In this document: piece after piece, positions 1-64,000 of the stretch
How the letters are laid out: every line of letters starts with the position of its first letter
Numbering within the stretch: the stretch's first letter is position 1
DNA from: Aquirufa ecclesiirivi
GTDB lineage: Bacteria > Bacteroidota > Bacteroidia > Cytophagales > Spirosomataceae
Direction: 5' to 3'
Length of the DNA stretch: 64,000 nt
Assembly: GCF_011250515.1 (NCBI RefSeq)
Contig: NZ_JAANOP010000010.1
Span: forward strand, 45,366 to 109,365
The notes under the pieces: generated by a model
Databases searched by the model: none
Told to the model about the DNA's origin: nothing
Seen by the model: only the letters and a program-made list of their open reading frames with translations
Position numbers and translations under genes: made by a program

Positions 1-257
1 AAATCAACCGTTCACTGAAATTTGCCTTTAATACTACCTACGATGAGGGTGGCGCCATTGGAAAGCGTTATACTCGTCAGGATTTAATAGGAACCCCTTA
101 TTGTGTGGTGATTGATTATCAAACGATGGAAGACGATACGGTAACCGTACGTGATCGTAACACAATGAGTCAGGAGCGCATTTCTATAGCTGACCTAAAA
201 GAAAAATTAGGTTATGCTGTATCGATGGAGCGTATTTTTGAAAAATTACTTGTTTAA
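1..257 (+). CDS. glyS: glycine--tRNA ligase, C-terminal end (partial)
   Basis: The window opens inside this gene; the frame starts at base 3 and gives the last 84 residues. The visible part contains GGAIGKRYTRQDLIGTPYC followed by a strand with VTVRDRNTMSQERI, which is the anticodon-binding domain signature of the single-chain (alpha2) glycyl-tRNA synthetase. The enzyme charges tRNA-Gly with glycine in the cytoplasm. The catalytic domain lies upstream of the window and cannot be checked. The stop is 14 bases before the next start, so the two genes may be cotranscribed. Confidence 0.9.
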   Translation, partial: INRSLKFAFNTTYDEGGAIGKRYTRQDLIGTPYCVVIDYQTMEDDTVTVRDRNTMSQERISIADLKEKLGYAVSMERIFEKLLV

Positions 258-271
258 ACACGCAAACAACG

Positions 272-2194
272 ATGAGTATGATGACCGAAGAGACCCCAAA
301 AGCTGAAGCTATTTCTGTAGAAGCAATCTCCTCTACACCTGTTTCTCCCTTGGAAGAAACAGAAAAAGTGATAGAAAGCAATGCAGAGATTGAATTAAGT
401 AGTCCAGCTGAAGCCGTGTTGAGTACGGATGACAAAACCTTGGAATATCCACTTTTGGAGGACGGACATTCAAAAGAGCATTTACATCGCTTTTTTGGAA
501 AACTAAAAGATTTGGTACAGCTTCATGCAGGTCCTGCGGTTTATAAAAAAGTAGATGAATTATTAAAAGAAGCCAAGGAATCTTGGGATCATATCAAGCA
601 AGTTGAGCGACAAGCTGCATTGGATAGTTTCAAAGCTGCTAATGAAGGATCTGAAGAAGGATTTACTTATAAAGGAGATAGTTTGGCGCAAGAGATTGAT
701 TCAGCAATTCATACCATTAAAAAGACCAAACAAGACTTTTTCCAACAATTAGAAAAAGTTAGGGAGAAAGCTTTGGAAGGTAAAACACGTTTGATCAATG
801 AATTACGCACCTTAGTCGATGCGGATGATAATTCTGATCCAGCTCATGTCAATGCCAGTTTTAAGGCATTCAAAAAAATCCAAGACGAGTGGAAGACCTT
901 AGGTTCAGTTCAAGGACCTATGAATCAAACACTTTGGCAGAGTTATCATGCCTTAGTGGATCGTTTTTATAGTAACCGCAGTATCTTTTTTGAATTGCTG
1001 GAACTAGATCGCAAAAAGAATTTACAAGCCAAAGAAACCATAGCGGTGAAGTTAGAAAGTCTAGCCGAAATGGTGAAACAAAATGCTCCTTTGCAAAAAT
1101 TAATGAAGGATGCAGAAGAATTGTTTGAAGAATACAAGCATATTGGACCTGCTCATCGTGAAGAGAATGAAGCATTGTGGCAACGAGTTAAAAAATCATT
1201 GGATGTGTTGTTTGAACAAAAAAGACAAGTCAATGAAACTCAAAAAGTTGTTTATGAAGAAAATTTAAAGATTAAGAAAGAATTAGCCGATTTAATGCAC
1301 CACCACGCCACCTTCCAGTCGGGCAGTATTGCTGAATGGAATCAGGCATCCAAGTCTGTATTAGCTTTACAAGAGCAATGGGGTAAGTTAAAAGGTGGTT
1401 TGCCTAGAGAAGGGGGCAAAGAAGTGAGTCATCAATTCTGGTCCGATTTGAAACTATTCTTCAAACATAAAAGTGAGTTTTTTGCCAAAATAGATGCGGA
1501 AAGAAAGGCCAATTTAGCAGCTAAACTTTTGTTGATTGAACAAGTGGAAGGAATCGTTGCGGTAGGTACAGAAACCCAAGAAATCACGCAGCAAGTGATT
1601 GAATTACAGAAGAAGTGGAAAGAAATAGGCCATGTACCTGAAAAACAAAAGGATCAGATCTATGCCAAATTTAAAGCAGCCTGTGATGCTTATTTCAATT
1701 TAAAACGCAGTAAAGGTAAAGGAGCGCAGGATGAAGAATTTGATGCGAATTTACTGGCAAAACAAGCCCTCTTAGCTGATTTAGAAGCGACTTTGAAGGA
1801 TCCAAGTTTATTAGCTAATTTAAAAGCGAAGAAAGAAGCTTGGGATTCCATTGGTTTTGTACCGCGCAAAAATGTCAAAGAGATTCAGGAGAAATTTCGC
1901 AATACATGGAATGCGGTCATAGATTTGGCTAGGACTCAACCGAAAGAGCAATTAGCGGCTTGGGGATTTGAGTTAAAATCATTGCCTGCGGAGACAGGTG
2001 GAGGATCTGAGGAGCGTCGGGGACACTCGGGTGACAACCGTAAGAAAATCCAAGCGTTGGAAAATGATATAGCCGTGTTAACCAATAACTTAGAGTTTTT
2101 TGCCAAATCGAAAGGTGCGGATAAATTACGTGCTGAGGTAGAAAAGAAGATTGAGCAGGCACAAAAGGAATTGGAAAAACTTAAAAAAGATTAA
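272..2194 (+). CDS. DUF349 repeat protein
   Basis: A 640-residue soluble protein with no signal peptide. After an acidic, low-complexity first 70 residues it holds about five copies of a helical repeat of the form W-x2-(I/L)-G-x-(V/P) followed by an aromatic-rich helix (for example KKWKEIGHVPEKQKDQIY and EAWDSIGFVPRKNVKEI), which is the DUF349 family pattern. The last 60 residues are a charged coiled coil. DUF349 proteins are widespread in Bacteroidota; their function is not established and I do not assign one. The first of several in-frame ATGs (272, 278, 281) is used. It follows glyS closely and precedes the tRNA-Thr promoter. Confidence 0.88.
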   Translation: MSMMTEETPKAEAISVEAISSTPVSPLEETEKVIESNAEIELSSPAEAVLSTDDKTLEYPLLEDGHSKEHLHRFFGKLKDLVQLHAGPAVYKKVDELLKEAKESWDHIKQVERQAALDSFKAANEGSEEGFTYKGDSLAQEIDSAIHTIKKTKQDFFQQLEKVREKALEGKTRLINELRTLVDADDNSDPAHVNASFKAFKKIQDEWKTLGSVQGPMNQTLWQSYHALVDRFYSNRSIFFELLELDRKKNLQAKETIAVKLESLAEMVKQNAPLQKLMKDAEELFEEYKHIGPAHREENEALWQRVKKSLDVLFEQKRQVNETQKVVYEENLKIKKELADLMHHHATFQSGSIAEWNQASKSVLALQEQWGKLKGGLPREGGKEVSHQFWSDLKLFFKHKSEFFAKIDAERKANLAAKLLLIEQVEGIVAVGTETQEITQQVIELQKKWKEIGHVPEKQKDQIYAKFKAACDAYFNLKRSKGKGAQDEEFDANLLAKQALLADLEATLKDPSLLANLKAKKEAWDSIGFVPRKNVKEIQEKFRNTWNAVIDLARTQPKEQLAAWGFELKSLPAETGGGSEERRGHSGDNRKKIQALENDIAVLTNNLEFFAKSKGADKLRAEVEKKIEQAQKELEKLKKD

Positions 2195-2223
2195 AAAATA
2201 ATACGTTTTTTTTGGGGCAATAC

Positions 2224-2254
2224 TTGTCAATTTAAGCCTAGATGCTTACTTTTG
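2224..2254 (+). promoter_or_regulatory. promoter of tRNA-Thr
   Basis: A TTG at 2224-2226 is followed after 20 bases by TACTTTTG (2247-2254), a perfect match to the Bacteroidota -7 element TAnnTTTG. Transcription would begin near 2261, about eight bases before the mature tRNA 5' end. The match and the spacing are read from the sequence; activity is inferred. Confidence 0.6.
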
Positions 2255-2268
2255 CATACCCAATTCAA

Positions 2269-2341
<73 letters not shown>

Positions 2342-2347
2342 CATCAA

Positions 2348-2374
2348 AGCTCAGCAGAAATGTTGGGCTTTTTT
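2348..2374 (+). terminator. Rho-independent terminator of tRNA-Thr
   Basis: AGCTCAGCA, a GAAA loop and TGTTGGGCT form a 9-bp stem (two G-U pairs) followed by six T. It starts seven bases after the tRNA. The same hairpin recurs in the downstream repeat units. Confidence 0.8.
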
Positions 2375-2375
2375 G

Positions 2376-2702
2376 TTGTAATTCGTAGGTCATTGGACTA
2401 GCCGTCCGCGTCGTCCCGATAGGAGGCTCATCAAAGCTCAGCAGAAATGTTGGGCTTTTTTGTTGTAATCGTAGGTCATTGGACTAGCCGTCCGCGTCGT
2501 CCCGATAGGAGGCTCATTAAAGCTCAACAGAAATGTTGGGCTTTTTTGTTGTAATCGTAGGTCATTGGAATTGTATTCCGCGTCCTCCCGATAGGAGGCT
2601 CATTAAAGCTAAGCAGAAATGTTGGGCTTTTTTGTTGTAATTCGTAGGTCATTGGAATTGCTTTCCCCGACTGGGCGTCCCCGTTGATCCCGAAGAGGCT
2701 CA
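2376..2702 (+). repeat. tandem array of tRNA-Thr 3' halves
   Basis: Four head-to-tail units start at 2376, 2463, 2549 and 2635 with a period of 86-87 bases. Each repeats the 3' half of the tRNA from the anticodon loop (TTGTAAT) through GTAGGTCATTGG, CCCGAT and AGGAGGC, and the first three also repeat the terminator hairpin. In each copy the T-loop is replaced by a GC-rich stretch with a short GGAC/GTCC hairpin, and the 5' half of the tRNA is absent, so these are not functional tRNAs. The last unit is degenerate (AAGAGGC) and runs into the stop codon of the WYL gene. No ORF fits. They could be scars of integration at the tRNA 3' half or a local amplification. Confidence 0.85.
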
Positions 2703-2703
2703 T

Positions 2704-3798
2704 CTATTGATACATGGATAGAGCTTGTTCTAATTTTTCCTTGATCTGCTTTCTTAAATTTTCAGGATTCAAGACTTCCAAATCATTGGCATACCTCATT
2801 AAAAAACTCTCCAATTCCACATTAATTTCAATATGCCAAGTAATATGAATCATCCTATTTGATCCATCCCTTACATCTATCTGCTGGGATGGATGTAAGG
2901 GATATTTTGTCAAATATTCCAACAACCAATTATCGGTATTCAAGCAAACGCTAACTTTTTCTGTCTTAATTTCTGGGTTAGTCAGATTATTTCGAAGTAT
3001 CCCCAACATATTTTTAAAATAATTAGGAGGATAAAAATCAGGCGCAAAACGGAGTTGGTATTTCGAATTTACCACCTGTAGATTTTCCATTCGATCCAAG
3101 GCAAATAAGCGAAGTGAATTGATGTCCGTTTTTACCCATCGTTCATGCTCTTTCACTTCTTGAATCAGCACATACCATCCTGTATACCAGCCATTATTGT
3201 ATTCTTTGATCATCAATGGTATACCTTGATAGGTTTTATGACGAGCTGATTTGGATAAACTTTGGTATGAAAAAAGTAAACAATTTTTCGCTGCAATTGC
3301 TTCTAAGATAGGTTTAATAAGATCTGAACCTGCTCTTTCTCCATCCTTGATCAATTGAATACTTGGCCAAGCAAGAATTTCATGGTAATTCGATAAATTA
3401 TTTTCTAAAATAATGGCCCTTAACTTATTGACAATTCCCTTCCCTATTCCATCCGTAAATAAATGCTGATTCAAATCAATCATGGAAGCAATCTGATTTA
3501 ATTCCTTTTCGGAAAAACTGGGAAAAGCAGAAATGTCTTGTCGAACGTAGTAAAAACTAAACGTTGACCTCGAAAAACGAATTAATTCGCCCTGTTCCTC
3601 CTCCAAACTAGGGTATCGTTCTTGGAGTAATTCTTTTAAGGTATTGATATCCCGACTAAAACTTCGTTCAGAATAACTGAGAATATCAAATTGCTCGAAT
3701 AAATATTGCTCTACCCTCCGATAATTCACTTGAAAAGTCTTCCTTAAAAATAAATTATTGATTTCTCTGAGTCGGTCTTGTGGGGAAAGCATAGGCAA
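2704..3798 (-). CDS. WYL-domain transcriptional regulator
   Basis: A 364-residue protein. Residues 1-75 form a helix-turn-helix region (YSERSFSRDINTLKELL resembles the recognition helix of the YafY/DeoR-like N-domain). Residues about 150-240 hold a WYL domain with the core GWYTGWYVLIQEV, and a C-terminal extension (WCX-like) follows. Family members are DNA-binding regulators whose WYL fold senses a ligand, in some cases a nucleic acid. No ligand or target can be read here. It runs opposite to the tRNA array and its stop lies right at the array end. Its start (ATG 3798) faces the small membrane gene at 3927, so the pair may share a divergent promoter region. Confidence 0.85.
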   Translation of the reverse strand: MPMLSPQDRLREINNLFLRKTFQVNYRRVEQYLFEQFDILSYSERSFSRDINTLKELLQERYPSLEEEQGELIRFSRSTFSFYYVRQDISAFPSFSEKELNQIASMIDLNQHLFTDGIGKGIVNKLRAIILENNLSNYHEILAWPSIQLIKDGERAGSDLIKPILEAIAAKNCLLFSYQSLSKSARHKTYQGIPLMIKEYNNGWYTGWYVLIQEVKEHERWVKTDINSLRLFALDRMENLQVVNSKYQLRFAPDFYPPNYFKNMLGILRNNLTNPEIKTEKVSVCLNTDNWLLEYLTKYPLHPSQQIDVRDGSNRMIHITWHIEINVELESFLMRYANDLEVLNPENLRKQIKEKLEQALSMYQ

Positions 3799-3926
3799 AT
3801 AAGAATGAAGAATGTAGGATTGATTAATATGACAAGCTAATAAATTATTTATAAGTCGCCAAGTTTTGGCGGTTTGTATATTGAATTTTGGGTATCGAAA
3901 ATAAAAACATACAAATTTTAGATCCC

Positions 3927-4241
3927 ATGAATAACAAACTTGTAAAAATCATGATGTTGAGTTTGGTCCTAGTATGGATCATGATCTATGCCACAGAGGG
4001 TATTGCTAAGGCTATTTGGCCAACAAAGCAGTACAAAAAATACCGCTTATGGATTTTTGCCATGGTGTTGTTGAATGTATTTATTTCATTCTTTCTTATG
4101 TTTTCTCCCTACCAATTATTTGGTCAAAGCAGCAGCGACGGGTACTATTCTTTGTTGGTTACAGCTCACATTACTTATTTAATCGTAGGATGTGGCCTGC
4201 ATGTTTTCTCCCAAGTGGATGAAAAAAAAATAGTAGCATAG
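3927..4241 (+). CDS. small membrane protein of unknown function
   Basis: About 104 residues from the ATG at 3927; an upstream in-frame TTG at 3888 would add 13 polar residues but is a less likely start. Three hydrophobic helices can be seen (near residues 8-25, 39-60 and 72-92), with a YKKYR basic segment between the first two and a short charged tail. No family recognised. It stands alone between the divergent WYL gene and the histidine kinase. Confidence 0.6.
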   Translation: MNNKLVKIMMLSLVLVWIMIYATEGIAKAIWPTKQYKKYRLWIFAMVLLNVFISFFLMFSPYQLFGQSSSDGYYSLLVTAHITYLIVGCGLHVFSQVDEKKIVA

Positions 4242-4488
4242 AAATTCCCCTATGTAGATTCGTTAAGTCGAGCTGAGTATAAACTAGATGATACACCGAA
4301 AATTGGCACAGGTTGAATATTTATGGCCATTTGAATTCAAAATTCAATATTTATTGGCTAAATTAGTTCACTGTTCACTGTGTTCCATAAAATCATGTAT
4401 TATTCCAATTCTTCCTATTCCAAAAGGAATAATTGGGTGCATATTCTAGTAGGTGCAAAGGGGCAAGCATTCTCTATCCTACAAATGT

Positions 4489-7400
4489 ATGCAATCAATT
4501 ATTTTACCTGTTCCTCAACATGAAGAAGATAGATTAAAAGCTTTATTGCATTATAACATTCTTGATACCATATCCGAGGAGGAATTTGATGACCTTACCC
4601 AATTAGCCTCTTCGATTTGTCAAGTACCCATTGCTTTAATCTCGTTAATTGACAAAGATAGACAATGGTTTAAATCAAGAATTGGCATTTCTGAACAGGA
4701 AACAAGCAGGGATATTTCCTTTTGTCAATACACCATCATGGGTGATTCCATATTTGAAGTTCAAAATACACTTCAAGATGATCGCTTTATCACTAATCCC
4801 TTTGTTACAGGGAAAGATGAAATTCGTTTTTATGCTGGTGCGCCCTTACTGAATCCCGATGGCTATCCCATAGGTTCTTTATGTGTGTTGGACCGAGTAC
4901 CACGGCAATTGACAGATGAACAAAAAAAATCCTTACAAACACTTTCTAAACAAGTCATCAATCAATTAGAGCTTCGACAAAAAAACATACAATTAAAAAA
5001 TGAGATTGCTTCTTTGGCCAAAGACGCCTTGGAAGTATTAACAAAAGAACTCAACTCCTATAAACTTGCATTGGATCAAACCTCCTGTATCATCATCACT
5101 GATGAGCATGGGATTATCAAATTTGTCAATGATACCACGTGTAAAGTTACCAAATTCAGTAAAGAAGAATTGATTGGTCAGCATAACCGTATCTTAAATT
5201 CAGGTTACCATAAATCTGACTATTTTGCCGATATGTGGAAAACCATTCAAAATGGATCCATTTGGAAAGGAGAAATTAAAAACAAAGCCAAAGACGGCTC
5301 CTTATTTTGGGCTGATTTGACCATTGTTCCCATATTTGATGAAGCAGGAAAAGCCAGTAAATTTCTTGCCATCAAAAGCGATATCACCCGCCAAAAACAG
5401 GGTGAAGATCAACTAAAACAGTATTTTGATTTGTCGAAAGATTTATTGTGCATTGCCAATGTCAATGGGTATTTTGAACGCATAAGTCCGAGTTTTTCAG
5501 AGATTCTTGGTTTTTCAAACGAAGAACTCATGAACAAGCCATTCTATGATTTCATTATAGCCGAGGATGTCCTTCCGACGCAAAAAGTCATTTCTAGCTT
5601 AGCAGATGGAAAGGATGTCATCAATTTTGAAGCTAGGTTTATTTGCAAATCCGGTGGTCATCGAATATTAAGCTGGAATGCCTCACCCAACAAAGAGTCG
5701 GGCTTATTATTTGCCACTGCTAGGGATATCACAGAAATCAAAGCAAGGGAAGAGGAAAACAAACGATTATCTTTTGTGGCACGAGCCACGGACAACATGG
5801 TGGTCATCACCGACAAAACAGAAAGAATTCAATGGGTCAATGAACCCTTTGAAAAAATATCGGGCTATACTTTTGAAGAATCACTGGGTAAAAAACCGGC
5901 AGAACTTGTTCAGTTCTCCGAAACCAGTGTAGAAACTCGTCGTGCTATCCGAGAAGCTCTCAATCAATTAAAGCCTTATAGAGGTGAGATTCAAAATATC
6001 AGTAAATCCGGTAGAAAATATTGGGTAGATGTATTTATTAGTCCGATTTTCAATGATTATGGGGACATCATCAATTACATCGCCATTGAATCTGACATAA
6101 CAGAGAAAAAAGAAAAAGACAGTAATATTGCCAATTTGTTGGCTACTCAAAAAGCTATTTTCTATGGTGTAGGGCTGGGCGTTATTTTTACTGACACCCA
6201 AGGTATCATTCAAAACATCAATCAAGCAGCCTTAAATTTATTGGAGTATAGTAGTTCGGAGCTAATTGGAAAGTCCACTCCTGCCCTATTTCATGATCCT
6301 GAAGAAATCAAAAAGCGTACCAAAGACTTAAGCTTGGAACTGGGAATTGATCTTAAAACTAGTTTTGACACCTTTGTCATTAAAGCGAGAAGCCAAGGTG
6401 TTGCTGATGCCAATGAGTGGACCTATATTTCTAAATCAGGAAAGCGCATTCCTGTATGGTTAAGTGTGACATGTATTCGCCATGTCAATGGAGGAATCTT
6501 AGGATATTTGGGAGTAGCAGAAGACTATACACTCAAAAAACAAGTAGAAAATGAGTTAATCCAGGCCAAAAACTTGGCAGAACAAGCGGTGTTTGCCAAA
6601 GATAGTTTCTTGGCCAATATGAGCCACGAAATCAGAACACCTTTAAATGCTGTCATTGGGTTTACTGAACTATTGACACAAAGTGAATTATCTACTGAAC
6701 AAAAAGAATACCTAGAGCATATTCAAACTGCCGGCGATAATTTATTGGTGATTATCAATGAAATTCTTGATTTATCGAAAATTGATTCAGGGCAATTACA
6801 CATAGAAGAGCATCCCTTCCAAGTTAGAAATACCCTCAAGCATGTGTATGAATTACTTAAAGTAAAAGCTCAAAAAAACCACTTGGAGTTTAGCTTATTG
6901 TTGGATGCCCAAATCCCTGAGATTGTGATAGGCGATAAAGTCCGAATAAACCAAATTTTGATGAATTTAGCAGGTAATGCTATTAAATTCACAGAAGAGG
7001 GCGAAGTTATCATTTCTGTCAAAAAAACCGCTGAAACGGATTCTACGGTTACCCTTCGTTTTTCAGTCAAAGACACGGGGATTGGTATTGCTGAATCAAA
7101 ACTTGAGAGTATTTTCGAAAGGTTTAGGCAAGCCGAAGAAAGTACCACAAGGAAATTTGGAGGCACGGGATTAGGATTGAATATTGCCAAACAAATGGTG
7201 GAACTCCAGCATGGAAAATTAGAAGTGAAAAGCAAATTAGGACAGGGTTCAGAGTTCTACTTTAGCTTAACGTTTAAGAAAACCTTGGATAGTAACCAAG
7301 AAGTAAACAATTCACACAATATAGTGAACAATGACTTAGGGAAATTATCCATTCTCTTATGTGAAGACAATGAATTAAACCAGCGCCTGGCAAAAACGGT

Positions 7401-8097
7401 GGTTCAAAATTTTGGTTTTGAAATTGATATTGCTGCGAATGGTCAACTAGGCATAGAAAAGCTTTTACAAAAAAAGTATGATCTAATTTTGATGGATTTA
7501 CAAATGCCTGTACAAGATGGCTATCAAACCACCATCATGATCAGAAATGAACTAAACATGGATATTCCGATCATTGCCATGACGGCCCATTCATTAGTAG
7601 GTGAGCAACAAAAATGTTTTGATATTGGGATGAATGCGTATGTTGCTAAACCATTCAAGCAATTTGAATTATTGGAAGCCATCCAAGAAGTCATAAAAAA
7701 AAGAGGTCAACTTGGAACAAAATCGGTAACGACAAGCGCAGATATCGCCATGGAAGCCAATACGATAGCCATAAATTTCACTTATTTAGACGAATTGTCA
7801 GGCGGAGATGATGATTTCAAAAAAGAAATGATCGAGCTTTTCATCAAAAATGTCCCGGAAGATGTAGAAAAGTTATCGCTAGCTATTCTAGTTGAAAATC
7901 AAGCACAAATCAAAAAAACGGCCCATCATTTGAAATCATCCTTGGCGATGTTTCAACTAAACGATGGTATTCAATTTTTAGAATTTGCAGAACAGCAATC
8001 ATTAGCTGAAACAACGGATCCTAGTTTGACCGACAAAATGAAACAATTCCAAACATATATAAATACCGTTATTTTATCATTACAAGAATTACGCTAA
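4489..8097 (+). CDS. hybrid sensor histidine kinase (GAF-PAS4-HisKA-HATPase-REC-Hpt)
   Basis: About 1202 residues from ATG 4489; a GTG at 4453 is in frame but adds a non-family leader. There is no membrane helix, so it senses in the cytoplasm. Order: GAF (residues 10-160, with FCQYTI and GSLCVLD motifs), four PAS/PAC units (about 180-700), HisKA with the phosphorylated His in MSHEIRTPLNAVIGF (near 714), HATPase with NLAGNAIKFT and GGTGLGLNIAKQM, receiver with acceptor Asp in LILMDLQMPVQDG, and a C-terminal Hpt with HHLKSS. All phosphorelay residues are present. The next gene is a lone receiver 65 bases downstream, a plausible target of the Hpt domain. The further two genes suggest that the relay controls polysaccharide synthesis; this is inference from context. 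Confidence 0.92.
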   Translation: MQSIILPVPQHEEDRLKALLHYNILDTISEEEFDDLTQLASSICQVPIALISLIDKDRQWFKSRIGISEQETSRDISFCQYTIMGDSIFEVQNTLQDDRFITNPFVTGKDEIRFYAGAPLLNPDGYPIGSLCVLDRVPRQLTDEQKKSLQTLSKQVINQLELRQKNIQLKNEIASLAKDALEVLTKELNSYKLALDQTSCIIITDEHGIIKFVNDTTCKVTKFSKEELIGQHNRILNSGYHKSDYFADMWKTIQNGSIWKGEIKNKAKDGSLFWADLTIVPIFDEAGKASKFLAIKSDITRQKQGEDQLKQYFDLSKDLLCIANVNGYFERISPSFSEILGFSNEELMNKPFYDFIIAEDVLPTQKVISSLADGKDVINFEARFICKSGGHRILSWNASPNKESGLLFATARDITEIKAREEENKRLSFVARATDNMVVITDKTERIQWVNEPFEKISGYTFEESLGKKPAELVQFSETSVETRRAIREALNQLKPYRGEIQNISKSGRKYWVDVFISPIFNDYGDIINYIAIESDITEKKEKDSNIANLLATQKAIFYGVGLGVIFTDTQGIIQNINQAALNLLEYSSSELIGKSTPALFHDPEEIKKRTKDLSLELGIDLKTSFDTFVIKARSQGVADANEWTYISKSGKRIPVWLSVTCIRHVNGGILGYLGVAEDYTLKKQVENELIQAKNLAEQAVFAKDSFLANMSHEIRTPLNAVIGFTELLTQSELSTEQKEYLEHIQTAGDNLLVIINEILDLSKIDSGQLHIEEHPFQVRNTLKHVYELLKVKAQKNHLEFSLLLDAQIPEIVIGDKVRINQILMNLAGNAIKFTEEGEVIISVKKTAETDSTVTLRFSVKDTGIGIAESKLESIFERFRQAEESTTRKFGGTGLGLNIAKQMVELQHGKLEVKSKLGQGSEFYFSLTFKKTLDSNQEVNNSHNIVNNDLGKLSILLCEDNELNQRLAKTVVQNFGFEIDIAANGQLGIEKLLQKKYDLILMDLQMPVQDGYQTTIMIRNELNMDIPIIAMTAHSLVGEQQKCFDIGMNAYVAKPFKQFELLEAIQEVIKKRGQLGTKSVTTSADIAMEANTIAINFTYLDELSGGDDDFKKEMIELFIKNVPEDVEKLSLAILVENQAQIKKTAHHLKSSLAMFQLNDGIQFLEFAEQQSLAETTDPSLTDKMKQFQTYINTVILSLQELR

Positions 8098-8162
8098 TCT
8101 ACCTCATAAAAAACCTAGCATTTCTTATCAATTGCCCATGCTAGGCCTATAAAATTTATACA

Positions 8163-8522
8163 ATGAAAGTATTACTCGCCGAAGACAATGAAATATTACG
8201 AACTTCACTTTCTTTCTTCTTAAAGAAGCAAGGCTTTGAAGTTAGTCCATTTAGTAATGGAAAAGACGCCCTAGAATCCATCAAAGTGCATAAATACGAT
8301 ATTATTCTATCGGATATCAATATGCCAGGCTTTAGTGGTTTGGAAATAACCGAATATGTTCGAAATACGATGCAACTGGAAACGCCCATCATTATATTCA
8401 CATCTTCCACGGTGGAACAAACGGAATTAGATTCATTTCGAATTGGTGCCAATGAATTTATCGCAAAACCGGTAAGTCCTGCCATATTATTGATTAGAAT
8501 GAATAAATTACTGAATCAATAA
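8163..8522 (+). CDS. single-domain response regulator (CheY-like)
   Basis: A 119-residue receiver with no output domain. The acidic pair is in LLAEDNE, the phospho-acceptor is Asp51 in ILSDINMPGFSG, the Thr/Ser switch lies in FTSS and the Lys in FIAKPVSP. It follows the hybrid kinase and precedes the HEAT/glycosyltransferase pair by 17 bases, so it probably passes the signal to a protein partner rather than to DNA. Between the kinase and this gene is a loose hairpin (8114-8145) without a T run. Confidence 0.9.
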   Translation: MKVLLAEDNEILRTSLSFFLKKQGFEVSPFSNGKDALESIKVHKYDIILSDINMPGFSGLEITEYVRNTMQLETPIIIFTSSTVEQTELDSFRIGANEFIAKPVSPAILLIRMNKLLNQ

Positions 8523-8539
8523 GCCTTAGCTCAATTCAG

Positions 8540-9382
8540 ATGTTAGAATACAGCAAGCAATTCTTTTCGGATTTACAACCTGCGGACTTTTTCATCGTGG
8601 GGGCTATACTATTGTTTACCTTAGTATCTATCGTGCTGTTCATTGCTATCGTGCTGAGTCGATTATACCATATCCGACAAGCGATACATTTTGAAAAAAA
8701 TACAGAAACGATTAATAATCTTTTATTAGAAGTACTTTTTAATGAGAAGAGTTATTTTGATTTAATAGAAGACAAAAAGCTATTGCGCCTTTTTTCGATT
8801 CCTCAATTTAGAGCTCAAATGATGGAGTCCGTGATAAATTTGCACCAAAATTATGAAGGTGAATATGCCGAAAGTCTTAAGAAATTTTATGTAGAATCTC
8901 AATTAATGGCTGATTCATTTGTGAAACTGCGCGATAAAAAATGGGAAGTTAAATGTAAGGGAATCAAGGAATTAACTGAAATGAACATTCAAAGAGCCTA
9001 TGATCATTTGATTGAAATATCCAAAACCAATCACCCAATTTTGAAAATCAATGCTTTAAATGGTTGCATTAAAATCAACGGTCCACAGGGCATCATACAT
9101 TTAGCCAAACATAAATTTACTATTGATTTATGGACTCAATTAAACATCATTGATGCTTTGAAAAAAACGTCTTTATTGGATACACAAAACATCGAACTCT
9201 TACTTCAAGCCAAAAATAATTCTGTGATAAGTTTGGGTTTAAAAATCATTCAAACATTTAGATTATTTGAAAAGCAAAGTCATGTCGAGGCCTTGTTACA
9301 ACAAAAGCATGATAAACATATATTGAAGGAAGCTGAAAATCTATTAGCTACCTTTAGCACCTACGGTAAAGAGATAAACTGA
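8540..9382 (+). CDS. membrane-anchored HEAT-repeat-like protein
   Basis: A 280-residue protein with one strong N-terminal transmembrane helix (residues 17-43) followed by an all-helical cytoplasmic part. From about residue 125 it shows the spacing of HEAT-like repeats (KWEVKCKGIKELTEMN, HPILKINALNGCIKING, NSVISLGLKIIQTF). No catalytic motif. The stop TGA at 9380 is one base before the glycosyltransferase ATG, which suggests translational coupling and a shared complex. A role as scaffold linking the receiver to the synthase is inference. Confidence 0.75.
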   Translation: MLEYSKQFFSDLQPADFFIVGAILLFTLVSIVLFIAIVLSRLYHIRQAIHFEKNTETINNLLLEVLFNEKSYFDLIEDKKLLRLFSIPQFRAQMMESVINLHQNYEGEYAESLKKFYVESQLMADSFVKLRDKKWEVKCKGIKELTEMNIQRAYDHLIEISKTNHPILKINALNGCIKINGPQGIIHLAKHKFTIDLWTQLNIIDALKKTSLLDTQNIELLLQAKNNSVISLGLKIIQTFRLFEKQSHVEALLQQKHDKHILKEAENLLATFSTYGKEIN

Positions 9383-9383
9383 T

Positions 9384-10808
9384 ATGGGACCATCTAATTT
9401 ACCCTTTCTGGTAGAATTATATTTGAACATAGCCTTGGTTTATGCCGTCACCATCATGACCTCGTATATATATTTGGCCTATTTATCGGTCAAAGAATTA
9501 AAAGCCTATTCCAAGAAAAACAGTTTTGAAAATTACGAAGTCCTGCTTTCTAGTGAATATGCCCCCTATTTATCTATTATAGCCCCTGCCTATAATGAGG
9601 GATTCACCATAGAAGAGAATGTGAAGTCACTCTTATCACTGAATTACAATCATTATGAGGTTATCATTGTCAATGATGGCAGCAAGGATAATTCCATGGA
9701 AATCCTACAATCCACCTATGATTTGATACCCCTAGAATTAAAGAAAATTGGATCCATTCCTACAAAAAATGTAAAGGCGGTTTATCAATCGCAAAATTCG
9801 GCTTTTAATAAGTTGATTGTGGTGGATAAAGAAAATGGAGGAAAGGCTGATGCTCTGAATGTTGGTATCAATTTTTCAAAACACCCCTACGTTGTGTGTA
9901 TTGATGTTGATTGTATCTTGGACAAAGACGCACTATTAAAATTAGTAAAGCCTTTTATGGAAAATAATCATAAAAGAGTGATCGCAACAGGTGGTGTCGT
10001 ACGAATAGCGAATCAATGTGTCATTCAAGATGGTCGATTGATTGAAGTCAACATACCCGATAAATTAATGCCAAGAATTCAGGTATTGGAATATTTACGT
10101 GCTTTTCTTTTGGGAAGGATGGCTTGGGAAAGATTGGATGGTCTTTTGCTTATCAGTGGAGCATTTGGAGCATTTGATAAAGAAATTGTCATTGCAGCTG
10201 GTGGATATAGTACGAAAACCGTGGGTGAGGACATGGAGCTGGTAGTTAGAATGCGGCGGTATATGCACGAAAGAAAATTAGCCTATACTGTAAGCTACAT
10301 CCCCGATCCACTCTGCTGGACCGAAGCTCCAGAATCAATGGATATATTCATGAAACAGAGGAGTCGATGGATGCGGGGTACGATAGAAACCTTATGGTCG
10401 CATCGAATTATGTTTTTTAATCCTAAATACAAATTATTGGGTTTAGTTAGTGTCCCATATTGGACATTTTTTGAGTTTTTTGCACCGCTAGCTGAAGTGA
10501 TAGGTATTTTAGCCACTTTGTATTTTATTTTAGTTGGCATGATGAATTGGCATTATTTCTTTTTGTTGATGATTTTTGTGTATGCCTTTGCGATTCTATT
10601 TTCCATCCTGACCTTATTTACAGAGGAACGTACTTACCACAAATACAACAAAATAAATGATTTTTTAAAGTTGCTTGCTGCTGCCTTCATTGAGCCATTT
10701 TATTTTCATCCTTTGAGTGTCATTTCAGCCTTTAAGGGCTATATCGATAAGATCAAAGGAACGCATTCCTGGGGTGAAATGACGAGAAAAGGCTTTAATA
10801 AGAAATGA
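9384..10808 (+). CDS. processive family 2 glycosyltransferase
   Basis: A 474-residue integral membrane enzyme: one N-terminal helix (residues 10-32), a GT2 domain, then several C-terminal helices (about 345-440). The GT2 signature is complete: IIAPAYNEG near the start, VNDGSKDN, the DxD in CIDVDC, the catalytic acid in VGEDMEL and QRSRW (the Q-x2-R-W of processive synthases). It resembles poly-N-acetylglucosamine and hyaluronan type synthases, so it should make and extrude a beta-linked exopolysaccharide from a UDP-sugar. No PilZ domain is visible, so control by the upstream receiver/HEAT proteins is more likely than by cyclic di-GMP on this chain. The sugar cannot be told from sequence. Confidence 0.88.
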   Translation: MGPSNLPFLVELYLNIALVYAVTIMTSYIYLAYLSVKELKAYSKKNSFENYEVLLSSEYAPYLSIIAPAYNEGFTIEENVKSLLSLNYNHYEVIIVNDGSKDNSMEILQSTYDLIPLELKKIGSIPTKNVKAVYQSQNSAFNKLIVVDKENGGKADALNVGINFSKHPYVVCIDVDCILDKDALLKLVKPFMENNHKRVIATGGVVRIANQCVIQDGRLIEVNIPDKLMPRIQVLEYLRAFLLGRMAWERLDGLLLISGAFGAFDKEIVIAAGGYSTKTVGEDMELVVRMRRYMHERKLAYTVSYIPDPLCWTEAPESMDIFMKQRSRWMRGTIETLWSHRIMFFNPKYKLLGLVSVPYWTFFEFFAPLAEVIGILATLYFILVGMMNWHYFFLLMIFVYAFAILFSILTLFTEERTYHKYNKINDFLKLLAAAFIEPFYFHPLSVISAFKGYIDKIKGTHSWGEMTRKGFNKK

Positions 10809-10840
10809 TAAATTATAAGTTATATATGGTGAATTGTGAA

Positions 10841-10890
10841 TGCCTGAAATAAAATTTATGTTTAAAATTTCACTTTTAAAACGGTCAACT
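10841..10890. mobile_element. rearranged insertion-sequence end remnant (a)
   Basis: TGCCTGAAAT at 10841 equals the end of the element at 63742. The following bases to 10890 match the reverse complement of its inner segment (63754-63787), ending in AACGGTCAACT. It looks like a small palindromic derivative or a rearranged solo end. No transposase remains. Confidence 0.55.
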
Positions 10891-10922
10891 CTAATATGAG
10901 AAATACAAAAATCTAAACACTT

Positions 10923-10971
10923 ATTCTACATTCTTCATTCTTCATTCTACATTCTTCATTCTACATTCTAC
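10923..10971 (+). repeat. heptamer array ATTCTAC/ATTCTTC, 7 units
   Basis: Seven consecutive 7-base units, each ATTCTAC or ATTCTTC, end nine bases before the metalloprotease start at 10981. Sense orientation to the gene is ATTCT(A/T)C, which has no stop codon in any frame. Confidence 0.85.
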
Positions 10972-10980
10972 ATTTATACC

Positions 10981-13365
10981 ATGAAAGCATTTAAACTACT
11001 CCTTCTTTTTGGATTACTGAGTTTTCAAGCACCCGCTCAGATCATGGATAAACTAAAATCCATGAAAGCATACACTGGATTTGTCAATTTCTACTACGAT
11101 GAAAGCTCAGACAAAATCTATTTGTGGGTAGATAAATTAAATCACGAATTTCTATATGTGTATTCATTAAGTCAGGGAGTAGGAAATAATGATTTAGGTT
11201 TGGATCGAGGACAGTTAGGAAATGAGCAAGTCGTTTATTTTGAGAAACAAGGAAATAAACTATTTCTTATTCAACCCAACTATCAATATAGGGCTAATTC
11301 GACTAATCCTTTGGAAAAGATTTCGGTGCAACAAGCTTTTGCTAAATCCATTCTTTTTGGATTTAAAATTGAAGGTCAAGAAAATGGAAAATACCTCATT
11401 GATGCTACTGATTTTTTAATGCAGGACGCACATGGCGTGTTAAAAACATTAACTAGAGCGAAGCAGGGATCATATCAATTGGATAAATCAAAAAGTTCAA
11501 TATTGCTGGAAAGAACCAAATCTTTCCCAAAAAATGCTGAATTTGAGGCCCGACTTACCTTTTCTGGAAATGCTACTGGTTCAGAGATTCGCTCGGTAAC
11601 ACCTAATCCAGATTATGTAACGGTGGTAGAACATCATTCGTTTATTGAACTACCTGATAATCAATACAAACCCAGGGTATATGACCCACGATCAGGTTCG
11701 AATGCCATCTCCTTCATGGATTATGCCACACCCGTCACAGAAGCTATTGAAAAGAAATGGATTACGCGCCATAGATTAGAAAAGAAAGATCCTAGCGCTC
11801 TTGTCAGTGAAGCTGTAAAACCCATCATTTATTACCTCGACAATGGCACGCCTGAGCCTATCCGATCAGCCTTATTAGAAGGGGGCAAGTGGTGGAACCA
11901 AGCGTTTGAGGCCATCGGATACAAGGATGCGTTTCAAGTAAAAATTTTACCTGATGATGCTGATCCTATGGATGTCAGGTATCATGTGATCCAATGGGTT
12001 CATCGCTCTACTAGAGGATGGAGCTATGGCGCAAGTATTGCTGATCCAAGGACAGGTGAAATTATCAAAGGGCATGTGAGTTTGGGAAGCTTACGGATCC
12101 GACAAGATTTCATGATTGCCCAATCACTGATGAATGCACCTTATGCTAGCAATAATCAAAATAACCAGCACATGCTGGAAATGGCCTTAGCGCGTATTCG
12201 CCAACTGGCTGCCCATGAAATTGGCCATACTTTGGGTTTTGCACATAATTATGCCGCAAGTGCCCAAGGCAATTCGAGTGTCATGGATTATCCACATCCT
12301 CAAGTGGCATTTATTGGAAATGAAATTGATCTTTCTAAAGCCTATGACCGCAATATAGGAGAATGGGATAAGGTCTCTGTAGATTATGCTTATGGACAAC
12401 ATCAAGAGGAAGAACTTCCACTTATCTTAAATAATGCTTATGAAAAAGGTTTGAGATTCATCACGGATTTTGATGCTCGTAATCCAGGGGGAGCACATAT
12501 ATATGCCCATTTATGGGATAATGGAACTACTGTTGTCGATGAATTACAACGTTTGCTAGGAGTCAGAAAACAAGCCATCAAACAGTTTTCGGCTGATAAC
12601 ATGCGCCAAGGGGAAAGCTACTCAAAATTAGAAGACATGTTTGTCCCATTATATTTTATGCACCGTTATCAAACAGAGGCAGTCAGTAAAATAGTGGGTG
12701 GCTATGAGTATAATTATGCGGTCAAAGGTGGAAAAGAATTGGTACTCAAGCCCGCCTCCAAAAAACTTCAGCTTGCGGCTTTACAGCAAATAATGAAAAC
12801 ATTACAAGCCGATGAACTGGCCATTCCAAAAGATAAACTGAGTCTATTTCCCCCTCGAGCCTTTGGCTTTCCTAGAACTAGGGAATCCTTTAAAAGTAAA
12901 ACGGGTTTAACTTTTGATGCCTTGGGAGCAGTAGAAACTGCAGCTGAATTCACGTTGGATTTCTTATTACATCCTGATAGAATTTCTAGAATTCAACAAA
13001 ATCATGCGATAGATGTCTCCAATTTGGGCCTAAATGAACTCTTACAAAATATAAGCCAACAAACCATCGAAAAAAGCTGGTCGGACTCATATTTAAACGC
13101 AGCTCAAGAAACCATCAACTATAAAGTATGTGAAGCAGTAATAAACACCTTACAAGCACCCGCGTTGGCACCTTTGGCCAAGGTAGAACTCTACGCTAGT
13201 ATCAAAAAGTGGCAGCAATTCTATGCACAAAAGGGAAAAACAAGTTCATTTGCTCTTTACATGCATCAATTCATTCAAGAATCTCTAGACCATCCCAAAG
13301 AATGGAAAGCTTTGGCTAGTCCCAGTATTCCTGATGGCGCTCCGATTGGAATGGATTGCTATTAA
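10981..13365 (+). CDS. secreted zinc metalloprotease (DUF5117/DUF4953 type)
   Basis: A 794-residue protein with a signal peptide (MKAFKLLLLFGLLSFQAPAQ). Residues 35-200 correspond to the DUF5117-type beta domain. The catalytic part holds the metzincin motif HEIGHTLGFAH near residues 413-423 (HExxHxxGxxH, three His zinc ligands and the catalytic Glu), followed by SVMDYPHPQ, which fits the Met-turn. The C-terminal third is helical. Members of this family are predicted periplasmic or secreted peptidases of Bacteroidota; the substrate is not known. It is a single-gene unit closed by a strong terminator at 13449. Confidence 0.88.
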   Translation: MKAFKLLLLFGLLSFQAPAQIMDKLKSMKAYTGFVNFYYDESSDKIYLWVDKLNHEFLYVYSLSQGVGNNDLGLDRGQLGNEQVVYFEKQGNKLFLIQPNYQYRANSTNPLEKISVQQAFAKSILFGFKIEGQENGKYLIDATDFLMQDAHGVLKTLTRAKQGSYQLDKSKSSILLERTKSFPKNAEFEARLTFSGNATGSEIRSVTPNPDYVTVVEHHSFIELPDNQYKPRVYDPRSGSNAISFMDYATPVTEAIEKKWITRHRLEKKDPSALVSEAVKPIIYYLDNGTPEPIRSALLEGGKWWNQAFEAIGYKDAFQVKILPDDADPMDVRYHVIQWVHRSTRGWSYGASIADPRTGEIIKGHVSLGSLRIRQDFMIAQSLMNAPYASNNQNNQHMLEMALARIRQLAAHEIGHTLGFAHNYAASAQGNSSVMDYPHPQVAFIGNEIDLSKAYDRNIGEWDKVSVDYAYGQHQEEELPLILNNAYEKGLRFITDFDARNPGGAHIYAHLWDNGTTVVDELQRLLGVRKQAIKQFSADNMRQGESYSKLEDMFVPLYFMHRYQTEAVSKIVGGYEYNYAVKGGKELVLKPASKKLQLAALQQIMKTLQADELAIPKDKLSLFPPRAFGFPRTRESFKSKTGLTFDALGAVETAAEFTLDFLLHPDRISRIQQNHAIDVSNLGLNELLQNISQQTIEKSWSDSYLNAAQETINYKVCEAVINTLQAPALAPLAKVELYASIKKWQQFYAQKGKTSSFALYMHQFIQESLDHPKEWKALASPSIPDGAPIGMDCY

Positions 13366-13448
13366 TCAATAAAGCTTTATTTCCTGAAGATTAAGAGAAA
13401 AATAAAGAGGAAATAAAACCATTAATTATAGAACATAGGATTGCAATT

Positions 13449-13479
13449 AGCTCTTATTCATTGAATAAGAGCTTTTTTT
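13449..13479 (+). terminator. terminator after the metalloprotease
   Basis: AGCTCTTATTC, loop ATT and GAATAAGAGCT form a perfect 11-bp stem followed by seven T. It lies inside a 61-base segment (13424-13484) that is repeated at 14338-14398. Confidence 0.85.
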
Positions 13480-13531
13480 ATGTTCTTACAATCAAAAAAT
13501 CATTCCCCTTTTTTGATAACGATACTTTGAT

Positions 13532-14203
13532 CTATGATGATCTGGTTTTTAGAAATTCTACTAAATCCACTGATTCAAATTCTGCCAATCCTTTAGCCGT
13601 TAAATAGGGTTTATAAATTTCAATGGTTCCGGCTAAATAATTCGGTTTAACTTCTTGAAAACTTTTTCGATAATCGAATAAAAGATATGTATTCAACCAA
13701 TGAACTCCCAAAACGGCATGCTGATGATAAAATATCTTAAATTTATTCTCATCAAAAATGGATTCCAATAAATATTTTTCTTGAATTAATTTTTCAAACA
13801 AACCAATCATACTTTTTTTCCGAAGTTTAAAAGATTCATGTATGACCAACATAAATGCTTCATTTTTAAAACAACCTGTCCAAATAAACATGATGGCACA
13901 ACGATACTTAAATTGAATATCCATGATGTCGGAAAGAATTCCAATATAATCCTTCCAGGTAAATGGATCTGAAAAAATAATGGAATCAAAATATTGCTGA
14001 ATATCACGGATGTAAAGCTCTGTAATGGCAATATATAAGTTTTCTTTCGTAGAAAAGTGATTGGTTATTTTACTTTTAGAGATTTCAGTATAACGGGCAA
14101 TCTCATCAATGGTGATGGATGAGCCATAGGTATTTAGCACTTCTGATGCTTGTAAAATAATATTTTCACGACTTCTCTCCCCTTTTCTTTGGTATATATT
14201 CAT
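13532..14203 (-). CDS. TetR/AcrR-family regulator
   Basis: A 223-residue protein with an N-terminal TetR helix-turn-helix (residues 13-58: SITIDEIARYTEISKSKIT then NHFSTKENLY). The rest is a helical ligand/dimer domain without recognisable specificity. It would repress genes in response to a small molecule. The C-terminal half is rich in Phe/Tyr and Lys, as in its neighbours. A candidate promoter on the minus strand is TTTG, about 20 bases, then TATTTTAG shortly upstream of the start. The gene is enclosed by two direct copies of a terminator-like segment, which hints at an inserted cassette. No target gene is evident. Confidence 0.85.
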   Translation of the reverse strand: MNIYQRKGERSRENIILQASEVLNTYGSSITIDEIARYTEISKSKITNHFSTKENLYIAITELYIRDIQQYFDSIIFSDPFTWKDYIGILSDIMDIQFKYRCAIMFIWTGCFKNEAFMLVIHESFKLRKKSMIGLFEKLIQEKYLLESIFDENKFKIFYHQHAVLGVHWLNTYLLFDYRKSFQEVKPNYLAGTIEIYKPYLTAKGLAEFESVDLVEFLKTRSS

Positions 14204-14337
14204 GATTATATTATATTTTTTCCCTAAAATAAAAATATATTTTTTTTATTACAAATCAATGTATAATTTTGATACAATAATTAAAAAAAATACCTGACAC
14301 CTAAAACAAAAACTTCAAAAGCATAGTTATTAAAGAA

Positions 14338-14398
14338 AATTATAGAACACAGGAATGTAATTAGCTCTTATTTTTTAAATAGGAGCTTTTTTGTTTTC
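14338..14398 (+). repeat. second copy of the 61-base terminator segment
   Basis: This segment matches 13424-13484 closely (both share TTATAGAACA and AATTAGCTCTTATT). It forms a 10-bp hairpin AGCTCTTATT/AATAGGAGCT followed by six T on the plus strand. Unlike the first copy, no plus-strand gene ends here, so it looks like an orphan duplicate. The two copies flank the TetR gene as direct repeats. Confidence 0.6.
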
Positions 14399-14400
14399 CA

Positions 14401-14922
14401 TCAATTCTTGGAAAATATGACTGTAGTAGACCAAATAGCCCAAGTCCTTCCTACTCGATCTTCCGAATCTGATTCTAATTTGATCCCCACACGAATAACA
14501 TTGGACGATTTTACTTGAAGAGGTGGTAGTTTATACCAAGTCATCCCCCCTTGATCCCTTGATACGATTGCCTTTCTGGCATTTAATGCTTGTTCCAATT
14601 GTTGGATTAGATGGAGCTTCGTTGGTGAAAATATAAATTGAACTTGGTTCTTTTCCTTTCTAATCAATCGCAATTGGTTAATACGACTGCTTGGCGCTAA
14701 AAATTCTAGCTCGAAGCCGCGATGAAATTCTTGATAATGGAATTGTTTCATCAATTCTTGAAACCTCTCTATATCGGCCTCCAATAAAATTAATCCTGTT
14801 TCTAGATTGGGAATTAAATAGGTGGAATAATCATCTGATTCACGCTGCAAAGGCGGAATTGTTTGCGCCCAAATGGATTGACAATAACAAAAAACCAACA
14901 AGAAACCTGCCCAATATTTCAT
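14401..14922 (-). CDS. small secreted protein of unknown function
   Basis: About 173 residues from the ATG at 14922, which gives a clear signal peptide (MKYWAGFLLVFCYCQSIWAQ). An in-frame ATG at 14943 overlaps the preceding gene by eight bases and would add seven residues. The mature part has no cysteine pair or known motif; it is rich in Leu, Arg and Gln and looks alpha/beta. It is probably cotranscribed behind the M20 amidohydrolase. No family recognised. Confidence 0.6.
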   Translation of the reverse strand: MKYWAGFLLVFCYCQSIWAQTIPPLQRESDDYSTYLIPNLETGLILLEADIERFQELMKQFHYQEFHRGFELEFLAPSSRINQLRLIRKEKNQVQFIFSPTKLHLIQQLEQALNARKAIVSRDQGGMTWYKLPPLQVKSSNVIRVGIKLESDSEDRVGRTWAIWSTTVIFSKN

Positions 14923-14935
14923 ATACCATAAAGCA

Positions 14936-16363
14936 TTAATCACGGTAATTCAATGCTGGGGGCCTATTTCCTAAAAGTGATTTATACACAAAATTAGGAC
15001 CTCTTCTTTGATCAAATTCGGCTTTTGACTCTTTTACCCACTCAGGGTGCTTGAATAAATCGATGGCGGTAGAAGCTAAGGTTTTAGCAGCTACCATCAT
15101 GCCTTTCCGACCAATGGAAGTACCTCCTGCCGCTACTGCTTGCCAGCTATGAGCACTGGTTCCTGGAACCCAGGCGGCTGTTCCTAATCCAATGGTGGGA
15201 ACAGTCCAACTGACATCCGCTACATCGGTAGAGCCTGTAGCTAAATTATCAACTTCATTCAATCCCTTAATTTGATTAGTCGTAGCCAAATCCACTATTT
15301 CCATACCCTCCGACTGTTGGATTTGTTTAGCAAAAGCCAATTCGCTGGGATTCAAAGTATAACCACCCACGGCTTGTAAGTTCGCATGCATGATTTTAGC
15401 TAATCGATCATTCGGTAGCATTTCATACACCCCACCAATGACTTCCGCTTCATATTTAGTACCTGTTCCTAATGCTGCTCCTTTGGCAGCATTTTCTAAA
15501 CGATCCCAAACGTCCAACACAATATCTCTTTTAGGGGAACGAACATAGTAATAGACTTCCGCAAAATCGGGTACAATATTGGGGGCTTTACCACCATGGG
15601 TAATAACATAATGCATACGGGTAGTCGAAGGAATATGTTCACGCATCATATTAGCCATGTAATTCATGGCTTCAACAGCATCCAAGGCTGATCTACCTCT
15701 TTCTGGTGTGGCGGCAGCATGTGAGGATAATCCGTAAAACCGAAATTTCCCAGCCTTATTAGCCAAGGAATTACTCATAGAAATTACATGTTGATTGTTG
15801 GGATGCCAGTGTAACATCACATCTGCTTGAGAAAACAAACCTTCTCGTACCATATACACTTTACCAGAGCCACCTTCTTCGGCCGGACAACCATACAACT
15901 TAATTGTTCCTTTTTGACCTGTTTCTTGCATCCATTCTTTCACGGCAATGGCAGCTGCAACGGAACCCGTTCCAAATAAATGGTGACCACAGGCATGTCC
16001 TGCCAAATTACCTAGGCTCCGTTTGGTAGGTATTGAATCTTGTGACATTCCTGGTAATGCATCGTACTCACCCATGATACCAATGACCGGTTTTCCTTGT
16101 CCAAAAGTGGCCACAAAAGCCGTCGGAATATCGGCCACGCCAGATTCAATGGTAAATCCCGCTTTTCTCAATGTTTCTTGCAAAAGCGATGAACTTTGCT
16201 TTTCCTTATATCCCACTTCCGCAAATCGCCAAATTTGATTGGCCAATTGTCCGTATTGATGCTCTTTTTGTTGTATCCTTTGAATGACTTTTTTCTTATC
16301 AGCCTCTTGGGCTAACATGGTAAAACATAAAATAAACAAAACACAGGTTAAAATAGGTTTCAT
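14936..16363 (-). CDS. secreted M20-family amidohydrolase (AbgB-like)
   Basis: A 475-residue protein with a signal peptide (MKPILTCVLFILCFTMLAQ). The M20D metal-binding motifs are present: GEYDALPGM, HACGHHLFGTG and the CPAEEGG Glu pair, with a lid/dimer domain between (about residues 200-320, containing THGGKAPNIVPDFAE). The closest well-known type is the aminobenzoyl-glutamate utilisation protein B group, so it should hydrolyse an amide or N-acyl amino acid outside the cytoplasm, with two zinc ions. The true substrate is unknown. It is followed by the small secreted protein with a short overlap. Confidence 0.88.
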   Translation of the reverse strand: MKPILTCVLFILCFTMLAQEADKKKVIQRIQQKEHQYGQLANQIWRFAEVGYKEKQSSSLLQETLRKAGFTIESGVADIPTAFVATFGQGKPVIGIMGEYDALPGMSQDSIPTKRSLGNLAGHACGHHLFGTGSVAAAIAVKEWMQETGQKGTIKLYGCPAEEGGSGKVYMVREGLFSQADVMLHWHPNNQHVISMSNSLANKAGKFRFYGLSSHAAATPERGRSALDAVEAMNYMANMMREHIPSTTRMHYVITHGGKAPNIVPDFAEVYYYVRSPKRDIVLDVWDRLENAAKGAALGTGTKYEAEVIGGVYEMLPNDRLAKIMHANLQAVGGYTLNPSELAFAKQIQQSEGMEIVDLATTNQIKGLNEVDNLATGSTDVADVSWTVPTIGLGTAAWVPGTSAHSWQAVAAGGTSIGRKGMMVAAKTLASTAIDLFKHPEWVKESKAEFDQRRGPNFVYKSLLGNRPPALNYRD

Positions 16364-16382
16364 AGGATTAGTATTGATGTTG

Positions 16383-17270
16383 TTAATTCCTCCATTTGGC
16401 TAACTCAAATTTCGCCATTTCCTCTTCCCTATCATACATATTTTTATCAAATAAGGAAGCATGTCCACAGTCCGTATCATTGGTCCAAGCATGTTTAGCA
16501 AATGGCATATAGGACTCATTGACCATTTTATAACCTTTTAAGGTCATCGCTTGAAACCATGGAATTCCATTGTCTAAGCTATTTTTCAATCCTATAGGAG
16601 GCACAGGCCCTAAAGGGCTTGTTAATGGACGTGCCAATTCTAAATTGATCAAAGCGGCATGTTCATTTAGTCGACATTCTGGCAATGGCCAGCTCAGTTG
16701 ACCATCTACTACCAATCCATGTGAAATCGCTCTGCCATCAGGTCTAGCTTGGTATAAAGTTTTTAACTCATTCATTGATGGACGGTAGTCCCAATAACGA
16801 TTCCCATCGCACAAGTCCCCAAAGGCAGGACAATTCCAACATTGTCCAACTTGACCTATCCCGACTGAATCTCCAATTTTACTCAAATAATGACCAATTA
16901 AATCATCATTAAAAAGCATATCATTGTGCATTAAAAATAACCAAGAAGCTTGACTATTTTCCCAAGGATACTGGCTTCGAATGGAATAGCGATAGTCCTT
17001 TACATGCAATAATATTCTATTAAGCAGACCTTTTCGCCTACCTTCCCACCAGCCAAAGAAAAATTTTGGGGTAAAGTATGTAATAGGCAGACCTTCCAAA
17101 AGAGACCGTAATAAGGATTCATCAAAACCCTCTGGCTGCCTTTTTTCTAATGTCACATATATTTGCTGGATATGCTTCCCAGAATTTTTCACTAATGACC
17201 ATATACTTACCGCAGTTTGGTAAGGTTTTCCATACACATTAATGGCAACATCTACTTTTTGAACTAACAT
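16383..17270 (-). CDS. putative glycosyltransferase-like protein
   Basis: A 295-residue soluble protein without signal peptide. The N-terminus (VDVAINVYGKPYQTAVSIWSL) and the segment FLMHNDMLFNDDLI resemble the nucleotide-sugar part and acidic metal site of GT-A type glycosyltransferases, but the match is weak and no full family signature is present. Two Cys-rich spots (GQCWNCPAFGDLCDG, NDTDCGH) may be structural. It sits 19 bases upstream of the amidohydrolase on the same strand and could be cotranscribed. Function not assigned with confidence. Confidence 0.5.
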   Translation of the reverse strand: MLVQKVDVAINVYGKPYQTAVSIWSLVKNSGKHIQQIYVTLEKRQPEGFDESLLRSLLEGLPITYFTPKFFFGWWEGRRKGLLNRILLHVKDYRYSIRSQYPWENSQASWLFLMHNDMLFNDDLIGHYLSKIGDSVGIGQVGQCWNCPAFGDLCDGNRYWDYRPSMNELKTLYQARPDGRAISHGLVVDGQLSWPLPECRLNEHAALINLELARPLTSPLGPVPPIGLKNSLDNGIPWFQAMTLKGYKMVNESYMPFAKHAWTNDTDCGHASLFDKNMYDREEEMAKFELAKWRN

Positions 17271-17297
17271 AGGCTTATAATTAGCGTAAATTTAGTG

Positions 17298-17353
17298 GTA
17301 AATGGTGAATGATTAATTGTTAATGGTAAATTGTTAATGGTGAATTGTGAATG
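17298..17353. repeat. heptamer array GTNAAT(G/T) type, 8 units
   Basis: Eight successive 7-base units read GTAAATG, GTGAATG, ATTAATT, GTTAATG, GTAAATT, GTTAATG, GTGAATT, GTGAATG. This AT-rich second heptamer type recurs at 17400-17440, 17920-17941, 46613-46640, 52735-52757 and 62905-62939. Confidence 0.75.
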
Positions 17354-17366
17354 GGACATGGTGTCT

Positions 17367-17385
17367 TGTCCTGAAATAGGTTGAC
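17367..17385 (+). mobile_element. insertion-sequence end remnant (b)
   Basis: TGTCCTGAAATAGGTTGAC matches the left end of the insertion sequence at 63742 (CCTGAAATAGGTTGAC identical). The sequence beyond diverges and no transposase follows, so it is a solo end. Confidence 0.55.
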
Positions 17386-17436
17386 TTGGGGTTTATTAAT
17401 AACTCATTTTATAATTTATAATTCACCATTTACAAT

Positions 17437-17802
17437 TTAAAATGGTTCATATTTAGCCTGAATGATATAATAATTTCCATTTTTGCCCTGAATTATGGAA
17501 TTTCCTAGATCATCTATGTCATTGATTTCCAAAGTATCTTGATGGAATTTTGAGCCTTTGGGAAAACGAATACCTATCACAAAACAGCCTTCTATTTCCA
17601 CGGCAATTCGTTCAAATACAGTAGAATCTTTCGTGATGGAATTCCTTTGAATTACTGTAGCAGGATATGCCCCATCCTCAAAAATGCAGGCATAAGGCAA
17701 ATGAGCATTCTTTTTTTCAGGCAAAGGCTTTTTCTCCTTAGTCTGTTGTGAATAACCTAAAGTCGGGATCAATAAACCCAGAAATATAAGTAGACGAAGC
17801 AA
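17437..17802 (-). CDS. small secreted protein of unknown function
   Basis: About 121 residues with a signal peptide (LLRLLIFLGLLIPTLGYSQ). The only plausible start is a TTG at 17802, since no in-frame ATG precedes the signal peptide. The mature protein is short, with a Lys-rich linker and two Cys (HLPYACIFEDGAYP, IEGCFVIGIRFPKG). No family recognised. A ten-unit heptamer array ends 14 bases upstream of the start. Confidence 0.55.
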   Translation of the reverse strand: MLRLLIFLGLLIPTLGYSQQTKEKKPLPEKKNAHLPYACIFEDGAYPATVIQRNSITKDSTVFERIAVEIEGCFVIGIRFPKGSKFHQDTLEINDIDDLGNSIIQGKNGNYYIIQAKYEPF

Positions 17803-17816
17803 AGCGGTTATTAAAT

Positions 17817-17886
17817 GAAGAATGTAGATTGAAAAATGTAGAATGTAGAATGAAGAATGTAGAATGAAGAATGTAGAATGAAGAAT
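17817..17886 (-). repeat. heptamer array GTAGAAT/GAAGAAT, 10 units
   Basis: Ten 7-base units on the plus strand, which read ATTCTTC/ATTCTAC in the sense of the minus-strand gene at 17802. Two units carry one or two changes (GTAGATT, GAAAAAT). Confidence 0.85.
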
Positions 17887-17941
17887 TAGATATTAAAGGG
17901 GAACCCAAAACGATTAAAATTCACCATTTATAATTTATAAT

Positions 17942-19186
17942 TTATTTAACTTCTTCTTTTCCAAATTTAATATACTGTTCCCAATCATATTCATTGATAT
18001 CATGTTTTCCATCACGAATGTGGTAACGAATGTGCTTCCCGACTGGTTGATTTAGGCCAGGCATATCGATATTCCCTAAACCTTTTTTACCATACAAAGC
18101 ATATACTTTTTCCATTTCTTTGGTACTTAAAAATTCCCCTTTAGGATCAGACCATTGATCTCCGAAAGCGGAAGCCACATAGACTGGTCGTGGAGCCATT
18201 AAGCTTAATAAAATATGCTGGTCAAATGGCAATTCATTTTCACGGTCAGCATAAGTAGCATATTTGGGTAAAAACCAATGCGGAAAGCTATTGGTAATAC
18301 GCCAAATGGTTTCCCCATAAATCCTTCTACTTAAAGCAGCTCCGCCTTCTCCTGATTCATTGGAAATAATGGCGGCAAATCGACGGTCATTAGCGCCTGC
18401 CCATAAAGCTGCTTTCCCTAAGCGGGAATGCCCATGCAATATCACTTTCTTTCCATCAATTTCTTGGATACTTTGTGCCAAATCTAACATACGACTCAGA
18501 CCCCAAGCCCAGGCTCCATTGGCAGTCCATTCTTCTGACTTAAGGCCTAATTCGCTTGCCAACTTTGTTCTAAGGCCATTTTTGTAACCCGTAGCAAAAT
18601 CTTCCTCAAAATCACCACAAGCAGCTGTTATGGTTCCAAAACCAGCATCAATGACTTTTTCGATCTGCCAGCGACTAGCCCATTCTCCCCTTGATGCAGC
18701 TTGAGAAATGTTGTTAATGAATTTTGGATCATTGTTACAAACAACATATTTATCAAATATCGGAATCCCGTCATCTGTACTGATGGTTTGATTTCCACAA
18801 AAATTCAAGCCCATAAAGACAGGCGCCTTCTTGTTTGATTTGGGCAATATGACCACCACTGTGGCTTGAACTTTTCCAGCAAAATCCATTTTCCAGATCG
18901 ACTGCACGGCTTTTCCTCCTAAAATTTCTTTCTGAGAAACTAAGGTGTTCGTTTGCTTAACAGATTTTTTAGGCATTTGACCATACATATGGTCTGCAAA
19001 CAGCGTTAACCAGCTAGCCCTATTCTTCTCCCAATCGGCTTGGCTATTCATTTTCTTTGAACCAATAAGTAAAGGATCCGGTAAGGTAAATTGACCTACC
19101 TTACTTTCATCATAATTCGCTACAAAAGGTTTTTGTTGGGCCATCATCGTAGTACTTATCAAACAAAAAAAGAGAAATTTTTTCAT
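17942..19186 (-). CDS. CE15-type glucuronoyl esterase
   Basis: A 414-residue alpha/beta hydrolase with a signal peptide (MKKFLFFCLISTTMMAQ). The nucleophile lies in GHSRLGKAALWAGA (Ser near residue 253), the carboxyl-terminal His in DGKHDINEYDW, and the SNESGEGGAALSRR stretch matches the CE15 consensus. CE15 enzymes cleave ester bonds between glucuronic acid and lignin or other alcohols, outside the cytoplasm. It is the last gene of the minus-strand saccharide locus, 27 bases after the ABC binding protein, which fits release of an esterified uronic sugar. The bond actually cleaved is unknown. Confidence 0.82.
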   Translation of the reverse strand: MKKFLFFCLISTTMMAQQKPFVANYDESKVGQFTLPDPLLIGSKKMNSQADWEKNRASWLTLFADHMYGQMPKKSVKQTNTLVSQKEILGGKAVQSIWKMDFAGKVQATVVVILPKSNKKAPVFMGLNFCGNQTISTDDGIPIFDKYVVCNNDPKFINNISQAASRGEWASRWQIEKVIDAGFGTITAACGDFEEDFATGYKNGLRTKLASELGLKSEEWTANGAWAWGLSRMLDLAQSIQEIDGKKVILHGHSRLGKAALWAGANDRRFAAIISNESGEGGAALSRRIYGETIWRITNSFPHWFLPKYATYADRENELPFDQHILLSLMAPRPVYVASAFGDQWSDPKGEFLSTKEMEKVYALYGKKGLGNIDMPGLNQPVGKHIRYHIRDGKHDINEYDWEQYIKFGKEEVK

Positions 19187-19213
19187 CGTATAGATTTATT
19201 AAAAAGCTGTAAA

Positions 19214-20122
19214 CTATTTTGATTTAACCTGAAAAGGAATCAAGACCTGTGTTTCTTTGATTGGCTTTTTGTGAATTAAATCCAAAGCCAGAGCAATCGC
19301 TTGGGCTCCTTGTTGTTCCGCATTTTGTAATATAGTTGCGTCTAATGTTCCTGCATCCACAGCTTTTAAGGCATCCCCAATTCCGTCCACACTGACCACC
19401 ACCACTTGACCATTTTTCTTGGCATCCAACAATGCCTGCATGGCTCCAAGCCCCATTTCATCATTGTGGGCAAATACGCCTTGAATTTGATCACCATAAG
19501 ATTGAATCCAATTCTCCATCAATGACATCGATTTGGCACGATCCCACTCTCCTGTTTGCGTAGCTAATAATTTCAAGTTTGGATAAGCTTTCAAAGCCTC
19601 TACAGCTCCGCGCTCACGATCTATCTGAGCGGCTTGTCCCATATAACCTTGAATGATCAATATATTGCCTTTGCCATTCAATTTCTTCGCCAAAAAGTCA
19701 ATCGCCATTTTAGCTGATTCAGCGTCATCTGATCCAACCCAAGCATCCGGCTTTTCTTTAGTGGAAGAATTGACATTAACAATGGGAATACCCGCTTTTT
19801 TGGCACGCAAAACCGCAGGAGAGCTAGCCTCAAATTCAGCAGGATTTAAGATAATGGCGTCCACTTGCTGACTAATAAAATTCTCAACTTGTTCTACTTG
19901 CTTCAATGCTGAGCGTTCCGCATCCACCACAATTAATTCCACATCGGCGTCCTTGGCGTGTTTTTCTAAAGATGCACTTACTTGCTGAATGAACTCATTT
20001 TGTAAACTCAACATGGAAACCCCTATGACAATTTTCTTCTTTCCCCCAGATTCTTTACTTCCACAAGCCCAGACCAAGGCTACCACCAAAACTGCCCATA
20101 AAATGCGTAAACTAATTTTCAT
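19214..20122 (-). CDS. sugar ABC transporter binding lipoprotein (RbsB-like)
   Basis: A 302-residue periplasmic-binding-protein type I fold with a lipoprotein leader ending at Cys20 (VVALVWACG). Typical motifs are IGVSMLSLQNEFIQQV, DAIILNPAEF, GSDDAESAKMAIDFL and FAHNDEMGLGAMQAL, all of the ribose/galactose binding family. It would capture a monosaccharide or cyclitol at the periplasmic face of the inner membrane and deliver it to the permease, whose stop codon precedes this start by one base. Ligand not predictable. Confidence 0.88.
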   Translation of the reverse strand: MKISLRILWAVLVVALVWACGSKESGGKKKIVIGVSMLSLQNEFIQQVSASLEKHAKDADVELIVVDAERSALKQVEQVENFISQQVDAIILNPAEFEASSPAVLRAKKAGIPIVNVNSSTKEKPDAWVGSDDAESAKMAIDFLAKKLNGKGNILIIQGYMGQAAQIDRERGAVEALKAYPNLKLLATQTGEWDRAKSMSLMENWIQSYGDQIQGVFAHNDEMGLGAMQALLDAKKNGQVVVVSVDGIGDALKAVDAGTLDATILQNAEQQGAQAIALALDLIHKKPIKETQVLIPFQVKSK

Positions 20123-20123
20123 A

Positions 20124-21071
20124 TCAACGTTTCATTTTTTGATAAACACTATCCAATACTACTGCTAATATAATGATTCCACCCATGACAACTTGTTGCC
20201 AGTAGGCAGAAACATTTAATAAATCTAGTCCATTATTAATTACTCCAATGAATAAAACACCCAAAAGCGTTCCAGTCATACTTCCTTTTCCTCCTCGCGT
20301 ACTCGTTCCTCCAATGATTACCGCAGCTATAGCGTCTAATTCAAAGCCTAATCCAGCATTGGGTTGACCTGTGTTAATCCTGGCTGATAGTAATATGCCA
20401 CCTAACGCAGCGAATATTCCGCTAAGCGTATACACCCACCATTTAACTTTGGCTACAGGAATACCAGCCACCCAGGCGGCTGTTTCATTACCCCCAATGG
20501 CTGTAACATAACGACCAAATACCGTTTGGGTCAACACAAAATGACATACGACATAGGTACCAACCAAGAATAAGATAGGAATAGGTACACCCAACAAATC
20601 ACCATTTCCCAAATAATTAAAGGAATCGGATAAATCAGATACAGGTCTACCTGAGGATATGATCAATGCTGTACCACGAGCGATGGTCATGGTACCTAAG
20701 GTCACGATAAAAGGCGGAACTTTGGATAATATAACCGTAAAGCCATTCATGGCACCCATGAAAGCCCCTACTCCTAAAGCCGTCAATAAGGCGACAAACA
20801 CATTTCCTCCATCTGATTTGGCAAATAGGGCTGCCACCACACCCGCTACCGCTAACATGGAACCCAAAGACAAATCGATCCCACCTGAAATTATCACAAA
20901 AGTGACACCAAATGCTAAAATGGCATTGACCGAAACTTGATTCAAGATGACCAAAAGATTGGTATCCGTTAAAAAACGAGGCGTCAAACTTGTGATTAAC
21001 ACACACATCAAAATCAAGGCAAGGAAGATTCCTCCCGACTGACTCCCAATAAGTATTTTTTTCAAATTCAT
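20124..21071 (-). CDS. sugar ABC transporter permease (RbsC-like)
   Basis: A 315-residue membrane protein with about eight to ten hydrophobic helices. The family signature GGIDLSLGSMLAVAGV is at residues 62-80, and the coupling-helix region AIAAVIIGGTSTRGGKGS at about 245. It forms the homodimeric channel of a ribose-type importer with the ATPase at 21079 and the binding protein at 19214. The gaps of seven and one bases show a tight operon. Such importers are uncommon in Bacteroidota saccharide loci, which usually use MFS carriers. Confidence 0.9.
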   Translation of the reverse strand: MNLKKILIGSQSGGIFLALILMCVLITSLTPRFLTDTNLLVILNQVSVNAILAFGVTFVIISGGIDLSLGSMLAVAGVVAALFAKSDGGNVFVALLTALGVGAFMGAMNGFTVILSKVPPFIVTLGTMTIARGTALIISSGRPVSDLSDSFNYLGNGDLLGVPIPILFLVGTYVVCHFVLTQTVFGRYVTAIGGNETAAWVAGIPVAKVKWWVYTLSGIFAALGGILLSARINTGQPNAGLGFELDAIAAVIIGGTSTRGGKGSMTGTLLGVLFIGVINNGLDLLNVSAYWQQVVMGGIIILAVVLDSVYQKMKR

Positions 21072-21078
21072 GTGCTTA

Positions 21079-22584
21079 CTATTTCATAGCATAAGACATT
21101 ATCTCTGCTGGGTTGGTCTCTTCTTTGTTCAAAATCGCCGTTTGCTTTCCCTTAGAAACAACTAAAATACGGTCACTCATGTGCATCAACTCAGGTAAAT
21201 CAGATGATATTAAAATGATGGATTTCCCTTGTCGACTTAATTCCGCCATCAAGGTATAAATCTCAAACTTGGCCTGAACATCAATGCCTCGTGTAGGTTC
21301 ATCTAATATTAGTACTTCTGGAAGATGTTGCAATACACGGCCAAAAACGACTTTTTGTTGGTTCCCACCACTTAAATTCATCACCTGCTGATCTGCTCCT
21401 TTGGACTTAATCTTAAGTCGGGATATATGACCAACAGCTATTTCTTTTTCTTTAGATTTATCCAACATCCCCCAGCGTTGAAATTCTAATAAGGAGGACA
21501 AAGTCAAATTATTCTGAATAGAAAATTCGGGAATAAACCCCATCTCTTTCCTATCTTCACTCACATAGCCAATTCCCTGTGAGATGGCATCTTGTGGACT
21601 TTTAAACTTGACCGATTGATTCTTCCATAAGATATCTCCTGTTTGGGGAATCAACAAGCCTGCTAAAGCCTTACCTATATCTGTCCGACCTGCACCAACC
21701 AGTCCGCCAAAACCTAAAATTTCTCCTTGATGTAATTCAAATTCAATATCTTGAAACAAGCCAGGAATCCCTAATCCTTTAACTTTCAGGCAAATATCGC
21801 CCTTCATCACCTCTCGATGTGGAAAAAACTGATTCATTTCACGACCAACCATTTGTTGGACTACCTCCTGTTCTGTACATTCATCCCGATTTTGGGATGA
21901 AATCAAATAACCATCTCGTAAAACAGAGATTCGATCGGAGAAGCCAAATATCTCCTCCATTTTGTGGGAGGTAAATAAAATACTAACTCCTTCGTTTTTT
22001 AATTTATTAATCAGACGCCTAAACAAGGTTATTTCCTTTTCAGATAAAGATGATGTGGGTTCATCCATCAAAATCAAATGGGCCCGCTGAGAAATAGCCC
22101 GTAAAATTTCTACTAATTGTTGTTCGGCAATCGACAAATTCTTGATCAAAGTGCTTGGATCTAAGGGAATTTCGCAATCCGCCAATAATTCCAAGGTTTG
22201 TAATTGGGCATTTTTCTTTCTTTCCCAAGGCCAGAATCCCAATTCATTCTCTCTTCCTAAAAATATATTTTCTGCTACGCTCAATTCGGGAATCAGCATC
22301 AATTCTTGATGGATCATGGATATTCCCGCATCCATGATTTGTTTCAAACTTTGCTGTTCACGTTTTTGACCAAAAAAAATCACCTCCCCCTGATCGGGAG
22401 AGATGATTCCTAACAAAGTCTTCATTAAGGTTGATTTACCCGCCCCATTTTCCCCCACTAAAGCGTGGATTTCACCTGGATACAAGGTTAAATCAATGGA
22501 ATGTAAAATGGGAGTTCCCGAATAAGCGATAGATACTTGTTTGAGCTCTAAAACTGGTTTCTCTCCTTCCACCCTACATTCCAT
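21079..22584 (-). CDS. sugar ABC transporter ATP-binding protein (RbsA-like)
   Basis: A 501-residue fusion of two ATPase domains, the normal length for RbsA/MglA. Domain 1: Walker A GENGAGKST, Walker B LILMDEPTSSLS. Domain 2 has the degenerate Walker A GLVGAGRTDIGKAL usual in this family, signature LSGGNQQKVVFGRVL and Walker B LILDEPTRGID. It energises import through the adjacent permease. It follows the Gfo/Idh gene by eight bases. Confidence 0.92.
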   Translation of the reverse strand: MECRVEGEKPVLELKQVSIAYSGTPILHSIDLTLYPGEIHALVGENGAGKSTLMKTLLGIISPDQGEVIFFGQKREQQSLKQIMDAGISMIHQELMLIPELSVAENIFLGRENELGFWPWERKKNAQLQTLELLADCEIPLDPSTLIKNLSIAEQQLVEILRAISQRAHLILMDEPTSSLSEKEITLFRRLINKLKNEGVSILFTSHKMEEIFGFSDRISVLRDGYLISSQNRDECTEQEVVQQMVGREMNQFFPHREVMKGDICLKVKGLGIPGLFQDIEFELHQGEILGFGGLVGAGRTDIGKALAGLLIPQTGDILWKNQSVKFKSPQDAISQGIGYVSEDRKEMGFIPEFSIQNNLTLSSLLEFQRWGMLDKSKEKEIAVGHISRLKIKSKGADQQVMNLSGGNQQKVVFGRVLQHLPEVLILDEPTRGIDVQAKFEIYTLMAELSRQGKSIILISSDLPELMHMSDRILVVSKGKQTAILNKEETNPAEIMSYAMK

Positions 22585-22592
22585 TTAAAATA

Positions 22593-23756
22593 TTAACAAG
22601 GCCACTCGACGTTGGTGTCTTTCCACTGCTTTTGCTTCGCTGAATCAATCACAGCCTCACATACTTTTTGTGTTTGCAATGCTTCACGGAAAGTAGGTGA
22701 ACAAGGCTCTCCTGTCTCCAATGATTTCAAGAAATCAGCAGCTTGGTGTACAAAACTATGCTCATAACCGATGGATAATCCTGGAACCCACCATTTGTCC
22801 ATGTAAGGTTGATCTCCATCTGTTACTAAAATAGATTTCCAACCACGTACAATCGACTCGTCCGCATGATCATACATTTCCAAGCGGTTTAGATCATGTA
22901 AATCCCAACGAAGAGAAGCATGCTCTCCGTTGATTTCAAAAGTATAAAGGGCCTTGTGTCCACGTGCATAGCGAGTCGACTCAAATAAGCCCAATGAACC
23001 GTTTTCAAAGTGACAATGAAACAAACATGCATCATCGATACCTACTTTTTGTACTTGTCCAGATTCAGTATGTACACGCTCTTTAATGAAAGTCTCCGTC
23101 ATGGCAGAAACATCCGTAATTCCACCATTGATCCATAGGGCAGTATCAATGCAGTGTGCAAGCAAGTCGCCCGTCACACCAGAACCAGCAGCTTCTACAT
23201 CTAAACGCCATGTTCCTGCTCCACCTTGAGGTAAATCAGGACTTATAGTCCAGTCTTGTAAGAAGTTAGCACGGTAATGAAAAATTCGGCCTAACTTACC
23301 TGAATCAACGATTTGCTTAGCTAAAGTAACGGCCGGTAAACGACGGTAGTTATACCAAGTCGTGTTTTTCACACCAGCGGCTTCAATTTCCTTCACCATT
23401 TCTTCCCCTTCAGCCAATGTTCTAGACAAAGGTTTTTCACAAAGAATCATTTTGCCAGCTTTAGCTGCAGCGATGGAGATTTCAGCATGTGTATCGTTTG
23501 GTGTACAAATATCTACCGCATCGATATCGTCACGGGCGATTAATTTACGCCAATCAGTTTCATAAGAAGCATAGCCCCATTGTTCAGCAAATGCTTTCAC
23601 TTTTTCCTCATTACGCGAGCAAACAGCCTGCATCACAGGCTCATAAGCTAGGTTAGGGAAAAAGTTAGTAATTCGGTTAAAACCGTTGGAGTGGGTTCTT
23701 CCCATGAAGCCCGTTCCGATCAATCCTATTCTTAATTTTTTCTTTTCCATTGTCAA
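22593..23756 (-). CDS. Gfo/Idh/MocA-family sugar dehydrogenase
   Basis: A 387-residue cytoplasmic NAD(P)-dependent oxidoreductase. The Rossmann motif is [16 protein letters not shown] at the N-terminus, and the EKP catalytic motif appears as LCEKPLSRT near residue 100. The C-terminal alpha/beta domain contains [19 protein letters not shown] and [11 protein letters not shown], with the His that often serves as acid/base. Family members oxidise or reduce a ring hydroxyl of sugars or inositols. With the DUF1080 and isomerase genes nearby, oxidation or re-reduction at C3 of an imported sugar is a reasonable inference. Confidence 0.88.
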
Positions 23757-23771
23757 ATTTATTTCAAAATT

Positions 23772-24803
23772 TTAAGACCAACCATGGGCATTTCGCACCT
23801 TTATCATGGTAGCTAAAATATCGTTCCAAGTTTTTTGTTGTAACATCACTTCATTGCTGAACATACAACCATCCCAACAAATGTGTTTGAATGCTTTGGT
23901 TAATTCCCCTTTTTCATCACGAAGCCAGAATCCAGCGTCTTCAGCCACCACTAATTTCCCGTTAGGATCAGTAGCTTGGCAGTGTCTACCTGTTTTGTCG
24001 TGGCTACCTGTTCCATGAACAGTACCATCATTTTGTGCTACGTGGAAGTCGATGGTCCAAGGACGAAGCGCCGCGGTAATTTGACGTAAAGCATCTTTCA
24101 ATACTTCACGATCAGACCAATCATAGCCTTCTGGTAAAATACGATCTTCCGGAGCATTGTAACCCATGGTGTACAATAGAGTATGTGACATATCCGCTTG
24201 AAAACCGATGTTTTTACGATCTACCGCTTCTAATGTGGCAACCATGTGACGCCATGAGTGCATACCACCCCAGCAAATTTCACCTTCGGCAGCTAGGCTT
24301 TCGCCATAATCAGCCGCAACATCACAAGCGCGTTGGAAAGTCTCTACAATTTTTTTTGAATTAGCCACTGGATCTTTAGCCCAATCAGACACGCCGCTAG
24401 CGGAGTCAATACGAACGATACCGTTCGGACGAATGCCCATTTCACGTAATGTTTGACCAATTTCACATGATTTTTTCACCATGTCAACGAAAGTATCTTG
24501 GTCCGCTTTAGAACCAATAGCTGGTCCACCCCAGATAGGAGCCACCAAACTACCAATTTCTAAACCATGAGCAGCTACTTTTTCAGCCAATCTTTTCGCG
24601 CCTTCTTTACCTGAATTAATGTCAAAATGTGGATCAAACAAACCCACGTCAACTCCATCAAATTTCACACCATCCACTTCTGCCGCAGCAGTCATTTCAA
24701 GCATTTGATCTAAAGAAATAACGGGTTCTGAATCGGGACCCTTACCCACGATGCCAGGCCAAGTGGCATTGTGCAATTTTGGATAATGATGTATTTGTGT
24801 CAT
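23772..24803 (-). CDS. sugar phosphate isomerase/epimerase-family TIM barrel
   Basis: A 343-residue cytoplasmic protein of the xylose isomerase-like TIM-barrel family. Conserved metal-site strands can be seen: AAEGEICWGG (Glu), GFQADMSHTL (Asp/His), TIDFHVAQNDG (His) and CWDGCMFS. These enzymes isomerise, epimerise, dehydrate or cleave keto-sugars with a divalent metal. It lies between the Gfo/Idh and cupin genes with 15- and 22-base gaps, so it probably acts on the product of one of them. The exact reaction cannot be told. Confidence 0.82.
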   Translation of the reverse strand: MTQIHHYPKLHNATWPGIVGKGPDSEPVISLDQMLEMTAAAEVDGVKFDGVDVGLFDPHFDINSGKEGAKRLAEKVAAHGLEIGSLVAPIWGGPAIGSKADQDTFVDMVKKSCEIGQTLREMGIRPNGIVRIDSASGVSDWAKDPVANSKKIVETFQRACDVAADYGESLAAEGEICWGGMHSWRHMVATLEAVDRKNIGFQADMSHTLLYTMGYNAPEDRILPEGYDWSDREVLKDALRQITAALRPWTIDFHVAQNDGTVHGTGSHDKTGRHCQATDPNGKLVVAEDAGFWLRDEKGELTKAFKHICWDGCMFSNEVMLQQKTWNDILATMIKVRNAHGWS

Positions 24804-24825
24804 TTGTTCAAATGGTTTATATCTA

Positions 24826-26034
24826 TTATAATTTTAAATCTGGGTTGTTAGGGCCAAAGTGCTTCAACATCACGATTGGGTCAGTAGAAGAGTGGTTTGT
24901 AATTACGACACCTTCTTGCGCAGCTTTTTCAGTCACGAAAAATTCATCATTGGTCAATTGTCCATAACGAATCATGGCAGGAGTTTCCACATTCCAAACA
25001 CCCAATTTACCGTGACCTTGCATCATGATTAAGCCGTATGCGGCTGCATCTTTAATGGTCACCGTTTGACCAGGGAATACGGTTAATTCTTTTGCTGAGA
25101 ATGCTTCTGAACGGTAGCAAACCCACTTCTCAGAATATCCTTCTTGAGCCATTTCAGCCTCATCCTTCACAGGAATTGGCGCCATAAAACGTGTTTCCAA
25201 TAAATTGGGATTGGTATTCAAATCCCAGTCGATCACTTCCATCAATTGGTCATAATTACCAATTTCTTCTTTTGGAGTACCGTTCCACAATAATTCTTCT
25301 GGAATGATTGCTTCGTTCACTAAAGATTGATACATCGCAAAAACGTCAGAAGCTTTCTGAGGCTCGTAGGTACAAAGGCTACCAGGAGCATGTAGCATTC
25401 CCGGAGGCACATCCCATCCTGTTCCAGGAATTAAAGGAAATGCTTGTGAGAACATCGTAATCTTGTTATCACCTTTGGTAAAGTTCTGCAAACATTCTTT
25501 GATTTGCTCTTTGGTAGTACCTGGAGCTATTCCAAAGAAAGTATAAGGAAAATCTCCGCCATGGTTATTCAATTGAGGAGGGAAATAATAGGCTTCAGGC
25601 TTACCCAATTGACCTATTTTAGCTGCGTGCTCATCATTGTGGTGAATGTGGTGAGGTAAAGGTCCCATGTTATCAAAAAACTTGGAATACATAGGCCACG
25701 ACTTATATTCATTCCAAAGACGATCTCCAATAATTTGGCCACCTAATTCTTCAATGACATCCTTTAATAGGATTTGTTCTTCCTTTCCACCTTCAGAATA
25801 AACGACAGCACTAAGACCTTCATTTTCGCCTGTTAATGGACCATTTTTAGCAGGGGTTGTAGATGATAACCAACGCTCATCAATTCCTCCTCGTACTCCA
25901 CCGAGTACATAATAATCATCTGGATGCAATTTAATACGACGACCTGGAACACAAAATGATCTGGGTACCCAAGTTGGCGCTAAACGCAATATACCCTTTC
26001 CTTGCTCCAGGGCTTTTTCTGCTTTGTTTTTCAT
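24826..26034 (-). CDS. phosphomannose isomerase-like cupin protein
   Basis: About 402 residues from the ATG at 26034; a TTG four codons upstream is less likely. The metal site HHIHHNDEHAAK near residues 127-137, the EAYYFPPQLN segment and the second motif GTGWDVPPGMLHAPGS resemble type I phosphomannose isomerase or related cupin sugar isomerases, with a second cupin-like half (VFPGQTVTIKDAAAYGLIMMQGHG). It probably isomerises an aldose/ketose pair in the cytoplasm. Whether the substrate is phosphorylated is open, since no sugar kinase is present in the locus. Confidence 0.72.
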   Translation of the reverse strand: MKNKAEKALEQGKGILRLAPTWVPRSFCVPGRRIKLHPDDYYVLGGVRGGIDERWLSSTTPAKNGPLTGENEGLSAVVYSEGGKEEQILLKDVIEELGGQIIGDRLWNEYKSWPMYSKFFDNMGPLPHHIHHNDEHAAKIGQLGKPEAYYFPPQLNNHGGDFPYTFFGIAPGTTKEQIKECLQNFTKGDNKITMFSQAFPLIPGTGWDVPPGMLHAPGSLCTYEPQKASDVFAMYQSLVNEAIIPEELLWNGTPKEEIGNYDQLMEVIDWDLNTNPNLLETRFMAPIPVKDEAEMAQEGYSEKWVCYRSEAFSAKELTVFPGQTVTIKDAAAYGLIMMQGHGKLGVWNVETPAMIRYGQLTNDEFFVTEKAAQEGVVITNHSSTDPIVMLKHFGPNNPDLKL

Positions 26035-26050
26035 AAGAATAGGCAATCTT

Positions 26051-27112
26051 TTATTGTATAAAATTAGTTAATTTCTCTGGTTGTTTTTGTTGATCTAAGA
26101 CTTCTAAAGTCACAGAAAAACGTTTCTTATCTCTAGGGGCTAAAAATAATAATGAGCCTTCTTCACGAGCTGCTTTTTGACCAATGGGTGGATTTGTTCC
26201 AGGTTCAATCCCTGTCACATATTCATCCTTTCCCCAATGTTGCCAATTGGTTAAGCTAGGCAATTCTCTTTTGTCGTACGACATCTTCACGCCTAGTCCT
26301 AGCTGTTCATTATAAAGTCCGCAAGCTACTTGATGCTGGGCATCAATGACTGCATCAATAAATGCGACTTCTTCACCACCTCCTAAATGGATATCCAATG
26401 GGGCTGGGCAAGTCTTGTAATCATTTCCTTCCTTGAAAATCAAGGCATCTTGAGTTCCCTCAAAACGGTATTTCCAAATTCCATCCGCCACAATCTTGGT
26501 TCCTTCGTCAACAAAGGGCCAGCCAAAATTAAAATGATATAATAACATCAAAGGGGCATCTGTATTGCCTTCATTGATAATTTCATCTTCAATTTTCAGA
26601 AATGCTTCACCTAATCGACCAGAAATTGTTCTTTTTAATGTCAAACATGGTCCAAAAATCACATGCTGACGAATAATACCTGTAATACTCATGTCTAATT
26701 GACCTGAATGAATATCAGGTTGTACAATGGAAGTAATTTCAGCGATTTGATTACTGATTTTTCCATGAATACCACGACTACCGAACTCATCTTGTTCTGG
26801 GCCACCTACGTGGTCTAGACCACAAGTGGTCAGCAGTCCTCCTCCAAAGGTGCGTAACCAGTGCAGCCCCTGATCTGACAGGGGCTGTGGACTGGTAATG
26901 CCTGCATGGGAAATCCATGCTAAACTTTTCTCTTGGTAAAAGGCCTCGGCAATATCCATACCGCGATCTAGTACAATTTTGTAGCGAAATCCCGCTCCCG
27001 TATCCATCCAAGCTATTCGAACGCCTCTACCAGCTCCGTTATCTAAAGTGGAGGTTTCAATGCCTCCGAGTTGCTTGTGATTGGATATTTTATCTTTCCA
27101 AGGATACGTCAT
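26051..27112 (-). CDS. DUF4432 aldose-1-epimerase-like protein
   Basis: A 353-residue cytoplasmic protein of the galactose mutarotase superfamily, DUF4432 group. Motifs seen are VLDRGMDIAEAFY near residue 48, FGGGLLTTCGLDHVGGP and FGSRGIHGKISN (His/Gly surface), MLLYHFNFGWPF and VTGIEPGTNPPIG near the end. Members are thought to interconvert anomers or act on sugar acids; function is not established for this group. It is 16 bases upstream of the cupin isomerase and 14 downstream of the cytochrome protein, so it belongs to the same unit. Confidence 0.8.
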   Translation of the reverse strand: MTYPWKDKISNHKQLGGIETSTLDNGAGRGVRIAWMDTGAGFRYKIVLDRGMDIAEAFYQEKSLAWISHAGITSPQPLSDQGLHWLRTFGGGLLTTCGLDHVGGPEQDEFGSRGIHGKISNQIAEITSIVQPDIHSGQLDMSITGIIRQHVIFGPCLTLKRTISGRLGEAFLKIEDEIINEGNTDAPLMLLYHFNFGWPFVDEGTKIVADGIWKYRFEGTQDALIFKEGNDYKTCPAPLDIHLGGGEEVAFIDAVIDAQHQVACGLYNEQLGLGVKMSYDKRELPSLTNWQHWGKDEYVTGIEPGTNPPIGQKAAREEGSLLFLAPRDKKRFSVTLEVLDQQKQPEKLTNFIQ

Positions 27113-27126
27113 CTTTTTCTATTCAA

Positions 27127-29865
27127 TTATTTAGCAGCTGGTTTAGCAAACATGGCATTCGCCTCACTACCACCTGACATTAAATAAGCCATTAAATCTT
27201 TCAATTCTTCTGGATTCAAACTATTGATCAAACCAGCAAGCATAGGAGATACTCCTGAATACTTCACAGAAGTTACATTTTTCTTCAATACTTTTTCAAC
27301 TTGATCTGGTGCATAAGGATTTTGAGAAACATAGAATGCCACTTTGTCTTGGTTGGTAATACGACCTACCACAGACGTTCCATTTCTCAACATCAACTGC
27401 GAAGCTGCATACTGATCTGAAACCGTTTTGTTAGGATCGATAATTGCTTCCAAAATATCCTTCTTAGAGAAACGAGTTCCTAAATTAGTCAAGTCTGGAC
27501 CAACATTACCACCGCCATCAGAACCTACTGCGTGACAGTTTCTACATGTGGTAGCAGCAAACATCGATTTACCATTTTGGAAATCACGATTTGTTAAAGG
27601 GGCATCCAAAAGTGCTACGGCATCATCTACTTTCCAGTTTCTACCTGGACCTTTAGGAGCATTCACTTTCACTAAATCATTACCATTAGCTGTTAATAAA
27701 TCAGCACCTGACATTTTATCGTATTTAGCACGTTGAGACTCAGCTACATTTTTCAAAGCTAATTTACGAGCACGGTCAATGAAACCAACATAACTACGTC
27801 CACCTTGAAACTCAAATCCTTTACGGAACCAAGCGAAATAACGATCGTGTAATTCAGGAGTCCAATTGTTCTTAGCTGCACTTAACATAGTAGCCAAATA
27901 AGTTTGTTGCGCTGGTGGAATTTTTTCCAACATACGTGCGATATCCGTTCCATACTGAGGGTTACGCATGATTAAGTCTGCAGAAGAAGTTGCCGTTTCA
28001 GCACGGTAAGCAGCTACTGAGGCAGTATCTTTTGTTTCTAACAATCTCAAGGTACGAGGAATGATGTTGGGTGCTTCCAAAGTTACCAAAATACGGCTCA
28101 ATGAACGAGTTAAGTTCATTTGTCTTGCTGGATATAATGCATCAAACTTCGCAACAATCGCTGAGGATTGAGAAGCATCTGGCAATCCGTTTCTTAGGAT
28201 ATTCAATTCAAAGGCACGGATGTAATCAATCTGTAATGCTTCATTGAAACCTTTGTTATCAATTTTCAATAATGCTGCATTGATGGCATTTTTGTTTTCA
28301 GGCTTATCCATACGAATCAATCCAATCAAAGCATTAATAGCCGATACTGGATCTTTTTCATTCAATGCTTTCTCTTTCCAAGAATCAGCTGGATTATGTT
28401 CTAGAGCTATACGAGCTGCATAACGAACAAAGCGATCTGGGCTATTTAAATGTGGCCAAACTGTTGCCACAGCAGCAGGATTAGGACCATTGTGGAATAC
28501 CTCTAATTTACGACGTAATTCATTCAATGGAGTAATCTGAGATACTACTTGCTTGGTAGAGGCTTCTTCAGGACCTGTGTAATACACACGGTATAAATCA
28601 GATTCCAAACGACGACCTCCAATCAAGAAATACAAGGCACCATCAGGACCAATTTGACCATCAGTCAATGGCAATGGAATACCTGATAAGAATTCTTCAC
28701 GATCTGCAGAATATGACGAACCTTGTGGCTTCAACTTAATTAAGTGAGCTATACCAAATGTCCAGTCGAACGCCAATAATGATTTTTTGTATTTCGCAGG
28801 GAATTTAGCATCGCGCAATGATAATAAACTGGTGGGTGAACCTTGACCGATATTCAATACAGGAGGTAAGTTATCCGGTAAAGAGGGTGACCATTTGCTA
28901 TTACCTGTTCTCCATCCATGCTCAGAACCTGAAGTTACATGGTTGATACGAGTTGGGCGGTACCAAGGTAAACCAAAGTCCCACTCCATGTCAGCATCAT
29001 ATGCGAATAAATCACCTACTTCATTGAAAGCAATATCAAATGCGTTTCTATATCCTGCACTGATTAGTTCCCATTTTTTACCATCTGGATCAATGTTTAC
29101 TACATATCCACCTGGAGCATAACGGTCGTTAGCATGTCCTCTTGGATCTTTGATCAAAGGGAATAAGTTATCCTCATGCCAGTTTTTCGGCAAACGGTAA
29201 GCATCCATTGGAGGCACATCGGTGTGGTTACCATTGATTAAAAAGATGGATTTTTTATCAGGTGATAAAATGATCGAGTGAGGACCATGTTCTCCTTCAC
29301 CTTTGAATTCTTTCATCAACGTGATTTTGTCGAATTGGTCATCTCCATCCAAATCTTGTACACGATACAAGCCACTACCACGAGGGGCATAGCTAGGTGC
29401 GAAGTTTGGATTACGGCCTGGAGTGGCTGCTGGGGGATTCACAGGAGCCACACGTGCATTCACCATGACGTACAAGCTATTGAACGCATACAGCAAACCG
29501 TGTGCATTGCCAATTCCTAAAGTATCTGCTCCTTTACCAAATTTCAATTTCTCAATTTTTGGCGTATTGTCTTTTGATCCAATCGCTGGAATAGTTAATC
29601 TAAACAATCCACCATATTGGTCAGAAGCGATCATTCTTCCCTTATCATCAAAACACATCGCTACCCATGAACCAATTTTGGCATCGGAAGGACTAAATAA
29701 ATGTTCAACTTTAAATCCTGGTTGCAAACGAATCTTGTCCGTTTTAGGATTAGCCCCTTCTGCCAGGGCGGGTTGTACTTTGTGGAGTGAATTGTAGCCA
29801 AAACTGCCCAAAGCAATGACGGCTGCAAACACCATTCCAAGTTTAACTAGAGGTCTCATTTTCAT
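27127..29865 (-). CDS. cytochrome c / beta-propeller dehydrogenase-like protein
   Basis: A 912-residue exported protein. After the signal/anchor (residues 5-25) comes a sorbosone-dehydrogenase-like beta propeller to about residue 430 (GHANDRYAPGGYVVNIDPDGK, GYRNAFDIAFNEVGD, GSEHGWRTGNSKW), a HEAT-like helical region (450-720) and a C-terminal cytochrome c with CRNCH near residues 774-778 and axial Met candidates such as QLMLRNG and VSPMLAGL. This is the TIGR02604/TIGR02603 architecture common in Planctomycetes and Bacteroidota. It may oxidise a sugar in the periplasm, or take electrons from a sugar 3-dehydrogenase, and pass them to the respiratory chain. Cofactor and substrate are not known. 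Confidence 0.82.
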   Translation of the reverse strand: MKMRPLVKLGMVFAAVIALGSFGYNSLHKVQPALAEGANPKTDKIRLQPGFKVEHLFSPSDAKIGSWVAMCFDDKGRMIASDQYGGLFRLTIPAIGSKDNTPKIEKLKFGKGADTLGIGNAHGLLYAFNSLYVMVNARVAPVNPPAATPGRNPNFAPSYAPRGSGLYRVQDLDGDDQFDKITLMKEFKGEGEHGPHSIILSPDKKSIFLINGNHTDVPPMDAYRLPKNWHEDNLFPLIKDPRGHANDRYAPGGYVVNIDPDGKKWELISAGYRNAFDIAFNEVGDLFAYDADMEWDFGLPWYRPTRINHVTSGSEHGWRTGNSKWSPSLPDNLPPVLNIGQGSPTSLLSLRDAKFPAKYKKSLLAFDWTFGIAHLIKLKPQGSSYSADREEFLSGIPLPLTDGQIGPDGALYFLIGGRRLESDLYRVYYTGPEEASTKQVVSQITPLNELRRKLEVFHNGPNPAAVATVWPHLNSPDRFVRYAARIALEHNPADSWKEKALNEKDPVSAINALIGLIRMDKPENKNAINAALLKIDNKGFNEALQIDYIRAFELNILRNGLPDASQSSAIVAKFDALYPARQMNLTRSLSRILVTLEAPNIIPRTLRLLETKDTASVAAYRAETATSSADLIMRNPQYGTDIARMLEKIPPAQQTYLATMLSAAKNNWTPELHDRYFAWFRKGFEFQGGRSYVGFIDRARKLALKNVAESQRAKYDKMSGADLLTANGNDLVKVNAPKGPGRNWKVDDAVALLDAPLTNRDFQNGKSMFAATTCRNCHAVGSDGGGNVGPDLTNLGTRFSKKDILEAIIDPNKTVSDQYAASQLMLRNGTSVVGRITNQDKVAFYVSQNPYAPDQVEKVLKKNVTSVKYSGVSPMLAGLINSLNPEELKDLMAYLMSGGSEANAMFAKPAAK

Positions 29866-29879
29866 ATAATTAACTGTGT

Positions 29880-30662
29880 TTATTTAAGAGTTTTCAATCG
29901 AATGTTTTTGTATTCTACTTTCATGGGAGGTCCTACGTGTACTTGCATGCCTAACCAACCAGCAGCTTTTCCATTAATTTTATCTAAATCCGTTACATCA
30001 CTCATCAAAACACCATTGATGTAATGCAACAAATGATTGCCTTTGGCCACAATATGTAGTTCGTTCCAATCTTCAGATTTAATCGAAGTTTTTAATGAAT
30101 CGGAATGACCTAAAGATCCTTTTACTTGGCGTGCAGTCCAGTTATTTCTTTGCGCCAAGGTGCGTAAGTTATTTTTCAATTCTGGATCTGTTTGCTCATT
30201 GATCACGGATACTTCTCCACGGTATGCCAAGGTAGTACGCGCACGTTCTTCGTAATTTTGACCCGTATAGCGATTATTACCATCGATATCTGCTTGATAG
30301 CCCTTTAAAGCAAAGGGTAAATCAGGCAATAATTCTTCTGAACGGTAGTTTACACCCGTGTTTCCTGCTTTCGTAATTTTAACATCAGCTTTAAACTCAA
30401 AATCAGCAGGTTGTCCGCCTCTCCAAATTAAGAAATGGTTTCGTTTCAATACCGTTGCTGGAGTAATTTCTCCGACAATCGAGCCATTTTCAACACGCCA
30501 ATAGGCTGGATCTCCCTCCCATCCTTTTAAGCTCTTTCCATCAAAGATTTTCTTGAATCCTTTTTCCTTAGGCTTGTCCTGTAGGCCTACCGAGGGATTG
30601 CGAAATGCAAAGAAAGGAAGCATTAGCCCCACGAGGCCTAGGTACAATAATTGTTTTTTCAT
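29880..30662 (-). CDS. DUF1080 (3-keto-disaccharide hydrolase family) protein
   Basis: A 260-residue exported protein with a signal peptide (MKKQLLYLGLVGLMLPFFAF). The concanavalin-like fold of PF06439 is recognised from FDGKSLKGWEGD, WRVENGSIVGE, FEFKADVKIT, NTGVNYRSEE, YQADIDGNNRYTGQNYE and WNELHIVAKGNHLLHYING. Some family members cleave 3-keto glycosides, so it fits an oxidative route in which a sugar is first oxidised at C3 and then cleaved by elimination rather than by normal hydrolysis. The gene is 14 bases upstream of the cytochrome gene in the same direction. Confidence 0.85.
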   Translation of the reverse strand: MKKQLLYLGLVGLMLPFFAFRNPSVGLQDKPKEKGFKKIFDGKSLKGWEGDPAYWRVENGSIVGEITPATVLKRNHFLIWRGGQPADFEFKADVKITKAGNTGVNYRSEELLPDLPFALKGYQADIDGNNRYTGQNYEERARTTLAYRGEVSVINEQTDPELKNNLRTLAQRNNWTARQVKGSLGHSDSLKTSIKSEDWNELHIVAKGNHLLHYINGVLMSDVTDLDKINGKAAGWLGMQVHVGPPMKVEYKNIRLKTLK

Positions 30663-30728
30663 AGGTAATAATAGATTTATGTAAAAATTAGTGAAAAAAT
30701 CTGCATTTATATAATGTTTTATAGGGTT

Positions 30729-31934
30729 TTAAGCCTTTTTCTTCGAATAATGAAAAAAGACAAAAACTCCTTTTTTATTCGAAATGACAATGTCTTTCAT
30801 CCCATCCTGATTCATGTCTTCAATCACGATATGGATACCTGCTCCTGAATCATCATCTATGTCATGACTCATCCAAGTTGGGGTTTTACCTGGTTTAAAT
30901 TCATACCAACGCAATAGAGATTTTTCAAATTCTCCTGGATCTTTACCATTATGTGCCATAAAGCGCTTACCTACCACAAAATCAGGATGTTTATCTCCAT
31001 TCAAATCGGCCAACGCCATGGCATGTGTTTGAGAAAGATCTTTTTGTATAACTTGTGTTTCTACACCCGTAGCTGTCCGGCGGTGCCACCAAATGCCATA
31101 ATCATGTGCGGAGGAATTGAGCAAATCCACTAATCCATCTCCATCCAAATCCAATACCATAATGTGCGCACTATCAAAACTTAAAGCGAGTGGATGATAA
31201 GTCCATTCGTTAGCCAACACATCTTGTGGACATTCCCACCAACCTTCTTTGAAAATGATGTCTTTTCGACCATCTCCGTTCATGTCGCCATGACCTAAAC
31301 CATGCGTGTATTTATGTGTCCCTAAACTTGGGTTGGAGGAAATCACGTGTGCTTTCCAAATGGTATCTTTTTTAGTGCTAGGTGCTTGTAGCCAAACCAT
31401 TTGTTTTGATTTGGAATCATTGCCAATAATATCTTTTAAACCATCACCATTGACATCTTCAAATAGTGGTGATTCATTCCCGATAGAGGCATATAAAAAA
31501 TGTCTTTTCCAAAGCTCAGCTTTGTTTTTGGGATTCTCAAACCAAAAAACTGCTTCACCCGGCAATCCCACTTTAATCAAATCAACCCAGCCGTCGTGGT
31601 TTACGTCCTGAGCAAAGTTTAAAAATGAATTACTGTATCCTTCATCCACTTTAAATATGTGGTCTTTCGGGAATACTTTTAATGATTTATCGTAACGAAT
31701 ATCATCGTCACTGATTACATGTTTCGTCCATTTGGGTGCTTCAAACCAAAAAGCACCGGCTAAAACGTCCTTTTTCCCATCATGATTGACATCTCCTACA
31801 CATACGCCCTCAGAAAGGAAAGTTGAACTCAAAGTAACTTTCTTAAAATCTGGAGTATGAGAAGCAGCTATGCTTTGCCCGATAATCATCAAGCTCAACA
31901 GTATTGCCTTAGTTTTCAATGTAAACGTTTTCAT
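30729..31934 (-). CDS. secreted FG-GAP/VCBS repeat protein
   Basis: A 401-residue exported protein (signal peptide to about residue 23). It contains at least six FG-GAP-type calcium-binding repeats of the form D-x-N-x-D-G-x2-D (DVNHDGKKDV, DVNHDGWVDL, DVNGDGLKDI, DMNGDGRKDI, DLDGDGLVDL, DLNGDKHPDF, DMNQDGMKDI). These build a seven-bladed propeller. The role is unknown; in saccharide loci such proteins may bind substrate or partner at the outer surface. A terminator hairpin separates it from susD. Confidence 0.85.
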   Translation of the reverse strand: MKTFTLKTKAILLSLMIIGQSIAASHTPDFKKVTLSSTFLSEGVCVGDVNHDGKKDVLAGAFWFEAPKWTKHVISDDDIRYDKSLKVFPKDHIFKVDEGYSNSFLNFAQDVNHDGWVDLIKVGLPGEAVFWFENPKNKAELWKRHFLYASIGNESPLFEDVNGDGLKDIIGNDSKSKQMVWLQAPSTKKDTIWKAHVISSNPSLGTHKYTHGLGHGDMNGDGRKDIIFKEGWWECPQDVLANEWTYHPLALSFDSAHIMVLDLDGDGLVDLLNSSAHDYGIWWHRRTATGVETQVIQKDLSQTHAMALADLNGDKHPDFVVGKRFMAHNGKDPGEFEKSLLRWYEFKPGKTPTWMSHDIDDDSGAGIHIVIEDMNQDGMKDIVISNKKGVFVFFHYSKKKA

Positions 31935-31944
31935 GACGAAAGGA

Positions 31945-31984
31945 GAAAAAAATAGCTGTCCTGCTAATCTAGGACAGCTATTTT
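31945..31984 (-). terminator. intercistronic terminator after the susD-like gene
   Basis: On the minus strand AAATAGCTGTCCT and AGGACAGCTATTT form a 13-bp stem with an 8-base loop, followed by a run of T. It lies between the susD stop and the FG-GAP start (63-base gap). It probably reduces expression of the downstream catabolic genes relative to susCD. Confidence 0.75.
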
Positions 31985-31997
31985 ACTAATTAGAAAA

Positions 31998-33509
31998 TTA
32001 CTTAATATTAGGATTCAATGCTGCTTCATCAGCTGGCAATGGATAGTATTTCTCAATAACACTAAATGAGTTACTACGTAAGGTATATCCTCTTTCATAA
32101 TAATGAGCAAATGGATCAGCTTTAATTGCATTTCCTTTGGCAGTTATTCTCTCTTTATATGTATCTGTACGAACTAAATCATGCCAACGCTTATTTTCGA
32201 AAGCTAACTCCCAACGACGCTCATTCATTAAAGCAGTACGGAATTCAACTTGTGAAGTAGCTGTCGTATTTGGTAAACCAGCACGCTTACGCACCATGTT
32301 CATGTAAGTAGCAGCTTCAACCGTTTTTCCTTGCTCGTTTAAAGCTTCCGCTAAGAACAATAAAACTTCAGAATAACGGAAAATAGGCCAGTTCATACCA
32401 TGGTTACCATTTAATGAGTGTGTTCTCATAAACTTTTTGATGATTGGGTATGTTTTTCCTTGCCATAAAGTTGTGGAACAAGTAATATATCCAATGGATG
32501 CATCCTTACGCAAGTCTCCAGCTTCGTATGAATTAATTAACTCAGGCATAGGTGCATTATTCCCTTCACCTGTTTGAGGCTGAGGGTTTGAAGTACCTGA
32601 AAGCGTAAATAATTCAGCAGAAGTCATAGGTCTAGGTAAGAAATTATACATAAAAGAGCCTTGAAATCCATTAGCACCTTCTTGATACTGAACTTCAAAA
32701 ACACTTTCTGCATTATTCTTATTACCTGTACTCGTTGTAAATGCATTGTTGTAATCAGGCATTAAGGAATAAGAGCCTTCAGCAATTACCTCTCGACATA
32801 ACTTTTCTGCACCAGCCCAGTTTTTTTGAATAAGGTACAAGTTAGCTAAAAGTGTTTTAGCCGCACCAGAGGTAGCGCGACCCGGTTCTTGCGTTGCTTT
32901 TGGTTTTAACCCAGCAATAGCTCCAGTCAAATCACCAATGATAATTTTAGAGATATCATCAGCAGTTCCCAATTTGGCTGCAGCAGCCTCACGAGTCGTT
33001 ACTGGAGTCAATTGCAAAGGTCCTTTATTGAAATATCGATAAATTTCAAAATAGGCAAATGCGCGCATGAATTGAGCCTGTCCTTTTAGATTTGCTTTAG
33101 TAGCAGCATCAAAATCAGCTTTATCGATCAATGCTAAAATTTGATTAGCACGAGCAATAATCAAATAATCTTGACGGTACTGATTTAAAACGTGTGTGTT
33201 GGTTGTTAAATTATTCGATACAGGAATCGAAAAATCTGCCAAATCCTCTTGTTGCTCTGTCGCACCAAATGCCGTATTACGATAGTAATAGGTATTGTCT
33301 GAGTGCATTTCAGATAACAAATACGAACGATCATTGTAAATAGTTCGTAATGGAACATAACAAGCATTTACTGCTTGAGTAAAATCGGCTTCAGTCTTAA
33401 AAAACGTAACTGAACTTAAACTTGTTTCTGGAGTAATTTCCAAGAAACTATCTGTGCAACCTGTCAATCCGACAGCCAGCAAACAGCTTAATATTATTTT
33501 ATTTTTCAT
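31998..33509 (-). CDS. RagB/SusD-family glycan-binding lipoprotein
   Basis: A 503-residue outer-membrane lipoprotein with lipobox LLAVGLTGC. SusD fold features are the TPR-like helices (QFMRAFAYFEIYRYFNKGPLQL, ANLYLIQKNWAGAEKLCREV) and the family C-terminal pattern RKRAGLPNT ... LMNERRWELAFENKRWHDLVRT. It caps the SusC channel and binds the saccharide. It is 33 bases after susC. The glycan is unknown. Confidence 0.92.
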   Translation of the reverse strand: MKNKIILSCLLAVGLTGCTDSFLEITPETSLSSVTFFKTEADFTQAVNACYVPLRTIYNDRSYLLSEMHSDNTYYYRNTAFGATEQQEDLADFSIPVSNNLTTNTHVLNQYRQDYLIIARANQILALIDKADFDAATKANLKGQAQFMRAFAYFEIYRYFNKGPLQLTPVTTREAAAAKLGTADDISKIIIGDLTGAIAGLKPKATQEPGRATSGAAKTLLANLYLIQKNWAGAEKLCREVIAEGSYSLMPDYNNAFTTSTGNKNNAESVFEVQYQEGANGFQGSFMYNFLPRPMTSAELFTLSGTSNPQPQTGEGNNAPMPELINSYEAGDLRKDASIGYITCSTTLWQGKTYPIIKKFMRTHSLNGNHGMNWPIFRYSEVLLFLAEALNEQGKTVEAATYMNMVRKRAGLPNTTATSQVEFRTALMNERRWELAFENKRWHDLVRTDTYKERITAKGNAIKADPFAHYYERGYTLRSNSFSVIEKYYPLPADEAALNPNIK

Positions 33510-33542
33510 TGTTTCTAAAAATAAACGTGATTATCTGGCTAA

Positions 33543-36500
33543 TTAAAAGTTAAAGTTGGCTCCCACTGTGAAAGTACGTGGAACTGGGTAGTTGGATAAA
33601 TCCACACCTGGACTCAAGTTACCACCGTCACCTTGTCCGTTTCCTTGTGCACTTGTTTCAGGATTTGGTCCACCCCAATAATTAGTAAACACGTAAGCTT
33701 GTTGACATGAAGCATACACACGTACCGACTTGTAAACCTTGGTTGGCTTAGCAAATGTATAGCCCAATGTGATGTTTCGAATCGTGAAATAAGAAGCATC
33801 CGCTACAAAACGACTGTTCATCCAGTCACGCTCGATACCTGTTACGTTACCACCACCAACAGTAGTTCCATACATACCCATTCCTGGATTAGCCTCAGAA
33901 CGGAAACGATATTTAGCACCGTCAACCATATTAAACACACCATCTAAGTTGGCAGTTGAATAGATATGGCGTACTAACAATTGGTTACCATAAGATCCAG
34001 AACCAATGATATTGAAATCCCAATTCTGGTATGTTACGTTGTTCGTGATACCATAAACGAAATCTGGGAATGGATTACCCATGATTGTACGGTCATCCGC
34101 ATTTCCACCGTAATCTATAACACCGTTTCCATTGAAATCCTTAAGTTTAATACTTCCTACAGTTGAACGTCCTGGAACTTTAGGTGAATTTGCCAAATCA
34201 GCTGCATTTTTATACACACCATCAGCAATCACACCATAAAATTGACCAAATGGTTGACCTACCTTAGTGATGTGAAATGATCCATACACACGGTCAATAC
34301 CAGGAGCTAAAGCTACTACTACGTTACGGTTAAATGAAATGTTCGCATTAGTAGTCCATTTAACTTTACCCGTTGTATTTGTTGTATTTAAAGAAAATTC
34401 ATGCCCCCAGAATTTGATTTCTCCGATGTTATCATTGAAATTACCAAAACCTGACTCTTGAGCAATTTGTACTGCATATAACAAGTTGGTTGTATTCTTA
34501 GTGTAATAATCATATGCGAAATTGATACGGTTATTAAATAAGTTTAAATCCAAACCTAAATCCAATTGCTGAGTAGTTTCCCAACCTAAATTTGGATTAG
34601 CTAAGGAACTTACAGCAGCACCTGTGGCCACAGTATTTCCAAACACACCATTCACTGTATTGTTAATCAAGGCATATGAAGTATAGTTACCTAGGTTGTT
34701 ATTTCCAATAATACCCCAGCTACCTCTTAATTTCATGAATGAAACAACTGGTAATTCTGACATAAATGCTTCATCAGAAACAACCCAACCAGCACCTACT
34801 GAAGGGAAAGTACCCCAACGGTTGTTAGCACCAAAACGAGACGATCCATCACTACGAATAGCCGCATTAAATAAATACTTTCCTTTGTAGTTGTAATTCA
34901 AACGGGCTAAATATGACGTTAATGACCACTCTTGTACACCAGAGTTAGTCCCACCTCTTGCGATATTAATCGCCCCCTGAATAGTAGGAAGACGATCATC
35001 AGCATAAGTATCAGCCTGAATACGAGTTGATTCCTGACGGAAATATTGGTTGGTATAACCTCCTAATAATTCAACTTTATGATCTTCATTGATAGTCTTG
35101 TTATAGGTTACTGTATTTTCATTCAACCAAGATAAATTTTCAAAATTCTCACGAATCGAAACTGCTGTAGTTGGAATAGGTGTATTAATCGCAGAAGTTG
35201 CATTGGAAGGATTAAAGAAGAAAAACTTCGTTCTCAAAATCTCACCATTCATGGATGATTTAAATTTTAATCCTTTGATAGGTTCAAACTCAACAAAAGC
35301 GTTTGATAACAAATTAGTAGTGGTTGTTTCATTGATTAACTCATCCGCTGAGCGTACCCAGTTGGCATAAGCAAAAATGTTACCCGTACTAGCTGGGAAG
35401 CGATTGAATTTGGTCAAAGTTTTTCCATCAGCCTCATAAATAGGCATGATTGGCCACGTGTGTAAGGCATTAAACAAAATACCTGTTCCACGATCGCCAT
35501 CAGTTCTTGGTGTGTTATCATAGACCATTTGTGGTGCTACGTTAAAACCAATAGTCACTTTATCCGAAATATCATATGTTGAATTCAAACGCAATGAATA
35601 CCGCTGATAATCTGTATTTCTAACTACACCTTTTTGTTGTAATACACCAGCTACTAATGAAGTTCTAGCACGCTCTTTATTTGAAGTAATAGATAAAGTA
35701 TAACTAGAAATTGGTGCATCTTTATTTAGCAAGGCATCATACCAATCATTGTTTTTACCTTTATACTGGGCTGGATTTTGGAATTCAGCAGGAACAGGTT
35801 GCTTCGCATCTTCGAAAGATTCTTTCTTGAATTGTGCAAATTCCTCAGCATCCATCATATCTAAACGACCTTTCATCGGTACATTCTGCACACCCGTAAA
35901 TGCGCTAAAACTTACATTCATTCCTGCACCTTTACCTTTCTTTGTGGTAATCAAAACAACACCATTCGCTGCACGAGAACCATAAAGTGATGTTGAAGAC
36001 GCATCTTTCAATACGGAAATGTCTTCAATCTCATCTGGATTCATCGCACCAATCGATCCTGTAATCGGGAAACCATCTACTACGTATAAGGGATCAGAAC
36101 CTGCCGAAACTGACAATTGACCACGAATACGGATGTTCATACCTTTACCAGGTTGACCAGTAGTTTGGTTGATTTGAACACCTGCTAATTGACCTTGTAA
36201 TTTCTGGCCAATTTGAGTTACTGGCAAATCTTTTAATTCTTTGTAACTAATGGTTTGTACAGCACCTGTGATTTCTTTCTTCACTTGACTACCATAACCA
36301 ACGACAATGATTTCATTCAAAGTCTTGTTATCCGCGGCTAAGGAGATATTCAAAGTCTTTTGACCAGAATAAACAACATCTTTGGATATAAACCCTACTG
36401 AACTAAATCGCAAAGTTTCATTGTTTTTAACATCGATGGCATAGTTACCTGAACCATCCGTAGAAGCTCCACGAGTGGTACCTACTATAGTAACGGCAGC

Positions 36501-36650
36501 ACCAATTAAAGGCTCCCCGTCGGAACCACTTACTTTACCTCGTAGATTCTGGGCTTGTGCCATTGCTACCGAGGACAAAAAGAAAATCAGCGCTAGAAGC
36601 AAGCCTCCAGTCCGATTTCCCATTCGTAGGTCGTAAAATTTGTTTTTCAT
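33543..36650 (-). CDS. SusC/RagA-family TonB-linked outer-membrane transporter
   Basis: A 1035-residue outer-membrane receptor. Signal peptide to about residue 33, carboxypeptidase-regulatory-like domain (NLRGKVSGSDGEPLIGAAV), plug domain with SusC signature (DVSVLKDASSTSLYGSRAANGVV region) and a beta barrel ending in FTVGANFNF. It takes up the saccharide bound by the SusD-like protein with TonB energy. It is the first gene of the minus-strand unit, about 130 bases from a candidate promoter. No ECF sigma/anti-sigma pair is adjacent. Confidence 0.95.
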   Translation of the reverse strand: MKNKFYDLRMGNRTGGLLLALIFFLSSVAMAQAQNLRGKVSGSDGEPLIGAAVTIVGTTRGASTDGSGNYAIDVKNNETLRFSSVGFISKDVVYSGQKTLNISLAADNKTLNEIIVVGYGSQVKKEITGAVQTISYKELKDLPVTQIGQKLQGQLAGVQINQTTGQPGKGMNIRIRGQLSVSAGSDPLYVVDGFPITGSIGAMNPDEIEDISVLKDASSTSLYGSRAANGVVLITTKKGKGAGMNVSFSAFTGVQNVPMKGRLDMMDAEEFAQFKKESFEDAKQPVPAEFQNPAQYKGKNNDWYDALLNKDAPISSYTLSITSNKERARTSLVAGVLQQKGVVRNTDYQRYSLRLNSTYDISDKVTIGFNVAPQMVYDNTPRTDGDRGTGILFNALHTWPIMPIYEADGKTLTKFNRFPASTGNIFAYANWVRSADELINETTTTNLLSNAFVEFEPIKGLKFKSSMNGEILRTKFFFFNPSNATSAINTPIPTTAVSIRENFENLSWLNENTVTYNKTINEDHKVELLGGYTNQYFRQESTRIQADTYADDRLPTIQGAINIARGGTNSGVQEWSLTSYLARLNYNYKGKYLFNAAIRSDGSSRFGANNRWGTFPSVGAGWVVSDEAFMSELPVVSFMKLRGSWGIIGNNNLGNYTSYALINNTVNGVFGNTVATGAAVSSLANPNLGWETTQQLDLGLDLNLFNNRINFAYDYYTKNTTNLLYAVQIAQESGFGNFNDNIGEIKFWGHEFSLNTTNTTGKVKWTTNANISFNRNVVVALAPGIDRVYGSFHITKVGQPFGQFYGVIADGVYKNAADLANSPKVPGRSTVGSIKLKDFNGNGVIDYGGNADDRTIMGNPFPDFVYGITNNVTYQNWDFNIIGSGSYGNQLLVRHIYSTANLDGVFNMVDGAKYRFRSEANPGMGMYGTTVGGGNVTGIERDWMNSRFVADASYFTIRNITLGYTFAKPTKVYKSVRVYASCQQAYVFTNYWGGPNPETSAQGNGQGDGGNLSPGVDLSNYPVPRTFTVGANFNF

Positions 36651-37002
36651 AAAGAAAAATTTAAAGGTTAAAAATGTGTGATTTTGATTAATTCAGAAGC
36701 TGAGTTTTAAAGCAACATGATTAATAACTATCGAAATTTAGAATATACCTCTACCCTAACCGTCCTTATCTATCCTTATGAAAAAAATAAAAAATTTCTA
36801 GATTTCATCAAAAAAGTACTATTTCATGTATTTAATGGTAATTAAAAATCTATTAAATAGCACTTTAACTGCATTATTTTGAAAATTTCCTACCCACTCT
36901 GTTTTATACTGACTTGACCTGAAAACTGATGAAAATCATCATTGAAATACGGACTTTCAAGAAAAAAGAAAGAAATTAGAATATACATTTCAATTCTATC
37001 CC
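36651..37002. other. divergent intergenic region, susC-like / M24 peptidase
   Basis: This 352-base AT-rich region holds the promoters of two divergent genes. Apart from the minus-strand candidate promoter at 36782-36812 I see no hairpin, heptamer array or ORF. The pyrimidine-rich stretch at 36750-36780 would lie in the susC leader RNA. Confidence 0.6.
36782..36812 (-). promoter_or_regulatory. candidate promoter of the saccharide locus
   Basis: On the minus strand TTTG (36812-36809) is followed after 19 bases by TATTTTTT (36789-36782), seven of eight to TAnnTTTG apart from a final T for G. It implies a leader of about 130 bases before the susC start. Confidence 0.35.
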
Positions 37003-38232
37003 ATGATTCATCGACGACAATTTCTACAATCTTCCTCCCTAGCTTTATTGGCACCTAGTATATTAACCCAATCCAACCCTTCCTTACTTCCTCTCTCCTT
37101 TAATCCAATTGGTTTGGAAGAAAGAAAACAAAGGATAGAAAAGGCTCAAACTTTATTACTAAAAAATAAAATGAGGGCTTTGATTTTGGATGCAGGTACG
37201 AGCATGGAATATTTCACTGGAATTAAATGGTACCCTAGTGAAAGATCTTTGTTGGCCATCATTCCTGACCGAGGAGAAATAAGTTTTATTTGCCCGGCCT
37301 TTGAAGAAGATCGATTTCAAGAAATAAATGTCATTAGCCAACAAGTCCGTACTTGGGAGGAGCATGAAAATCCTTTCGCCATGACGATTCAATGGTTGAA
37401 AGATCAAGGAATTCGCTCTGGAAAATTAGCGATCGAAGAAAGAACTCGATTTTTCATCTTTGATGGATTAAGGAAAGCGGGGGCTACTTTTCAACTTGTC
37501 AGTGGTGATCCTATAAGTATTCCTTGTCGCATTATAAAGTCTCCAGCAGAAATAGCTTTAATGCAAAGAGCAAATGATATCACAGTGGAAGCAATCAAAG
37601 CTGGTATGGCAAGTTTAAAAGAAGGTATGACACCTGTGGAGGTTGCTACCAAAATTGCTCAAGTACACAGGAGCCAAGGGGCGGTACATGATTTTGCTTT
37701 GGTGAATATGGGTGTAGCTACTTCCTATCCTCATGGAAGCAATAAACCCCAAATTTTAAAACAAGGGGATGTCGTATTAATGGATGTAGGGTGTGTGGTT
37801 GGAGGATATAGCTCAGATATCACCCGAACTATTGTTTTTGGAAAACCGACCGAAAAACAAAGGAAAATTTGGGATTTAGAGAAAAAATCACAGGCTGCTG
37901 GTTTTGCTGCGGCACAATTAGGTCGCCCCTGTGAAGAAGTAGACAGAGCGTCCCGAAAAGTTTTGGAAGATGCAGGGTTTGGTCCTGGTTATCGACTACC
38001 GGGTTTACCTCATCGAACGGGACATGGAATTGGCATGAATGGACATGAATGGGGAAATATGGTAAAAGGAAATAAAGATCCATTGCAAGTAGGGATGTGT
38101 TTCAGTATTGAACCAACTATTGCCATTCCGGGTGAATTTGGGATTCGACTAGAAGATTGTGTGTATATGACTCAGGATGGTCCTCGCTGGTTTTCTCAAC
38201 CTAGTCCGTCCGTTGATATTCCATTTCAATAA
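37003..38232 (+). CDS. Tat-exported M24-family Xaa-Pro peptidase
   Basis: A 409-residue protein with a twin-arginine leader (HRRQFLQSSSLALLAPS). The M24 pita-bread domain carries all five metal ligands: Asp in LMDVGCVVGGYSSDITRT (two Asp), His in HRTGHGIGMNGHEWG, Glu in FSIEPTIAIPG and Glu in RLEDCVYMT. It should remove an N-terminal residue before proline, or act as a related prolidase, outside the cytoplasm with two manganese or cobalt ions. It diverges from the susC-like gene and ends before the G-rich repeat region. Confidence 0.9.
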   Translation: MIHRRQFLQSSSLALLAPSILTQSNPSLLPLSFNPIGLEERKQRIEKAQTLLLKNKMRALILDAGTSMEYFTGIKWYPSERSLLAIIPDRGEISFICPAFEEDRFQEINVISQQVRTWEEHENPFAMTIQWLKDQGIRSGKLAIEERTRFFIFDGLRKAGATFQLVSGDPISIPCRIIKSPAEIALMQRANDITVEAIKAGMASLKEGMTPVEVATKIAQVHRSQGAVHDFALVNMGVATSYPHGSNKPQILKQGDVVLMDVGCVVGGYSSDITRTIVFGKPTEKQRKIWDLEKKSQAAGFAAAQLGRPCEEVDRASRKVLEDAGFGPGYRLPGLPHRTGHGIGMNGHEWGNMVKGNKDPLQVGMCFSIEPTIAIPGEFGIRLEDCVYMTQDGPRWFSQPSPSVDIPFQ

Positions 38233-38364
38233 TTAAACAATTTTCTAAGTAACTGTTTTATAAATATTGAGTTTTCTTTTTACTATAACCTATTTAGTAT
38301 GAAAAGGTGTAGTATCTTGGGATTAATGAATTGATTGAGAGGTAGTTTGGGTTGGAAAAAATTA

Positions 38365-38455
38365 GGGTGAGGGTGAGGGTGAGGGTACGGTGAGGGTGAC
38401 GGTGAGGGTAACGGTGAGGGTAACTGTGAGGGTAACTGTGAGGGTAACTGTGAGG
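38365..38455 (+). repeat. G-rich 6/12-base minisatellite with G-quadruplex potential
   Basis: It begins with GGGTGAGGGTGAGGG (GGG runs at 38365, 38371, 38377, 38383 with TGA loops) and continues with about six 12-base units of GTGAGGGTAAC(T/G). The first four GGG runs fit a three-layer G-quadruplex on the plus strand. It lies between the M24 peptidase and the convergent ABC ATPase gene. The minus-strand ORF across it encodes only Pro/Ser/His repeats and is not called. Confidence 0.8.
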
Positions 38456-38457
38456 GT

Positions 38458-38490
38458 AGATTTGACAACTTTCAAAAAGTTGTCAAATCT
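38458..38490. terminator. long inverted repeat between convergent genes
   Basis: AGATTTGACAACTT and AAGTTGTCAAATCT form a perfect 14-bp stem with a five-base loop. No T run follows on either side, so it may be a weak bidirectional terminator or a protein site. A partial third arm (GTGTCAAATCT) follows at 38506-38516. Confidence 0.5.
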
Positions 38491-38581
38491 AAGTGGCAAA
38501 CCTAAGTGTCAAATCTAATCCTCTCCCTCCAAAATCCACATGAATATCTTGATAATCTAAATCAATTGACTGATAAATAGA

Positions 38582-40009
38582 CTAAAGCATATTCTTTCTT
38601 TGGGTAACACAGCTAGGCACATCCTGTTCATAATGAGAAACATATAGTAAGGTGAATTCGTCTTGTTCTGACATAAAGTCCAACAATTCTTTGACATGCC
38701 GTATTTGTTCTTCATCCAAGCCCTGACAAGGTTCATCCAAAATCAATAAGGGGGGATTCTTCACTAAGGCCCGGGTCAATAATACCAATCGCTGTTCTCC
38801 CGTCGAAATCTGTTGGAAATTCCTTTCACACAAATGCGCCAATCCCATTACCTCCATCCATGCCTCCACCCTTCCGCTTTGGTCCACACTCATTCTCTTC
38901 CCCAAGCCCATGATGTCAAATAACCCAGATGATATGACCTCCCTCACAGTACCCGGTGCTCGAAAATACAAATGCAATTCAGGACTTACATAACCTATGC
39001 GTTTCTTGATATCCCAAATACTCTCACCACTGCCTCGTTTCTTATCAAATAAGAGCAAGTTTTGAGCATAAGCCTGCGGATTATCCGCCGAAATCAAACT
39101 TAACATTGTGGATTTCCCTGCTCCATTTGGTCCCGAAATCAACCATTTATCACCTTGCTTTACTTCCCAATTAAATCCTGTCAAAACTAACTTTTCTCCG
39201 TACTTAACCCGTACATCTTTCATTTGAATGGCCCATTGGAATGAAGGAAAAACTTCTTTCGTCGTACTCAGCTCCTTTAGTTTAGCTTTCCAATCATCCA
39301 CCCTAGATTTGATAAAAAGCTGTTTTCGCTGTTCATAAGCTTGTTTGTCCCCTTGCCAAATAGATTGCCCAGCCTCTAATACCATGATATGAGTCACCGT
39401 TTCGGGTAATTCCATGGCTGAACTAATCAAAATAAAATGAATACCTAACTCAGGTAATTTGGCCAAACACTGACTTAATATTTCTCGACCTTGAGCATCT
39501 AATCCTAAAAATGGATTATCTAAGATCAGCCAATCAGGTTGTTTTAATAAGGCCTTCACCAATTGCAATCGCTTATTTTCACCATTTGACAATTGAATCA
39601 AGGGCTTGTTGGCCAATGCTGCTAAATGAAAGACATCTAACCACGCATTAATTGCAACAGAATCTTCCTCTGCCAGCTCTTCCAAAATGGTATAGGCATC
39701 CTCTGAATCTTGTGAATTAAAGCGTTGCTGTAGATAAAAATCAGATACATTGCTACGGTTCTTAAAACGATGCTGCTGCTCAATCCAGTACACTTTTGAG
39801 CTAGGTGAGCCATCTTGAAAAAAGCTAACTGTTCCTTTTCGAAATAATCTACCTGTCAAGGCTTTCGCTAAAGTCGTTTTTCCAGCACCCATCGAACCAA
39901 CAATAGCCCAATGCTGCCCCTCCAATACTTGAAAGCTAATATCACTCAATACTTGAGTACTCCCATAAGAAGCACTCAAATGTTGAATATCGGCTAAAAT
40001 CTTTGCCAT
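38582..40009 (-). CDS. double ATP-binding cassette protein (ModF-like)
   Basis: About 475 residues from ATG 40009, one base after the acs stop; the longer frame from 40042 overlaps acs. Two ABC ATPase domains: Walker A GSMGAGKTTLAKAL and GPNGAGKSTMLSL, signatures LSNGENKRLQLV and STGEQRLVLL. Walker B of domain 1 is LILDNPFLGLD, with Asn where the catalytic Glu is expected; domain 2 has LILDEPCQGLD. No membrane helix and no permease gene nearby. This matches the ModF/PhrA-like soluble group, whose role is not settled. It is probably cotranscribed with acs. Confidence 0.82.
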   Translation of the reverse strand: MAKILADIQHLSASYGSTQVLSDISFQVLEGQHWAIVGSMGAGKTTLAKALTGRLFRKGTVSFFQDGSPSSKVYWIEQQHRFKNRSNVSDFYLQQRFNSQDSEDAYTILEELAEEDSVAINAWLDVFHLAALANKPLIQLSNGENKRLQLVKALLKQPDWLILDNPFLGLDAQGREILSQCLAKLPELGIHFILISSAMELPETVTHIMVLEAGQSIWQGDKQAYEQRKQLFIKSRVDDWKAKLKELSTTKEVFPSFQWAIQMKDVRVKYGEKLVLTGFNWEVKQGDKWLISGPNGAGKSTMLSLISADNPQAYAQNLLLFDKKRGSGESIWDIKKRIGYVSPELHLYFRAPGTVREVISSGLFDIMGLGKRMSVDQSGRVEAWMEVMGLAHLCERNFQQISTGEQRLVLLTRALVKNPPLLILDEPCQGLDEEQIRHVKELLDFMSEQDEFTLLYVSHYEQDVPSCVTQRKNML

Positions 40010-40010
40010 A

Positions 40011-41918
40011 CTAAAGCCTCTCCTCCTTGATTTTGTCCACAACTGAAGGATCTAATAAAGTGGACGTATCCCCCAAATTATTGATATCTCCTTCCGCTAT
40101 TTTTCGCAAAATCCGGCGCATGATTTTTCCTGAACGTGTCTTAGGTAAACCCGTCACAAATTGAATTTTATCTGGTCTGGCAATGGCTCCAATAATCTGA
40201 CTAACCGTAGCCGCAATGTCTTTACGTGCCATCACAGGATCCTTGGGCGTTGAAGCCATAATGACATAAGCATAAATGCCTTGCCCTTTAATATCGTGTG
40301 GGTAACCCACCACGGCTGATTCAATGACATCCGTAAACATATTGATGGCATTTTCCACTTCAGCCGTCCCAATGCGATGGCCTGAAATATTCATCACATC
40401 ATCTACTCGACCAGTAATGCGGTAATTCCCATCCTCGTCGCGCATACAACCATCACCCGTAAAATACAAGTTCTCATAAGTAGCAAAATAGTTGGTCCGA
40501 CAACGCTCGTGATCTCCATAAGTAGTCCTTAAAATTCCCGGCCAAGGAAACTTAATGCAAAGATTTCCTGAAACACCATTACCTATTATTTCCTCCCCTT
40601 TTTCATCAACCAAAATGGGCTGCACTCCTGGTAATGGCAATGTCGCATAACATGGTTTAGTCGGAGTAATATTAGCCAAGGGAGAAATCAAAATACCTCC
40701 CGTTTCAGTTTGCCACCAGGTATCCACGATCGGACAATTCCCTTTTCCAATATGTTCATTATACCAATTCCACGCCTCCTCATTAATCGGTTCTCCTACC
40801 GATCCCAAAACACGTAAACTACTTAAATCTTTGTCTTTGACATAATCCAATCCAAACTGCATTAAGGAACGAATTGCCGTAGGAGCTGTATATAAAATAT
40901 TGACATCATGCTTATCGACAATATCCCAAAAACGACCTGCATCTGGGTAAGTCGGAATACCTTCAAAAATCAAACTAGTTGCTCCCTGAATCAATGGTCC
41001 ATAAACAATGTAAGAATGGCCCGTAATCCAACCAATATCTGCAGTACAGAAATACATTTCCCCAGGCTGATATTGAAAAATATTTTGAAAAGTATATGCC
41101 GTAAAGACCATATAGCCTCCACATGTATGCACCACACCCTTAGGCTTACCTGTTGACCCTGAGGTATATAGGATAAACAAAGGATCTTCAGCATCCATTT
41201 CTTCGGCTAGACAATCCGTCAATCCTAAGCTACGCATACGATCCATTTCTGAGTTCCAAAAAAGATCGCGGCCTTTGATCATACTTACGGGCGACTTAGA
41301 TCGCTCCAGTACTAACACCTTTTTCACACAAGGACAAGAGATAATAGCCTCGTCCATGATGTGTTTTAGGAAAATCTCTTTATTGCCCCGATGTGAACCA
41401 TCGGCAGTAATGACCATGGAACACTGTGCATCTTGAATACGGTCGGCAATAGACTGTGCTGAAAACCCTCCAAACACCACCGAATGTATCGCACCAATAC
41501 GCGCACAAGCTAAAACCGCTATGGCCAATTCTGGTACCATAGGCATGTATAAACAAATCCTATCCCCTTTCTTCGCACCATTTTGTTTTAGAACATTCGC
41601 AAATGTGCATACTTCTTGATGCAATTCTCGATAGGTATAAGTTCTATTCGCTTCATTGGGGTCATTGGATTCCCACACGATGGCAGGCTGATCGGCTTTA
41701 TCGGCCAAATGTCGATCTAAGCAATTTTCAGTAATGTTCAAAGTAGCACCTTGATACCAGGCTATTTTAGGCTCTTTGAAATTCCAATCTAAAACTTTAT
41801 TCCATTTTTTCTTCCAAACAAAATTTTCAGCTATTTCACCCCAAAATCCCTCTGGATTTTCGACACTATATTGGTACGCTTTTTCGTATTCTTCAAAATT
41901 TTCTACTTGTAATTTCAT
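40011..41918 (-). CDS. acs: acetate--CoA ligase (AMP-forming)
   Basis: A 635-residue enzyme of full normal length. It carries the adenylate-forming motifs YTSGSTGKPKGVVHT, the acetyl-pocket region WWQTETGGILISP, YFTGDGCMRDEDGNYRITGRVDDVMNISGHR and the C-terminal PKTRSGKIMRRILRKIA, whose Lys is the acetylation target in known enzymes. It turns acetate, ATP and CoA into acetyl-CoA in the cytoplasm. The MFS carrier and small membrane protein upstream on the same strand suggest uptake of acetate or a related monocarboxylate. Confidence 0.95.
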   Translation of the reverse strand: MKLQVENFEEYEKAYQYSVENPEGFWGEIAENFVWKKKWNKVLDWNFKEPKIAWYQGATLNITENCLDRHLADKADQPAIVWESNDPNEANRTYTYRELHQEVCTFANVLKQNGAKKGDRICLYMPMVPELAIAVLACARIGAIHSVVFGGFSAQSIADRIQDAQCSMVITADGSHRGNKEIFLKHIMDEAIISCPCVKKVLVLERSKSPVSMIKGRDLFWNSEMDRMRSLGLTDCLAEEMDAEDPLFILYTSGSTGKPKGVVHTCGGYMVFTAYTFQNIFQYQPGEMYFCTADIGWITGHSYIVYGPLIQGATSLIFEGIPTYPDAGRFWDIVDKHDVNILYTAPTAIRSLMQFGLDYVKDKDLSSLRVLGSVGEPINEEAWNWYNEHIGKGNCPIVDTWWQTETGGILISPLANITPTKPCYATLPLPGVQPILVDEKGEEIIGNGVSGNLCIKFPWPGILRTTYGDHERCRTNYFATYENLYFTGDGCMRDEDGNYRITGRVDDVMNISGHRIGTAEVENAINMFTDVIESAVVGYPHDIKGQGIYAYVIMASTPKDPVMARKDIAATVSQIIGAIARPDKIQFVTGLPKTRSGKIMRRILRKIAEGDINNLGDTSTLLDPSVVDKIKEERL

Positions 41919-41936
41919 GCGGATTTTGTTTTTAAT

Positions 41937-42155
41937 CTATAATTCATATTCGTTTTGTAAGGCATAAAGACCAAATACACACATCCCACCGGTGATGATG
42001 GGTGATAATATAAAGGTGTAAATGATGGCGGGAACTAAACTCTCCATGTCGCCTTTCGCAAACAAGGGAATCGCTTGCTCAACAATCAAAAAATAAGCTG
42101 CGGCAATTCCCAATAGGATCCAAATAGCCCCAGCTATACGTCTAATGTTATTCAT
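41937..42155 (-). CDS. small membrane protein (DUF6814-like)
   Basis: About 72 residues from the ATG at 42155 (MNNIRRIAGAIWILLGIAAAYF), which begins two bases after the MFS stop; in-frame starts further upstream would overlap the MFS gene. Two transmembrane helices (about 7-24 and 43-63). Small proteins of this kind sit beside MFS and acs genes in Bacteroidota and may be an accessory subunit of the carrier. That role is inference. Confidence 0.7.
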   Translation of the reverse strand: MNNIRRIAGAIWILLGIAAAYFLIVEQAIPLFAKGDMESLVPAIIYTFILSPIITGGMCVFGLYALQNEYEL

Positions 42156-42156
42156 C

Positions 42157-43749
42157 TCAATCATTGATCTCTCGATCTTTTCCGTTAATGTATAATAATC
42201 CAATCACAAAACAGACCCCACCTATGATGATAGGATACCATAAACCTTCTAAATAAGGCTTTGCATAAGGCAGGCTTTGTCCTGCTGCTGCGGCAACTTC
42301 ATTCGCTGTATTCGCTTTGGCAGCCAAATAAGTGGCTACCGCCGGAAGTAATCCACCAAAAATACCATTCCCTATGTGGTATGGTAAAGACATGGATGTA
42401 TATCGAATGGCCGTAGGAAACATTTCAACCAAGAAAGCAGCTATAGGCCCATACACCATGGTCACATACAATACTTGTATAAAAACCAGCAATATCAACA
42501 TCCAAAATGCGTGCTGACCCACATGAACTGTTTTTTTCAATACGGCTTTTTCTCTTTGAATGGATGGCAAATGAGACACTTTTTCTGTCTTTTCCTCCAA
42601 TAATTGCGTTCCATCTGTATAGCTATATATGGTGCGCGTCACCTTAGATAAGGTTACGGTTCCATCGATCATGTGATAATCCGTTTGAACTTGACGTGAA
42701 TTCGCTTTCTCCGTCTTTAAATTAACATCGGCGAGCTCATACATGGCCTGATAGATTGGACGGTAGGTACAAATTGCAATGAGCATACCTGCCAACATGA
42801 TACCTTTACGACCAATCTTATCGGATAACCATCCAAAAAATATAAAGAATCCCGTACCTGCTGCTAAAGAAATAGCAATAATGTAATTGCTTTGTTCAAA
42901 TTCAATATTCGCTACTTTTTGAAGAAATGAAAGGGCATAAAATTGACCCGTATACCAAACAACCCCTTGTCCCATGGTGGCGCCAAAAAGAGCTAACAGC
43001 ACAAACTTGAAATTCAATTTCTTCCCAAAAGATTCTTTCAAGGGATTCGCCACAATCTTACCTTCTTGTTTAGCTTGGGCAAACAAGGGAGATTCATCCA
43101 TGTTTTTACGGATGAAATAGGAAATCCCTACCATCACAATAGAAATCAAAAAAGGTATTCGCCAGCCCCAATCATTGAATGCTTCTAGGCTCATCGACTT
43201 CTTGGTGGCTAAAATCACTAACAAAGAAATGAATAAACCCAATGACGCTGTGGTTTGAATCCAGGCTGTCCTTAGACCTCGTTTATTAGGTTCTGCATGC
43301 TCTGCGACATAGGTAGCTGCCCCTCCATATTCTCCTCCCAAGGCTAATCCTTGTAATAAGCGTAAGGTTAAGACCAAGATGGGAGCTAAAAAGCCAATAC
43401 TAGAATAAGAAGGGATCAAACCAATGGCAAACGTGGAAAAACCCATGATTAAAAGGGTTACCAGGAAGGTGTATTTTCTTCCTAATAAATCCCCTAAACG
43501 ACCAAAGAATAAGGCGCCAAAAGGACGTACGACAAAACCCGCAGCAAAGGTGGCTAAGGTTGATAAAAAGGCAGCTGTAGGATTATCCGAAGGAAAAAAC
43601 TTAGTGGCTATGATGACGGACAAACTCCCAAAAATATAGAAATCGTACCATTCAATCAATGTACCTACGGAAGAGGCGGCAATTACTTTACGCAATTTAT
43701 TTCCATCAAAGCTCTCGCTTTTTTCATGTTGTAACATAGTTGTATTCAT
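42157..43749 (-). CDS. MFS transporter, metabolite:proton symporter type
   Basis: About 530 residues from ATG 43749 (MNTTMLQHEKSES); the frame upstream to 43875 is open but does not look coding. Twelve helices with the MHS-family signatures GTLIEWYDFYIFGS, RPFGALFFGRLGDLLGRKYTF and GLALGGEYGGAATYVAEHA. Between helices 8 and 9 there is an extra hydrophilic stretch of roughly 85 residues (ELADVNLKTEKANSRQ to HVGQ), which makes it longer than KgtP/ProP. Probable substrate is a small carboxylate, judged from acs downstream. Confidence 0.85.
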   Translation of the reverse strand: MNTTMLQHEKSESFDGNKLRKVIAASSVGTLIEWYDFYIFGSLSVIIATKFFPSDNPTAAFLSTLATFAAGFVVRPFGALFFGRLGDLLGRKYTFLVTLLIMGFSTFAIGLIPSYSSIGFLAPILVLTLRLLQGLALGGEYGGAATYVAEHAEPNKRGLRTAWIQTTASLGLFISLLVILATKKSMSLEAFNDWGWRIPFLISIVMVGISYFIRKNMDESPLFAQAKQEGKIVANPLKESFGKKLNFKFVLLALFGATMGQGVVWYTGQFYALSFLQKVANIEFEQSNYIIAISLAAGTGFFIFFGWLSDKIGRKGIMLAGMLIAICTYRPIYQAMYELADVNLKTEKANSRQVQTDYHMIDGTVTLSKVTRTIYSYTDGTQLLEEKTEKVSHLPSIQREKAVLKKTVHVGQHAFWMLILLVFIQVLYVTMVYGPIAAFLVEMFPTAIRYTSMSLPYHIGNGIFGGLLPAVATYLAAKANTANEVAAAAGQSLPYAKPYLEGLWYPIIIGGVCFVIGLLYINGKDREIND

Positions 43750-43881
43750 AGGTTGAAATCCATGTCTTAGCCCCACAATACCTATCACTAAAACATGAAA
43801 GTCTAAATTACTGATAATTTCATTATTTTTAGAAATCTTTAGACAATAGAATTGTAAAAAATCACTCCATACCAATTAACC

Positions 43882-45426
43882 ATGAAAAAATTAACGCTGT
43901 TTATTTATATTGTCGGGATTTGGTGCCTCAGTATCGGTCAAAATCTAGCACAAAGCCTTTTTAGAAGTACACCCGAGGCTGAGGGCGTTTCTTCTGCAGC
44001 CATCGAACAATTCATTGATTCCTTTGATGCCAAAAAACATGAACTACATTCGGTCATGATCCTTCGGCACGGAAAAGTGATCGCTGAAGCGTGGTGGAGT
44101 CCTTATGCCGCCAATTTGAAACACAGCATGTATTCGGTGTCAAAAAGCTGGACTTCCACAGCCATCGGTTTTGCCGTTGCTGAGAAAAAAATTCAAGTGA
44201 GTGATAAAGTCATGACATTTTTCCCTGAATATAGCGAACTAGCGAAGAAGCCCTACATCGCGGATTTGACCATTCAACACCTATTAACCATGTCAGTTGG
44301 GCATGAAGTAGAACCCTTGCGCGGAGTGGTAGCCACACAGAATGATTGGATAAAAGGATTCCTCTCAGCAAATATTGCACATCAACCCGGCACTAAATTC
44401 TTGTACAATACCTTAGCTACCTACATGCTTTCTGCCATCATTCAAAAAGTAAGTGGACAAAAAGTAGTGGATTACCTGAGTCCTCGACTATTCAAAACCT
44501 TGGGTATACAAGGTGTTGACTGGGAAGTGGATCCCAAAGGCATCAATACTGGAGGTTGGGGAATTCGAGTGAAAACGGAAGATATGGCCAAGCTGGGTCA
44601 ATTATACCTTCAACAAGGTAAATGGAAAGGAAAGCAAATACTTCCTGCTGCTTGGGTTGCTGAGGCTACATCCAAACATATCGACCAAGATCCTAGTGCA
44701 AGTGCAGAGAAAAGAGCCAATTCTGATTGGTTACAAGGCTATGGTTATCAGTTTTGGCGCTGTAGAAATGGGGCATTTAGAGCTGATGGAGCCTATGGAC
44801 AGTACATTGTGATGATGCCAGAACAGGATGCTGTAGTTATCATCACCTCAGAATCGCATGAATTACAAGATGATCTAAACATGGTTTGGAAGCATTTACT
44901 TCCTGCCTTCGAGAAAAAACCTTTAGCTCCAAACCTGGCAGCGCAAATCCATTTAAAAAACAAACTAGCTCACTTAGGATTAACTGCTCCCACTCAGGAC
45001 AAGGCCATGTCATCTTCAAACTGGAGTAATCCGTCGGTTCAGTTAGAAAAGAATGCATTGAATATAGAGCAAATTGGATTTCAGTTTGAGGGTAAAAAAT
45101 TAAACCTTCAATTAACAGACAATAAGCAACAAAAGCATCTAATCCCTGCTGGTCATGGAACATGGGCTTCAACAAGTACAGAAATGCCTGGGCCTTATTT
45201 ATTAAGAGCTGCTAAGGCGAATTTAGAAGGTCAATCACCTTTTAAAGTAGCATCATCCTACCGCTGGATCAATCAAAACACGTTGGAAATCACCTTACGT
45301 TTTTATGAGAGTCCTCACCATTGGGTATGGACATGTCAATTAGACCAAAGTCAATTTAAGATGGACATTAAAAACTCGTTCGATCGACTAAATACGATCA
45401 AAGTAAGCGGTAATCTGAAACTTTAA
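43882..45426 (+). CDS. secreted serine hydrolase (class C beta-lactamase family)
   Basis: A 514-residue exported protein with a signal peptide to about residue 24. The active site S-x-x-K is in MYSVSKSWTS, the Y-x-N equivalent in FLYNTLATYML, and the third motif region is RADGAYGQYIVMMP. A C-terminal beta domain of about 140 residues follows, typical of larger esterase-like members. It is probably an esterase or peptidase rather than a resistance enzyme. Its start is 132 bases from the divergent MFS start, and no partner gene is evident. Confidence 0.85.
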   Translation: MKKLTLFIYIVGIWCLSIGQNLAQSLFRSTPEAEGVSSAAIEQFIDSFDAKKHELHSVMILRHGKVIAEAWWSPYAANLKHSMYSVSKSWTSTAIGFAVAEKKIQVSDKVMTFFPEYSELAKKPYIADLTIQHLLTMSVGHEVEPLRGVVATQNDWIKGFLSANIAHQPGTKFLYNTLATYMLSAIIQKVSGQKVVDYLSPRLFKTLGIQGVDWEVDPKGINTGGWGIRVKTEDMAKLGQLYLQQGKWKGKQILPAAWVAEATSKHIDQDPSASAEKRANSDWLQGYGYQFWRCRNGAFRADGAYGQYIVMMPEQDAVVIITSESHELQDDLNMVWKHLLPAFEKKPLAPNLAAQIHLKNKLAHLGLTAPTQDKAMSSSNWSNPSVQLEKNALNIEQIGFQFEGKKLNLQLTDNKQQKHLIPAGHGTWASTSTEMPGPYLLRAAKANLEGQSPFKVASSYRWINQNTLEITLRFYESPHHWVWTCQLDQSQFKMDIKNSFDRLNTIKVSGNLKL

Positions 45427-45547
45427 CCTACGTAATACCCTACTCGTCGCAAAATAGGGAATGCCGTATAAGAATATTGAAAACTTTTTATAACATTGTA
45501 CAATAGCAAAATTATTGCAAACAAGATTCCATTTAAATCGTATATCT

Positions 45548-46576
45548 ATGTCAACTTATTTACCAAAAAACTCATCTCGTCGTCAATTTTTACTTTCGGG
45601 ATCCTTGGCCACGATGGGCCTATTTTTGGCGGGAAAAGCCAATGCTTCTTCCTTACTCTTAGCCGCTAAACCAGATTCAAAATTTGCTGGTGTACAAATT
45701 GGAGCAATAACATATTCCTACCGCAGTTTACCAGGTAGTATCGAGCAGGTATTGCAATATTGCATCGACAGTAACATTTCTGCCATTGAATTAATGGGTG
45801 ATGCGGCTGAGGATTTTGCAGGAAAGCCTAAAAACCCAAATCCAAGACCTATGATGGGGCCTCCAGCTCCTGGCCAAGCACGTCCACAAATGACGGATGA
45901 GCAAAGAGCTAAAATGGCGGCTTATCAAAAAGAAGTAGCAGAATGGAGAGCATCTGTTTCTATGGATAAGTTCAAAGAAGTGAAAAAAATGTTTGATAAA
46001 GCAGGTATTGATATTTATGCCTTCAAACCGAATGCTTTAGGACCAAACAATACCGACGCAGAAGTAGAATATGCATTAAAAGCGGCAAAGGCTTTAGGAG
46101 CAAAATCGGTAACGATTGAATTACCAACAGATCCTGCACAATCGCAGCGTTTAGGTGATTTAGGAGCTAAGCATAAAATGTACATTGGCTATCACTTACA
46201 CACTACAGCTACTGATACAGCTTGGGATGTTGCCTTAGGCCAGTCGCCATACAACTCCATGAACTTGGATTGCGGTCACTACATCGCAGCAGGAGGAAAT
46301 AATACAACGGCAAGTTTATTGAAATTAATCGAATCCAAAGCTGATCGTATTACTTCGATGCACATCAAGGATAGAAAGAACAAAGATAATGGTGGTCAAA
46401 ATCAAGTTTGGGGACAAGGAAATACGCCTTTGAAAGAGATTCTTACTTTGATGAAAGAGAAAAAATACAAATTCCCAGCTACCATCGAATTAGAATATGA
46501 TATCCCTGCTGGTTCTGATCCAGTTTCAGAAGTGAAGAAATGTGTTGCTTACGCAAAAAACATTTTGGTCGGATAG
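45548..46576 (+). CDS. Tat-exported sugar isomerase/epimerase-like TIM barrel
   Basis: About 342 residues from ATG 45548; a TTG at 45515 is in frame but unlikely. Twin-arginine leader (SRRQFLLSGSLATMGLFLAG). TIM-barrel strands with metal ligands are visible: ISAIELMGD, SVTIELPTDP, MYIGYHLHTT, MNLDCGHYIAAGG, ITSMHIKDRK and PATIELEYDIP. A Pro/Met-rich insertion (PNPRPMMGPPAPGQARPQM) lies at about residue 90. It should act on a free sugar in the periplasm. It is a single gene with its own terminator. Confidence 0.82.
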   Translation: MSTYLPKNSSRRQFLLSGSLATMGLFLAGKANASSLLLAAKPDSKFAGVQIGAITYSYRSLPGSIEQVLQYCIDSNISAIELMGDAAEDFAGKPKNPNPRPMMGPPAPGQARPQMTDEQRAKMAAYQKEVAEWRASVSMDKFKEVKKMFDKAGIDIYAFKPNALGPNNTDAEVEYALKAAKALGAKSVTIELPTDPAQSQRLGDLGAKHKMYIGYHLHTTATDTAWDVALGQSPYNSMNLDCGHYIAAGGNNTTASLLKLIESKADRITSMHIKDRKNKDNGGQNQVWGQGNTPLKEILTLMKEKKYKFPATIELEYDIPAGSDPVSEVKKCVAYAKNILVG

Positions 46577-46580
46577 AAAT

Positions 46581-46609
46581 AAAATCTGGCATGAAAAATG
46601 CCAGATTTT
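46581..46609. terminator. terminator after the TIM-barrel gene
   Basis: AAAATCTGGCAT and ATGCCAGATTTT form a perfect 12-bp stem with loop GAAAA, five bases after the stop. The outer A/T pairs give T runs in both directions. Confidence 0.8.
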
Positions 46610-46690
46610 AAAATTATAAATGGTGAATGGTAAATGGTAAATTATGCTATTTCATTTCGCTATTAAAAAAACAATCATTGAATTGAATTG

Positions 46691-46731
46691 AATAGGTGGA
46701 TAAAACGAAAGTTTTGTTCACCTATTTTTTT
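46691..46731. terminator. second hairpin terminator before nnrD
   Basis: AATAGGTGGATAAAAC and GTTTTGTTCACCTATT pair over 16 bp (two G-U pairs) around a GAAA loop, followed by seven T on the plus strand. It lies between convergent genes; the space to 46802 holds AT-rich heptamers. Confidence 0.75.
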
Positions 46732-46802
46732 AATTTAAAATTGGCAAAAACCAACCCATGGTAACACTTTTGAATCCTCCATTTACCATTCAAAACTTAC
46801 CA

Positions 46803-47636
46803 TTACATTTTAATTTGCTTGAGCATCTCAATCAAATCCCCAGCAATCAAACTGGATTTGGAATGGTTACTTGCGTACAAGTCACCCGCCAATCCATGAT
46901 AATAGACTCCTAAGCAAGTCGCCAAACCAGGAGCATAAGATTGCGCTGCCAAAGAAGCAATGATGCCAGCCAGTACATCTCCACTCCCAGCGGTAGCCAT
47001 CCCATCATTTCCCGTACTATTCATCCATACCTTAGTATCCGAAGTAAAAACATGGGAATTCTTGCCCTTGACCACCAACTGAACTGGATAGTGTTGGACA
47101 AATTTTTGTGCCTCCTCTAATGCAGATTCAGCATCAACTGTTTTCCCTACAAGTCTACTTAATTCTCCCAAATGAGGTGTTAATATATGATTCTCTCGCA
47201 GCAAGGCATACCATTCTGGATGTTGTGCCAGTAAGCTTAAACCATCTGCATCAATCACCGTGGGAGATTTAACATGTTCCAATAAATACTGTAGTTCTTC
47301 TTCAGCAGACTCACTCAAACCTAGCCCAGGTCCAAAAACAATGGCCGAATGCTCTTTCTGCCAAGGTAAATTCTCCAACACAGATTTCCCCTCATTGATT
47401 TCATACATGATTTCTGGATTATTGGCCAACAAAGGAGTCACTCCTTCTTTTGGAATAATGGCCGTCACTAAACCACAACCTGCCCGTAAGGCGGCTCGAG
47501 AACATAATATCGAGGCCCCAATGGTACCTTCACTCCCAGCAATTACCCAGACTTGACCAAAGCTTCGCTTATGGCCATCCAATGCTCTTTCTTTACGGTG
47601 GCTTTGCACCCAATCTTCTTGCAGGACTGTTATCAT
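46803..47636 (-). CDS. nnrD: ADP-dependent NAD(P)H-hydrate dehydratase
   Basis: A 277-residue ribokinase-like protein. It repairs damaged (hydrated) NADH and NADPH. Key motifs are GSEGTIGASILCSRAALRAG, FGPGLGLSE, DADGLSLL, TPHLGELSRL and GNDGMATAGSGDVLAGIIAS, the last being the nucleotide/catalytic loop. The epimerase half (NnrE) found fused in many bacteria is absent here, so it is a stand-alone dehydratase. It diverges from the carboxylesterase gene. Confidence 0.9.
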   Translation of the reverse strand: MITVLQEDWVQSHRKERALDGHKRSFGQVWVIAGSEGTIGASILCSRAALRAGCGLVTAIIPKEGVTPLLANNPEIMYEINEGKSVLENLPWQKEHSAIVFGPGLGLSESAEEELQYLLEHVKSPTVIDADGLSLLAQHPEWYALLRENHILTPHLGELSRLVGKTVDAESALEEAQKFVQHYPVQLVVKGKNSHVFTSDTKVWMNSTGNDGMATAGSGDVLAGIIASLAAQSYAPGLATCLGVYYHGLAGDLYASNHSKSSLIAGDLIEMLKQIKM

Positions 47637-47679
47637 TTTTATTCTATTTTATCGTCAAATAATAAAATTTATAAGCAAA

Positions 47680-47711
47680 TTTGCAATTCTAACAATCGAG
47701 AATTACTATTG
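47680..47711 (+). promoter_or_regulatory. candidate promoter of the carboxylesterase
   Basis: TTTG at 47680-47683, 20 bases, then TACTATTG at 47704-47711 (seven of eight to TAnnTTTG). The start codon at 47744 follows 32 bases later. Confidence 0.45.
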
Positions 47712-47743
47712 TAACAAACTGATACAATAATTATTCAATACAC

Positions 47744-49390
47744 ATGAAAAGAATCTTACAACTAGCTGCAGGCTGCCTTTTCAGCCTATCCCTGTTTACT
47801 ATGCATGCACAAGGACCCAAAAACTCCTATGGTATCGATGTACAAGTAAAAACCAAAAACGGAACGGTAGAAGGTGAACTTGACACTCGATCTAAAATCG
47901 TAAGTTTCAAAGGCATTCCCTTTGCTCAAGCTCCTGTAGGAGAATTGCGCTGGAAAGCTCCTCAAGAACCAAAATCTTGGAATGGAGTATTGCAAGCTAA
48001 ACAATTTGGTCCAAAAGCCGTACAGACTCCCATCTTTGGTGATATGGGATTCCGAAGCAACGGCATGAGCGAAGATTGCTTATACTTAAACGTTTGGACT
48101 CCTAAAGTAGAATCAGGAGCTAAACTACCCGTATTGGTCTATTTTTATGGCGGCGGTTTTATGGCTGGAGATGGCTCTGAACCACGCTACGATGGAGAAT
48201 CCATGGCAAAAAAAGGCGTAGTTTCCGTAACCATCAATTACCGCTTGAACCTATTTGGTTTCTTCTCACATCCAGAATTAACGCAAGAGTCGCCGAATAA
48301 AGCCTCTGGAAATTATGGCTACATGGACATGGTGGCTGCATTAAAATGGGTCAAAGCGAACATTGCACAATTCGGTGGAGATCCCAATCACGTGACTATT
48401 GCAGGAGAATCTGCTGGCTCTATTGCCGTTTCCGCACAAATGGCCTCTCCTTTAGCAAAAGGCCTATTTCAAGGGGCTATCGGTGAAAGTGGCGGTTGGT
48501 TAAGTAATACCTTAGCACCCATGAGCCTAAAAGATTCAGAAAAATATGGAGCAGATTGGGTTAAGAAAATTGGAGCTACTTCCTTGAAAGAATTGAGAGC
48601 TATGTCGACCTACGAATTATATCAAAAAATGGTTGATTCTAAGACCTTAAGCTTCCCAGGTAATATTGATGGCTATTTCATGCCAAAAACAGTTCGTGAG
48701 ATTTTCGAAGCAGGAGAACAATCCCAAGTACCTTTATTGGTAGGTTGGAATTCCGAAGAAATGAACTTCCGTGCTATTACCAAAGGAAAAGCTGCATCTC
48801 CAGAAGTTTTCAAAGAAGTAGTTAAAGAATTGTACAAAGACAAAGCCGATCAAATTTTGCAATTATACCCTGCCAATACGGCGGAAGAAGCAGAGCAATC
48901 CGCTACCGACTTAGCTGGAGATCGTTTCTTAGGTTTCTCAACTTGGAAATGGTTTGATTTACATCGCAGACATAGCCAACAACCAGTATATCGTTATTAT
49001 TTCGCTCGTGCAAGACCGGATATGGTACAAAAAGACGTAGAGGCAGCACTTGCTGGTGGTGTAGTAAAAAGAGACCCGAATGCACCCAAAGCCCCTAAAC
49101 CAAAAGGTGCTGTTCACTCAGCTGAAATTGAATATGCATTAGGCAATTTATCGACAAATCTAACTTATGCATGGACCCCAGAAGATTATAAAGTATCCCA
49201 AGTCATGCAGGAATATTTTGCCAATTTCATCAAAAACTGGAACCCGAATGGAGGAAATTTAGCCAATTGGCCAGCAGCCAAAATTGAGGCTAAACCAGAA
49301 TTGATGCTGTTGGACGTAGAGTCTAAAGTTATTCGTGGCGAAAAAGATGCCCGATATGAATTTTTAGATCAAGATTCAGGTAAAAAATAA
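47744..49390 (+). CDS. secreted type-B carboxylesterase
   Basis: A 548-residue exported protein with a signal peptide to about residue 22. Family motifs: KGIPFAQAPVGELRWKAPQ, EDCLYLNVWTP, oxyanion hole YFYGGGFMAGDG, nucleophile GESAGSIAVSAQ (Ser near residue 225) and a His in GAVHSAEIEYALG. A hydrophilic Lys/Pro stretch (PNAPKAPKPKGAVHS) precedes the His. It hydrolyses carboxylic esters outside the cytoplasm; substrate unknown. The Gfo/Idh gene follows after 38 bases. Confidence 0.9.
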   Translation: MKRILQLAAGCLFSLSLFTMHAQGPKNSYGIDVQVKTKNGTVEGELDTRSKIVSFKGIPFAQAPVGELRWKAPQEPKSWNGVLQAKQFGPKAVQTPIFGDMGFRSNGMSEDCLYLNVWTPKVESGAKLPVLVYFYGGGFMAGDGSEPRYDGESMAKKGVVSVTINYRLNLFGFFSHPELTQESPNKASGNYGYMDMVAALKWVKANIAQFGGDPNHVTIAGESAGSIAVSAQMASPLAKGLFQGAIGESGGWLSNTLAPMSLKDSEKYGADWVKKIGATSLKELRAMSTYELYQKMVDSKTLSFPGNIDGYFMPKTVREIFEAGEQSQVPLLVGWNSEEMNFRAITKGKAASPEVFKEVVKELYKDKADQILQLYPANTAEEAEQSATDLAGDRFLGFSTWKWFDLHRRHSQQPVYRYYFARARPDMVQKDVEAALAGGVVKRDPNAPKAPKPKGAVHSAEIEYALGNLSTNLTYAWTPEDYKVSQVMQEYFANFIKNWNPNGGNLANWPAAKIEAKPELMLLDVESKVIRGEKDARYEFLDQDSGKK

Positions 49391-49428
49391 ATTGCTTATT
49401 TTTACTTAATCTAACGTAAACCTATCAC

Positions 49429-50478
49429 ATGCAATCGAACTTATTTCACACGGCCATACTTTCTTACGGAATGTCTGGCCGTGTTTTTCATGCCCCTTTC
49501 TTAGCAACTCATCCTGGATTTCATTTAGTAGGTTGCTGGGAAAGATCCCAAAAAAACATTCAATCCAGATATCCAGAGGTGATCAGTTATAATTCTTTGG
49601 AAGAAGTTTTAACCAATGATCAAATCCAATTGGTGGTAGTCAATACCCCCATTGCTACACACTTTGACTATACGTTAAAGTGTTTAGAAGCTGGAAAGCA
49701 TGTTTTAGTAGAAAAATGCTTTACCCGCACGGCTGAAGAAGCCATTCTATTAAAGGCAGCCATGGAGAAAGCTGGTAAGCAATTATTTGTCTTTCAAAAC
49801 CGTCGCTGGGATTCTGATTTTTTGACCGTAAAAAAAGTAAAAGAATCCGGTGTTTTAGGCGAATTAGTGGAAGCTGAATTCCATTATGACCGCTTCGACG
49901 GAAATCTGTCTTACAAGGCACACAAAGAAATTGCAGGTGTAGGTGTTGGAGTCGTTACCGACCTAGGTCCGCACATCATAGACCAAGCCATTTCCTTATT
50001 TGGTATGCCAGAGCGTGTGTTTGCGGATTTACGTAAAACGAGAAAAAACACGCAAGTGGATGATTACTTTGAAATTCTTTTATACTACCCCAATTTACGT
50101 GTACGTTTGAAGGCCGGTTATTTTGTCAAATTGCCTGTTCCTTCTTTTCAATTGCACGGTAAACAAGGTAGTTTTTTAAAGAATCGTTCTGATCGACAAG
50201 AGGCTGATTTGCAGTTAGCTATACTTCCCAATTCTCCCAATTGGGGACAAGATTCCGAACAGGATTTTGGTCAAATTTGGATAGACGGAGAAGATAAACC
50301 ACGTGCTATTCCATCAGAAACGGGAAATTACATGGCTTTCTTTGAAAATGTATATCAAACCCTTTTAGGGAACGAAAAGCCTGCCGTATCCGTTGAAGAT
50401 GGAATTCGTAGTATGCGCATCGTAGATGCGGCTTATGAAAGTAATCGTCAACAAGCTATTATTTCGCTTTCCTACTAA
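49429..50478 (+). CDS. Gfo/Idh/MocA-family oxidoreductase
   Basis: A 349-residue cytoplasmic oxidoreductase. The nucleotide motif is SYGMSGRVFHAPFLATHPGF, the family's YG..G..FHAP form. The usual EKP motif reads EKCFTRTAEEA, so Pro is replaced by Cys. The substrate domain contains VVTDLGPHIIDQAISLFG, with the conserved His. It oxidises or reduces a sugar-like hydroxyl with NAD(P). The next gene starts two bases after its stop, so it is cotranscribed with the CRP/FNR regulator, although the link to sulfur metabolism is not clear. Confidence 0.85.
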   Translation: MQSNLFHTAILSYGMSGRVFHAPFLATHPGFHLVGCWERSQKNIQSRYPEVISYNSLEEVLTNDQIQLVVVNTPIATHFDYTLKCLEAGKHVLVEKCFTRTAEEAILLKAAMEKAGKQLFVFQNRRWDSDFLTVKKVKESGVLGELVEAEFHYDRFDGNLSYKAHKEIAGVGVGVVTDLGPHIIDQAISLFGMPERVFADLRKTRKNTQVDDYFEILLYYPNLRVRLKAGYFVKLPVPSFQLHGKQGSFLKNRSDRQEADLQLAILPNSPNWGQDSEQDFGQIWIDGEDKPRAIPSETGNYMAFFENVYQTLLGNEKPAVSVEDGIRSMRIVDAAYESNRQQAIISLSY

Positions 50479-50479
50479 T

Positions 50480-51121
50480 ATGGCAACAACTGAAACTACC
50501 CAGAAATTATTTCAACAATTTGAACCTGAGTTACTAAAAAAAATACAACAGGTGGGATTGGTTCGTAAGTTTAAAACGGATGAATATTTAATGCAAACAG
50601 GCCAACAAATCCGTTCGGCTGTATTGGTATTGGACGGCGTGGTCAAAGTATTTAGAGAAGACGATGAAGGCAATGAAGTCTTTATGTACAACTTGCATCC
50701 CGGAGAAGCTTGTGCTATTTCCATGACTTGTGCTGCTCGCCAGCTTTCTAGTCAAATCATGGCAAAAGCCTTAGTAGATACGGAAGTATTGGTTATTCCT
50801 GTAGAATTAATGGATGAATGGGCGCTTAAATACCGTTCTTGGTACCAATTTGTCTTAGAAACCTATCGTGCTCGTTTTGAAGAGCTATTAGATACACTGG
50901 ATCATATTGCCTTCCGAAATCTAGATGAGCGCCTACTTTGGTATTTAAAACAACATCAAAAGAGCCTGAAAAGTAATTTCATCAAAACATCATTCACGGA
51001 CATCGCTTTAGAGCTCAATTCCTCTCGTGAAGTCATTTCCCGCCTGATGAAAAAACTTGCCGAAAAAGGCCATGTCAAATTGCATAAGAACGAAGTGGAG
51101 ATTTTACATTTGAAAATGTAG
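50480..51121 (+). CDS. CRP/FNR-family regulator, candidate master regulator of the sulfur genes
   Basis: 213 residues from ATG 50480, one base after the upstream stop; a longer frame from 50426 overlaps the oxidoreductase. An N-terminal cyclic-nucleotide-type jelly roll (residues 10-125) has the LDGVVKVFRE and LHPGEACAIS turns. It lacks the Arg/Ser phosphate-cassette of cAMP-binding CRP and has no iron-sulfur Cys cluster as in FNR, but it does have Cys78 and Cys84 in GEACAISMTCAA. The C-terminal helix-turn-helix (170-193) has recognition helix SSREVISRLMKKL with Arg183, Glu184 and Arg188, the pattern by which CRP reads GTGA. Four operators of that type lie in the next 10 kb. The stop codon lies within a GTAGAAT heptamer. 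Confidence 0.88.
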   Translation: MATTETTQKLFQQFEPELLKKIQQVGLVRKFKTDEYLMQTGQQIRSAVLVLDGVVKVFREDDEGNEVFMYNLHPGEACAISMTCAARQLSSQIMAKALVDTEVLVIPVELMDEWALKYRSWYQFVLETYRARFEELLDTLDHIAFRNLDERLLWYLKQHQKSLKSNFIKTSFTDIALELNSSREVISRLMKKLAEKGHVKLHKNEVEILHLKM

Positions 51122-51268
51122 AATGTAGAATGTAGAATTGAAAATAAAATGCTTACTGGTTTTTGTACCAATTCTTCATTCTACATTCTTCATTCTACAT
51201 TCTTCATTCTACATTCTTCATTCTACATTCTACATTCTTCATTCTACATTCTTCATTCTACATTCTTA
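51118..51268. repeat. two opposed heptamer arrays
   Basis: Three GTAGAAT units (51118-51138) overlap the stop codon of the regulator gene. After a 32-base spacer come 14 units alternating ATTCTTC and ATTCTAC (51171-51268), ending nine bases before the operator at 51278. The two arrays are complementary and can form a long hairpin. Confidence 0.9.
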
Positions 51269-51277
51269 ATCCCCCAT

Positions 51278-51321
51278 GTGATGCTTATCACGCCAGAAGC
51301 TATAGATGTGCCAGAAATTTG
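51278..51321 (+). promoter_or_regulatory. CRP-type operator and -7 box of the porin gene (site 1)
   Basis: GTGAT-GCTT-ATCAC (51278-51291) is a perfect 5-4-5 inverted repeat within TGTGA-N6-TCACG. The -7 element GAAATTTG (51314-51321) ends 30 bases after it. This places the operator near -41, the class II activator position. Confidence 0.72.
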
Positions 51322-51337
51322 TGTTATAAATAACACA
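51320..51337. promoter_or_regulatory. second palindrome at the porin start
   Basis: TGTGTTATAAATAACACA is a perfect 18-base palindrome ending two bases before the ATG at 51340 and overlapping the end of the -7 box. It would lie around +1 to +12, so it could be a repressor operator or a hairpin over the translation start. It is not present at the other three promoters. Confidence 0.5.
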
Positions 51338-51339
51338 CG

Positions 51340-52734
51340 ATGCCTGCAAAAAACATATATTCCCTAATTCTGGTCTGTTCATTATTTGTTTTGCCTATTG
51401 CTACAGCAAATTCCACCGCTTCCAATAAACCAGATTCTAGTTCGGTTTGGCATGTATTGACCAAAGGGAAAATTCATCCCAATTTGCGCTATTTTTACAT
51501 GAATACAGATAATGTAGGCACCTCATACGATGCTTACGCTCATGGATTAGGCGTGGGCATTTCTTATGAATCCGCTCCTTGGAAGCATATTAGCTTGGGC
51601 ATCAGTGGCCAATGGATGAACATGGTTAATACCAGTTCTTTTGTACCTGACCCTAAATTCCCGATCCTCAACCGATATGAAATAGGCTTAGTTGACCTGA
51701 TCCATCCGCAATCAAATGCTCTTTTGAGCCGATTAGAAAAATTATATGTTGCCTATTCCATTCAAAAATCCAGTATCAAAATGGGCCGTCAAGTGATCAA
51801 TACCCCATTCATCAATCCACAAGATGGCAGAATGAGGCCTACAGCTGTGTCTGGAATTTGGGTAGATTGGAATAACATTTCTAACACAAAAGTGGAAGTA
51901 GGATATATTCATGCCATTTCTCCTAGAAGCACCACACAATGGTTTGGTATCGGAGAATCCATGGGGATTTATCCACAGGGTCTGAATCCAGACGGGTCTA
52001 AATCAAATTACTTGGGTAACATTAAGTCACAAGGCATCGGAATGATAGGGATAACCTTAAAGCAATGGAAACCTTGGAGTATTCAAGTTTGGAATATGTA
52101 TGTGGACCAGGTCATGTACACAGGCTTGCTACAAGCAGATGCACAATGGCCCACAAATCAAAAAAGTCAGTGGGTTGCAGGAGTTCAATACATCGAGCAA
52201 CATGCCATTCAAGACGGCGGTAATCCAGATCCATCCAAAACCTACATGAATCCTGGAGCCATGTCAAGAACATTCGGTGCGAAATTTGGCTGGGAAAATA
52301 AACAATGGAAAAGCTCCATCAATTACAATCAAATAACAGGAGAAGGACGCTATTTAATGCCCAGAGAATGGGGAAAAGATCCTTTCTTCACCTTCATGCC
52401 TAGAGAAAGAAATGAAGGTTTTGGCGATGTGGAAGCATTGGTAGCGAAAGTTGCTTATCAATGGAAAAAAACTCCATTAAAAGCTCAATTGGCTCAAGGA
52501 TATTTTCGTCTACCCCCGGTGAATGAGGTTGCTTTAAATAAATACGCTATGCCTTCGTATTCACAAAGTAATATAGAGGTAACTTTTGAGCCAAAAGGAA
52601 AATGGAAGGGATCGAGCTTTTCTCTGATTTATGTGCATAAAAGCGGATTGGAAAACGATATTCTGGCCGATAAATTCATCATCAATAAAGTGAATATGAG
52701 CCAAGTAAACTTTATTGTAAATTATAATTTATAA
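51340..52734 (+). CDS. OprD-like outer-membrane porin
   Basis: A 464-residue protein with a signal peptide (MPAKNIYSLILVCSLFVLPIATA) and a barrel rich in alternating aromatic strands that ends in VNFIVNYNL with a short beta strand. INTPFINPQDGRMRPTAVSGIW is the OprD-family segment after strand 3, and the long loops fit a substrate-selective 18-stranded porin. It should admit a small anion or nutrient across the outer membrane. Its promoter shares the operator of the sulfide/thiosulfate genes, so a sulfur anion is a reasonable candidate. It is the first gene after the regulator. Confidence 0.8.
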   Translation: MPAKNIYSLILVCSLFVLPIATANSTASNKPDSSSVWHVLTKGKIHPNLRYFYMNTDNVGTSYDAYAHGLGVGISYESAPWKHISLGISGQWMNMVNTSSFVPDPKFPILNRYEIGLVDLIHPQSNALLSRLEKLYVAYSIQKSSIKMGRQVINTPFINPQDGRMRPTAVSGIWVDWNNISNTKVEVGYIHAISPRSTTQWFGIGESMGIYPQGLNPDGSKSNYLGNIKSQGIGMIGITLKQWKPWSIQVWNMYVDQVMYTGLLQADAQWPTNQKSQWVAGVQYIEQHAIQDGGNPDPSKTYMNPGAMSRTFGAKFGWENKQWKSSINYNQITGEGRYLMPREWGKDPFFTFMPRERNEGFGDVEALVAKVAYQWKKTPLKAQLAQGYFRLPPVNEVALNKYAMPSYSQSNIEVTFEPKGKWKGSSFSLIYVHKSGLENDILADKFIINKVNMSQVNFIVNYNL

Positions 52735-52756
52735 ATGATGAATTATAAATTGTGAA

Positions 52757-52780
52757 TGCCTGAATGACGTTGACCGTTTT
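52757..52780 (+). mobile_element. insertion-sequence end remnant (c)
   Basis: TGCCTGAATGACGTTGACCG followed by TTTT resembles the end at 63742. It matches remnant (d) at 58233 better, continuing with (T/A)ATC(A/T)ATTTT(T/G)GAATT. It lies just after AT-rich heptamers and before a decayed ATTCTAC-type run (52793-52826). Confidence 0.6.
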
Positions 52781-52882
52781 ATCAATTTTTGAATTCTACA
52801 TGCTATATTTTACATGCTACATTGAGAGTTTAGCTGAAGGGTCATGTTTCATAATAAGAAATGATTAAGCATAGAACTCTAA

Positions 52883-53089
52883 GGCATTTCTTTTTTTTCA
52901 TAAAAAAAGAAACAAAAAAAACAGAAGAAAGGCGGTTAATCCTAAGACGAATTCTGCTACGCAGAACCGATTTTCTCTCCGCTTACGGCTTTAATATTTG
53001 ACGCTTTAGCACATGGCCTATGCGCTGGGTCAAATATCCGCCTGCCGCTTCGCTCAAGCTACGTTCCAATCTTTCGTTGGGATTAACCG
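52883..53089 (+). repeat. palindromic element A (left copy)
   Basis: Two parts. 52883-52932: GGCATTTC, a T run, CAT, an A run and GAAAC, a hairpin of about 10 bp. 52933-53089: a 157-base core with terminal inverted repeats CGGTTAATCC and GGATTAACCG, inside which are the hairpins TTCTGC-TAC-GCAGAA and ATATTTGAC...GTCAAATAT. A nearly identical inverted copy is at 58407-58612. No ORF. The element could be a miniature transposon or a structured RNA. Confidence 0.8.
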
Positions 53090-53126
53090 TTCAATGTAAA
53101 ATGTAGAATTTTTGATAGAACATACC

Positions 53127-53256
53127 GTCGTACAGCCCTGCGAAATGTGATGAACGCAGCGGTAGACGAGGTTTTGACCTCAGCATAGGTGATGTGCGTC
53201 GGCGTCAAAAATATAGGCTATAGCGAAGTGAATCACGGTTCGCAGGGCTGTACGAC
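53127..53256 (-). repeat. palindromic element B (left copy)
   Basis: 130 bases bounded by perfect 18-base inverted repeats GTCGTACAGCCCTGCGAA and TTCGCAGGGCTGTACGAC. On the minus strand the inner 95 bases align with element A (GAACCG, TTTGACGC, GCACAT, CCTATGC, GGTCAAA and CCGCTGCGTTCA in the same order), so A and B are diverged members of one family. An inverted copy is at 58754-58899. Confidence 0.8.
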
Positions 53257-53385
53257 AAAAAAAGGAGGTTTTGGTGCAGATTTTATAATATTTAAAATGA
53301 GTTTTTAATAAGCTCAATTGTCAACCTAATTAAGGACAAGACATTACCCGACTAATAAAAAACCCTAAAACTATTTTTTCCTCTT

Positions 53386-53429
53386 GTGATAAAAATCACG
53401 AATTAGACCAAAATATTGCTTGACATTTG
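53386..53429 (+). promoter_or_regulatory. CRP-type operator and -7 box of the TauE operon (site 2)
   Basis: GTGAT-AAAA-ATCAC (53386-53399), then CACGAATTA as at site 3. The -7 element GACATTTG (53422-53429; seven of eight) ends exactly 30 bases after the operator. The gene start is 26 bases further on. Confidence 0.75.
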
Positions 53430-53454
53430 TATCAACAAAAAAGAAAAACACGAC

Positions 53455-54276
53455 ATGGAAATTATCGGATACTTTGCCTCTTTACTGATTGGAATCTCGC
53501 TGGGACTCATTGGTGGTGGTGGATCCATTTTAACAGTACCTGTGTTGGTTTATTTATTTGGCATCAATCCTATTTTAGCCACCGCTTATTCCCTATTCAT
53601 TGTGGGTGCAAGTAGCTTGGTTGGAGCGTTTCCAAAATACCAACAAGGTTTAGTCAATATGAAAACAGCCATCATTTTTGGCATACCTTCTATCATCTCT
53701 GTCTATGCTACCCGTAAGTTCATTGTGCCATTAATTCCATCAGAAATATTCCAATTAGGGGATTTAGTCATTACCAAGTCAATCTTAATGATGGTGTTAT
53801 TTGCCATCCTAATGGTAGCCGCCTCCATCTCTATGATTCGCGGAACCTGTGAGAATTGTGGGAAAGAAGGAACAGGGGAACTAGAAGTGGTGCCACAGAC
53901 GTTTAACTATCCTATCATTTTACTAGAAGGTTCTGTGGTTGGTTTATTAACTGGATTGGTCGGTGCAGGAGGAGGATTTTTAATTATTCCAGCTTTGGTC
54001 GTACTTTCTAAATTACCTATGAAACAGGCCGTTGGGACTTCCCTACTCATCATAGCCATGAAATCGTTAATAGGTTTCACGGGAGATTTAGGGCATCAAA
54101 GCATCGACTGGACCTTGTTAGTAACCATTACAGCCTTAGCGATTGCAGGAATATTTGTAGGAGATAAATTCAGTAAAAACGTCGACAGCGACAAATTAAA
54201 AAAAGGTTTTGGTTGGTTTGTACTCATCATGGGCCTTTATATCTTAATTCAACAATTAGCATTCCCTTTAAAATAA
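53455..54276 (+). CDS. TauE/SafE-family sulfite exporter
   Basis: 273 residues from ATG 53455 (MEIIGYFASLLIGISLGLIGG); a TTG at 53416 lies within the promoter. About eight transmembrane helices in two repeats, each with the family motif: LIGISLGLIGGGGSILTVPVLVYL and VVGLLTGLVGAGGGFLIIPALVVL. A loop with CENCGK is at about residue 134. It exports sulfite, thiosulfate or organosulfonate. It is the first gene of a seven-gene operon; next is persulfide dioxygenase, whose product is sulfite. Confidence 0.9.
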   Translation: MEIIGYFASLLIGISLGLIGGGGSILTVPVLVYLFGINPILATAYSLFIVGASSLVGAFPKYQQGLVNMKTAIIFGIPSIISVYATRKFIVPLIPSEIFQLGDLVITKSILMMVLFAILMVAASISMIRGTCENCGKEGTGELEVVPQTFNYPIILLEGSVVGLLTGLVGAGGGFLIIPALVVLSKLPMKQAVGTSLLIIAMKSLIGFTGDLGHQSIDWTLLVTITALAIAGIFVGDKFSKNVDSDKLKKGFGWFVLIMGLYILIQQLAFPLK

Positions 54277-54324
54277 GCATTAACTACCTTAAAACAACAC
54301 ATTAACAACATACTATCTAAGAAA

Positions 54325-55743
54325 ATGAAAGTAGAACAAATTTATACCGGATGTTTAGCACAAGGTGCCTATTACATTGAAAACAATGGCGAAGCAGCCA
54401 TCATCGATCCCTTACGTGAAGTTGAACCTTATATCCAAAAGGCTGAACGCAATGGAGCCAAAATCAAGTACGTGTTTGAAACACACTTTCATGCCGACTT
54501 CGTTTCTGGACACATTGATTTATCCGCTAAAACGGGTGCACCAATTGTTTATGGACCCAATGCAGCTTGTGCCTTTGATTGTATTTCAGCTACAGACGGA
54601 CAAGAATTCCCATTAGGAAATGCCACGATTCGCGTGATTCATACGCCAGGTCACACCATGGAAAGTACTTGTTTCTTGTTGATTGATGAGCATGGAAAAG
54701 AAACTAGTTTATTCTCTGGAGACACCTTATTCATCGGAGATGTGGGTCGTCCAGATTTAGCTCAAAAAGTAAAGGCTGATTTAACAGAAGATATTTTGGC
54801 AGGTCACTTATTTGATTCATTACGAAACAAAATCATGCCATTAGCAGATGATATCATCGTATATCCAGCACATGGCGCTGGTTCAGCTTGTGGAAAAAAC
54901 ATGAGCAAGGAAACCTCGGATACCTTGGGCAACCAGAAGAAAACCAATTATGCCTTGAATCTGAATTTGACTAAAGAAGAATTCAAAAAAGAAGTATTAA
55001 CGGGTTTGGTTGCTCCTCCATCCTACTTCCCATTAAACGTATTGATGAACATTCAAGGATACGATAGCATTGATAAAGTATTGGAAAGAGGCCAGCATGC
55101 CCTATCTCCAGAGGCCTTTGAAGTAGCTGCTAATGAAACAGGTGCTTTGATTTTAGATACTCGTGACCCTCAGACATTTACGAAAGGATTTGTCCCTAAT
55201 TCCATCAATATTGGAATCGATGGTTCTTTCGCCCCATGGGTAGGTGCTATGATTCCAGACATCAAACAAGAAATCTTGTTGATCACGGATGAAGGACGTG
55301 AAGAGGAAGTGATTACACGTTTAGCCCGTGTGGGTTACGATTTTACTATCGGATTTTTAAAAGGAGGATTTGACGCGTGGAAAGCAGCAGGAAAAGAAGT
55401 GGATAGCATTGAATCCATCTCCGCCGATGAAGTTGCGCAGCGAATTGAAGCAGGAGAAGGTGAAATCTTGGACGTGCGTAAGCATTCTGAATATTTAAGT
55501 GAGCATGTAAAAGAAGCAGAAAATGCGCCTTTGGACTTCATCAACGACAGTATGTTGAAGATCGACAAGAACAAAACCTATTTCGTACACTGTGCCGGAG
55601 GTTACCGTTCCATGATTTTCAACTCAACGCTGAGAGCCCGCGGATACCATAACTTAATTGATGTCAACGGAGGTTTCAAAGCCATCAAAGAATCAGAGAA
55701 ATTTCACATCACGGACTATGTTTGTCCATCAACTTTATTGTAA
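54325..55743 (+). CDS. persulfide dioxygenase-rhodanese fusion (ETHE1-like)
   Basis: A 472-residue cytoplasmic protein. Residues 1-225 are a metallo-beta-lactamase domain with THFHADFVSGH, TPGHTMEST and FSGDTLFIGDVGRPDL; the three iron ligands of ETHE1 (first His of HxHxD, the TPGH His and the GDT Asp) are all present. Two rhodanese domains follow: 240-355, with no active Cys (ITDEGREEE), and 365-470, active Cys in VHCAGGYRS. It oxidises glutathione-type or other low-molecular persulfide to sulfite; the last domain can move sulfane sulfur, giving thiosulfate. It sits between the exporter and a small rhodanese. Confidence 0.9.
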   Translation: MKVEQIYTGCLAQGAYYIENNGEAAIIDPLREVEPYIQKAERNGAKIKYVFETHFHADFVSGHIDLSAKTGAPIVYGPNAACAFDCISATDGQEFPLGNATIRVIHTPGHTMESTCFLLIDEHGKETSLFSGDTLFIGDVGRPDLAQKVKADLTEDILAGHLFDSLRNKIMPLADDIIVYPAHGAGSACGKNMSKETSDTLGNQKKTNYALNLNLTKEEFKKEVLTGLVAPPSYFPLNVLMNIQGYDSIDKVLERGQHALSPEAFEVAANETGALILDTRDPQTFTKGFVPNSINIGIDGSFAPWVGAMIPDIKQEILLITDEGREEEVITRLARVGYDFTIGFLKGGFDAWKAAGKEVDSIESISADEVAQRIEAGEGEILDVRKHSEYLSEHVKEAENAPLDFINDSMLKIDKNKTYFVHCAGGYRSMIFNSTLRARGYHNLIDVNGGFKAIKESEKFHITDYVCPSTLL

Positions 55744-55745
55744 TC

Positions 55746-56027
55746 ATGAATTTACAAGCATTAATTGATAACCCGAAAACCAGTATTGTGGATGTGCGTG
55801 AAGTCGGAGAGTTCATGCAAGGCCACTACGATGGAGCCATTAACATCCCCTTGGGAACCATTCCCAACCAATTGGATAAATTCAAAGCCATGGACGGCCC
55901 CATCATTGTGTATTGTCGCAGTGGTAACCGCTCTGGACTAGCCTTAACCATGTTAAAGCAAATGGGCTACCAAGAAGTTTACAACGGTGGTGCTTTGCAG
56001 GATATGTTGGTCTATGCAAACAACTAA
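55746..56027 (+). CDS. single-domain rhodanese
   Basis: 93 residues from ATG 55746, two bases after the dioxygenase stop. The active-site loop is YCRSGNRSG with Cys57; the CxxGxRS form suits sulfur transfer to sulfite or thiols. No signal peptide. It probably works with the persulfide dioxygenase to form or use thiosulfate. Confidence 0.9.
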   Translation: MNLQALIDNPKTSIVDVREVGEFMQGHYDGAINIPLGTIPNQLDKFKAMDGPIIVYCRSGNRSGLALTMLKQMGYQEVYNGGALQDMLVYANN

Positions 56028-56031
56028 TCCA

Positions 56032-56283
56032 ATGTGGAACACACTAAGACAACCGTGGGATCTAATGCGCATAGCTCGCCTAATAATGGGCAGCTATGCG
56101 TTATATGAGTCCATTAAAACGCAAGAAGTTTTTTTAGGACTTTTAGCTGGAATATTATTGATCCAAGCTTTGTTTAATATAGGCTGTGGAGCACAGGGAT
56201 GCGGAATTCCAACAAGTACGAAGAAATCATCCTCTAAAAACATAGAAGAAACGGAATATGAAGAAGTTCATTCAAAACCATAA
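56032..56283 (+). CDS. small Cys-containing membrane protein
   Basis: 83 residues from ATG 56032, five bases after the rhodanese stop; other in-frame starts overlap that gene. Two hydrophobic helices (about 10-26 and 28-47) end in IGCGAQGCGIP, followed by a hydrophilic tail. The pairing of a rhodanese with a short membrane partner recalls the YgaP-type arrangement, and the two Cys could take persulfide. The function is inferred from context. Confidence 0.7.
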   Translation: MWNTLRQPWDLMRIARLIMGSYALYESIKTQEVFLGLLAGILLIQALFNIGCGAQGCGIPTSTKKSSSKNIEETEYEEVHSKP

Positions 56284-56467
56284 ATTAGCACTAATTGGAA
56301 CCTTTTTAGGTGGAATCGCAGGCTATTTCTATTGGCAACAAATTGGATGTAGTACGGGCACTTGTCCACTCACTTCCAAGCCTCTGAATAGCACCTTGTA
56401 TTTTGCCTTTCTGGGTTATATTTTTAGTGGGTTTTTCAATAATAAAAAAACAGTCAATAGTGATTAG
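56258..56467 (+). CDS. small membrane protein (DUF6132-like)
   Basis: 69 residues starting 26 bases inside the previous gene (ATG 56258), which indicates translational coupling. Two hydrophobic helices flank the Cys-containing loop GCSTGTCPLTSKP, typical of the DUF6132 group found near sulfur genes in Bacteroidota. Function unknown; a role in binding or relaying a sulfur species in the membrane is inference. Confidence 0.75.
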   Translation: MKKFIQNHKLALIGTFLGGIAGYFYWQQIGCSTGTCPLTSKPLNSTLYFAFLGYIFSGFFNNKKTVNSD

Positions 56468-56592
56468 GGGTTATATATTAGTTATTAGGGATTTATATAA
56501 ATTAAAGTCAAAGCTCCACTATTCTACTATTTCAAAAACTTTCCTAATAACTAACACCTAATAACTAAAAAAAAGCTTACCATAATAAAACG

Positions 56593-57156
56593 ATGATAGA
56601 AACAATTTCACAACCTTGGCCATGGTACGTGGCGGGGGCCATAATCGGTTTAATAGTACCTGCTTTATTGTTATTGGGCAATAAGCATTTTGGCATATCG
56701 TCTAATTTAAGACATATTTGCGCGGCATGTTTTCCAAGTAATATCCCCTTTTTCAAGTATGACTGGAAGAAAGAATCTTGGAATTTATTCTTTGTAGGTG
56801 GAATTTTATTGGGTGGTTTTTTGTCTGCTCAATACCTAGGTTCCAATGAACCTATCCAAATTCATCCCGATTTAGCTCAGGAATTAGCGGCCTATGGCAT
56901 CACTGATTTCTCTGGCTTGGTTCCCGTTCAACTTTTCTCTTTTGACGCCTTGTTTTCAGCCAAAGGATTGATCATGATGATTGGCGGAGGATTCTTGGTA
57001 GGATTCGGCACGCGATATGCTGGTGGATGTACTTCAGGACATGCCATCATGGGTTTGAGCAATTTGCAATGGCCTTCTTTGGTAGCTACTATCTGTTTTA
57101 TGGTCGGAGGATTTATCATGGCCAATTTCATTTTACCTTACATCCTTAGCCTTTAA
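56593..57156 (+). CDS. YeeE/YedE-family thiosulfate carrier, first half
   Basis: 187 residues, about five helices. The family motif is GGCTSGHAIMG (GxxCxSGH) near residue 142; this Cys lies on the transport path in TsuA (YeeE). A second candidate Cys pair is HICAACFPS. Length is half that of TsuA, and the other half is the next gene, so the two chains together probably form one thiosulfate importer. A 125-base gap with AT-rich repeats precedes it. Confidence 0.88.
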   Translation: MIETISQPWPWYVAGAIIGLIVPALLLLGNKHFGISSNLRHICAACFPSNIPFFKYDWKKESWNLFFVGGILLGGFLSAQYLGSNEPIQIHPDLAQELAAYGITDFSGLVPVQLFSFDALFSAKGLIMMIGGGFLVGFGTRYAGGCTSGHAIMGLSNLQWPSLVATICFMVGGFIMANFILPYILSL

Positions 57157-57161
57157 ACAAC

Positions 57162-57671
57162 ATGGAAAATAAGACAATCGTACATAGTAATCCTGCTGAT
57201 TATCAAGCAAGATCATTGGATACCATGTGTATCAATGAATCGGAATTAAAGCACCCATGGTGGTATAACTTCAAGTACTTGGCTGTAGGTTTGGTTTTTG
57301 GCGTGGTATTCGTCAAAGCAGAAATCATTTCTTGGTTCAGAATACAGGAAATGTTCCGTTTACAAAGTTTTCACATGTATGGCGTGATAGGCACAGCCGT
57401 AGTCGTGGGAGCTATTTCGGTATTTTTGATCAAAAAATGGAAAGTCAAAACCATCCACGGGGAAGAGATCACGTTTGCGGATAAGAAATTCAACAAAGGT
57501 CAGATTTACGGAGGCTTAATGTTCGGCTTTGGCTGGGCCATCACGGGAGCCTGCCCAGGACCACTCTTTGCTCAATTAGGCACGGGAGTATTATCCATTT
57601 CTGTAGTGATCTTAAGCGCCATTGCTGGCACTTGGACCTACGGGTACTTACGCGAAAAATTACCGCATTAA
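57162..57671 (+). CDS. YeeE/YedE-family thiosulfate carrier, second half (DUF6691)
   Basis: 169 residues with four helices. The key motif is GWAITGACPGPLFAQLG near residue 125, equal to the second conserved Cys motif of TsuA. It begins five bases after the first half. It is the last gene of the operon; a strong terminator follows. Confidence 0.88.
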   Translation: MENKTIVHSNPADYQARSLDTMCINESELKHPWWYNFKYLAVGLVFGVVFVKAEIISWFRIQEMFRLQSFHMYGVIGTAVVVGAISVFLIKKWKVKTIHGEEITFADKKFNKGQIYGGLMFGFGWAITGACPGPLFAQLGTGVLSISVVILSAIAGTWTYGYLREKLPH

Positions 57672-57699
57672 TAACCAATATATATAAGATGATACGAAG

Positions 57700-57727
57700 A
57701 CCATCACCGGGAGGTGGTGGTTTTTTG
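57700..57727 (+). terminator. terminator of the sulfur operon
   Basis: ACCATCACC, loop GGGA and GGTGGTGGT (one G-U pair) form a 9-bp GC-rich stem, followed by six T. It lies 29 bases after the last stop. Confidence 0.88.
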
Positions 57728-58048
57728 TATGTTGAAACTATAGAATCAAACTACGGCAGATAAAAAAATGATCTATTATATGAGATAGTTGATTTTGTTA
57801 GATAATTCTATTGAAATATTAAACTTTGTTAGGAATGCTCAACGAACTGTGTCAATGTTTAATAATCTATCTGCGAAGTTTTCTGCACCAAAAAATTTAA
57901 CAATTTTCAAAATTGTCCAGTTTTTTTACTAATAAACTGGACATTTGGAAAACAACATATACTTGTAATGGCCTCAATTATAGTATTTTACATCGATGAT
58001 ATAAAAATTACCTGTTAAGATTTTGCAACCATGGTGATAAAATTTTAG
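57728..58048. other. non-coding stretch after the sulfur operon
   Basis: AT-rich sequence without a credible ORF. The only structures seen are the hairpin TGTCCAGTTT...AAACTGGACA (57925-57951), a perfect 10-bp stem around TTTTACTAAT, and a short AATTTTCAAAATT palindrome just before it. It probably separates the operon from inserted debris. Confidence 0.6.
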
Positions 58049-58129
58049 AGTTTGCCTGAATCTCAGAACATCGAATACAAACAATCTTGGCACTCAGACC
58101 ATAGCCATGTTACTTATATGTAAAAAAGC
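58049..58129 (+). pseudogene. fragment of a Schlafen/AlbA-domain gene
   Basis: The frame gives SLPESQNIEYKQSW followed by unrelated residues and a stop. LPESQxIEYKQSW is the conserved first strand of the AlbA_2 (Schlafen-like) nucleic-acid-binding ATPase family. An in-frame TAG lies directly upstream, and everything after the first 14 codons is lost, so this is a relic. Confidence 0.55.
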
Positions 58130-58146
58130 ATATATTTCCATGAAAA

Positions 58147-58221
58147 ATGGAAGCAGTAATAACAGCTGATATAATCAATTCAAGAGGTGTACCTTCAGGT
58201 ACATGGTTGCCTACATTGTAG
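58147..58221 (+). pseudogene. fragment of a SatD-like gene
   Basis: ATG 58147 opens a 24-codon frame reading AVITADIINSRGV and WLPTL, which resembles the N-terminus of SatD-family proteins (AVITGDIxNSR). It stops at a TAG formed where a GTAGAAT heptamer begins. A truncated relic that lies next to the AlbA fragment and remnant (d). Confidence 0.5.
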
Positions 58222-58232
58222 AATGTTGTATA

Positions 58233-58255
58233 TGCCTGAATGATGTTGAACGTTT
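58233..58255 (+). mobile_element. insertion-sequence end remnant (d)
   Basis: TGCCTGAATGATGTTGAACG plus TTT matches remnant (c) at 52757 in the same direction. The pair are direct repeats 5.5 kb apart around the sulfur operon. Heptamers of the ATTCTAC type follow (58270-58318). Confidence 0.6.
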
Positions 58256-58406
58256 AATCTATTTTGGAATCGACATTCTACATTTTTCATTCTACATTCT
58301 ACATTTTTCATTCTTCATTCTCCCCTTCTAATACCTAAACCCAAATCACTAAAATTGCCGGTATTCGCGATCACACAAATTCTACATTTTTCATTCTACA
58401 TTAAAA

Positions 58407-58612
58407 GGTTAATCCCAACGAAAGATTGGAACGTAGCTTGAGCGAAGCGGAAGGCGGATATTTGACTCTACGCACAGGCCTTGTGCGATGGCGTCAAATA
58501 TTAAAGCCGTAAGCGGAGAGACAATCGGTTCTGCGCAGCAGAATTCGTCTTAGGATTAACCGTATTACTTCAGTTTTTTTTGTTTCTTTTTTTATAAAAA
58601 AAAAGAAATGCC
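58407..58612 (-). repeat. palindromic element A (right copy, inverted)
   Basis: Reverse complement of 52883-53089 with few differences: core 58407-58562 bounded by GGTTAATCC and GGATTAACCG, then the oligo-T/oligo-A hairpin ending GAAATGCC at 58612. Overlapping weak ORFs are not called. Confidence 0.8.
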
Positions 58613-58753
58613 AAAGAAAGTTAAGCTCCAGAAAATTGATGAATTCAAAAAAAATTATCATACTTTTCATTTAAAATCAAGCACTTTTTCGTTTCATAAA
58701 TTCAAATGGATTTTCTTTTTTGAAAAAAAAGAAACAAAAAAACTTCTTTTTTT

Positions 58754-58899
58754 GTCGTTCAGCCAAGGCGAATTCCGCTTTGCGGAACCGTGATTCACTT
58801 CGCTATCGCCTATATTTTTGACGCCGACGCTCATCGCCTATGCTGAGGTCAAAACCTCGTCTACCGCTGCGTTCATCCCCTTTCGCAGGCCTGCACGAC
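58754..58899 (+). repeat. palindromic element B (right copy, inverted)
   Basis: Most of this is the reverse complement of 53127-53256. It starts GTCGTTCAGCC and ends GCCTGCACGAC. It retains an extra hairpin AATTCCGC-TTT-GCGGAA, which element A has as AATTCTGC-TAC-GCAGAA, so this copy links the two subfamilies. An oligo-T/oligo-A hairpin (58703-58740) precedes it, as with element A. Confidence 0.75.
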
Positions 58900-58959
58900 G
58901 TAATTCTCGTTCCCATAAATTCTACATTTTTCATTCTACATGCTACATTCTCCCCCCTA

Positions 58960-59003
58960 GTGACAAATATCACGAATTACTAGGCTTGAATCTCATAATA
59001 TTA
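58960..59003 (+). promoter_or_regulatory. CRP-type operator and -7 position of the SQR gene (site 3)
   Basis: GTGAC-AAAT-ATCAC (58960-58973), then GAATTA as at site 2. The 8 bases ending 30 after the operator are TAATATTA (58996-59003), a weaker -7 box, consistent with need for an activator. The ACATTCTCCCCCC before it resembles the sequence before site 1. Confidence 0.65.
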
Positions 59004-59025
59004 CATTCAGTTAAACGAAAACCAC

Positions 59026-60219
59026 ATGAGAATTCATCATCAAATCATCATCATTGGTGGAGGGAATGCCGGAATATCAGTAGCTAGCCAGCTATTACGA
59101 CAAGATTCTTCCTTGGATATTGGCCTAATTGATGCTGCAGACAAGCATTATTACCAGCCCGCATGGACTTTAGTAGGTGGTGGGGTTTTTGATATACAAA
59201 AAACCGTTCGAGATGAGGCATCTGTCATGCCCAATAAGGTGAGTTGGATCAAAGCCATGGTTACGGAGATTCAAGCAGAAAAAAATAAATTAACATTGAG
59301 TAATGGGGAGTCTATTTATTACGACTATCTCGTAGTAAGTCCAGGAATTCAATTGAATTGGTCTGCCATCAAAGGTCTTCAAGAAAGCTTAGGCAAAAAC
59401 GGAGTTTGCTCCAATTACAGTTTTGAAACAGCACCCTATACTTGGGAATGCGTACAAGCGCTCCCCAAAGGAGGAAAAGCTATTTTTACCAATCCTCCTA
59501 CTCCGGTTAAATGTGGAGGTGCTCCTCAAAAGGCCATGTACCTCTCCGCTGATTATTTCAAAAAACATCACAAAGCTGCCGATGTTCAATTTTGGAGTGG
59601 AGGAACTCGGGTATTTGGTGTGGAGAAATATGAAAAAACATTAAAACAAGTTATACATCGCTATGGCATCAAGACTCAATTTTTTGTCCAATTGGTAGAA
59701 ATTGATGGTCCTGCTAAAAAAGCTAAATTCGTGGGAATAGGTGAGGCAAATAAAGACCAAGAATATTGGGTAGATTATGACATGATCCACGTTACTCCTC
59801 CCCAAACAGCCCCTGACTTTATTCAAAAAAGTAGTTTAGCCAATGCCACAGGTTGGGTAGAAGTGGATAAACATAGCTTACAACATGTGCGTTTCCCTAA
59901 TGTGTTTTCATGTGGCGACGTGGCTGGTTTACCCGTCTCTAGAACGGGGGCGGCTATACGTAAGCAAGCGCCTGTCTTGGTGGCCAACCTATTGTCGCTG
60001 TTGAAAGGTGAAGCGATGCAGGCATCCTACAACGGCTATTCATCTTGCCCCATTGTGACAGGATATGGTAAATTAATTTTAGCGGAGTTTGATTATGATA
60101 ACGTACCCACAGAAACTTTTCCTTTTGACCAATCCCAAGAAAGGTGGTCGATGTACCAATTAAAAACCAAAATATTGCCTTGGTTGTATTGGAATGAGAT
60201 TTTACCCGGTAAAATGTAA
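59026..60219 (+). CDS. sqr: sulfide:quinone oxidoreductase, type II
   Basis: A 397-residue flavoprotein. The FAD-binding motif is IIIIGGGNAGISVASQLL, and the second is FSCGDVAGLPVSRTGAAIRKQ. The redox Cys are Cys163 in NPPTPVKCGGAPQKAMYLS and Cys341 in YSSCPIVTGYGKLILAEFDY. These and the C-terminus FPFDQSQERWSMY match the mitochondrial-type (type II) SQR very closely. It oxidises sulfide at the cytoplasmic membrane, passes electrons to quinone and hands the sulfane sulfur to a small thiol, making the persulfide substrate for the dioxygenase at 54325. The promoter carries site 3. Confidence 0.95.
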   Translation: MRIHHQIIIIGGGNAGISVASQLLRQDSSLDIGLIDAADKHYYQPAWTLVGGGVFDIQKTVRDEASVMPNKVSWIKAMVTEIQAEKNKLTLSNGESIYYDYLVVSPGIQLNWSAIKGLQESLGKNGVCSNYSFETAPYTWECVQALPKGGKAIFTNPPTPVKCGGAPQKAMYLSADYFKKHHKAADVQFWSGGTRVFGVEKYEKTLKQVIHRYGIKTQFFVQLVEIDGPAKKAKFVGIGEANKDQEYWVDYDMIHVTPPQTAPDFIQKSSLANATGWVEVDKHSLQHVRFPNVFSCGDVAGLPVSRTGAAIRKQAPVLVANLLSLLKGEAMQASYNGYSSCPIVTGYGKLILAEFDYDNVPTETFPFDQSQERWSMYQLKTKILPWLYWNEILPGKM

Positions 60220-60250
60220 AAAAGCTGGAAGCATGTTGTTGCCTCCAGCT
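60217..60250 (-). terminator. terminator between sqr and the DsrE-like gene
   Basis: AGCTGGAAGC and GCCTCCAGCT pair over 10 positions (one mismatch) around an eight-base loop. On the minus strand a T run follows (60223-60218), so it ends the DsrE-like transcript; on the plus strand it may also stop the sqr transcript. Confidence 0.7.
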
Positions 60251-60269
60251 CTACTAAAAATGTATGGGA

Positions 60270-60680
60270 CTAGGGCTTTAAATAAGACCAACCCGCTTCT
60301 TGCTTTAAAATAACTTCTGCAACTCCAGAAGGAACAAAGCCCGATTGCGGTAATAAAGTAGCTTTATCAATTTTATTCATACGAATGGTATTTTCACAAG
60401 CAACAAAAGAAACCCCTTTAGCCGCCAATTCAGCGATTTTAGCCTTTTGAGTTGTTTTTGAATCAATTAATAAACCTATACCTGATCCATGCGCTACCAC
60501 TTCAATGGAAGTATTTGGCCCTAGGGCAGATTGAAGATTTCCGATATTACGTACCACACCATGCCATGCCGTGGTATCAGAAGTATTCACCTGAATCACA
60601 ATTTTATGTGCAGGCGACTGCGCTAAGGCATGAAAGCCCAATAGTAGCGCAAAGACAGAAGTAACAAGTATTTTTTTCAT
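60270..60680 (-). CDS. exported DsrE-family protein
   Basis: 136 residues from ATG 60680 (MKKILVTSVFALLLGFHALAQ, a signal peptide); the open frame to 60716 overlaps the divergent methyltransferase. The DsrE/F-like fold is suggested by KIVIQVNTSDTTAWHGVVRN, IEVVAHGSGIGLL and GVSFVACENTIRMNKI, with Cys near residue 97 at the position used for sulfur relay in family members. It could bind sulfane sulfur in the periplasm. It faces sqr tail to tail. Confidence 0.82.
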   Translation of the reverse strand: MKKILVTSVFALLLGFHALAQSPAHKIVIQVNTSDTTAWHGVVRNIGNLQSALGPNTSIEVVAHGSGIGLLIDSKTTQKAKIAELAAKGVSFVACENTIRMNKIDKATLLPQSGFVPSGVAEVILKQEAGWSYLKP

Positions 60681-60714
60681 TTTCAAAATTTTTCCCAAAG
60701 TACGCAATCTATAC

Positions 60715-61317
60715 ATGAAAGCAAATTGGAATTCTCGATATGATTCAAAAGAATATCAATACGGCATAGAGCCTAATGATTTCTTAAAAAAGACCATAAG
60801 CAAACTAGTGGTTGGTAGACTCTTAGTTCCTGCAGCTGGTGAAGGCAGAGATGCTGTTTTTGCGGCACAATTAGGTTGGGAAGTACATGCATTTGACAGT
60901 AGTGACACCGCCCAAGCAAAAGCGAACAAACTCGCTGGAGAAAGAACCGTCAATTTGCATTACGAATGCATCGATGCTGCCAGTGTGCGCTATCCTTTAG
61001 AATCCTTTGATGCCATCGCTTTGATCTTTTTCCACCAAATACCCGAGGAAAGGCGTAAATTTCATCAACAATGCATCAAATGGTTAAAACCGGGAGGTAA
61101 AATTATCTTGGAAGGATTTCATAAAGACCAGTTGGTTCGAGATTCAGGCGGACCTAAGGATTTAGATATGCTGTTTAACAAAGATGAACTCAGCCAAGAT
61201 TTTAAAGGTTTACAGATCGACTATATAAAAGAAAAGGAATGTGTCTTAAATGAAGGACCATTACATCAAGGAAAGGCTTTTGTGATAGATTTAGTGGCAA
61301 CAAAATCCATCAGTTAA
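60715..61317 (+). CDS. SAM-dependent methyltransferase (TPMT/TehB-like)
   Basis: A 200-residue class I methyltransferase. The SAM site is LLVPAAGEGRDAVFAAQLGWEVHAFDSS, with DAIALIFFHQIPEERRKFHQ and LKPGGKIILEGF after it. The N-terminus WNSRYDSKEYQYGIEPNDFL is typical of the thiopurine/tellurite methyltransferase group. Some relatives methylate sulfide or small thiols, which would fit the location between sqr and a rhodanese, but the substrate is inference. Its start is 35 bases from the divergent DsrE-like start. Confidence 0.85.
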   Translation: MKANWNSRYDSKEYQYGIEPNDFLKKTISKLVVGRLLVPAAGEGRDAVFAAQLGWEVHAFDSSDTAQAKANKLAGERTVNLHYECIDAASVRYPLESFDAIALIFFHQIPEERRKFHQQCIKWLKPGGKIILEGFHKDQLVRDSGGPKDLDMLFNKDELSQDFKGLQIDYIKEKECVLNEGPLHQGKAFVIDLVATKSIS

Positions 61318-61328
61318 TCTGAACTCAG

Positions 61329-61372
61329 GAGACAATTGTCACGCCTTCAGAGATAAATCCATACTACCTTTG
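61329..61372 (+). promoter_or_regulatory. CRP-type operator and -7 box of the rhodanese-thioredoxin unit (site 4)
   Basis: GAGAC-AATT-GTCAC (61329-61342) is a one-mismatch version of the operator, followed by GCC as at site 1. The -7 element TACCTTTG (61365-61372) is a perfect TAnnTTTG and again ends exactly 30 bases after the operator. The start codon is 20 bases on. Confidence 0.68.
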
Positions 61373-61391
61373 TACTATAAAAATCAAAAAC

Positions 61392-61694
61392 ATGTTTGAA
61401 TTTATTAAAAATTTATTGGGCATTGGCCCTAGCGTAGACGTGAAAGCACTTATACAAGCTGGAGCAAAAGTTATTGATGTTCGTACACCCTCAGAATACA
61501 AACAAGGGCATGTCAAAGGTTCAATCAATCTACCTTTGCAGACTTTGTCCAGTAATGTAAGCAAATTGAAAAAAGAGGATGTAATCATCACGTGCTGTGC
61601 CTCCGGTATGCGTAGCGGTGCTGCCAAAAGATTGTTAAAATCGCATGGATTTCAACAAGTGCACAATGGTGGAACTTGGATGTCCTTACAATAG
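61392..61694 (+). CDS. single-domain rhodanese
   Basis: A 100-residue rhodanese with an amphipathic N-terminal helix (MFEFIKNLLG) and active loop TCCASGMRSGA, where Cys69 is the likely sulfur carrier with Cys68 next to it. The vicinal Cys pair is less usual. It is probably cytoplasmic. It is first in a unit with thioredoxin 25 bases downstream, which could reduce its persulfide. Confidence 0.9.
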   Translation: MFEFIKNLLGIGPSVDVKALIQAGAKVIDVRTPSEYKQGHVKGSINLPLQTLSSNVSKLKKEDVIITCCASGMRSGAAKRLLKSHGFQQVHNGGTWMSLQ

Positions 61695-61719
61695 TTAAGC
61701 CTATATAAAAGCCAATATC

Positions 61720-62016
61720 ATGAGCAATTTTTCAGAATTATTGAAATCAGAGCAGCCTGTTCTCGTCGACTTTTCGGCAGAGTGGTGCGGCCCTTGTAAG
61801 CAATTGAAGCCTATTTTGGAACAGGTCAAAGCCAAAATTGGAGATAGCGCAAAAATCATCAAGGTTGATGTGGATAAAAACCGTAAAACGGCTGAAAAAT
61901 ACCAGATTCGCTCCGTACCTACCATGATTTTATTCAAAAATGGTAAATCCGTCTGGCGACAATCAGGCGTCATTCCCGCCCATACCTTGGTAGGAATAAT
62001 TCAGCAGTATAGCTAA
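61720..62016 (+). CDS. thioredoxin
   Basis: A 98-residue cytoplasmic thioredoxin with active site EWCGPCK (Cys23, Cys26), the cis-Pro loop SVPTMILF and LFKNGK. It reduces disulfides and protein persulfides. It follows the rhodanese in the operator-controlled unit; the long heptamer array follows. Confidence 0.93.
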   Translation: MSNFSELLKSEQPVLVDFSAEWCGPCKQLKPILEQVKAKIGDSAKIIKVDVDKNRKTAEKYQIRSVPTMILFKNGKSVWRQSGVIPAHTLVGIIQQYS

Positions 62017-62073
62017 GTCAATGTAGAATTAAGGATTTTTGAGCCATTTTTAATTCTTAACTTGACAAATTTT

Positions 62074-62199
62074 ATTCTACATTCTACATTCTACATTCTA
62101 CATTCTACATTCTACATTCTACATTCTACATTCTACATTCTACATTCTACATTCTACATTCTACATTCTACATTCTACATTCTACATTCTACATTCTAC
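62074..62199 (+). repeat. perfect 18-copy ATTCTAC array
   Basis: Eighteen uninterrupted ATTCTAC units, 126 bases, end seven bases before the ATG at 62207. In this orientation all three frames are open, and a frame from 62062 reads the heptapeptide ILHSTFY repeatedly into the next gene, out of frame with it. Perfect short arrays change copy number easily. Confidence 0.97.
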
Positions 62200-62206
62200 A
62201 TTAAAT

Positions 62207-62911
62207 ATGAAAGCTTTTCTCATCTCTTCACTGATCGCACTGACTATTTTTTCTTGCTCCAAGCCTGCGGAAAATGGATTACAGGATGTTGCAGCTACAG
62301 AATTTCAACAGGCCATTCAAACCAATGCATCCAATCAAGTATTGGATGTTAGGACACCAGATGAATATGCAGGTGGACATATAGCTGGGGCTATTTCGGC
62401 GGATATCAGTTCAGGTGCATTCCAGCAGGCAACAGAGTCCTTGGATAAAAACAAAGCGGTGTATGTCTATTGTTTGTCGGGAGGTAGATCCTCTCAAGCA
62501 GCCCAGCAACTCGTTGCCATGGGCTTCAAAGAGGTCTATAATTTAGGCGGAGGAATCTTAGCCTGGAATGCAGCCAACTTACCATTATCCATGGAAGAGG
62601 GAGCTGCTAGTCAACAAGCTGGCATGACCTTGGCTACATTTGAAACCCAAATAAAGGGAAAGAAAAAGGTTATTATTGACTACAATGCCACTTGGTGTGG
62701 TCCTTGCAAAACATTAAGCCCAATCTTAGAAGCCTATGTAAAAGATCAAAAAGGTGCCGTTGAATTGATTAAAATTGACGTTGATGCGAATCCTGAATTA
62801 GCCAAAGCTAAAAACATTGAAGCCATCCCCTATTTGGAACTATACCAAGACGGAAAATTAACTTGGAAAAATGTAGGTTTGATTGGAAGAGCAGAGCTAA
62901 ATAAATTATAA
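62207..62911 (+). CDS. rhodanese-thioredoxin fusion lipoprotein
   Basis: A 234-residue lipoprotein with lipobox ALTIFSC (Cys17). Residues 25-125 form a rhodanese with active loop YCLSGGRSSQ, and residues 130-234 a thioredoxin domain with TWCGPCK and cis-Pro segment EAIPYLELY. It should transfer sulfane sulfur and reduce it on the periplasmic side, in parallel with the cytoplasmic pair just upstream. It is set apart from that pair by the 18-copy array, which may hold its promoter or control its level. Its stop codon lies in an ATTATAA heptamer. Confidence 0.9.
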   Translation: MKAFLISSLIALTIFSCSKPAENGLQDVAATEFQQAIQTNASNQVLDVRTPDEYAGGHIAGAISADISSGAFQQATESLDKNKAVYVYCLSGGRSSQAAQQLVAMGFKEVYNLGGGILAWNAANLPLSMEEGAASQQAGMTLATFETQIKGKKKVIIDYNATWCGPCKTLSPILEAYVKDQKGAVELIKIDVDANPELAKAKNIEAIPYLELYQDGKLTWKNVGLIGRAELNKL

Positions 62912-63013
62912 ATTATGGATTATAAATTATGGATCATAAATGAGTAGTCGGTTATGTCCAATTCTAAACAAATAACATCAATAATCTATAATTTATAATC
63001 CATAATTTATAAT
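62905..63013. repeat. AT-rich heptamers forming an inverted repeat
   Basis: ATTATAA, ATTATGG, ATTATAA, ATTATGG, ATCATAA (62905-62939) are followed after about 35 bases by the complementary TTATAAT, CCATAAT, TTATAAT (62988-63013). The two can form a long AT hairpin between the convergent genes and may act as a terminator. Confidence 0.7.
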
Positions 63014-63016
63014 TCT

Positions 63017-63502
63017 TTATTTGCTTGCCTCAAAACCCAAGGAAACGGAATTGACGCAATAGCGCAGACCGGTTTCGGTAGGACCATCGTCGAAAACGTG
63101 GCCTAAATGACCTCCGCATTTTCCGCAGGTAATTTCAATGCGGCGCATGCCTAGTGTATTATCAACTGTTTCCTTGATGACACCTGCCTTAATTTCTTTG
63201 TCAAAACTAGGCCATCCACAATGCGCATCGAATTTTGAATTAGAAGCAAACAAATGAGCGCCACAGCCTCTACAAGTATATACTCCTTTTTCGTTATGCA
63301 TTAAAAATTTTCCAGTGAAGGGTCTTTCCGTACCTTTTTGACGCAAAATATAATACTCATCTGGAGTTAATTTGGCCTTCCATTCAGCCTCTGACTTAGG
63401 TAAATCTTTCATAGGTATATTTGCTTGAGCAGCATCCTTGGGTCTTTGACCACAAGCTTGAAAACATAAAAAAACGATACAAGAAATAAATAGAGATTTC
63501 AT
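63017..63502 (-). CDS. msrB: exported methionine-R-sulfoxide reductase
   Basis: A 161-residue lipoprotein-like MsrB (leader CIVFLCFQACG). The catalytic Cys is in RYCVNSVSLGF; the four zinc-binding Cys are in YTCRGCGAHLF and ITCGKCGGHLGHVF; substrate residues HCGWPSF and FDDGPTETGLRY are present. It reduces methionine-R-sulfoxide in exported proteins, using thioredoxin-like electron donors such as the neighbouring lipoprotein. The upstream space to the insertion sequence (63503-63741) holds only AT-rich heptamer remnants. Confidence 0.95.
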   Translation of the reverse strand: MKSLFISCIVFLCFQACGQRPKDAAQANIPMKDLPKSEAEWKAKLTPDEYYILRQKGTERPFTGKFLMHNEKGVYTCRGCGAHLFASNSKFDAHCGWPSFDKEIKAGVIKETVDNTLGMRRIEITCGKCGGHLGHVFDDGPTETGLRYCVNSVSLGFEASK

Positions 63503-63741
63503 AAATATTCTTTTTACAAATAACGAGAAAAAAAGGAGATTGTTTCAATTACACTCACAAAGTAGTCTTTGGAGAATAGCAAATTATAAATGGGGAATGA
63601 TATATGGTGAATTGTTAAATAAAAAATATGAATAAATAGAAACTTAAAAAATGAAAGAATAATGAGGATTATATTTCAAATAGAATTAATAAATAAAAGA
63701 TACTAAATTGGAAAGATAATTTACCATTCGTCATTTGTCAA

Positions 63742-64000
63742 TGCCTGAAATAGGTTGACCGTTTAAAAGTAAAATTTTAAACATAAAATCTATTATCCAT
63801 GGCAAACAAAAAATCGTTTCTTCAAAGTGTGTCGCAAAGACGCCTTCGTCATTTTAGTGACAGTTTTAAAATTGAGAAAGTTCGAGAAATAGAACAAGGT
63901 CGAACTCGTGTTTCAGAAATTTGTAAACAATACGAAGTATCAGGCACCAATGTGTACAAATGGATTTCTAAATTCGGCACTATGAAAACCAATAAAACGC
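63742..64000 (+). mobile_element. insertion sequence, left end (IS3-like; cut by the window)
   Basis: The probable terminal repeat TGCCTGAAATAGGTTGACCG starts at 63742, 57 bases before a transposase start. Like IS3-family ends it begins with TG. The right end and target duplication lie outside the window. Related short ends occur at 10841, 17367, 52757 and 58233. Confidence 0.65.
63799..64000 (+). CDS. transposase, N-terminal part (IS3 orfA-like)
   Basis: 67 codons are visible before the window ends. RHFSDSFKIEKVREIEQGR and the helix-turn-helix VSEICKQYEVSGTNVYKWI match the HTH_Tnp_1 domain of the small IS3-family protein, which binds the element ends. The catalytic DDE part would be downstream. 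IS66-type helper proteins have a similar domain, so the family is not certain. Confidence 0.75.
   Translation, partial: MANKKSFLQSVSQRRLRHFSDSFKIEKVREIEQGRTRVSEICKQYEVSGTNVYKWISKFGTMKTNKT

Follow-up and report, generated by a model that had tools for sequence, protein, structure and literature searches.

The regulator locus and its predicted targets

The window, the whole stretch of 64,000 nucleotides of DNA analysed from the freshwater bacterium Aquirufa ecclesiirivi, holds a gene for a Crp/Fnr-family regulator and, following it, four candidate transcription units of sulfur-related genes with an inverted repeat in each promoter. The features are as follows.

50480..51121, + strand: Crp/Fnr-family regulator, 213 aa (PF00027, PF13545), with orthologues in the genus, the order and the phylum
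51278..51291, + strand: operator 1, GTGATGCTTATCAC, porin promoter, trailing G; identical at all 10 porin-bearing loci of the genus
51314-51321, + strand: -7 box GAAATTTG, porin promoter, ending 30 bases past operator 1
51340..52734, + strand: OprD-like porin (PF03573, 3.4e-11)
53386..53399, + strand: operator 2, GTGATAAAAATCAC, promoter of the tauE-yeeE operon, trailing G
53422-53429, + strand: -7 box GACATTTG, tauE-yeeE promoter, ending 30 bases past operator 2
53455..54276, + strand: TauE/SafE-family permease (PF01925, 1.6e-42), ATG start
54325..55743, + strand: metallo-beta-lactamase and rhodanese protein (PF00753; PF00581 in two stretches)
55746..56027, + strand: rhodanese (PF00581, 4.8e-17)
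56593..57156, + strand: YeeE-type sulfur transporter, half 1 (PF04143, 5.1e-18)
57162..57671, + strand: YeeE-type sulfur transporter, half 2 (PF04143, PF20398)
58960..58973, + strand: operator 3, GTGACAAATATCAC, sqr promoter, trailing G; identical at all 13 sqr-bearing loci of the genus
58996-59003, + strand: -7 box TAATATTA, sqr promoter, off consensus, ending 30 bases past operator 3
59026..60219, + strand: sulfide:quinone oxidoreductase-like protein (PF07992; NF049943)
61329..61342, + strand: operator 4, GAGACAATTGTCAC, rhodanese-thioredoxin promoter, trailing G
61365-61372, + strand: -7 box TACCTTTG, rhodanese-thioredoxin promoter, ending 30 bases past operator 4
61392..61694, + strand: rhodanese (PF00581, 1.5e-17)
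61720..62016, + strand: thioredoxin (PF00085, 9.5e-29)

By its domain architecture the product of 54325..55743 is probably persulfide-dioxygenase-like. The best NCBIfam match of 59026..60219 was NF049943, type III SQR, at 213.7 bits and under the cut-off of 525. A TTG start is also listed for the TauE/SafE permease (53416), upstream of the -7 box. Repeats are present in this region of the window.

The regulator scored 40.6 bits for PF00027 (cut-off 27.5) and 29.8 bits for PF13545 (cut-off 27), which places it in the Crp/Fnr superfamily, and it gave no match at E 0.001 to ArsR, CsoR or sigma-54 activator domains. Its recognition helix reads SSREVISRL. Seven cNMP-domain matches were found in the genome, and the Arg-Glu-x-x-Ser-Arg pattern occurs solely in the 50480-51121 protein. 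It has two cysteines, Cys78 and Cys84. Cys78 is present in 190 of 190 regulators, a conservation expected of a persulfide/sulfane-sulfur sensor residue; Cys84 is found in 159 and missing from 31. An iron-sulfur ligand role for the pair was considered and rejected, as there are too few cysteines. Autoregulation is not claimed, since the gene starts right after an oxidoreductase gene (49429-50478) and no exact operator precedes it; five operator matches elsewhere precede a crp homologue.

Exact copies of GTGAYN4RTCAC number ten in the 3,118,479-base genome, three of them inside 7.7 kb of the window, a clustering with a binomial P of about 2e-6. All four units proposed by the sequence-only reading are retained, but its total was too low: at least five exist in this genome, the operator and spacing rule giving as fifth target a rhodanese gene outside the window, whose site is kept in each of the three further Aquirufa genomes that carry a close orthologue. 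Both this fifth site and the regulator directly upstream had been left out of that reading, which was right on the operators. The operator is absent before this genome's own tsdA. Allowing at most one mismatch gave five matches in this genome, four of them in promoters and one within a reading frame. A longer list of weak targets (at most two mismatches) was dropped, as it held 28 matches in this genome against 18 in a reversed control; the remaining 23 include 14 within reading frames, the sqr site and operator 2 in reverse orientation.

Promoter geometry

The four operators had been reported with an 8-base -7 box ending exactly 30 bases downstream of each, and this matched to the base. Agreement with the TAnnTTTG consensus, also proposed there, holds for three of the four boxes; the sqr box TAATATTA has no TTTG, and it is unchanged in 10 of the 13 sqr-bearing loci of the genus. 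For TTTG to stand at a single offset fixed beforehand in three of four sites, P is about 2e-6, or about 8e-5 if any of 41 offsets is allowed. The leaders from box to ATG measure 18, 25, 22 and 19 nt for operators 1 to 4.

The operator centre lies 37 bases from the end of the box. In all four promoters the right arm of the operator occupies the place of the -33 TTG, and no TTG was found at 19-23 bases from the box in any of them. This layout, with a centre placed from sequence at about -41.5 and the upstream core element replaced, agrees with the class II position near -41 suggested earlier, and as the right arm takes the position of the -33 element we infer, with good support, that these operators would act by class II activation. 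Among the tauE promoters (n=17) spacer identity is 51% against 97% for the arms, and the spacing is constant.

Survey of the genus Aquirufa

We scanned 38 Aquirufa genomes for the operator followed by 22 bases and NANNTTTG, with the reversed pattern as control. The scan, which follows the operator and box rule put forward for related genomes, returned 95 matches against one in the control. An equal frequency before unrelated genes, named in the sequence-only reading as what would speak against it, was not found genus-wide: 77 of the 95 matches precede sulfur genes (tauE, rhodanese, porin, tsdA or sqr). Another 15 lie before genes for heavy-metal-domain proteins (6), methyltransferases (6) and peroxiredoxins (3), and three more have no assigned gene. 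Hence the genus scan supports a regulon with a shared CRP-type operator and fixed spacing. All 17 tauE-bearing loci of the genus have an exact copy of operator 2, a spacer of 22 and a TTTG box. Operator 4 has at most one mismatch in 15 of 20 loci of the genus and at most two in all 20, and here too every locus has the 22-base spacer and a TTTG box. It should be noted that a regulator match was absent in two operator-bearing genus genomes, which are 89% and 73% complete.

Residue 184 and operator type across Bacteroidota

Outside the genus the stretch retrieved with the regulator contains a homologue of a sulfur gene in 142 of 169 loci and none in 27; the count is 130 of 169 minus two multi-domain queries, and 98 of 169 by tauE or yeeE alone. 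Gene neighbourhood by itself is not informative on the signal that the regulator senses. In many families the operator layout is conserved upstream of differing genes. Across 79 loci of the Glu type, 1.0 Mb in all, 72 GTGA operators were found at spacer 22, 12 at spacer 23 and at most three at each of the remaining spacers between 17 and 27; the control half-sites GTAA, GTCA and GTTA at spacer 22 in the same loci gave 0, 0 and 1.

Regulators with Glu184 go with GTGAY-N4-RTCAC and those with Val184 with GTAAY-N4-RTTAC, at equal spacing. The 142 Glu loci hold 146 GTGA matches (in 77 loci) against three GTAA and one GTTA, and the 47 Val loci hold 17 GTAA matches (in 16 loci) and no GTGA. All 189 typed regulators have Arg183 and Arg188, although the typing of residue 184 itself demanded Arg-like residues at both positions. 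Whole genomes, typed by the regulator copies fetched, gave 25 GTGA and 5 GTAA matches when Glu-only (n=28), and 12 GTGA and 57 GTAA matches when Val-only (n=35). A strict match of the expected form is absent in 16 of the 28 Glu-only and 14 of the 35 Val-only genomes, matches of the other form occur in four and ten genomes respectively, and the GTGA pattern is occasionally seen in genomes without a close regulator as well.

For the tree we left out 16 of the 20 near-identical genus loci, locus L145, loci that were operator-less or of mixed type, and one with an in-frame stop. Residue 184 and operator form agree in 75 of 76 tree loci; the sole site of the Glu-type locus L106 is GTAAC, before its own regulator. 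Independent switches between Glu and Val number two on supported branches (both agree; sign test P 0.5) and five on the best tree.

Proposed mechanism and alternative explanations

It is quite probable that the four operators are sites of the 50480-51121 regulator, activating putative genes of sulfide and thiosulfate handling, with Cys78 as predicted reactive-sulfur sensor. The regulator would bind about 41 bases before the transcription start, Arg183, Glu184 and Arg188 reading GTGA in the manner of Arg180, Glu181 and Arg185 of E. coli CRP; for such direct binding the sequences argue well. Once bound it would switch on genes whose products have predicted roles in the oxidation, transport and detoxification of sulfide and thiosulfate. 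Sulfane sulfur, as persulfide or polysulfide, is predicted to be sensed through Cys78, which it would modify, usually together with Cys84, near the former cyclic-nucleotide pocket, so switching the activator on.

That the operators serve another, global Crp/Fnr protein of carbon or oxygen control, with the neighbouring regulator incidental, we consider distinctly improbable. Since the operator has the same core as that of E. coli CRP, it could be bound by any CRP-like reader, and the genome has seven cNMP-domain matches; however, the other six lack the Arg-Glu-x-x-Ser-Arg triad, operator base 3 tracks residue 184 of the neighbouring regulator, and the targets are chiefly sulfur genes and no global set. 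A further possibility is the same regulator and operators with oxygen, nitric oxide, copper or general thiol oxidation as the signal. Cysteine pairs sense oxidants too, and the genus operators before heavy-metal-domain, peroxiredoxin and methyltransferase genes fit such a signal. Still, this appears unlikely given the share of matches before sulfide and thiosulfate genes (77/95) and the presence of two cysteines only, which leaves no FNR-type Fe-S cluster.

Palindromes with few fixed bases are common, and the repeats of the region might suggest one promoter copied by duplication. Chance or duplication is nevertheless hardly credible, being already contradicted by the genus matches (95 against 1 reversed), the spacer-22 peak and the target genes: the operators are conserved before different genes in many families, and the spacer sequences drift, even among tauE orthologues, while the spacing stays constant. 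Repression from these sites also seems improbable. NtcA does repress some genes, from sites placed elsewhere (excerpt of PMC3898017), but the fixed position near -41, the covered -33 element and the missing TTG form the layout of a class II activator.

Extended to the phylum, activation by a sulfur-responsive regulator would define a Bacteroidota class of Crp/Fnr proteins that sense sulfane sulfur directly via an invariant pocket cysteine and switch naturally between a CRP code (Glu, GTGA) and an NtcA code (Val, GTAA) with regulon and geometry kept; to this, and to its being the first dedicated sulfur sensor of the superfamily, we give an even chance. Enzymes of sulfide handling are recognisable in Bacteroidota, and our limited literature search found no described regulator. 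A regulator, an operator rule and a target list valid across families would allow direct testing, and let sulfur genes be found by their promoter. Specificity changes of this kind are known from CRP mutants; the covariation of Glu/Val with G/A would be their natural counterpart, and may aid the reading of Crp/Fnr operators from protein sequence.

Comparison with known systems

SqrR/BigR, CstR and FisR respond to reactive sulfur and control genes of sulfide oxidation; they belong to the ArsR, CsoR and NtrC-like families, whereas the regulator here is Crp/Fnr. For FisR such control is described in the excerpt of PMC9774590. Among the matches listed, and in a limited literature search mostly outside subscription journals, we found no member of the Crp/Fnr family that serves specifically as a regulator for sulfide or sulfane sulfur. 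A1S_1182 of Acinetobacter baumannii is Crp-like and persulfidated in sulfide-treated cells, but it is near the global Crp and Vfr and has its cysteine opposite the ligand pocket, and the excerpt of PMC7315123 that reports this does not describe a role as sulfur regulator. FNR differs by its four Fe-S cysteines, against two here, and by score (18.7 bits against 228).

The top PDB match, both by sequence (4.8e-37) and by Foldseek, is 3dv8, a Eubacterium rectale Crp/Fnr protein deposited as putative; identity is 24%, and cysteines align at both positions (Cys78 and Cys84). From E. coli CRP the regulator differs in score (34.9 bits, the equivalog cut-off being 266, so it does not belong to CRP proper), in its two cysteines, one of them invariant, and in its sulfur targets and Bacteroidota -7 box. 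The counterparts of Glu72 and Arg82, which we take to be the cAMP contacts of CRP, are not conserved in these regulators. Cyanobacterial NtcA responds to 2-oxoglutarate, controls nitrogen genes and binds the site GTAN8TAC at -41.5 (excerpt of PMC3898017). That site matches the Val-form operator, and like the Val form here NtcA has Val at the Glu position. The regulator shares with CRP its fold (Foldseek TM about 0.7-0.8), the GTGA-N6-TCAC core, the Arg-Glu-x-x-x-Arg base contacts and a centre near -41 at class II promoters; Glu181 and Arg185 of CRP contact the G:C pair at operator base 3 (excerpt of PMC11253593) and are also listed in that of PMC12531629.

Operators and promoter layout

On checking the sequence, we found the four operators (GTGAYN4RTCAC or near forms) and their -7 boxes exactly where the sequence-only reading had placed them. 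The features concerned are:

50480..51121, forward strand, gene of a Crp/Fnr protein of 213 aa, directly upstream of the porin gene
51278, operator of the porin
53386, operator of the tauE-yeeE operon
58960, operator of sqr
61329, operator of the rhodanese-thioredoxin pair

Each box (Bacteroidota consensus TAnnTTTG) ends 30 bases downstream of its operator, with a spacer of 22 bases, and the leader from box to ATG measures 18-25 nt in all four promoters. Bacteroidota promoters have a -33/-7 layout, and in each of the four the place of a -33 TTG is taken by the right arm of the operator. If the box is the -7 element, the centre of the operator would lie about 41 bases upstream of the expected start.

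A perfect 18-base palindrome, TGTGTTATAAATAACACA (51320-51337), runs from the last bases of the porin -7 box into the leader; possible roles are a further control site or a hairpin in the transcript. By eye, 52921-53250 and 58386-58890, which flank the tauE-yeeE operon, are apparently mutual inverted copies, adjoined by short ATTCTACATT-type arrays.

Conservation and target genes in the genus

Across 20 fetched Aquirufa loci the exact operator was retained wherever the gene occurred before tauE (17/17), sqr (13/13) and the porin (10/10). The rhodanese promoter had it with at most one mismatch in 15 of the 20 and at most two in all 20, in every case together with the 22-base spacer and a TTTG box; TTTG was missing at the box place in 2 of 10 porin and 11 of 13 sqr promoters.

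It had been proposed to scan related genomes and see whether matches gather at sulfur genes, and they did: in 38 Aquirufa genomes GWGAYN4RTCAC-N22-NANNTTTG gave 95 matches against 1 for the reversed pattern, the next gene being tauE in 37, the rhodanese in 19, the porin in 10, tsdA in 9, sqr in 2, a heavy-metal domain gene in 6, a methyltransferase gene in 6 and a peroxiredoxin gene in 3, with 3 matches left without assignment. The tsdA gene, so called because it matches structures of thiosulfate dehydrogenase (1.5e-43), is divergent from sqr with one common operator in several species; in the window species it is located elsewhere in the genome, with no operator at that gene.

In some Aquirufa (loci L120, L135 and L312) the operator lies 5' of a methyltransferase gene. 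At L135 and L312 another such gene comes next, which resembles the window gene 60715-61317; S-methylation of sulfide or thiols is a possible role. In six genus genomes (among them loci L116, L132, L138, L142 and L306) it precedes a small heavy-metal-associated-domain protein, hinting at a link of sulfide to metal handling.

Occurrence in the whole genome and outside the genus

The whole genome has 10 matches to GTGAYN4RTCAC, and 3 of these lie in the window; the other seven comprise five in reading frames, one without clear placement and one promoter, C11:417113. This fifth operator, which overlaps the stop of the preceding gene, stands immediately 5' of rhodanese and OsmC genes (Pfam families), and TTTCTTTG ends 30 bases downstream of it. 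It recurs in all three of the remaining genus genomes that have a close rhodanese orthologue (77-79% identity; one has a stop inside the match), where the spacer sequence has changed and its length is still 22 bases, and it is absent at 6 further loci with more distant rhodaneses (35-51%). With at most one mismatch, operator plus box matched five times in the genome; four of these matches precede sulfur genes and the remaining one falls within a reading frame. The sqr promoter matches only at two mismatches. The proposed sulfide/thiosulfate regulon of four transcription units, sharing a CRP-type operator at fixed spacing, is real and wider than described.

Relatives of the regulator were sought with a profile of 18 orthologues, and the best 80 matches listed include Flavobacterium, Pedobacter, Chitinophaga and Dyadobacter. 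The fetched stretch held a sulfur-gene homologue at 142 of 169 loci outside the genus (130 without multi-domain queries, 98 counting tauE or yeeE alone). Of 178 distinct operator matches, 126 precede a homologue of a window sulfur gene and 5 a crp homologue, 9 have no reading frame, and 38 have no match to these queries; many of the 38 resemble TsdA, OsmC, YgaP-like or TolC proteins by sequence letters or Pfam.

In other families the operator also lies 5' of SulP-like transporter, TolC-like efflux or DUF983 proteins, identified through Pfam at L219 and L226 and by resemblance at L236, L148, L235, L237 and L253. These genes suggest additional functions in exporting sulfur or in defence.

Covariation of regulator and operator

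In the typed regulators, residue 184 of the recognition helix is Glu or Val. At 79 Glu184 loci, GTGA operators gave 72 matches (41 loci) at spacer 22, 12 at spacer 23 and no more than 3 at any other spacer; forms with one of the other three bases in third position gave 1 match in total at spacer 22. Val184 regulators go with GTAAC-N4-GTTAC or near forms at unchanged spacing. Among 189 typed loci, the Glu-type had 146 GTGA matches (77 of 142 loci), 3 GTAA and 1 GTTA, and the Val-type 17 GTAA (16 of 47 loci) and no GTGA. Whole genomes, typed by the regulator copies fetched, gave 25 GTGA and 5 GTAA matches in 28 Glu-only genomes, 12 and 57 in 35 Val-only genomes, and 0 and 2 in two with both types (odds ratio 24; P 6e-10 on hits and 1e-4 on genomes, both ignoring relatedness). 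On a regulator tree made without the helix columns, residue and operator type agreed at 75 of 76 loci; the best tree has five switches of residue 184. Two of these fall on supported branches, and residue and operator match in each of the two supported pairs.

The sole tree exception, L106:9361, has a Glu-type regulator and a GTAACAATTGTTAC site under the 22-base rule 5' of its own gene, which may be controlled by a second, Val-type regulator. Near-identical GTGA-pattern matches in seven genomes of one distant family (G244, G300, G330, G205, G133, G319 and G088) look like one conserved coding stretch rather than operators.

The regulator and its possible signal

The genome has seven cNMP-domain matches, and only the window regulator carries Arg-Glu-x-x-Ser-Arg. 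Given this and the covariation, the window regulator is likely the reader of the operators. We infer that it binds them and activates. The operator, the spacing, the target set and the regulator-operator covariation are the best supported parts of this picture.

Because of the target set, the simplest reading is a predicted direct response to sulfane sulfur. Cys78 is present in all 190 regulators and Cys84 in 159, and these are the only cysteines of the window regulator. Its predicted fold (pLDDT 90.5; nearest structures include 3dv8, CAP and NtcA) puts Cys78 just before helix 79-86, in a region aligned with the phosphate-binding loop of CRP. In CRP, Glu72 and Arg82 contact cAMP; no conserved counterpart of either was found in the regulator alignment.

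Comparison with known systems

In the parts available of a 2022 review on reactive sulfur in bacteria, FisR, OxyR, LasR and OhrR are named, 'Crp' occurs in references only and 'Fnr' is absent (PMC9774590). An Acinetobacter Crp protein is described as persulfidated in sulfide-treated cells, with no effect of persulfidation established in the text available (PMC7315123).

In the alignment, residue 184 corresponds to Glu181 in CRP and to a Val in NtcA. CRP mutants at Glu181 reportedly show changed specificity at the base pair that separates GTGA from GTAA. In CRP, Glu181 makes contact with the cytosine in this very base pair (PMC11253593), and the GTAN8TAC sites bound by NtcA lie about 41.5 bases 5' of transcription starts (PMC3898017).
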